Source: a virus
Virus record (IMG/VR): IMGVR_UViG_3300037468_000088
Location: 1-24,595 of that record
DNA length: 24,595 nt
Reading direction: 5' to 3' (one strand)
How positions within the stretch are numbered: the first letter of the stretch is position 1; each line of letters opens with the position of its first letter. Shown here piece after piece: positions 1 to 24,595 of the stretch. Both the position numbers and the translations under genes were made by a program. Under the pieces are notes generated by a model. It did no database searches. It saw only the letters and a list, made by a program, of their open reading frames with translations, and was not told the DNA's origin.

Positions 1-1927
1 TGTTGTTCTGGTATGCCGTCTTGTAGACCTTCGCGCAGATGGCCCCGGTCGGCACCTCACGAATGCTCACGTCCCCGGTGCCGTTGTCCACGACCGTCCC
101 GTCAGGGAAGCGCACGACCGTCACAGCAGTATCCGACACCGTGTCTGACTCGTCCCGGACGGTCAGCGGCGACCCGCTCTCGGCCGGCGGTGCCCATGCC
201 GGCACACCCGACACGACGGTCAGCACGTCGCCCTCGTCGCCCACGGCCGGCAGGCCGCTCGCGGGTGCCGCCCACGCCGGAACGCCCGACACGACCGTCC
301 ACACGTCGTCCTCATCCCCGACAGGCACGATGACCGCGCTGTCGTTGCCGTCCGCGACTATCTGGTCCCCGGCCGTCGTCCATGCCGGGTCGGTCGTGAT
401 GTCACCGCCACCGGCAGGGGGAGCGGCGACCCACTCCCCGGCGTAGTCATCCCACGTCAGCACGTCCCCGTCGTCAGGGGCCGCAGCGTCCACGTCCGTC
501 AGGTCGTCCAGCGCGAGGGTCGGTGCGCCCCCGCCCTCGGTGTGCCCGATGGCGACGTAGTCGAGGAACAGGTCGTGAGAGGTGTTGCCGGGGTCGTCGT
601 GGTAGAAGCGGAGTTGCGCGTTGCCCGAGCCGTCGAAGTAGGGCGCGCCGTCTGACAGCGCCCCGGAGTAGACGCGCGCGCCGGTGTCCGTCTCCATCGT
701 GGCGACGGTCACCCACGCGGACGTGTCGTAGTTCCAGAGTTGGATGTGGACGTGGTGCGATGACGACCCGGCGTAGTAGCCGACGACCTCCCACTGGGTC
801 AGGGCGTCCACTCCCGAGAAGGCGAGCGTGACCGAGATGCCAGGCGCGCCGGTCGCCTCCGTGACGCCGACCGTCGTTCCCCCCTGTGCGTGGAGGTCGG
901 TGTGCGCCCCGGTCGCCAGCGTGCCGTTCGTCACGGTCATGGAGTCGCACACGTACCAGTCGGGCGTCAGGAGGGCGATGACCTCCGCGATGGTGGCGTA
1001 TTGCGGGTGGTCGTCGTCGCCCAGCCCGGTCAGCGCGCCGTGGTCTGACACGGTGCCACCGCCGTCCTCCCACGTCGGCTTGTCGTCATCGTGGAACGTC
1101 AGGACTTGCCCCTCGGTGCCGCCATCGGTCATCTCTGGCGTCTTGGCCCCGCCACCCGTGACCACGACCTGACGGGAACCCGCCGAGCGCAGGCGGAACG
1201 TCCCGAGGTCGAGCGCCAGCGAGAGCGTCGGGAGGAACAGCGACACGTCCTCCCCGACCTCCAGCGCGAGGCCAGGGACGTCCATCTCCAGCCCCAGCGT
1301 CGGCAGCGTAAACGTGATGTTCGGGCTGGCCTTGACCCCCAACGTGAGGACGTTGAAGTTGTGGCTGTACCAATACTGGTTCTGCCAGTAATCAGCCGCC
1401 CCGAACGTCGCGGCGGTCGTGTCCGCCGTGGCGACATCTACTCCCCGTGCGAATGACCCCCCGTCAGGCGAGACTGCCGATGCCGCGTCGTTGGGGAACT
1501 CGTCGGGTGCCACGACCCAGCCAACATTCGGGCGCCGAGCCGAGAAGCCGATGCACGACCAGTCCACTCCAGCGCCCCACGATGGGGTGAGCGATGGGCT
1601 GTACCAATGGTTTTCGTAGCCGTTGTTCCACGACGACACTTCGACCGACTCAAGGGCCAACGCTTGAGCGTCGCCGTCGTACCGATACGCGACCCAAGCC
1701 CGAAAGTCCGGGCCGGTGTAGACCGGGCCAGAGTCGCCTGACTCGATGAGGCGCGCGTCCACCGCCGCGCTGTCGACAGACGCTATGCGCGTCCAGCCAT
1801 CCTCCTCGCTGAACGCGCCGTTGCCGTTGAGGAAGATGAGAACGAGGTCGCCAGCCTGCGTCCCCGATGGCAGGGTGACGGTCAGGCCGCTCCCGCTGCT
1901 GATGGCGGCGACGTTGGGCGCGACCAC
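1..1927 (-). CDS. Tail fibre / receptor-binding-type minor tail protein, 3' end outside window
   Basis: The frame is open from a GTG at 1927 to the left edge, giving about 642 codons with the C-terminus missing. The GTG lies a few bases after the stop of the upstream gene and no clear Shine-Dalgarno sequence is seen, so the start is moderately certain. The protein is rich in Gly, Asp, Thr and Val. It carries a motif common in phage tail fibres, ALTGLGDDDHPQY (encoded near 990-1050), followed by a beta-rich stretch. Near the left edge are repeats of the fibre type, GD-D-LTVVSGVPAWA-P. The N-terminal 200 residues contain many Trp and Tyr and could be a carbohydrate-binding or attachment domain. 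Being last in the tail-tip cluster it is the best candidate for host recognition. Family-level identity is inferred from motifs and position. Confidence 0.75.
   Translation of the reverse strand, partial: MVAPNVAAISSGSGLTVTLPSGTQAGDLVLIFLNGNGAFSEEDGWTRIASVDSAAVDARLIESGDSGPVYTGPDFRAWVAYRYDGDAQALALESVEVSSWNNGYENHWYSPSLTPSWGAGVDWSCIGFSARRPNVGWVVAPDEFPNDAASAVSPDGGSFARGVDVATADTTAATFGAADYWQNQYWYSHNFNVLTLGVKASPNITFTLPTLGLEMDVPGLALEVGEDVSLFLPTLSLALDLGTFRLRSAGSRQVVVTGGGAKTPEMTDGGTEGQVLTFHDDDKPTWEDGGGTVSDHGALTGLGDDDHPQYATIAEVIALLTPDWYVCDSMTVTNGTLATGAHTDLHAQGGTTVGVTEATGAPGISVTLAFSGVDALTQWEVVGYYAGSSSHHVHIQLWNYDTSAWVTVATMETDTGARVYSGALSDGAPYFDGSGNAQLRFYHDDPGNTSHDLFLDYVAIGHTEGGGAPTLALDDLTDVDAAAPDDGDVLTWDDYAGEWVAAPPAGGGDITTDPAWTTAGDQIVADGNDSAVIVPVGDEDDVWTVVSGVPAWAAPASGLPAVGDEGDVLTVVSGVPAWAPPAESGSPLTVRDESDTVSDTAVTVVRFPDGTVVDNGTGDVSIREVPTGAICAKVYKTAYQNN
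184..325 (-). repeat. Tandem tail-fibre repeat, two near-identical units
   Basis: Two units of about 75 bp lie side by side in the fibre gene (about 184-245 and 259-325). They encode VGDEDDVWTVVSGVPAWAAP and VGDEGDVLTVVSGVPAWAPP. A more divergent relative, DGDVLTWDDYAGEWVAAPP, is encoded around 415-475. Repeats of this sort are common linkers in phage fibres. Confidence 0.75.
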
Positions 1928-1931
1928 GGGA

Positions 1932-2381
1932 CTAGGCCGCTGCGCCCAGCGCCATGAGGATGCCGTCCGTGAGGACGATGTTCAGCGCGCCGCTGTGGGC
2001 GTTCGCCCCGGCCAGCCCACCCTCGTCGGTCCACGCGATGGCGATGTCGTTGGCGTCGGTCCCGTCCACCCGGAGCAGGATGAGCATCCCGCTGGTGTCG
2101 TCGGTGCCCTCGGCCACCATCGTCCCGCAGTTGCCGTTGTCGGCGGTCCATTGCCACTTCCGGGTCGCCGCGTCGTAGGCCGACGCGACGTTGGCGAAGT
2201 CGATGTCCGAGTACCCCACACCGTCGAAGGTGTCGACGGTCGTGAAGTCCGCGATGTTGACGGCGTCCTCGGTGTCGCACGTCGTGGAGCCCATCGTCAG
2301 CCGGCCGCGAAGGTCTGGGGCACCGATGAGGTCGCCGTTGGCAGCGGCCGTGATGCCGCCTTCGAACCAGACGATTGCCAT
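1932..2381 (-). CDS. Small tail-tip-associated protein, function unknown
   Basis: The product has 149 residues. I chose the ATG at 2381, one base after the upstream stop; the open frame extends to 2528 but that part overlaps the upstream gene. The sequence starts MAIVWFEGG and is rich in Gly, Ala, Thr and Asp, with short alternating hydrophobic stretches that suggest an all-beta fold. There is no signal peptide, membrane segment or catalytic motif. It lies between another small beta-rich protein and the fibre gene, so a role in the tail tip or as a fibre-attachment subunit is likely. I do not recognise a named family. Confidence 0.7.
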   Translation of the reverse strand: MAIVWFEGGITAAANGDLIGAPDLRGRLTMGSTTCDTEDAVNIADFTTVDTFDGVGYSDIDFANVASAYDAATRKWQWTADNGNCGTMVAEGTDDTSGMLILLRVDGTDANDIAIAWTDEGGLAGANAHSGALNIVLTDGILMALGAAA

Positions 2382-2382
2382 A

Positions 2383-3015
2383 TCACTCGTCTCCTGCTGT
2401 CGTGTATGAGGCGTGGATGGGTGAGTCCTTCGTGGGAGGAAGGTCAAGCGCGAACTCGGTCGTAGCGCCGCTCTCGACGGTCGCCGGGTCCACGATACCC
2501 AGCACCAGAGGGACGAGCGTGCCGTCACGGTAGCGGTGCGTGGTCTGGAAGTGGCTGGTCACGCCGTCCGCGTGGCCCAGCAACTCGGTCACGACCTCCT
2601 CCCCTGGGCGTGCGCCGTCGTAGGACGCGATGTCCAGCACCCGGACGGTCTGACCGGTCCCGGCCCTGACCCACAACTCCATGCGGTCGTCGTCGTCCTC
2701 TGTCTCGGTCATCTCGACCTCGACGCTCCACAGGGCCGGCTCCGGAGTACCAGCCTGCCACGCCTTCCCGCGCATGGCCCCGGAGCGGCTGTCGAACCGC
2801 GCCAGCCATGTCTCGCCAGCGCCGATGTCCACCGCCTCGGAGTCGGTCGTGGTTGGTCCGCCGACCGTGATGCCAGGGGCCACGCCGAGGTCGATGGTCC
2901 CGACCGTCTTGTAGCCCTGCCCGGTCGTGGTCAGGGTGATGGACCCGCCCGCCGCCAGCGCGTCCGTCGTGAACGTCACCTCAGCCGCCCACGCGACGTC
3001 AGACCACGAGGCCAT
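2383..3015 (-). CDS. Minor tail protein, beta-sandwich-like
   Basis: The product has about 210 residues. Two starts are adjacent (GTG at 3018, ATG at 3015); I prefer the ATG, which shares a base with the stop of the hub-like gene (TGATG). The N-terminal third is Thr/Gly-rich. The middle contains WLARFDSRSGAMRGKAWQAG followed by EPALW, which resembles concanavalin-like jelly-roll domains in phage minor tail proteins where an RFD...G...K.W.aG..EP core recurs. An acidic run (ETEDDDD) lies in a predicted loop. No enzyme motif is visible. Position after the hub-like gene suggests a tail-tip component, possibly glycan-binding. The family reading is from memory and tentative. Confidence 0.7.
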   Translation of the reverse strand: MASWSDVAWAAEVTFTTDALAAGGSITLTTTGQGYKTVGTIDLGVAPGITVGGPTTTDSEAVDIGAGETWLARFDSRSGAMRGKAWQAGTPEPALWSVEVEMTETEDDDDRMELWVRAGTGQTVRVLDIASYDGARPGEEVVTELLGHADGVTSHFQTTHRYRDGTLVPLVLGIVDPATVESGATTEFALDLPPTKDSPIHASYTTAGDE

Positions 3016-4922
3016 CACTCATCCCCCACGAGCGCGATGCCCTGCCCGCCCGGTCCCTCGACGTAGAACGCCTCGCCGTCGATGCCGGCCACGGGACCAC
3101 CCTCGGTCCCTGCGTCCTGCCACTGCTGCCCGTCCTCGGTCGTGCCCCAGTCCACGGCGTCCTCAGACATCGTTGCCCACGTCGGGCTAGACAGGCTCAC
3201 CTGACACTTGCCCGAGTTGCCCATGCCCGTGTCATAGGGCCAGAGAGGGAAGTTGCAGTAGGGGCGCCCGGCGTCGTAGTCGCAGCGCCACGCGGCTCGC
3301 ACGCCGACCCAGAGCGTGCCGCCCTCCAGCGGGACATAGGCGGCGGGGATGAACACGACGTGCGACGAGCCGTCCGCCGGCACCTTCCCGATGGGCGAGC
3401 CCTGCCACGAGTCAGTCGGGGCGGACGACTTGGCAACGGCCTCCAGCCCGTCCACCTGTGCCCGTCCTCCTGAGTGGACCCGGAACGGCGGCTGCGACCA
3501 CCCGAAGGGCTGGACGGTGACGTAGATGCCGGCCATCCCCGACGGGTGCGCGGGGACGGTCAGGTAGCCCCAGACCTCCTTGTCCCACCACCCCCGGAAG
3601 TCGCCTTGCGGATACGAGCAGGCGTAGTCGCCCCAGCCAGGGGTCGCGTACCAGTCCCCGACCCAAGAGCCGACGCGTGCCGCACCACCGAGCGTGAACG
3701 GCTGTTCCACCCCGTAGATGTTCACGCCCTTGGCCGCACCCGTGACCGTCAGCGACACGCCGAGCGGGTCGCCTGTCTCGATGGTTCGCGCCGCCACGAC
3801 TCGGGAGAACTTGTCCACCGTCTTGCGCCGGGATGAGCCCTCTGCCTTCTCGCCCTCATCACGACCCCGCCTCGGCTTGCGGCGCTTCCGCTTGTTGTTC
3901 AGCGTCAGGACGCACTTGAGGAACGCCTTGCCGTTGCTGTCGTGCGGGTCCACGGCGCTGATGTCCACCCGCACGACCTTCATGGGCGTGGCGTCGTAGC
4001 CCCACAGCGCCTCGGTCAGATTGACCGTCATGCCTGCCCAGATGCCCGGCTGCCAGCACGTCAGTTCGACCTCGCCCTCGGGCACCTTCGTCCGCTGCAA
4101 CTGAGCGTCACCGTGCCGCTCTGCGGCGCGTGCGGTCCGTATCTCCTCCGCGCTGATGAACAACTCCTGCCGCCCCGTGGAGTCGCCCCATTCGTAGGTG
4201 TCGATGTTCCCCTGGGCCACCGACCACCGGCTGTCCTTGCGCTTCTCAGGCTCCACGAGGACGGCGTTCGCTAGTTCGGTCGAGTCACGGCGATAGGAGA
4301 ACTCACGGAAGGGGAAGCGGGTCGTGAAGTTAGGCGCATCGTTGTCGAGCGCGAACGGTGCCGCCGTGGTCGTGGCCTTCTCGACGTGGAGGACGTTGTA
4401 GAGGTCAATCCAGTAGCGCAGGCCGACCTCGTTCGCAACGGAGTCGAGGGCTTCCGCCACGGTCATGCCGAACATATCCTGCCGCTCAACGTCCTCGTCA
4501 GGCACGTCAAGTTCGCGGCCGTCTAGGTGCCAAGCGTTGTCGAGGTACGACAGTATCCAGCGGATGCGCCGAAGAGCCGACTCCTTCCTGCGCTGCTTCT
4601 GCTGGCGGATGACGGCATCGCCCGCTTTCGCGGTGTAGTCCTGCGCATCCAGGCGCCACTTGCGGGGGCCGAACTCCTCCAACCGGTCCTCGGTCACGAC
4701 CTTGAGATGACCAGCGAAGATGCGGTCCCCGTCGAAGGTGACGCGCACCTCGTCCTCAACGGCGAAGGTCATATCGCCGTTCTCGTCCACCACCTCGCAG
4801 GAGAACGTCGCTACGACATCAGGGAACTCCTGCCCTATCTCGACCGTCTCCAGCGTGGGCCAGAACGACGAGGCGCGGCGGACGTTGTAGAACACCCATG
4901 CCCCGCGCTCCGGGTAGGCCAT
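3015..4922 (-). CDS. Baseplate hub / Tal-like tail protein with extra C-terminal region
   Basis: The 635-residue product starts at an ATG that overlaps the tape-measure stop (TGATG). Roughly residues 1-370 look like the hub fold of siphophage tail-associated proteins (gp27/Tal-like): an N-terminal beta domain, a segment with DVERQDMFGMTVAEALDSVA and a return to beta structure. A basic linker follows around 375-410 (KRKRRKPRRGRDEGEKAEG). The remaining 225 or so residues are rich in Trp, Tyr, Gly and Pro and look like one or more added beta-sandwich domains, perhaps glycan-binding. No separate distal-tail (Dit) gene precedes it, although Dit usually sits between tape measure and hub. The hub role is inferred from order and general sequence character. 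Confidence 0.75.
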   Translation of the reverse strand: MAYPERGAWVFYNVRRASSFWPTLETVEIGQEFPDVVATFSCEVVDENGDMTFAVEDEVRVTFDGDRIFAGHLKVVTEDRLEEFGPRKWRLDAQDYTAKAGDAVIRQQKQRRKESALRRIRWILSYLDNAWHLDGRELDVPDEDVERQDMFGMTVAEALDSVANEVGLRYWIDLYNVLHVEKATTTAAPFALDNDAPNFTTRFPFREFSYRRDSTELANAVLVEPEKRKDSRWSVAQGNIDTYEWGDSTGRQELFISAEEIRTARAAERHGDAQLQRTKVPEGEVELTCWQPGIWAGMTVNLTEALWGYDATPMKVVRVDISAVDPHDSNGKAFLKCVLTLNNKRKRRKPRRGRDEGEKAEGSSRRKTVDKFSRVVAARTIETGDPLGVSLTVTGAAKGVNIYGVEQPFTLGGAARVGSWVGDWYATPGWGDYACSYPQGDFRGWWDKEVWGYLTVPAHPSGMAGIYVTVQPFGWSQPPFRVHSGGRAQVDGLEAVAKSSAPTDSWQGSPIGKVPADGSSHVVFIPAAYVPLEGGTLWVGVRAAWRCDYDAGRPYCNFPLWPYDTGMGNSGKCQVSLSSPTWATMSEDAVDWGTTEDGQQWQDAGTEGGPVAGIDGEAFYVEGPGGQGIALVGDE

Positions 4923-7453
4923 CAGTCGCCCTGCTCGCTGTACCGCATCGGGCCACGGTCACGCATCCGGCGCCTCCGACTCATGCGCTTGTCCAGGACG
5001 TCGATACCACGGTCGTCAGCAATGAGGGTGCCGATGTTGTAGGTATCTCCACCCCCCTGACGCAGCGAGCCGCCAGCGGCGGCATAGGCGCCCAGGGACG
5101 GATGTGGTGCAAGGGCACCGGCCAGCCGTGCGCCGACCTGTGCTACGTGACCGCGCTGGGCGTCGATGCCACCCAGCCATGAGTCGATGAGCCCCTTGCC
5201 CCACTTGTCGATGTTGGAGAGCGGTCCCTTGCGGGGCGGCGACTCGGCCTCAAGCGAGTCGGCTGCGGCCTGTGCGATGGCATCGGCCTGCGCCTGCACG
5301 AGCGGGACGCTGTTCGCCATCCCTCCCGCAATCTCTGCCCCGTAGTTGTAGCCGCTGCTCATCCCGTCGAGCGCGTCGATGCCAGAGAGCGCGTCGTCAG
5401 CGGCATCCACGATGCCATCCGTCGCGGCGTCGGCAGACGCGACCGTCTTGACGCGCACGTCCCGCCACCGGCCCTCGACGTCAGCACCGGCCTGTCGGTA
5501 GGCCCGCTTGACATCCTTCATGCCAGCGACGTTCGTACCCCGCAGCCGCTCCATCGCACCCTGCTGCTTCGCTCGGGCCTGCTCCCAATACTTCAGCGCC
5601 CACGGGTCGTTCGCGGCAACCGACTTCTTGATGTGGGCCATGATGCGGCCCATGCGCTTGCCCATGTTCTCCAGGCGGTCGTGCTTGGAGATGAGTTGCG
5701 GCTGGTTGCCTTTCTTGAGTGCGTCCTTGATTGACCCGAAGCCCTTAGCAATCTCAGCCGTGGCGACCTTGAACTCAGCGGCCAGCGGCCCCGCGATGTC
5801 GGGCGGCTCGACGCTGACGGACCCCAGGTCCATGCGCTCCAGGGAGGACGCGACCCAATCGGTGCCCCGCTGGGCGGCGTCGAGATACTGCAGCCCTTCC
5901 TTGTGGATGAGCCGTTCGTACTCGGACTCCTTGCCGCCGAACAGACCGCCTTTCTCCCAGGGCCAGCGAAAGTTCTTCTTCGCCATAGCCTCGTCGCCAG
6001 CGGCCATCACGGCGTCGAGCGCCTTGCCCGTCGTCATGTCCTTGCTCGTCTGTCCGATGGGCAAGTCGTTCACGGCTTGGTCGATGATGGGCTTGCCGAT
6101 GATGGCGATGGTCGCCGGGATGACGAGCGGAGCCATCGCAGCGACGGCGGCGGAGAGGGCGCCCATGAACCCCAGGCCACCAGCCGCGCCGGCATACGCA
6201 GCACCAGCCGCAGCACCAGCCGCAGCCGCCTTGCCGAGAATGCCGGAGGCGGGGCTACCCATCCTCACCCACAGCGCCGACGCTGCTCCGATGAAGCGCG
6301 CAGCAGCGAAGGCCGCGCCCTCGTAGATGACCCCAGCCGCTGCCCCCGCTGCTGCGACCGCACCCCGTACCGCCGTGGATGCACCGGCCTTCGTCCACAG
6401 CCTGCCCAGCGCATTGCCCAGCGCCCCGCCCAGGGCAGGCAGGAGGAAGATGGCGTTGCCCAGGGCGTCAGCCATGCCCGCCAGCGGCTCGGTGATGGGG
6501 CCGAGCGAGGAAACGATGGTGTTCCCGAGTTCCTTGAACCCATCCGCAAGGTCCCGCGTGTCATCGCTCGCCTGCTGGACCGTATCGCTCCCGGAGGCGA
6601 TGGTGTCGAACAGGTCCTCGACATCCAGTTTGCCCTCTCGGATGAGTTGGGCCATCGCCGCGCCCTTGGTTCCGAACGTCTCGATTGCCAACTGCCCAGC
6701 GGAGACAGCATCGGGCGCGGACTTGATGGCATCGAACAGTCCCTGGATGGCATCGGCTGGGTCCACCCCGGACTTGATGAGGTTGGACACCGCCCGCCGG
6801 AACGAGCCCATCATCGTCGTCGCTTCGATGCCCGCCTTGTCCAGCACCGCCAGGAGGGTCGTCGCGTCCTCGATGGAGAGGCCCAACTGGCGCAGCGTCG
6901 CGCCGTTCTTCGCCAGCCCGGTCGTAATCGTCTCGATGGTCGTGCCCGTGGACTGGTAGGCGCGGAGGAACATATCGTTGAGGGCAATCTGGTCCTCGGC
7001 AGCGACGTTCCACGCTTCGTAGATGGACCCGATGGAGTCAGCGGCTTTCGTGTACTCGGTGTTCGTCAGGCGGGCGAGGTCGATGATGGACTCACCCACC
7101 TTGGCGAGTTGGTCACCCGTCTGCCCGGTGCGCTGATAGAGCATCGAGAGCGTGTCCCCGACGACCATCAGGTCCTCGGTCACCTTCCCGCCGACCGACG
7201 CGACGGTGGCCTCCATCGCCTTGAAGTCGGCTCCCACGAGGCCCGTCTTGGCGCGGATGCTGTCCCCGACCGCGTCCCACTGGTCGCCCATCTTGAGCAT
7301 CCCGATGGCGCCCAGCCCCAAGCCGGTGCCGATGGCCGCACCAACGACCCCGGCCTGCCCGCCCATCTTCCGCAGGGCCGTCTGTGCCTTGCTGGTATCG
7401 GCGTCCACGAGGATACGGAGTGACCCCAGGATGCCCACCGCGCCTGCTGCCAT
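4922..7453 (-). CDS. Tail tape measure protein
   Basis: The product has about 843 residues. GTG at 7456 and ATG at 7453 are adjacent; both overlap the stop of the chaperone extension. The first 300 or so residues match the TP901-type tape-measure core in character, with Ala/Gly-rich helices and a segment like ATTMMGSFRRAVSNLI. The centre holds long hydrophobic Ala/Gly-rich stretches (about residues 330-460) that could cross a membrane during DNA ejection. The C-terminal third is helical and charged and ends in a basic run (MSRRRRMRDRGPMRY). Tape length sets tail length, so a fairly short to medium tail is expected. It follows the chaperone pair and precedes the hub-like gene, the standard place. 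No peptidase or lysozyme motif was seen. Confidence 0.92.
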   Translation of the reverse strand: MAAGAVGILGSLRILVDADTSKAQTALRKMGGQAGVVGAAIGTGLGLGAIGMLKMGDQWDAVGDSIRAKTGLVGADFKAMEATVASVGGKVTEDLMVVGDTLSMLYQRTGQTGDQLAKVGESIIDLARLTNTEYTKAADSIGSIYEAWNVAAEDQIALNDMFLRAYQSTGTTIETITTGLAKNGATLRQLGLSIEDATTLLAVLDKAGIEATTMMGSFRRAVSNLIKSGVDPADAIQGLFDAIKSAPDAVSAGQLAIETFGTKGAAMAQLIREGKLDVEDLFDTIASGSDTVQQASDDTRDLADGFKELGNTIVSSLGPITEPLAGMADALGNAIFLLPALGGALGNALGRLWTKAGASTAVRGAVAAAGAAAGVIYEGAAFAAARFIGAASALWVRMGSPASGILGKAAAAGAAAGAAYAGAAGGLGFMGALSAAVAAMAPLVIPATIAIIGKPIIDQAVNDLPIGQTSKDMTTGKALDAVMAAGDEAMAKKNFRWPWEKGGLFGGKESEYERLIHKEGLQYLDAAQRGTDWVASSLERMDLGSVSVEPPDIAGPLAAEFKVATAEIAKGFGSIKDALKKGNQPQLISKHDRLENMGKRMGRIMAHIKKSVAANDPWALKYWEQARAKQQGAMERLRGTNVAGMKDVKRAYRQAGADVEGRWRDVRVKTVASADAATDGIVDAADDALSGIDALDGMSSGYNYGAEIAGGMANSVPLVQAQADAIAQAAADSLEAESPPRKGPLSNIDKWGKGLIDSWLGGIDAQRGHVAQVGARLAGALAPHPSLGAYAAAGGSLRQGGGDTYNIGTLIADDRGIDVLDKRMSRRRRMRDRGPMRYSEQGD

Positions 7454-7758
7454 CACGCCTCCTGTTCTGCCGCCATCTTAGCCAGCCGCTCGGCTCTCAG
7501 TCGCCGGTAATCGGCGGCGACGCTGGCCGTGCGCCTCGCCTCCTCCTCCTCCGTGAGCCGGTCAGGGAGTAGAGGGTTGGCGAGGATGTCCTGTGGGAGC
7601 CACGCCCGCTTGCCCTTCTCCCGGTATAGGTTCGCTGTGAGGGAGATGAGGAGGGCCAGGAGGTCCGGAGTGGTGCGCGTCCCGATGGGTTCGAACGCAT
7701 CGAACGCGACCCACTCCATGAACTCCCGACTGCTGACTGCTGACTGGCACGCGGCCAC
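7453..7758 (-). CDS. Tail assembly chaperone, frameshift extension (gpGT-like)
   Basis: This frame encodes the second tail-chaperone domain. A GTG at 7758 could start a 101-residue protein, but the same frame is open further upstream to a stop at 7869-7867. The part before the GTG encodes PPPKTSEERRFWHRLTIALG, a sequence typical of this domain, so independent initiation would discard conserved sequence. The frame is -1 relative to the preceding chaperone gene, as expected for programmed -1 frameshifting in siphophages. The fused product would bind the tape measure and recruit tail-tube subunits. The C-terminus is helical and charged (LTEEEEARRTASVAADYRRLRAERLAKMAAEQEA in two parts). It overlaps the tape-measure start by a few bases. 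Confidence 0.85.
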   Translation of the reverse strand: MAACQSAVSSREFMEWVAFDAFEPIGTRTTPDLLALLISLTANLYREKGKRAWLPQDILANPLLPDRLTEEEEARRTASVAADYRRLRAERLAKMAAEQEA

Positions 7759-7781
7759 GCTGTCATGGCCGAGCGCGATAG

Positions 7782-7866
7782 TCAGTCGGTGCCAGAAGCG
7801 GCGCTCCTCGCTGGTCTTAGGCGGCGGACCGCCTTCTCTTGCTGCGCTTTCTCCAGGCCGCTCAGT
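7782..7866 (-). other. Probable -1 programmed frameshift window
   Basis: Both chaperone frames are open here: the zero frame stops at 7782 and the -1 frame stops upstream at 7867-7869. I see no perfect X XXY YYZ heptamer in the correct phase. The likeliest slip stretches are purine-rich, GGAGAAAGC (minus strand, 7854-7846) and AAGAGAAGG (7840-7832), both before the sequence encoding PPPKTSEERRFW. The exact site is unresolved. Confidence 0.6.
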
Positions 7867-8219
7867 TCAGCGACCGTCGCGTAGAGGGTTTCGATGGTCT
7901 GTGCGCCCAGGACATCGGCTAGTCCATCCCAATCCGAGAGGGGATAGCCGAGACTCGCCGCGACGGCGTGCCCCTGATAGGCGAACACCCGGCGCACGAC
8001 AGCCGGGTCTTTCATGGCATCCGGGTCGTCAGCGATATCTGCCAGCCCTGCCATCTCGGACATCAGTTGCGCTCGGGCGGTTCCCGTCAATGCGTAGAGG
8101 CGAAGGGCCTGTCCACCCAGGTCCTCCACCTCCACGTCCCGGTAATCCGTCCGGAGCGCCCACAACTCGTCGAGGCTACGGGGAGCCGAAGCCCCCCGCC
8201 CTCCCGCCTCATCGCTCAT
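7782..8219 (-). CDS. Tail assembly chaperone (gpG-like)
   Basis: The 145-residue product starts at an ATG one base after the tail-tube stop. It begins with a flexible acidic/Gly segment and continues with a helical domain containing LDELWALRTDYRDVEVEDL and later DWDGLADVLGAQTIETLYA. This fits the first chaperone frame found between tail tube and tape measure in most siphophages. The last 25 or so residues (EKAVRRLRPARSAASGTD) are basic and low-complexity, consistent with being an alternative end produced when no frameshift occurs. Recognition is by position, size and frame relationship rather than a diagnostic motif. Confidence 0.85.
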   Translation of the reverse strand: MSDEAGGRGASAPRSLDELWALRTDYRDVEVEDLGGQALRLYALTGTARAQLMSEMAGLADIADDPDAMKDPAVVRRVFAYQGHAVAASLGYPLSDWDGLADVLGAQTIETLYATVAELSGLEKAQQEKAVRRLRPARSAASGTD

Positions 8220-8220
8220 C

Positions 8221-8631
8221 TCAGGAACCGAACGCCAGCGTCGGTGCGGACTTCGGCGTGATGGTCACATCCGCCGTGTCGTGACCGGCGACAGGGGCGT
8301 TCAGTCCGAACGCCGTGACGTAGCCCGCGAAGGTCGCGGTGATGCCGCTCATGTAGGTGAGGACGAAGTCGACTTCGGTCCTGCCCTCCCACGCGGCCCA
8401 AAGGTCCTGCTGCCCCGCATCGGATGACACGACTGACATCGGGAACGAGAGGTCACCGAGTCGCTTGATGGTCGGGATGCGCTCCTCGACGCCATCCGGC
8501 GAGCCGTGATGAGTGACCTCCTCGATATCCGTGGAGAGGGCGAGGCCGGAGATGTCACCAATCTCGTTGATGGGGACTGCGTCGATGGTGATGGTCGCCC
8601 CGTAAGAGGCGACTGCCTGGGTCGCTGCCAT
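8221..8631 (-). CDS. Major tail (tube) protein
   Basis: The 136-residue product starts MAATQAVASYGATITID. It has the composition of a siphophage tube subunit: a short beta-rich protein with a central loop (EEVTHHGSPDGVEERIPT) before a second sheet, and a C-terminal strand region ending in DVTITPKSAPTLAFGS. Such loops in the tube-fold family commonly contain a His/Ser-Gly turn and then a Pro-Thr stretch. It lies between the tail terminator and the chaperone genes, the canonical place. About a thousand or fewer copies would stack as hexameric rings in the virion. There is no added Ig-like domain at the C-terminus. Confidence 0.88.
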   Translation of the reverse strand: MAATQAVASYGATITIDAVPINEIGDISGLALSTDIEEVTHHGSPDGVEERIPTIKRLGDLSFPMSVVSSDAGQQDLWAAWEGRTEVDFVLTYMSGITATFAGYVTAFGLNAPVAGHDTADVTITPKSAPTLAFGS

Positions 8632-8643
8632 GGGTCCTCCTGA

Positions 8644-9036
8644 CTACGAGCCGACCGGGTCGGCGTAATGGATTGCTACTTGCCACATCCGACGATACAG
8701 GCCGAAGTCCGGCTCGTGGTCGTCAAGCGCGATGGAGACGAAACACGACCCGATGCGATACTCGCCCCAGTCCCCACGGAAGCCGTCGATGACCTCCAGG
8801 AGTTCAGACGCGAGGTCCATCGCCTCGTCGGCGTCCGCAGCCCAGCAGTCGAACTGATAGGACACCTCTCGGTCGGTCGCCCCGGCATGAGAGTAATGCG
8901 ACACGGGTCCAGCGACAAGCGCATACGTCACCGCCGGGAGTTCTCCCTCCTGGGGTCGCTTGCCCATCGGGTAGATGCGCTCCCCGACCGACAGGAGGTC
9001 GGAGAGGAAGTCGAACATCGCGGACTCTAGGCTCAT
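8644..9036 (-). CDS. Tail terminator / tail completion protein (DUF3168-like)
   Basis: The 130-residue product starts at an ATG overlapping the stop of the upstream gene (ATGA). The sequence runs from an N-terminal helix (MFDFLSDLLSVGERIYP) through a short strand with PAVTYALVAGPVS, then SYQFDCWAADADEAMDLASELLEVI, and ends in a beta strand with MWQVAIHYADP. That helix-strand-helix pattern, with a 'Y.Fdcwa.d...A..la..l' core, is the pattern of the DUF3168/gp17 tail-completion family. The protein should cap the tail tube and join it to the head. Position just before the tail tube supports this. Confidence 0.85.
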   Translation of the reverse strand: MSLESAMFDFLSDLLSVGERIYPMGKRPQEGELPAVTYALVAGPVSHYSHAGATDREVSYQFDCWAADADEAMDLASELLEVIDGFRGDWGEYRIGSCFVSIALDDHEPDFGLYRRMWQVAIHYADPVGS

Positions 9037-9446
9037 GTGGTCGGCTTCCTTCTGCGTGACCTACGTCCCTTTATCACCGCTGTCAGGGGTACCCCTGCCG
9101 CCTCCAGCGCTTCGCCGCGCCCCGCCTCCTGGGCCGGTCGGGCGGACGGCTGGGCCGTTATCTCGTGGTCGCCGAACTCCAGGCGCTTTGCGTAGAGCAC
9201 CGGTTGCTCATCCCTGGGCAGAGAGCCCAGCCAGGAGATACCCACCGCAGCGCCCTTCGTGGGCAGCCATGTCGTCACGAGGGAGGACTGGTAGTTCGCG
9301 TCCAGGACAGGAACGAGTTGCCTCCAGAACTTCAGGTAGACCTTCGCTGCCTCCATCGCTGCCGGGTCCTCGGCCATCTCCAGGTCCTTCGCCACGCGCT
9401 GCACCTCGGCGTTGAGTTCCTTGAGACCCAGGACGGTCGATGGCAT
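9033..9446 (-). CDS. HK97 gp10-like head-tail joining protein
   Basis: I start the gene at the ATG at 9446, which overlaps the stop of the head-closure gene by one base; the open frame extends to 9692 but that part overlaps another gene. The 137-residue product begins MPSTVLGLKELNAEVQRVAK, a helical opening typical of HK97-gp10-like minor proteins ('gl.eL...l..l...'), followed by a segment with AMEAAKVYLKFWRQLVPVLD. The tail end is strongly basic (IKGRRSRRRKPTT). The family sits between head closure and tail terminator in many siphophages, as here. Its exact place in the virion is less settled than that of its neighbours. Confidence 0.82.
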   Translation of the reverse strand: MPSTVLGLKELNAEVQRVAKDLEMAEDPAAMEAAKVYLKFWRQLVPVLDANYQSSLVTTWLPTKGAAVGISWLGSLPRDEQPVLYAKRLEFGDHEITAQPSARPAQEAGRGEALEAAGVPLTAVIKGRRSRRRKPTT

Positions 9447-9766
9447 CAGGGGGTCACCTTGACGGTCTGGAGGACGGTCGTCGGAGTCCCGAACGGAGGC
9501 GGCTGGAGGACGTGTCGGATGTCGTAGTAATCGGCCCCGACGACGACCCGCATCCGTGGGCGAAGCGATGGTTGAGCGCCGCGCAACTGGACCTCGTAGG
9601 CGTCCTCCTCCGGGGTGAACCACTGCTCCTGACCCTCGCTCACGGCGAGAGGAAGGACGCGAGCCTCCACGTTGGAAGCGGCGTCGAACCACGTGAAACG
9701 AGTGTTCCCGGTAGGTGTCCGAACCTCCGTTCGGTCCTGGATGGTCACGCGAGTCCAGTAACTCAC
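9446..9766 (-). CDS. Head closure / head-tail adaptor (SPP1 gp16-like)
   Basis: The 106-residue product starts at a GTG at 9766 (GTGA overlap with the upstream stop). A GGGGAGG run touches the start codon, closer than usual for a ribosome site, so translational coupling probably matters. The sequence opens with MSYWTRVTIQDRTEVRTP and contains ARVLPLAVSEGQEQW, then RMRVVVGADYYDIRHVLQPP. A small beta barrel with a '.d....ytI..v.' strand near the end is what the head-tail joining family shows. It plugs the portal-connector channel after DNA packaging. The preceding connector gene is about 7 kb upstream in this window rather than adjacent. Confidence 0.85.
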   Translation of the reverse strand: MSYWTRVTIQDRTEVRTPTGNTRFTWFDAASNVEARVLPLAVSEGQEQWFTPEEDAYEVQLRGAQPSLRPRMRVVVGADYYDIRHVLQPPPFGTPTTVLQTVKVTP

Positions 9767-9924
9767 CTCCCCGTACCCGCGTCAGGAACGAGGTCTGGTG
9801 AGGCGGCGTTCGCCAAGACGATAAGAGATACCCACCCGGAGCGGAAGTGGCCGCTAACGGGACTGGCCGTTCGCCCGCCAGGAACGATGCGTAGTCCGTT
9901 CACCATGTCAGTTGGTGTCCCCAT
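9763..9924 (-). CDS. Small 53-residue protein, function unknown
   Basis: An ATG at 9924 is preceded by an excellent ribosome site (GAGGGGG, four bases of spacer), and the stop at 9763 is coupled to the head-closure start. The gene overlaps the end of the GT-B-like gene by 17 bases. The product begins MGTPTDMVNGLRIVPGGRT and ends in GTGR, with one hydrophobic stretch (WVSLIVLANAA). The open frame runs back to 10017 but that part lies inside the neighbour. Location and coupling suggest a small head-tail or host-interaction protein; no family was recognised. Confidence 0.65.
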   Translation of the reverse strand: MGTPTDMVNGLRIVPGGRTASPVSGHFRSGWVSLIVLANAASPDLVPDAGTGR

Positions 9925-10891
9925 ACAACCCCCTCGTTTCGGACCACTCAGCGACGAGTGTAGCGGCAGTGAGTGCGCCGTCAACGGACGGGATGACGGC
10001 GTCGCAGACGTCCTCACGGTGCCGTTTCTCCGCCTCCGATTCCGCTCCGGACAGCAGTCGGTCGGCCAGTTCCATCAGTTCCTGGGGTCCGTCGACTGCC
10101 GCCGGAATGTGTGACCAGAACCGTAGCCCATGCGTCACTTCGCGCCGGAACCACGGCGCATTGAGCGCGATGACCGGACGGCTCCGACCCATCTCCCACA
10201 GCGTGGATGAGTTGTCCACGGCGTAGACGGTGGCCGCTCGGGCGGCGTCTCGGACGTCCTCCAGGAACGGGATACCGAAGCGGGAGGACACCGAGCGGAC
10301 CATCCCGACAGCCCGTGGGTGGGCGTGGAGCGCGACCGGGAACCGCTGCGCCAGGAGCGGCAACACGTCGAGGTAGTGGGCCAGGGCCGACCGCTGCTCC
10401 GGGATGGCCCCGGACCAATGGAAGGACACGACGAGGAGGGGCAGGCGCGGGTCCTCGGGAGGGGTGAGGACCCGCGTCGCCCCGATGACGTGGACGGGGA
10501 CGGATGGGTACCGCTCCCTCCACATCTCGGCGGCATAGCCGTTGGGCGCGAGGATGATGCCCACCCCATCGCGCCCGTCCCCTCCCGCGTATGCCGCGCT
10601 CCGCCGGGTCCTCGGGTCACCCGCATAGGACTGACCGCACCCATGCTCCATGTACGCCAGCGCCGGTGCCTTTCTCCTCCTGGCGCTGGCGTGGTCCTTC
10701 ATGGAGGCCGTCAGCGTGGGCCGCTGCAGCCTCCCCTCCGGGACCTCCGCCCGGACTCCCATCCCATCCAGGGCAGGGAGGAGGCGGCGGTCTGTGACGT
10801 AGAACGTTCCACGTGGAACGTTCGTGGCGAGATAGACCGGGACGAGGTGATGGGCGTACTGGACCTCCGAAACGAGGCAGTCGAACGGCAT
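9908..10891 (-). CDS. GT-B-type transferase resembling CDP-glycerol glycerophosphotransferases
   Basis: The 327-residue product starts at the first ATG after an in-frame stop, behind an 88-bp gap. The sequence contains MEHGCGQSY (residues 81-89), VVSFHWSG (near 155), HAHPR (189-193) and, near the C-terminus, DNSSTLWEMG followed by RPVIALNAPWFR (about 226-250). That pattern, a His-Gly turn, a HxHP motif and a D-SS-xx-E segment before P-V-x-L, is the nucleotide-binding half of GT-B enzymes such as CDP-glycerol:poly(glycerophosphate) transferases. The substrate is unknown. Next to a SAM methyltransferase and a GT2/GT32 fusion, the best reading is a virion-protein or cell-surface glycan enzyme. 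No signal peptide or membrane helix is seen, so it should be cytoplasmic. Confidence 0.65.
   Translation of the reverse strand: MPFDCLVSEVQYAHHLVPVYLATNVPRGTFYVTDRRLLPALDGMGVRAEVPEGRLQRPTLTASMKDHASARRRKAPALAYMEHGCGQSYAGDPRTRRSAAYAGGDGRDGVGIILAPNGYAAEMWRERYPSVPVHVIGATRVLTPPEDPRLPLLVVSFHWSGAIPEQRSALAHYLDVLPLLAQRFPVALHAHPRAVGMVRSVSSRFGIPFLEDVRDAARAATVYAVDNSSTLWEMGRSRPVIALNAPWFRREVTHGLRFWSHIPAAVDGPQELMELADRLLSGAESEAEKRHREDVCDAVIPSVDGALTAATLVAEWSETRGLYGDTN
10802..10823. promoter_or_regulatory. parS-like perfect palindrome
   Basis: This is a perfect 22-bp palindrome. Its inner 14 bases, GTTCCACGTGGAAC (10806-10819), match every fixed position of the corresponding part of the bacterial parS consensus TGTTNCACGTGNAACA; only the outermost T/A pair of that 16-mer is replaced (C/G). 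It lies inside the GT-B-like gene and encodes residues around NVPRGTF. ParB-family proteins with an HTH domain bind such sites; binding here is inferred. Confidence 0.65.
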
Positions 10892-10979
10892 ATCAAGGAT
10901 GCCCGTCGCTACTCATCGCCAAACCCGGAGTGATAGATGGACCCGGAATGTGATGAGAACGGCCCGTGGTGGCGGGGAC

Positions 10980-11594
10980 TCACGGCGTCAGTCTCCAGAC
11001 GCCCAACCACTTCGCCCTATCCCGGAGGACAGAACCGGTGTCGTAGTCCCAGCCATCCGGCTGTCTCCGGGAGGGAGAGGGAAGGTCGAACGGCGGCGCT
11101 GTGAGGTCCGGGGAGTAGCAACCGCCCGTCTGGATGTCGGTGTTCAGCGGGTCGTGGTGCCGCTCGGATGGAGCGGTGTAAGTGGACGCGATGAGCCACC
11201 TTGCGTCGCTCCCAGCGATGGCCCGGATGAGCGCCTTGCCATCTCGGAACGAGAGGTGCTGGAGGACGTCCCGAACGAACACGACGCCCCATCGTCCAGG
11301 CGGCAGTCCGTCCCGTGCATCCCACACCGCGTACTTGCGGTCAGGGTGGAACGAGCGGGCGCGCTCGATAGCCGTCGGGGATACGTCGATGCCCGTGTAG
11401 TCGGGGAGGTCAGGCATCCACAGGTTATCCCCACAGCCGACATCCAGGACGCTGCGGATACCGAGTTCGTCGATGGTGTGCACGAGCCAATCGGAGATGC
11501 GCCGCGTTGGAGCAAGGCCGCTCCCTGGACCCGACAGCGACTCCTTGCCGTTCCAGCCGTTGCGCTGGTAGATACCTTCGAACACCTCAGTCAT
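10980..11594 (-). CDS. SAM-dependent class I methyltransferase
   Basis: I use the ATG at 11594, which overlaps the stop of the fused glycosyltransferase (ATGA). The 204-residue product has a clear Rossmann methyltransferase core: SVLDVGCGD (motif I, about residues 48-56), YTGIDVSPTAIERA (motif II region, about 66-78) and FVRDVLQHLS near 105-114. The N-terminal stretch with GPGSGLAPTRRISDWL is shared by a group of phage/bacterial methyltransferases found in sugar-modifying clusters. It may methylate a glycan added by the neighbouring transferases or a small molecule; protein or DNA methylation is not excluded. It lacks a DNA-methylase DPPY/NPPY-type motif. Confidence 0.82.
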   Translation of the reverse strand: MTEVFEGIYQRNGWNGKESLSGPGSGLAPTRRISDWLVHTIDELGIRSVLDVGCGDNLWMPDLPDYTGIDVSPTAIERARSFHPDRKYAVWDARDGLPPGRWGVVFVRDVLQHLSFRDGKALIRAIAGSDARWLIASTYTAPSERHHDPLNTDIQTGGCYSPDLTAPPFDLPSPSRRQPDGWDYDTGSVLRDRAKWLGVWRLTP

Positions 11595-12919
11595 GCGGGT
11601 ACCTTCCTCCGCTCCTCCGGGAGCCACGAGCCCCAATAGTGATGCCGAGCGAACTCCCAGGGAGATGCCGGCGCGCTCATCTTCCTGTCGCGCTCCGGGT
11701 CGCGGTAATGGACCGCATAGAACGCGGACGGCGGGAGGAGGAGGACGTCGGTACGACCGGTCAGCACCTTCGTCGTCGCTCCTGGTCCTGCGTCCCACAC
11801 GGACCGCTTCATGGAGCGCAGGGCCAGCGTCAGCATCTCGCTGATGAGTGGGTGTCCAGGACGTGCGCCGATGACGGCATTGGGTACGACTTGCTCGTCC
11901 TCCCACGCCGCGAACACCTGTGCCGACAGCAGCGGCTCAAGTGACCGGAAGGGCTCCATATCCTGGTCGACGTAGACGCCACCCCAGCGCAGCAGCGCCT
12001 CTAATCGCACGAGGTCTGCCAGTTGCGCCCCACATGACACCTTGCTCCAGGACGGAGCGGTCAGCGGCCATTCCGCCGGGTCCAGCGGGTCGCGGTGGGT
12101 GAGCAGTTGCCACGAGGGATGGAGAGTGGCGAACCGACCCCACCATACCTCGGCGGTCGCGTTGATGTGGGCCGGGACCACGCGATGCAGGATGCGCGGG
12201 ATGCTCTCGGTTGGAAGGGCGGCGACCTCTCGGCCCTCGACCACGAGCCGCTGGATGGTGGCCCGGTCGGCGGCGCTGTAACTCCACGCCTGCTCGTACA
12301 GGTGCAGGCGTGCCATGTTCCGGCGATGGGATGGGCTACCGTGCTTCTCACCCTTCGGGCTGTCGTGGTAGAGGTGCCATACCTCGCCAGGAAGCCGCTC
12401 CAACTTCCGGCCCGCGATGACCTCACAGGCCACAGCGAACGCGCTGTCCTCCATGCCCCAGCCCTGGAACCCCTCGTCGAACCCACCGATGTCATCCCAC
12501 AGCGTGCGCGGGATGACGATGACGGATGAGTGCTGGTCGCGGAACTGCCGAGCGATGTAGCCCTTCCACGAGCCACGGTCGCCGGCGAGGATGCGCTTGG
12601 TCCCGTGGCCGTTGAGGTTGTAGCGCACAGAGAACGGGACGACCATCTGCCCCGTCTCGACGGCGATGGGGATTGCCTGTCGGACTCTCGCTGGCTCGGT
12701 CAGGACATCGCTGTCGATGAGAACGGCGACGTCCCACTCCCCCGCGAGCCGGGATGCCTCGTTGACGGCGGCGCTCCGGTTGAACAGGCCGATGTCGTGG
12801 TGGCCTTCGTAGATGGGCCAATCCGGGAACTGCTCGCGCCACCACGGCTTGCAGAAGTCCCACAGCGCGTCCCTGTCAGGGAAGCCCGCCCGACGCGGCA
12901 CCAGGATGACGATGTTCAC
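11591..12919 (-). CDS. Two-domain glycosyltransferase (GT2/galactosyltransferase-like plus GT32-like)
   Basis: I start at the GTG at 12919, coupled to the stop of the upstream gene (GTGA); the product is 442 residues. The N-terminal domain (about 1-220) is a GT-A fold with a DSD metal site (69-71) and GGFDEGFQGWGMED (145-158), the acceptor/catalytic motif of the GT2/Glyco_transf_7C group. The C-terminal domain (about 235-440) is GT32-like: IPRILHRVV (240-248), then WGGVYVDQDMEPFRSLE with the DQD site at 318-320. Two complete transferase active sites in one chain suggest sequential sugar addition to one acceptor. The gene follows three large fibre-like proteins and precedes the methyltransferase. 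The sugars and the acceptor are unknown. Confidence 0.85.
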   Translation of the reverse strand: MNIVILVPRRAGFPDRDALWDFCKPWWREQFPDWPIYEGHHDIGLFNRSAAVNEASRLAGEWDVAVLIDSDVLTEPARVRQAIPIAVETGQMVVPFSVRYNLNGHGTKRILAGDRGSWKGYIARQFRDQHSSVIVIPRTLWDDIGGFDEGFQGWGMEDSAFAVACEVIAGRKLERLPGEVWHLYHDSPKGEKHGSPSHRRNMARLHLYEQAWSYSAADRATIQRLVVEGREVAALPTESIPRILHRVVPAHINATAEVWWGRFATLHPSWQLLTHRDPLDPAEWPLTAPSWSKVSCGAQLADLVRLEALLRWGGVYVDQDMEPFRSLEPLLSAQVFAAWEDEQVVPNAVIGARPGHPLISEMLTLALRSMKRSVWDAGPGATTKVLTGRTDVLLLPPSAFYAVHYRDPERDRKMSAPASPWEFARHHYWGSWLPEERRKVPA

Positions 12920-13266
12920 GAACCGCTGTCCCTCGTCACGTCGGCCTTGACCATGAACACACCCTCGTCCACGGTCCACACGGAGTCACCCAGCAGCACC
13001 TCGAGGTCGAACCGATAGTCGCCCAGGAGGTCGCTCGTATCCGCCGGTGCTAGGTCCATGTCGAGCAGGCCGTCAACCGGGTCGCCGTAGGCCGATAGCG
13101 CATCGCTCGGTCCCTCTACGACAAGGACCGCATCCTCGTCATCCACGTTGCGTCGAACGGTGAATGTGGCGAGGAAGTTGGTGAGGTCGAGCGGCGCACT
13201 GGCGCTATCGACACAGGTGAACCGGAAGGGGTTGGAGTCCCCTCGCTTGGCGCGGAGCGTGCTCAT
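12916..13266 (-). CDS. BppU-N-like / small beta-sandwich virion protein
   Basis: The ATG at 13266 overlaps the stop of the repeat protein (ATGA), giving 116 residues. The pattern RGDSNPFRFTCVDSASAPLDLT near the N-terminus (given here in part: RGDSNPFRF and APLDLTNF), a central strand ATFTVRR, and a C-terminal DYRFDLEV...VWTVDEGVFMVKADVT match the outline of the BppU N-terminal domain family, in which 'rgD..f.....d....pvDLtg' opens and 'G.Y.yDl.v.d.......G.f.v..DvT' closes the fold. In lactococcal phages such domains attach receptor-binding proteins to the virion. Here the gene lies between the 20-residue repeat protein and the glycosyltransferase, so it may anchor a surface fibre. The assignment is by pattern only. 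Confidence 0.65.
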   Translation of the reverse strand: MSTLRAKRGDSNPFRFTCVDSASAPLDLTNFLATFTVRRNVDDEDAVLVVEGPSDALSAYGDPVDGLLDMDLAPADTSDLLGDYRFDLEVLLGDSVWTVDEGVFMVKADVTRDSGS

Positions 13267-14438
13267 CGTGACCTCCCTGACGCGGATGGGTGCCGACTGC
13301 TGACGGTAGCGGATGCGCCCTTGGTCATGGCGGTCGCCCTGGGCTTGGCGCTCGTCATGCTCGCGGCTGGACGGAGCCCGCGGGCGTAGGCGCTCGGATG
13401 GAGCGAGGAGGCAGTCGCGCTCGCGCTGTCCGGGAGGTTGACCCACAGTCGGGCCACGCCACCCCCCGTCGCCAGGATGGACGCCCAGCGCATCGTCGTC
13501 TGCTGGAGGAGAGCCGAGCCGCCTCCGGTCCCGACGAGAGCGTTGCCATGTGCCCCGGTCCAGGAGATAGAGGAGATGCCACCCCCCGTCGCGCCCAGGG
13601 ATGCCCGCCTGCCGCCGATGCCCGTCGTGACGACGATGCCGCCACCAGTCGAGGTTACCGATGAGCGGCGACCAGAACGGCTCGTGACGACGGCGACTCC
13701 GCCTCCAGTCGCGGATACCGTCCCCTCGGCATGGGGAACGTCCCCGCCGATGGCGTAGGAGATGACCGCGATGCCTCCGCCGGTCGCTGCGAGTGAGGAG
13801 GCTCGGGTGGTGGTGTGGGTCGTCGTTGCCGTGCCGCTGCCGGTGGCCGTGACAGCGGAGCGCCGTCCTGCGCTCCGGAGGAGAACGGAGGTGCCTCCTC
13901 CTGTGGCCGTGATGGTGCCGCTTCGGGAGGGCGCCGAGGCCAGGGTCGCCGCGCCGCTGGCGGTCGCGGAGATGGAGGAAGCGCGGTCGCTCCGAGCGGT
14001 GACGACCGCGCTTCCTCCGCCTGTCGCCGTGACCGCTGATGCGCCCTGCTTCCTGGAGGAGAGGGCAGCCGTGCCGCTGGCGGTCGCCGTGACCGCTGAT
14101 GCCCCTCCCTTCCTGGAGGAGAGGACCGCGCTACCGCTGCCGGTGGCGGTGATGGCAGCGCGGCCCACACGACCGGAGGCCACCGTCGCCACGCCGCCGC
14201 CGGTCGCGGTCAGGGTGGCGGTATGCACCCCCGCACTCGTGAGAACGGCAACACCACCACCCGTCGTGGAGAGCGCGCCCTGCCCGTTCTTCTGTTGCGT
14301 GATGACCGCGACACCACCACCAGTTGCGGTCAGGGTGGCAGTGACGCCACCGGACCCGCTATCGGCGTCATGCCACCAGTGGTCCCACGCTTGCCCGCGT
14401 AGGTCGAAGTCACCCCACTTGGCGTTCAGGCGGGCCAT
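13263..14438 (-). CDS. Repeat-built fibre-like protein, fifteen 20-residue repeats
   Basis: The 391-residue product starts at the ATG at 14438, four bases after the upstream stop. The first 30 residues (MARLNAKWGDFDLRGQAWDHWW and on) contain several Trp and likely form an attachment cap. Residues 32-333 are fifteen tandem repeats of about 20 residues with consensus R-A-S-(A/S)-(V/I/L)-T-A-T-G-G-G-x-A-V-(V/L)-T plus four variable residues. The last 58 residues are Ser/Ala/Arg-rich and basic. The period, the small residues and the Gly-Gly-Gly turns suggest a beta-solenoid or beta-spiral shaft, and the many Ser and Thr offer O-glycosylation sites. No enzyme motif is present. I do not know a named family; a virion-surface fibre is inferred from composition and neighbours. 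Confidence 0.75.
   Translation of the reverse strand: MARLNAKWGDFDLRGQAWDHWWHDADSGSGGVTATLTATGGGVAVITQQKNGQGALSTTGGGVAVLTSAGVHTATLTATGGGVATVASGRVGRAAITATGSGSAVLSSRKGGASAVTATASGTAALSSRKQGASAVTATGGGSAVVTARSDRASSISATASGAATLASAPSRSGTITATGGGTSVLLRSAGRRSAVTATGSGTATTTHTTTRASSLAATGGGIAVISYAIGGDVPHAEGTVSATGGGVAVVTSRSGRRSSVTSTGGGIVVTTGIGGRRASLGATGGGISSISWTGAHGNALVGTGGGSALLQQTTMRWASILATGGGVARLWVNLPDSASATASSLHPSAYARGLRPAASMTSAKPRATAMTKGASATVSSRHPSASGRSR
13440..14345 (-). repeat. Fifteen tandem repeats of about 60 bp
   Basis: The DNA period is about 60 bp in step with the 20-residue protein repeat. Some units stay nearly identical: GTCGCCGTGACCGCTGAT recurs exactly 60 bp apart at 14023-14040 and 14083-14100 (plus-strand reading), each followed by a CTTCCTGGAGGAGAG block. 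Others have diverged, so expansion looks both old and recent. Confidence 0.85.
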
Positions 14439-14442
14439 GCCG

Positions 14443-15525
14443 CTACCCGATGAACTCGATGACCATGACGATGCCCGTCATCCCGGCCCCGCCAGCCACG
14501 CCGGTCGCCGTGGTCAGGTCGTGCCCGCCAGCACCGCCAGCACCGTAGGCGAGGCCAGCGCCACCGGCAGCCGTCGCGTCGGTCGTGAGGCTCGCCTGAG
14601 CAGCGGCGTTCGCACGCCCTCCGTCGCCCCAGAACGAGGCCCCGCCCCTGCCGCTGTGCGCCCACACGAGGTCGGTCGTGCCGTCGATGGAGCCAGCGAT
14701 ACCGGGCTGACCCGAACCTCCGGTGACGTTGACGATGCCGCCAGTCGGAACCCCACCGAGCCCACCGGCTGTCGTCTGCGCGTCCTGCGTGGTCGAACCC
14801 GAGCCGGTGCCCAGCGCACCGCCCGTGCCAACGAGGTCGGTCGTGTTCCACGTCGTATTGCCGCCCGCGGTGCCGTTGCCGCCCGCGTTGCTCCCAGCGG
14901 ACCCGGCAGAGCCGACGCTGAACGCCTTGGACGTCCCGACCTGTGCGGCGGTGTAGAAGCCGATGGCCGTGCCACCCGCACCGCCACCTCCACCAACACC
15001 CACGTCGGCAGAGCCGCCCGCGGAGGTGTCCGCCCCTCCTCCTCCTCCGCCTCCACCCGTGGCGACGACGATGCACGCCTTCATGCCCGCTGTCGGGGTA
15101 TAGGTGCCCGCGCCCGCGTTGATGAACCGCTGCACCTCGATGCGCTGGAACGCCAGTCGCTTGACCACCTTGCCGTCGCTGCTGTAGATGCGCCAGCCGT
15201 TCTCGTAGATGGCGCAGCCGCCCTTCGGCAGCGTGATGACCGGCGTGATGGCGTTCGCTGCAGCGGTGCCGCCGACGAACAACTGGAACGTCGAGGCGTT
15301 GGCGGCGTCCGTGTTGACGACAGAGATGGACTTCACCATCGTCGGGCCGTCTGCTGTCGCGGTGTAGATGGTCGCCGCTGCCGCTGCGAGTTGCTGCTGG
15401 TCGCGGGTGAACGTCTCCGCTCCGGTCGAGGTGTTCAGTTCCAGGAGATGCAGCGTGCAAGTGACTTCGTTCGCCCCGCTCGGAGCGGACCCGGCGATGG
15501 TGTCACTCGCCGGTATGACAATCAT
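14443..15525 (-). CDS. Glycine-rich fibre-like protein, paralogue 2
   Basis: The 360-residue product starts at the ATG at 15525, which overlaps the stop of its paralogue (TGATG). Residues 1-145 form a beta-rich head with TIAGSAPSGANEVTC, ATIYTATADGPT and FQLFVGGTAAANAITPV. From about residue 155 to the end the chain is glycine-rich: an unbroken Gly8 run, VGVGGGGGAGG, then scattered GG-x-GG turns, closing with GMTGIVMVIEFIG. This recalls the polyglycine-helix (PGII) tip domains of phage adhesins and the glycine-rich C-termini of many tail fibres, which end in a hydrophobic VxVIE strand. It is closely similar to the upstream gene except around residues 105-135, where the two differ. It may be a surface adhesin or head/neck fibre. 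Confidence 0.75.
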   Translation of the reverse strand: MIVIPASDTIAGSAPSGANEVTCTLHLLELNTSTGAETFTRDQQQLAAAAATIYTATADGPTMVKSISVVNTDAANASTFQLFVGGTAAANAITPVITLPKGGCAIYENGWRIYSSDGKVVKRLAFQRIEVQRFINAGAGTYTPTAGMKACIVVATGGGGGGGGADTSAGGSADVGVGGGGGAGGTAIGFYTAAQVGTSKAFSVGSAGSAGSNAGGNGTAGGNTTWNTTDLVGTGGALGTGSGSTTQDAQTTAGGLGGVPTGGIVNVTGGSGQPGIAGSIDGTTDLVWAHSGRGGASFWGDGGRANAAAQASLTTDATAAGGAGLAYGAGGAGGHDLTTATGVAGGAGMTGIVMVIEFIG

Positions 15526-16607
15526 CAGATGTACTCGATGACGACGACGCAGCCGCTCATCCCCGTGCCACCGACCGCGCCGGTCGCAGAGGCCGTGCTG
15601 ACTGCGCCGCTGCCGCCAGCACCATAGGCGAGGCCGTTGCCTCCGGCGGTATCGACAGCGTTCGTCAGCGTGTTGGAGGCAGTAGCGACGTTCAGACCAC
15701 CGCCACCCCAGAACGATGCTCCGCCCTTGCCGCTCTTGCCAAAGATGAGGTCGATGGTGCCGTCCGCGCTACCGGCCACACCGGGCTCTCCAGAGCCGCC
15801 CGTGATGTTGATGGTGCCACCCGTGGGAACGCCGCCGAGCCCACCAGCCGTCGCGGATACGTCCACGGCAGATGTACCCGAGCCCGTGCCGAGCGCCCCG
15901 CCTGTCGCAACGAGGGTCGTGGTATCCCACGTCGTATTGCCGCCCGCTCCACCGTTGCCGCCCGCGTTGGAGCCAGCCGAGCCGACCGCGCCGATGGAGA
16001 GCGCCTTGCTTGCTCCGACCTGACCAGCCGTGAAGAACGCGATGCACGTCCCGCCCGCTCCGCCGCCGCCGCCCACGCCCACGTCACCAGAAGCCGCCGC
16101 CGTATCGGCACCACCGCCGCCGCCTCCTCCTCCGGTGGCGATGACCATGCAGTACTTCATACCGGCGGTCGGCGTATAGGTCGCCGCTCCGGGGGTCACG
16201 AACGCCTGGATGTTGATGCGACCGAAGCCGGGGCCGTCGAGGTGCTGGCCCATGCTGTCGAACGTCGTCCAGCCCTCGCCATCCTCGTAGACAGCCATCC
16301 CTCCAGCGGGGATGGTGAACACGGGCGTGATGGCGTTGGCCGCTGCCGTGCCGCCGACAAAGAGTTGGAACGTGCTGTCGTTGGCCGTGTCGGTATTGAC
16401 GACATGGATGCTTCGCACGAACGTCGGACCATTGGCCGTCGCTGTGTAGATGGTCGCGGCAGACGAGGCGAGTTGCTGCTGGTCCTTCGTGTAGGTTTCG
16501 GCGTTCGTGCCCGTGTTCAGTTCCATCAGGAACAGCGTGCAGGTGACCTCGCTGGCACCAGTCGCCGCAACGCCAGCGATGGTGTCATTCGCTGGGATGG
16601 TGAGCAT
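15525..16607 (-). CDS. Glycine-rich fibre-like protein, paralogue 1
   Basis: The 360-residue product starts at the ATG at 16607, three bases after the stop of the upstream small protein. It shares nearly all landmarks with the next gene: TIAGVAATGASEVTC, QQQLASSAATIYTAT, FQLFVGGTAAANAITPV, YTPTAGMK, the Gly8 run (residues 159-166), SAGSNAGGNG and YGAGGSG, ending GMSGCVVVIEYI. The region around residues 105-135 differs, reading EDGEGWTTFDSMGQHLDGPG here. An Ala/Gly/Ser/Thr-rich C-terminal half is typical of polyglycine-type adhesin tips. The tandem pair probably arose by duplication and may form a heteromeric or alternative surface fibre. No catalytic motif is seen. Confidence 0.75.
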   Translation of the reverse strand: MLTIPANDTIAGVAATGASEVTCTLFLMELNTGTNAETYTKDQQQLASSAATIYTATANGPTFVRSIHVVNTDTANDSTFQLFVGGTAAANAITPVFTIPAGGMAVYEDGEGWTTFDSMGQHLDGPGFGRINIQAFVTPGAATYTPTAGMKYCMVIATGGGGGGGGADTAAASGDVGVGGGGGAGGTCIAFFTAGQVGASKALSIGAVGSAGSNAGGNGGAGGNTTWDTTTLVATGGALGTGSGTSAVDVSATAGGLGGVPTGGTINITGGSGEPGVAGSADGTIDLIFGKSGKGGASFWGGGGLNVATASNTLTNAVDTAGGNGLAYGAGGSGAVSTASATGAVGGTGMSGCVVVIEYI

Positions 16608-16610
16608 GGC

Positions 16611-16973
16611 CTATGCGTCGTTGAGGTCGAAGTCGATGTCCGTCAACTGATAGGTGCCCTGGGCGGCGAACACCTCGGACGTCACCTGCTTCTTGAGGTA
16701 GCGCACGGTCCCGGCGGTGTTCCAGAACGACACCCACGCCACCGTCGAGGCGGGCACGTCGAACGTCGGACTGGATGTCTCGTCCATCGACCCTGCCGCC
16801 GCCGCTCCCCAGGTGATTGCCTTTCGCGCATAGGCGGGCGAGCCGCCGGTAAGTTCGTTCGTCGCGCTGTTCGCCCCTCCGGGGTCGCCAGAGTGAAGCG
16901 CTGCGCGGGTGCAGACGGCAGCAAGACCGTCCAGCATCACGTTGCGAGCGGTGGTGTCGTAGTCGTTCGCCAT
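16611..16973 (-). CDS. Small virion-associated beta-sandwich protein (phage fibre-associated family)
   Basis: The 120-residue product has a good ribosome site (AGGAG, seven bases before the ATG) lying over the connector's stop codon. It starts MANDYDTTARNVMLDGLAAVC, followed by ALHSGDPGGANSATNELTGG, then SPAYARKAITWGAAAAGSM, FDVPASTVAWVSFWNTAG and a closing strand. The order 'sLH..dPG..G.nE.tGG.YaR..itwg.a..Gs......v.fdvPagtvt..gfW' belongs to a small, widespread phage family usually labelled tail-fibre or minor structural protein. Here it sits directly after the first connector and before the glycine-rich pair, so it may be the base for those fibres. Confidence 0.8.
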   Translation of the reverse strand: MANDYDTTARNVMLDGLAAVCTRAALHSGDPGGANSATNELTGGSPAYARKAITWGAAAAGSMDETSSPTFDVPASTVAWVSFWNTAGTVRYLKKQVTSEVFAAQGTYQLTDIDFDLNDA

Positions 16974-16977
16974 CGGT

Positions 16978-17526
16978 CTACTCCTGTGTCGTCTGGACGG
17001 CGGCTATGGACTTGCCGCCGGAGGGGATAGCAGAGCGGAGTCGTGTCGTCGTCGGCTGGCGCGGGCGGAGGAGGGAGCGCCATGCCGCGTAGCGCATGGC
17101 CCTCTCACGGGCGCTATCGGCAGCAACGGAGTAGCCCGCCGCCGCTTCCTGGGCGAACGTCGTCTCCTGGACGGTGAGCCTGACCAGGGTGACGAGAGCG
17201 CGGCGCACCTCAAGGGAGTCGGACGGCGTATAGGTGGCGAGGACATCCCCTCTCCAGGAGATGCCATCGGGGATGAGGTCGGCCCAGCCCCGGAGCGAGA
17301 AGAACGTGACCTCACCGCTGTCATCCTCCAGGGCCACATCCAGCGTGGGCCGCGTGAGGCGCAGGACTTCATCGCCATCGGACGATACGAATGTCTCCAC
17401 CCGCTCGCCCTCCAGCGGCCCGATACGACGGGACAGCCACGCCTCCTCACGGGCGATGATGTCCGCGAGGTCGGGGTCAGAGAGGGAGGTCGTGATGAGC
17501 GCCCTCGCCTCGTCTACGGTGAGCAT
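16978..17526 (-). CDS. Head-tail connector (gp6-like adaptor)
   Basis: The 182-residue product starts at an ATG behind a strong ribosome site (GGAGGGG, five bases of spacer). The opening MLTVDEARALITTSLSDPDL and the helix with DIIAREEAWLSRRIGPL are characteristic of the gp6/gp15-type connector family, in which an N-terminal helical bundle docks under the portal. A beta insertion (RLTRPTLDVALED) and a C-terminal helix (VRRALVTLVRLTVQE) follow. The last 40 residues are basic and look flexible. It is the first gene after the capsid gene, where this protein usually sits, but the head-closure gene is not next to it. Confidence 0.85.
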   Translation of the reverse strand: MLTVDEARALITTSLSDPDLADIIAREEAWLSRRIGPLEGERVETFVSSDGDEVLRLTRPTLDVALEDDSGEVTFFSLRGWADLIPDGISWRGDVLATYTPSDSLEVRRALVTLVRLTVQETTFAQEAAAGYSVAADSARERAMRYAAWRSLLRPRQPTTTRLRSAIPSGGKSIAAVQTTQE

Positions 17527-17546
17527 CTATCCCCTCCAGGAAGGGA

Positions 17547-17572
17547 GGCGAGGAGCCTCGCGGCCCCTCGCC
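17547..17572 (-). promoter_or_regulatory. Intergenic hairpin with GCGA (GNRA) tetraloop
   Basis: The 54-bp gap after the capsid stop contains an 11-bp stem (one G-U pair) closed by GCGA: GGCGAGGGGCC, GCGA, GGCTCCTCGCC on the minus strand. It has no U-tract, so it is not a classical terminator. The last CC of the stem with the following TCC could instead pair with the GGAGG ribosome site of the connector gene, which may set the ratio of connector to capsid protein. Sequence facts are direct; the regulatory role is inferred. Confidence 0.7.
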
Positions 17573-17580
17573 ATCGGCTA

Positions 17581-18528
17581 CTACGAACCGGCAGCGTTCA
17601 GGACCGCGAACGGGAAGCCGCTCGCGCCCTGGCCGCCATCGCCCTGGATGCGGTTCGCCGGATTGGCGACCGCGTACCCGATACGCATGGTTGCGCGTAG
17701 GGCCACGGCATCCTGCTGCATCAGGTTGAGGACGACCGCGCCGCCAGCGTCGGTGATGACGCCCTCGGTGAAGATGCGGTAGTCGATGTCCTGGCGGACA
17801 CCCATGATGGCGGCGGAGCGGTCACCCACGATGAGGTCGTAGGTGTTGTCCCACGCGCCGTTGCTGACGTACAGAAGGTCCTCGCCATAGATGGAGGCAG
17901 GACGACCCTCGGCAAGCCCGTTCTGAAGGAGCAGAGCGTCGTTCTGGTCGCGCAGGCCACGCAGCCGGGCGCGGAGGCTCCGGCGGGCGTACTGCACGTT
18001 GACGTCGAACCCATCGTCCTCCACCAGCGCCCACGTCGAGGAGATGTCGGCGGCGATGTCGACGCCGGTCCCGGCGTTGAGGTCGTTGTTCGCGGTAACG
18101 GCCTGCGTGGCGATACCGTTGGGCCAGCCGCTCGGGAGGTCCGTCGAGAACAGGGTCGCGGCATCGACCTTGGCACCGAACGCTTCGGCAAGGCGGGGAC
18201 GAATCTCCGCCCACAGGTCCACCGAGGAGTCGTCGATGACGGCCTGCGGGATGGGGACGATGACAGCCAACTCGCGGGCCGTCAGGGTCACGTTCTCCCA
18301 ATTCTGCTCGGTCGTCTGCTTGAGCCCGGTGTCCGATGCACCGACCCAATAGGCGGTCGGGAGGACCGTCAGGACGGGCATCTCGGTGACGCCTCGGGGC
18401 AGCGTGGCGCGACGGAACGTCTGCATCGCCACGGATGACTCGACCATGTTCTGGATGATGGCGCTGCTGTACTCGGTCGGGATAAGCCCCGCGACATCAG
18501 CGCGGGCGGTGAGGCTGTCGTATGGCAC
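17581..18528 (-). CDS. Major capsid protein, HK97 fold
   Basis: The 315-residue product starts at a GTG with a strong ribosome site (GAAGGAG, five bases before it) and ends in two adjacent TAG codons. It begins MPYDSLTARADVAGLIPTEYSSAIIQ, followed by ESSVAMQTFRRATLPRGVTEMPVL, then ELAVIVPIPQAVIDDSSVDLWAEI. This order, an N-terminal arm, an E-loop-like strand pair, then 'a.v.vp.e.l.Dss.d....i...l.ea.a...d.a', is the typical phage_capsid family layout. The P-domain part contains LRGLRDQNDALLL and an RIG(YAV) A-domain end. No N-terminal protease-cleaved delta domain is present; a separate scaffold gene precedes it. Confidence 0.93.
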   Translation of the reverse strand: MPYDSLTARADVAGLIPTEYSSAIIQNMVESSVAMQTFRRATLPRGVTEMPVLTVLPTAYWVGASDTGLKQTTEQNWENVTLTARELAVIVPIPQAVIDDSSVDLWAEIRPRLAEAFGAKVDAATLFSTDLPSGWPNGIATQAVTANNDLNAGTGVDIAADISSTWALVEDDGFDVNVQYARRSLRARLRGLRDQNDALLLQNGLAEGRPASIYGEDLLYVSNGAWDNTYDLIVGDRSAAIMGVRQDIDYRIFTEGVITDAGGAVVLNLMQQDAVALRATMRIGYAVANPANRIQGDGGQGASGFPFAVLNAAGS

Positions 18529-18540
18529 GGTCGCTCCTTC

Positions 18541-19116
18541 TCAGGGACGCCCAGCCGCTCGGCGGATGAGCGTGTTCATGTCGGTTCCCTGGGCGGCGGA
18601 AGCACCTCGCTGTCCTCCACCGAAGTCGGTGGCGACGAGGAGGTAGGGGTCGGACTTGGCGAGCGCCGTCAACATCTGTTCGACGTTCGTTGGAGTGCCG
18701 TCCTCTCCGAACTCGATTGCCGATGTGTCCAGGAGGCGATAGGCGATGTCGGGGTTTCGATACCCGAGGCGCTGTGCCGATGTCATGGAAGCGAGGCGCA
18801 AGGACTGCTCTCGCGCTCGCTGTTCACGGTCGGTCAGTTGCCGTTCGAGTTCCTCCACCCGTGACGCCAGCCGCTCGGACTCGGACATCTCGGCTTCGGT
18901 CTTGGCCTTCTCAGCCGCTTCGCGCTGCTTCGCTGCCTGTCGATAGGACCGGTTGTCCTTCTCCAGTTCAGTGACCTTGCGCTGCAGGGCTTCGACGGAT
19001 AGCCCCTCATCCGGTGGCGTCGCGCCCTGCGCGTCTGCCGGGACTGCCGGGTCGGCTCCTTGAGCCTGCGCTGCCTCGACCCCCTGGGCCGTGACCTCGC
19101 CCGTCTGTTCTGCCAT
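18541..19116 (-). CDS. Capsid scaffolding protein
   Basis: I use the ATG at 19116; a TTG-initiated frame to 19143 is unlikely because the ribosome site GGGAGGGAGG lies inside that part. The 191-residue product has an acidic, disordered Ala/Gln/Pro-rich start, a long charged coiled coil (from about VEALQRKVTELEKDNRSYRQ to TDREQRAREQSLRLASM) and a C-terminal helical segment with LGYRNPDIAYRLLD. This is the classical outline of siphophage scaffolds (DUF4355-like), with the C-terminus likely binding the capsid protein. It lies between portal and capsid genes. No protease motif is present, so processing would rely on another factor or none. Confidence 0.88.
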   Translation of the reverse strand: MAEQTGEVTAQGVEAAQAQGADPAVPADAQGATPPDEGLSVEALQRKVTELEKDNRSYRQAAKQREAAEKAKTEAEMSESERLASRVEELERQLTDREQRAREQSLRLASMTSAQRLGYRNPDIAYRLLDTSAIEFGEDGTPTNVEQMLTALAKSDPYLLVATDFGGGQRGASAAQGTDMNTLIRRAAGRP

Positions 19117-19149
19117 CGTGGACGTTCCTCCCTCCCGTGTCAACGGGGG

Positions 19150-20667
19150 CTATGTGGTGGCCTCGCCGCTCTCCTCCTGGACCTCCTCGGCTTCCTCGGT
19201 GGCGGGGGGCTCCTCCTCGGGTGGCGCGGGCGGTGCGGGAGGCTCCTCCTCCACCGGCTCGTACCCGAGTTGGATGCGAGCCTCGTTGCGGTCGATGATG
19301 CCCGACTGGTACGCCTTGACGGTGGAGTCCGTGCGAACTCCCTCGTTCCGCGTCTCCGGGTCGGCCCACACCGTCTGCGAGGCGAGGTCCTTGCCGGCAG
19401 CATCTCCGATGGAGAGGAGGGCGAGCCGTATCGTCTCCTCCCAGCCCTCACCGAAGTGGATGAGTTGCGTCTTGACCTTGGCGATGAGTCCCGCCTCGGA
19501 GGACTTGAGACTTTCGCCGGAGGGCGGGACAGCCTGGGGCTGGCCGAGAAGGTAGTGGTACGGCAGGCGGGAGATGGAGGAGATGGCCCCCACCTCACTT
19601 TCAATCATCCGCTGATACGGTGCCAAGTCGGTCTGACCGAACTCACCGAACTTCGCCTCGGACGGGTTGGGGTCGTCGGGGTCGGGTGGAGGGATGACCC
19701 ACAGCCGGTCCACCGCAGCCTTGAACGGCTCGACGGGGAGGCCCGTGACGGGGTCCTCCGGGATGTCGAGCCCGATGGCCCAGCGCTGGCGGAAGGCAGC
19801 GAACTCAGCGGCGACCAGGGCATCCGCACGGTACTTGTTCACGGCGTCCTGGTTGGACATCACTTGGTCTATCTCGGACTGACCGACGCCGCCCAGGCGC
19901 GGCCTGTTGACGAGGGGCACCAGGGGCACCACGCCGAGTCGATTGGGGAGCGGCCACGGCTCTCCGTCCTGGGGGTACGGCTGGAGCCGATACGTCTCGC
20001 CGGTCCACTTCTCGGCGGAGCGCAACTTCCAGATGTTCTCGGGGAGGTAGAGGTAGACGACCAGCCTCCCCTCGTCATCCACCCACCGCTTGAGCCCCGC
20101 CCGGCGCACCCGCTGGTCCCTGGGGTCGCTCTCGGTGATGGTGTCGTACGGGTCCTCGACGGTGATGCGGGGACCGTTCAGCGTCGGCTCGACAAGGGCA
20201 TAGGCGACGGACTTGATAAGCGCCTCGGTATGCGCCACCAGGGAGAGCGCGTCCATTTGGTTCTCTTGCCATATCCGCCACGCCCGCTTCGTCGCCCGCG
20301 TCCCGGTGAACGTGAACCCGGTCACCTCCATGCGCTCACGGGTGCCGTCCACGACGAGGGACATGAAGTTGGAGGAGAACGCCCGGAACCGCCCACCGAA
20401 CGACTCGCGGAACCGCTCGGACGCGAACGCCAGCGGTTGCTCGCCACGGTAGTAGGCGTCCCATCGGAGCATCGCCGGGGTCCGCACCGCCATCTGCCGG
20501 AGGAGGCGGGACAGCCACCACGCCGGAGAGCCAGCCGGTGCCGCGTCCACCCATGCCTTGTCGTAGGTCGGGGAGAGGATGACGGCATCGCCATACGGGA
20601 TGCTGGAGTCCAGCGGGCCGACCTGGACCGTCTCCAGGACGCGGCCAGAGGTCACGTCAGACATCAT
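19150..20667 (-). CDS. Portal protein, SPP1 gp6-like family
   Basis: The 505-residue product starts MMSDVTS (two adjacent ATG codons, 20667 and 20664). Landmarks include AYYRGEQPLAFAS near residue 75, RFRAFSSNFMSLVVDGTRERMEV, PLVPLVNRPR in the stem region, MSNQDAVNKYRADALVAAEF, and SISRLPYHYLLGQ with SGESLKSSEAGLIAKVK in the helical wing. That order, 'yY.G.q.l......F....N....vvd...erl.v', then 'D.........fN', then 'PP..l......n.Sa.alk..e..l..k', is that of the Phage_prot_Gp6 portal family. The C-terminal tail is unusually Glu/Pro/Ala-rich (EEEPPAPPAPPEEEPPATEE) and probably disordered inside the capsid. It sits between large terminase and scaffold. Confidence 0.92.
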   Translation of the reverse strand: MMSDVTSGRVLETVQVGPLDSSIPYGDAVILSPTYDKAWVDAAPAGSPAWWLSRLLRQMAVRTPAMLRWDAYYRGEQPLAFASERFRESFGGRFRAFSSNFMSLVVDGTRERMEVTGFTFTGTRATKRAWRIWQENQMDALSLVAHTEALIKSVAYALVEPTLNGPRITVEDPYDTITESDPRDQRVRRAGLKRWVDDEGRLVVYLYLPENIWKLRSAEKWTGETYRLQPYPQDGEPWPLPNRLGVVPLVPLVNRPRLGGVGQSEIDQVMSNQDAVNKYRADALVAAEFAAFRQRWAIGLDIPEDPVTGLPVEPFKAAVDRLWVIPPPDPDDPNPSEAKFGEFGQTDLAPYQRMIESEVGAISSISRLPYHYLLGQPQAVPPSGESLKSSEAGLIAKVKTQLIHFGEGWEETIRLALLSIGDAAGKDLASQTVWADPETRNEGVRTDSTVKAYQSGIIDRNEARIQLGYEPVEEEPPAPPAPPEEEPPATEEAEEVQEESGEATT

Positions 20668-20670
20668 CGT

Positions 20671-22326
20671 CTAGAACCCTCTCGCCACTCGGGGCTTGCG
20701 GATATACGGCTTGGGCGGCTCGGTGTTGGCGATGGCGACAGCCATCACGAGGGCGATGGCTGAATGGTTGGGTCGCCGCTTGCCTTTCGTCACCTTCATG
20801 CCTCGTTCGGTCAGGAGCGCCGTCGTGTCTGCGACGTGCCTTGCGAGGATACCGTCCCCGTCATGGACGAGGCGACCAGTCGTCGCAAGTTCGTAGGTCA
20901 TCGTTGATGCCGGCCCCATCGTAGCCGCCGTCTGCCCCATCGTCACCATGTTCAGCCCTTCCTGCTCCAGCGACTCGGCGCTCTCCGTGAACGCATAGGG
21001 GTCGAACGCGAACGCGGGTCCTGGGATGTTCCGCTTCGTGGATGGGTCGCGCACCATCGACGCCGGGAACTTCTCCTTCAGTTCCCGGAGGGTGGCCCGC
21101 ATGGCGACGATGGACACCCGCCCCGTGGCTGTCTCCGGATGGAAGTGCCTCGCCCTCACCACGAGCCGTTCTCCCTGCCGCTGTGCCACGACCACGGCAG
21201 CGCCCTCGGACATAGCCGCTTTCTCGATACCGACGCCCACAGGCAGGGACTCATCCAGTCCGTGCCAGTCGTCCTCTCCGGGCGTTCCTTCCTGGAGCGC
21301 GCCCCATGCGCTGTCCGGGAGCCACCCTTCCTCCGTACCCATAATCTGGTTCAGGTGATAGATGCGCCACTCCAGCATCCGCCCCTTCTGCCGCAGTTTG
21401 CCGTACTCCCGGCGCAGCGCCTCCTCCGTGAGCCAGGACGCGGGATTGACGCCGACCCATACCCTCGGGTCATCGGCATCGGCGTCTCGGGAGGCGCCGT
21501 ACCAGTAGATGAGGACACCGTTCGGCTTGTCCCGATAGATGGTCAGGTAGGGGCTCGCCTGCTCCAGTTCTCCTGGGCCGTCGAACATCTGCCCGTAGAG
21601 GTCGCGGAGAAGGTTCTCCTCGTCCGGACCCGCCGTGGTAATCCACAGCGTAAGCGGCTGTTCCCTCGCGCCACCGCCCGTCGTCAGGGCCGTGAACAGG
21701 TCGGCATCCTTGTGGGCATGGACCTCGTCGATGATGGACAGGGAGGGGTTGAGCCCGTGCTGTAGCGCACCGTCGGAGGAGAGCGCACGCATGATGCCGC
21801 CGTTCCTCACTCCCTCGATAAGGTACTTCTGGACCTTGACGTAGGGCGTCAGGCGGGGCGAGCGCCGCGCCATCCGGAGCGACTGCCCCATGACGATGCC
21901 GGCCTGCTGCTGGGCCGCTGCGCCGACATATATCTCGGGCTCGTTCTCGCCGTCAGCGACCAGCCCGTAGAGTCCGAACGCGGACGCCTTCGTGGACTTC
22001 CCGTTCTTCCTGGGCAGGCCCAGGCCGACCTCCTGATAGATGCGAAGCCCGGTGTTCGGGTCCTTCTCCAGCGCCTCCCACCAGAACCGCCGCTGCCAGT
22101 CCTCCCACACCACAGGCTGCCCCGACCAGCGGCCCTTCGTGTGGCGAAGGTAGTGCTCGCAGAAGGCGGCGAAGCGGGGGCCTCCGGTGAGCAAGTCGGG
22201 CGTCATCGGACCCTGTACCATCCCGTCCGCAGGGAGCGCCCATGCGTCAATGCACCGGCACCCTGGACCCCGGCTGGCAGGGCTGGTGCCGGCCCATGAG
22301 TCGGCCCCGGACTTCGGGTGCCACAC
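20671..22326 (-). CDS. Terminase large subunit (Terminase_1 family)
   Basis: I keep the GTG at 22326 (551 residues); an internal ATG at residue 36 is an alternative. The ATPase domain has Walker A GLPRKNGKST (103-112), Walker B LSIIDEVHAH (196-205, with D200-E201) and coupling motif ITTAGP (229-234). The N-terminal part reads FCEHYLRHTKGRWSGQPVVWEDWQ, typical of the family. In the C-terminal nuclease half, the first acidic position is in GVGIEKA (Glu368 instead of the usual Asp), AFDPYAF (D442) is kept, and the third ('..iDa.vAl.mA') reads PNHSAIALVMA with Asn520-His521. The enzyme packages DNA through the portal; how it cuts with this altered centre is unclear. Confidence 0.92.
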   Translation of the reverse strand: MWHPKSGADSWAGTSPASRGPGCRCIDAWALPADGMVQGPMTPDLLTGGPRFAAFCEHYLRHTKGRWSGQPVVWEDWQRRFWWEALEKDPNTGLRIYQEVGLGLPRKNGKSTKASAFGLYGLVADGENEPEIYVGAAAQQQAGIVMGQSLRMARRSPRLTPYVKVQKYLIEGVRNGGIMRALSSDGALQHGLNPSLSIIDEVHAHKDADLFTALTTGGGAREQPLTLWITTAGPDEENLLRDLYGQMFDGPGELEQASPYLTIYRDKPNGVLIYWYGASRDADADDPRVWVGVNPASWLTEEALRREYGKLRQKGRMLEWRIYHLNQIMGTEEGWLPDSAWGALQEGTPGEDDWHGLDESLPVGVGIEKAAMSEGAAVVVAQRQGERLVVRARHFHPETATGRVSIVAMRATLRELKEKFPASMVRDPSTKRNIPGPAFAFDPYAFTESAESLEQEGLNMVTMGQTAATMGPASTMTYELATTGRLVHDGDGILARHVADTTALLTERGMKVTKGKRRPNHSAIALVMAVAIANTEPPKPYIRKPRVARGF

Positions 22327-22344
22327 ATCGGCCCTGCCGCCGGA

Positions 22345-22833
22345 TTACTCCCCGACGACACGCAGTCGCGCCGGCCCCAGCACCATATCCATGTCCGTCA
22401 GGGAAGTGCCCATGTCCACGCGGAGCCCAGCGCGGGCGGCGGGCGACAGGCCGAGTTCCCTGCCCAGGAGGCGGGCCGCTTCCCGCTCCTCCCGGACGAT
22501 GCGGGTCAGGGGGTTGACGATGAGTTCCCGCCCTCGCGCTCCTCGGATGAGCGAGCCGGAGCCGAACAGTAGTCGGACGTTCCGGAGGTAGAGGGCTTCC
22601 GCTTCGCAGTACATCCGGAGGCAGTCACGGTCTGCCGCCACGATGACACCGGTGCCGCGCATGGAGCGGATGACGTGCTGCCAGACAGCCTGCGCCTCCT
22701 CGTCCATATCGGGAGGCATCTCGGGGTCCTCCTGGGAGGGGATTGGTGCCTCGTAGTTCACCTGTGACGGCCGCGTCTCACCCTTGGCAATCCTGATTGC
22801 CGGAGGCGTCGGGGCCGGCCCTCGCCTACCCAT
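22345..22833 (-). CDS. Terminase small subunit, P27 family
   Basis: I use the ATG at 22833 (162 residues), which overlaps the end of the glycosyltransferase gene; the frame extends to 22872 but that part is in its neighbour. The start MGRRGPAPTPPAIRIAKGE followed by RPSQVNYEAPIPS is the signature opening of the P27/phage_terminase_small family ('rGRkP.P...k.l.G......r.n..eP.p'). A helix with EEAQAVWQHVIRSM and an Arg-rich middle (LTRIVREEREAARLLGRE) follow. The protein recognises phage DNA for packaging with the adjacent large subunit. Its 18-bp spacing to the large-subunit start is normal. Confidence 0.9.
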   Translation of the reverse strand: MGRRGPAPTPPAIRIAKGETRPSQVNYEAPIPSQEDPEMPPDMDEEAQAVWQHVIRSMRGTGVIVAADRDCLRMYCEAEALYLRNVRLLFGSGSLIRGARGRELIVNPLTRIVREEREAARLLGRELGLSPAARAGLRVDMGTSLTDMDMVLGPARLRVVGE

Positions 22834-23707
22834 CCTTGCGGAACTCCGGGGCCAGTATCTTTGGCACCGCATGGGGCCAGTCGATGTGGTGGTGGATGCG
22901 GCGCTCGCTCATCCCGATGCTCCGGACGGAGACGAACGAGGGGCACATCATCACGGTGTAGAACGACTTGACGTAGGTGCCGCTGTCCAGGTACTCCTCG
23001 GTCAGCCCGCCGCGCTGCTGCTGCGTCTGCGTCTGTGAGAGCGACGCCTGTGAGACGGTCATAAACACCTCGCCCCTGGAACCCAGGACACAGTATGAGC
23101 TCACGTCCTCGTTCGTGGCACCCATGAACGTGACCGGCCTGTCCGTCCGGACGAAGAAGGAGTTCATCGCCTTGCGCTTCCAGCCCAGGCGGGCGACGTG
23201 GGATGCGACCCCTCCAATCATCTCGCCGCCCTGGGCGAACGCCACCGTCAATGCCCCGGTGTCCTCCAGGAGAGAGAGCATCGAGGCGACGACCTCGTCC
23301 ATGTTCCGGATTGACGAGGCCCGCAACTGCCGCAGTTCCCAGTCCTCCGTGGCATCAGGGACGCGGGAGCGATGGGAGAAGTTGCTGTAGTCGTCATCCA
23401 ACTGGACGAAGTAGTCGAGCCCCAAGTCACGGGCGATGGCGAAGGATGCGTTCCTTGCGTAGACGACTAGGCCCCGCTTGCCCTGATTGTCCCCGACATC
23501 GGTCCCCTTCACGGCCTCCGACTTGGAGAACTGGACGACCTCATCGCCATACCGCTGCCGATACTCGTCGGCGGTCGGGTCCTCGTCGTCTATGACGATG
23601 ACGATGCGCCCGGTGTACCCGCACTTCCGCAGCGTCTTGTAGGTGATGACCTTGTCCGGGCGTCCGTGCGTGAGGATGAGCGCGGCGAACTTGGAGCGGT
23701 CACGCAT
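22826..23707 (-). CDS. TAGT-like glycosyltransferase (TET/JBP-associated family)
   Basis: Two starts are possible (ATG at 23713 and 23707); the second has the better-spaced GAGGG and overlaps the upstream stop. The 293-residue product has ILTHGRPDKVITYKTLRKCG (10-29), GYTGRIVIVIDDED (30-43), EYRQRYGDEVVQFSK, VVYARNASFAIARDLG, FVQLDDDYSNF (DDD 104-106), RKAMNSFFVRTDRP, GATNEDVSSY and EEYLDSGTYVKSFY. This order matches phage proteins I recognise as the TAGT group, GT-A-like enzymes found with TET/JBP dioxygenases and thought to glycosylate oxidised DNA bases. No TET/JBP gene is in this window. Position between ParB-N and packaging genes fits a DNA-modification role. The family call is from memory. 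Confidence 0.75.
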   Translation of the reverse strand: MRDRSKFAALILTHGRPDKVITYKTLRKCGYTGRIVIVIDDEDPTADEYRQRYGDEVVQFSKSEAVKGTDVGDNQGKRGLVVYARNASFAIARDLGLDYFVQLDDDYSNFSHRSRVPDATEDWELRQLRASSIRNMDEVVASMLSLLEDTGALTVAFAQGGEMIGGVASHVARLGWKRKAMNSFFVRTDRPVTFMGATNEDVSSYCVLGSRGEVFMTVSQASLSQTQTQQQRGGLTEEYLDSGTYVKSFYTVMMCPSFVSVRSIGMSERRIHHHIDWPHAVPKILAPEFRKDG

Positions 23708-24485
23708 CCTCATCGCCCTCGTCGTCCTGCTCCGCCAGGGAGGACATCGTCTCGGTGAACTTGAGGTAGCCGTCCCGGATGGCGTCCCCGATGTCGATGA
23801 TGACGAGCGCGGACTGCTCCATGAGTCGCTGGACCTTCGCGTCTGCGTGGGCGTAGAACTCCGCAATCTTGGCGTAGTCGAACACCGTGTGCCGGGAGGC
23901 AGCGGCCAGGAGGAACGAGCGGGTGCCCTCGTCGATGTCGGCGGACATGATGGATGCCCGGAGCGTGTTCGTCTTGCCCTCGTCGTAGAGGTCCGGGAGG
24001 GGCGGGCGCTCTCCGGTCGGCTCGTATCGGGGCGTCGCCACCGTCCGCGTGTACAGGTCCCTGGGGTCCTTCGCCAGCCGTGCCAGGAGGTCGGCGAGCG
24101 CAGCGTTGTCGACGCTCACGCCCTCCAGGAGAGCGGCCAGTTGCTCATCGCTCTTGGTCGCCATCGCCCCTATCGGGTCCAGCGTGGCGAGGACGATGCG
24201 CTCCTCCTCCTCGCTCAGTTCGACGTAGATGACGGGGACGGTCGGTGCGCCGGCAGAGATGGCTTCCTCGATACGGAGGTGCCCATCCACGACGTGTCCG
24301 GTGGTCGTGTTGACGATGACCGACTGGACCCATCCGACCTCGGAGAGCGACCCCCGGATGGCGTCCCGCTGCCGCCCAGGATGCGCCCGCCAGTTGAGGG
24401 GGTTGGCGAGGAGTTGGGTCGGGTCCTCCTCCCCGTGCCCGGTGATGCGGGTCTTCCAGGGAGTCCGCGGTGCCTTCTGCTTCAT
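23700..24485 (-). CDS. ParB N-terminal (ParB/Srx-like) domain protein
   Basis: The 261-residue product starts at an ATG with GGAAGGGTGGAG just upstream. The first 120 or so residues are a ParB-N fold: LLANPLNWRAHP, a helix DAIRGSLSEVGWVQSVIVN, then TTGHVVDGHLRIEEAISAGA (61-80; VDGHLR replaces the usual NG-HR box) and VPVIYVELSEEEERIVLATLD. The C-terminal half has no recognisable helix-turn-helix and reads RHTVFDYAKIAEFYAHA, then LMEQSALVIIDIGDAI; this tail is familiar from phage ParB-N proteins near DNA-modification and packaging genes. Such proteins may act as CTP/ATP-dependent nucleases or adaptors rather than chromosome-segregation ParB. It is the first gene of the operon visible here. Confidence 0.85.
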   Translation of the reverse strand: MKQKAPRTPWKTRITGHGEEDPTQLLANPLNWRAHPGRQRDAIRGSLSEVGWVQSVIVNTTTGHVVDGHLRIEEAISAGAPTVPVIYVELSEEEERIVLATLDPIGAMATKSDEQLAALLEGVSVDNAALADLLARLAKDPRDLYTRTVATPRYEPTGERPPLPDLYDEGKTNTLRASIMSADIDEGTRSFLLAAASRHTVFDYAKIAEFYAHADAKVQRLMEQSALVIIDIGDAIRDGYLKFTETMSSLAEQDDEGDEDA

Positions 24486-24595
24486 GCTCCACCCTTCCGT
24501 AGGTGCGTGAGTCCCCGTCGTAGCGGGACGATGCTATGCCGAGCGGTGGATTGACACTTTCGGGACAACCCTTCCGCTCACTTGTGCTAAACGGG
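24486..24595. other. Upstream non-coding edge, possible small hairpin
   Basis: No coding region is convincing in these 110 bases. At 24511-24529, GTCCCC-GTCGTA-GCGGGAC can fold as a short stem with one bulged base, in the likely 5' leader of the ParB-N gene. A TTGACA at 24551 on the plus strand has no -10 box at normal spacing. I see no clear promoter on either strand. Confidence 0.35.

Follow-up and report, generated by a model that had tools for sequence, protein, structure and literature searches.

The window, by which we mean the whole stretch of DNA analysed, is an entire virus record of 24,595 bp and represents a linear virus fragment. At its right end the minus strand carries, in this order, a ParB-like gene, a TAGT glycosyltransferase gene, and the genes for the small (TerS) and large (TerL) terminase subunits, portal, scaffold and major capsid. 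An earlier note had located the transferase gene between ParB-N and the terminase genes, and profile searches confirm this position, with TerS, TerL and portal coming next. The product of the ParB-like gene is called the adaptor below, and its carboxyl terminal domain the C-domain. The features are as follows.

23700..24485, minus strand: adaptor gene (ParB-N plus C-domain, 261 aa), phrog_620; overlaps the TAGT gene by 14 bp
24147..24443, minus strand: ParB/Srx-fold N-domain of the adaptor (residues ~15–113), proposed DNA tether; 6sdk match and profile match to solved ParB/Noc
23718..24053, minus strand: C-domain of the adaptor (residues ~145–256), helical, of no known family; obligate TAGT partner
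22826..23713, minus strand: TAGT glycosyltransferase (295 aa from ATG 23713), PF20691, 105.7 bits
22345..22872, minus strand: TerS (Terminase_4), PF05119, 7.9e-15
20671..22326, minus strand: TerL, PF03354, 3.7e-21

The adaptor gene starts 110 bp from the contig end. Its homologue in Lactobacillus phage c5 begins at base 90 of the genome, where cos is annotated at bases 1–11, and the records of Nocardia phage NTR1 and mycobacteriophage Nigel open with the corresponding ParB gene.

TAGT matches Pfam PF20691 over residues 13–237 with an E value of 4.1e-30, and its score of 105.7 bits against a curated cut-off of 27.5 bits bears out the family assignment made earlier. The gene also matches phrog_842 at 3e-62. 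Its start is ATG 23713, with GAGGG ahead of it; a second ATG lies at 23707. An alignment of 122 homologues shows R19, D46, R88, D108–D109 and D204 to be invariant (numbering of P0001, which begins one codon before ATG 23713), residues compatible with an active GT-A enzyme. The AlphaFold model (pLDDT 93, pTM 0.91) matched GT-A structures and displays the DxD-type aspartates and the conserved acidic residue of that fold; D108, D109 and D204 are also found in T6.

The adaptor matches phrog_620, 'ParB-like partition protein', over almost its full length (1.2e-21), and no match to Pfam ParB_N reached E 0.01. Its N-terminal half has the ParB fold. The best PDB match is 6sdk, ParB with CDP (Z 13.5); Noc, PadC and sulfiredoxin are also matched, and the profile of the adaptor family matches solved ParB/Noc at 7e-11. 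In the AlphaFold model a ParB/Srx N-domain is set apart from a helical C-domain of about 110 residues, which belongs to no known family and found nothing above noise in a structural search of the PDB (Z about 3). At a level of at least 90%, 27 of 106 columns are conserved in the C-domain versus 4 of 99 in ParB-N; Y145, Y154, R198 and G239 are invariant, and H199, E223 and D231 nearly so.

Stenotrophomonas and Xanthomonas phages encode proteins whose N-domain is 55–57% identical to the ParB-N of the window; their annotations read DNA methylase, DNA methyl transferase or putative sulfiredoxin. The CTP-binding motifs (GERRxRA, ENLQR) are kept only in part in the adaptor family, with GHxR in place of GERR and an ADN-like motif; judged from these motifs, CTP-dependent, clamp-like sliding may occur and is unproven. 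The adaptor shares the ParB-N fold with chromosomal and plasmid ParB, a CTPase clamp, whereas chromosomal ParB has GERR where the adaptor has GHxR, and HTH and dimerisation domains where the adaptor has a C-domain without a PDB match. A plain plasmid-style partition protein was rejected because TAGT always adjoins the adaptor gene and the C-terminal half is, by sequence, another conserved domain.

Two other regions of the window, both on the minus strand, may be described here. Among the head-tail genes, nt 9908–12979 encode a two-domain glycosyltransferase (Glyco_transf_7C and Gly_transf_sug DXD), a class I methyltransferase and a 327-residue protein without a family; this cluster possibly serves virion-surface or capsule-type decoration, unrelated to TAGT. 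Nucleotides 13263–16607 encode a 391-residue protein rich in degenerate TATGGG(V)A-type repeats and, after it, two glycine-rich paralogues in tandem, each of 360 residues. Pfam gave no match to the repeat protein or to the one paralogue searched.

Pairing of the adaptor with TAGT and exchange of its N-terminus

Loci were gathered separately by TAGT, by the ParB gene and by the C-domain. Within the present branch of TAGT, to which the counts apply (and not to T6-like members) since recruitment searches return the nearest relatives, all 158 loci recruited by the adaptor sequence contain TAGT, and 129 of the 132 recruited by TAGT contain the C-domain, the remaining three beginning inside the pair. 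With all 158 loci paired, chance adjacency was dropped. No C-domain lies near the T6-like TAGT genes. A tblastn search located TAGT in 36 phage records. The gene ahead of it is ParB-like, by annotation or profile, in c5, phi jlb1, HHTV-2, NTR1, a Rac-type E. coli prophage and a Porphyromonas phage, and the ParB–TAGT order is kept even in the last at 25% identity. The partner of TAGT is the "ParB" gene, via its C-domain, and not TET.

The correlation of distance matrices (mirror-tree) was 0.28 between TAGT and C-domain and 0.26 between TAGT and ParB-N; it is uninformative as to co-evolution. At one locus (L057, 4434–6846) two complete pairs of C-domain and TAGT are arranged in tandem, the first divergent, each transferase having its own partner. 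The literature searched contained no link between ParB and TAGT, and the C-domain, the clamp motif and the tether exchange described below were not met in it; earlier comparative surveys of base modification may already contain the adjacency.

The C-domain does not always follow a ParB-N. Among 262 distinct C-domain ORFs, ParB-N is found on 167 and is missing on 90. The latter, standalone adaptors open with MKQxNLFG, MFKQPTLDIF, MNIAKQASLFG and similar tails, and most of the 90 begin Q..LF. The bacterial sliding-clamp motif is QxxLF. After removal of similar tails, 32 of 45 standalone tails carry the clamp motif, versus one of 136 ParB-type linkers at the same place; shuffling gave a mean of 2.9 and a maximum of 10. 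A QxxLF-type motif in a flexible tail characterises most of the standalone adaptors and does not concern the adaptor in the window.

The genomic surroundings differ accordingly. The pair is seen beside DnaN, PolA and primase genes at standalone loci, which carry replication genes; DnaN lies within 3.5 kb at 11 of 90 standalone versus none of 167 ParB-type loci (p 6e-6). Packaging genes are nearby at 97 of 106 ParB-type loci, versus 21 of 51 standalone loci (p 3e-11). The TAGT tree (FastTree) requires 12 tether changes, at least seven of them forced by well-supported branches. The core of C-domain and TAGT thus persists as a unit through exchanges of the tether.

Occurrence and constraint in E. 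coli

The pair is intact or near-intact (at least 80% of the query) in 885 of 5,426 complete E. coli genomes, about one in six. The copy analysed at full length belongs to a Rac-type prophage, and only 254 bp of the pair are left in K-12, a natural deletion. In one pairwise comparison between two E. coli copies, the adaptor gave a dN/dS of 0.115 and TAGT one of 0.123, so that the computation shows purifying selection on both genes. With this ratio of about 0.12 and the catalytic residues kept, a decayed gene was dropped from consideration.

Just upstream of the module in E. coli 357900 (L308, 22–1156) lie genes that, by annotation only, encode an enterotoxin A family protein and an enterotoxin. 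The L. delbrueckii phages LL-Ku, Ld17 and Ld25A have TAGT matches in pieces or as a short remnant; in LL-Ku only part of TAGT aligns, as two pieces. Given this broken TAGT, the module looks dispensable, and these phages offer a natural comparison with c5.

Searches for an oxidising or methylating partner

TAGT enzymes have been described as partners of TET/JBP dioxygenases, and the earlier note expected such a partner to lie outside the window or to be replaced by another route. It had seen no dioxygenase or DNA methylase within the window; profile searches of the 24.6-kb record agree, finding no TET, thymidylate-synthase-type hydroxymethylase, C5-methylase, 2OG-Fe oxygenase (PF13640) or N4/N6 methylase. 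The idea of a missing TET/JBP partner was not supported. TET/JBP was matched neither in the window nor in 42 related phage records, complete or partial; TET was likewise missing from five other short relatives and from another 22 records or genomes, 20 of which are bacterial genomes carrying the pair. As positive control, the search gave a match in phage Nigel at 4e-8, below the curated cut-off; no TAGT is found in Nigel. None of the 296 genomes in the phylum of an Acidimicrobiaceae locus, meant as a control, gave a TET match.

PF00303 (dCMP/dUMP hydroxymethylase) and PF00145 (C5-methylase) are absent from the window and 35 relatives apart from T6 and pv27; PF00303 was matched in T6 and Vibrio phage pv27 only. 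PF13640 is absent from 26 records. Many of the relatives' records are fragments; the strongest negatives for an oxidising partner therefore come from c5, phi jlb1, HHTV-2 and NTR1, whose genomes are described as complete. In the phage collection, TET phages and TAGT phages have different host genera.

No third gene regularly accompanies the module at 203 loci when packaging and replication genes are set aside. Among the commonest extras are a phosphatase/cytidylyltransferase gene, seen at 11 of the 203 loci, and a radical SAM gene, seen at 7. The former, a His-phosphatase plus cytidylyltransferase, lies mostly between adaptor and TAGT (L125 805–1779, L129, L114, L117, L137, L138, L123, L170, L173), and at L139 (5914–7641) it is in one open frame with the adaptor. 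It suggests a nucleotide-activated donor, a special sugar or polyol. The radical SAM gene is found near the module at L143, L183, L186, L187, L188, L197 and L201 and is enriched at tandem-TAGT loci (4 of 7, p 6e-4).

Probable target and proposed mode of action of the module

ParB-N genes stand before DNA-base enzyme genes in other phages as well. In Nigel-like phages of Mycobacterium, Gordonia and Microbacterium, a ParB-N protein gene directly precedes TET. The Nigel gp1 and gp2 genes overlap by 14 bp and are followed by TerS and TerL, as in the window; unlike in the window, the enzyme is TET/JBP, and gp1 has no relation to the C-domain in its C-terminal half. In Arthrobacter phage Sonali the ParB-N gene directly precedes that of the DNA-base transglycosylase DpdA, and preQ0 genes are present; this system differs in its 7-deazaguanine chemistry and has no C-domain. 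In Stenotrophomonas phage QH16, the ParB-N that is 55–57% identical to that of the window continues into the first part of a methylase profile. As to naming, Nigel gp2 (L306, 776–1744) is 'queuine tRNA-ribosyltransferase' in RefSeq and matches Pfam Tet_JBP below the cut-off, and its relatives elsewhere are labelled oxidoreductase or Tet-like J-binding protein; its PHROG label, phrog_6059, is probably wrong.

It was reported that the TAGT of T6 glucosylates DNA (PMC13216743). This T6/T2 enzyme, beta-glucosyl-HMC-alpha-glucosyltransferase, shares with the window TAGT the family PF20691, a predicted GT-A fold and aligned D108, D109 and D204, at about 13% identity in that alignment. It differs in having no C-domain partner near, in lying beside dCMP hydroxymethylase and in placing a second glucose onto a pre-glucosylated base. 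The alpha-glucosyltransferase of T4 is likened to the module because it glucosylates DNA and binds gp45, the T4 sliding clamp (PMC13216743). However, its fold is GT-B, it contacts the clamp directly instead of through an adaptor, and it acts on hmC.

DNA is the probable target of the module. The earlier note had read the locus as a sign of hypermodified phage DNA: the TAGT family stands, as does a link of ParB-N to DNA modification through its pairing with TET in Nigel and DpdA in Sonali, whereas hypermodification itself is plausible but unproven. A literature search on the DNA of HHTV-2 or Rac gave nothing relevant, and no module-bearing phage with analysed DNA was found.

We favour, with some reserve, a self-contained, DNA-targeted and TET-independent module of an adaptor and a GT-A transferase. 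The obligate pairing suggests that the C-domain holds TAGT, and the N-terminus of the adaptor would tie the pair to DNA, by a ParB-fold domain in the window and by a putative clamp-binding peptide in other phages. TAGT would then glycosylate phage DNA, drawing on a nucleotide-sugar donor. The form with the ParB tether would glycosylate finished DNA around packaging, and the clamp form would act during replication. Against this explanation, the acceptor is unexplained without any hydroxymethyl base in sight. A more specific proposal, which we put forward tentatively and with less than even confidence, is that phage DNA is glycosylated by the pair with no known enzyme oxidising a base beforehand. 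The sugar would go to a canonical base, to a backbone group, or to an acceptor that the C-domain produces, and the tether would decide between packaging and replication-fork timing.

On an alternative reading, the acceptor would be a hydroxymethyl base supplied by a TET/JBP dioxygenase or hydroxymethylase encoded elsewhere in the genome, as the TAGT family name and literature imply. A thymidylate-synthase-family gene does occur alongside TAGT in the genomes of T6 and pv27, the known dCMP hydroxymethylase being among such genes in T6, and the window is only a fragment. Yet TET is missing from the window, the 42 phage records and the 20 bacterial genomes while the Nigel control is positive, PF00303 and PF00145 are missing from the window and from all 35 relatives other than pv27 and T6, and TET and TAGT phages have separate host genera in the phage collection, which makes this route improbable. 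The acceptor could instead be made within the pair, the C-domain being an enzyme (e.g. a base hydroxylase) and the pair a two-step pathway rather than an adaptor and an enzyme. Its stronger conservation than ParB-N (27/106 versus 4/99 columns), the four invariant and three near-invariant residues, and its absence from T6-like TAGT loci, where hmC is supplied, would fit an enzyme. A small all-helical domain without a fold match or an obvious metal or cofactor motif fits poorly, as does the F that replaces the near-invariant H in the second copy of the L057 tandem, and we consider it quite unlikely that the C-domain is the enzyme making the acceptor.

The acceptor may also be a protein, since TAGT-like GREB1 was reported to be a protein O-GlcNAc transferase (PMC12645433), and the E. 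coli TAGT homologue is named 'GREB1-related protein' in RefSeq. The adaptor would then present a terminase, capsid, tail or host DNA-bound factor for glycosylation, and TAGT indeed lies among packaging genes. However, the pair also neighbours DnaN, PolA and primase genes, where the adaptor bears a clamp motif; enzymes acting on DNA bases are paired with ParB-N proteins elsewhere; and no one structural protein is common to all contexts. A protein target is thus unlikely.

The favoured module of adaptor and transferase bears on a wider set of phages. A TAGT homologue without alpha- or beta-glucosyltransferase was reported in 288 of 753 phage genomes in a 2026 paper that left its function open (PMC13216743). 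For at least part of these 288 genomes the adaptor offers a concrete handle, namely an obligate partner, a testable recruitment rule and a question about the acceptor. The E. coli copies and the natural deletion in K-12 make the chemistry accessible in a laboratory strain. The exchange between ParB-N and clamp peptide suggests a general role of ParB-N domains beside phage base-modifying enzymes.
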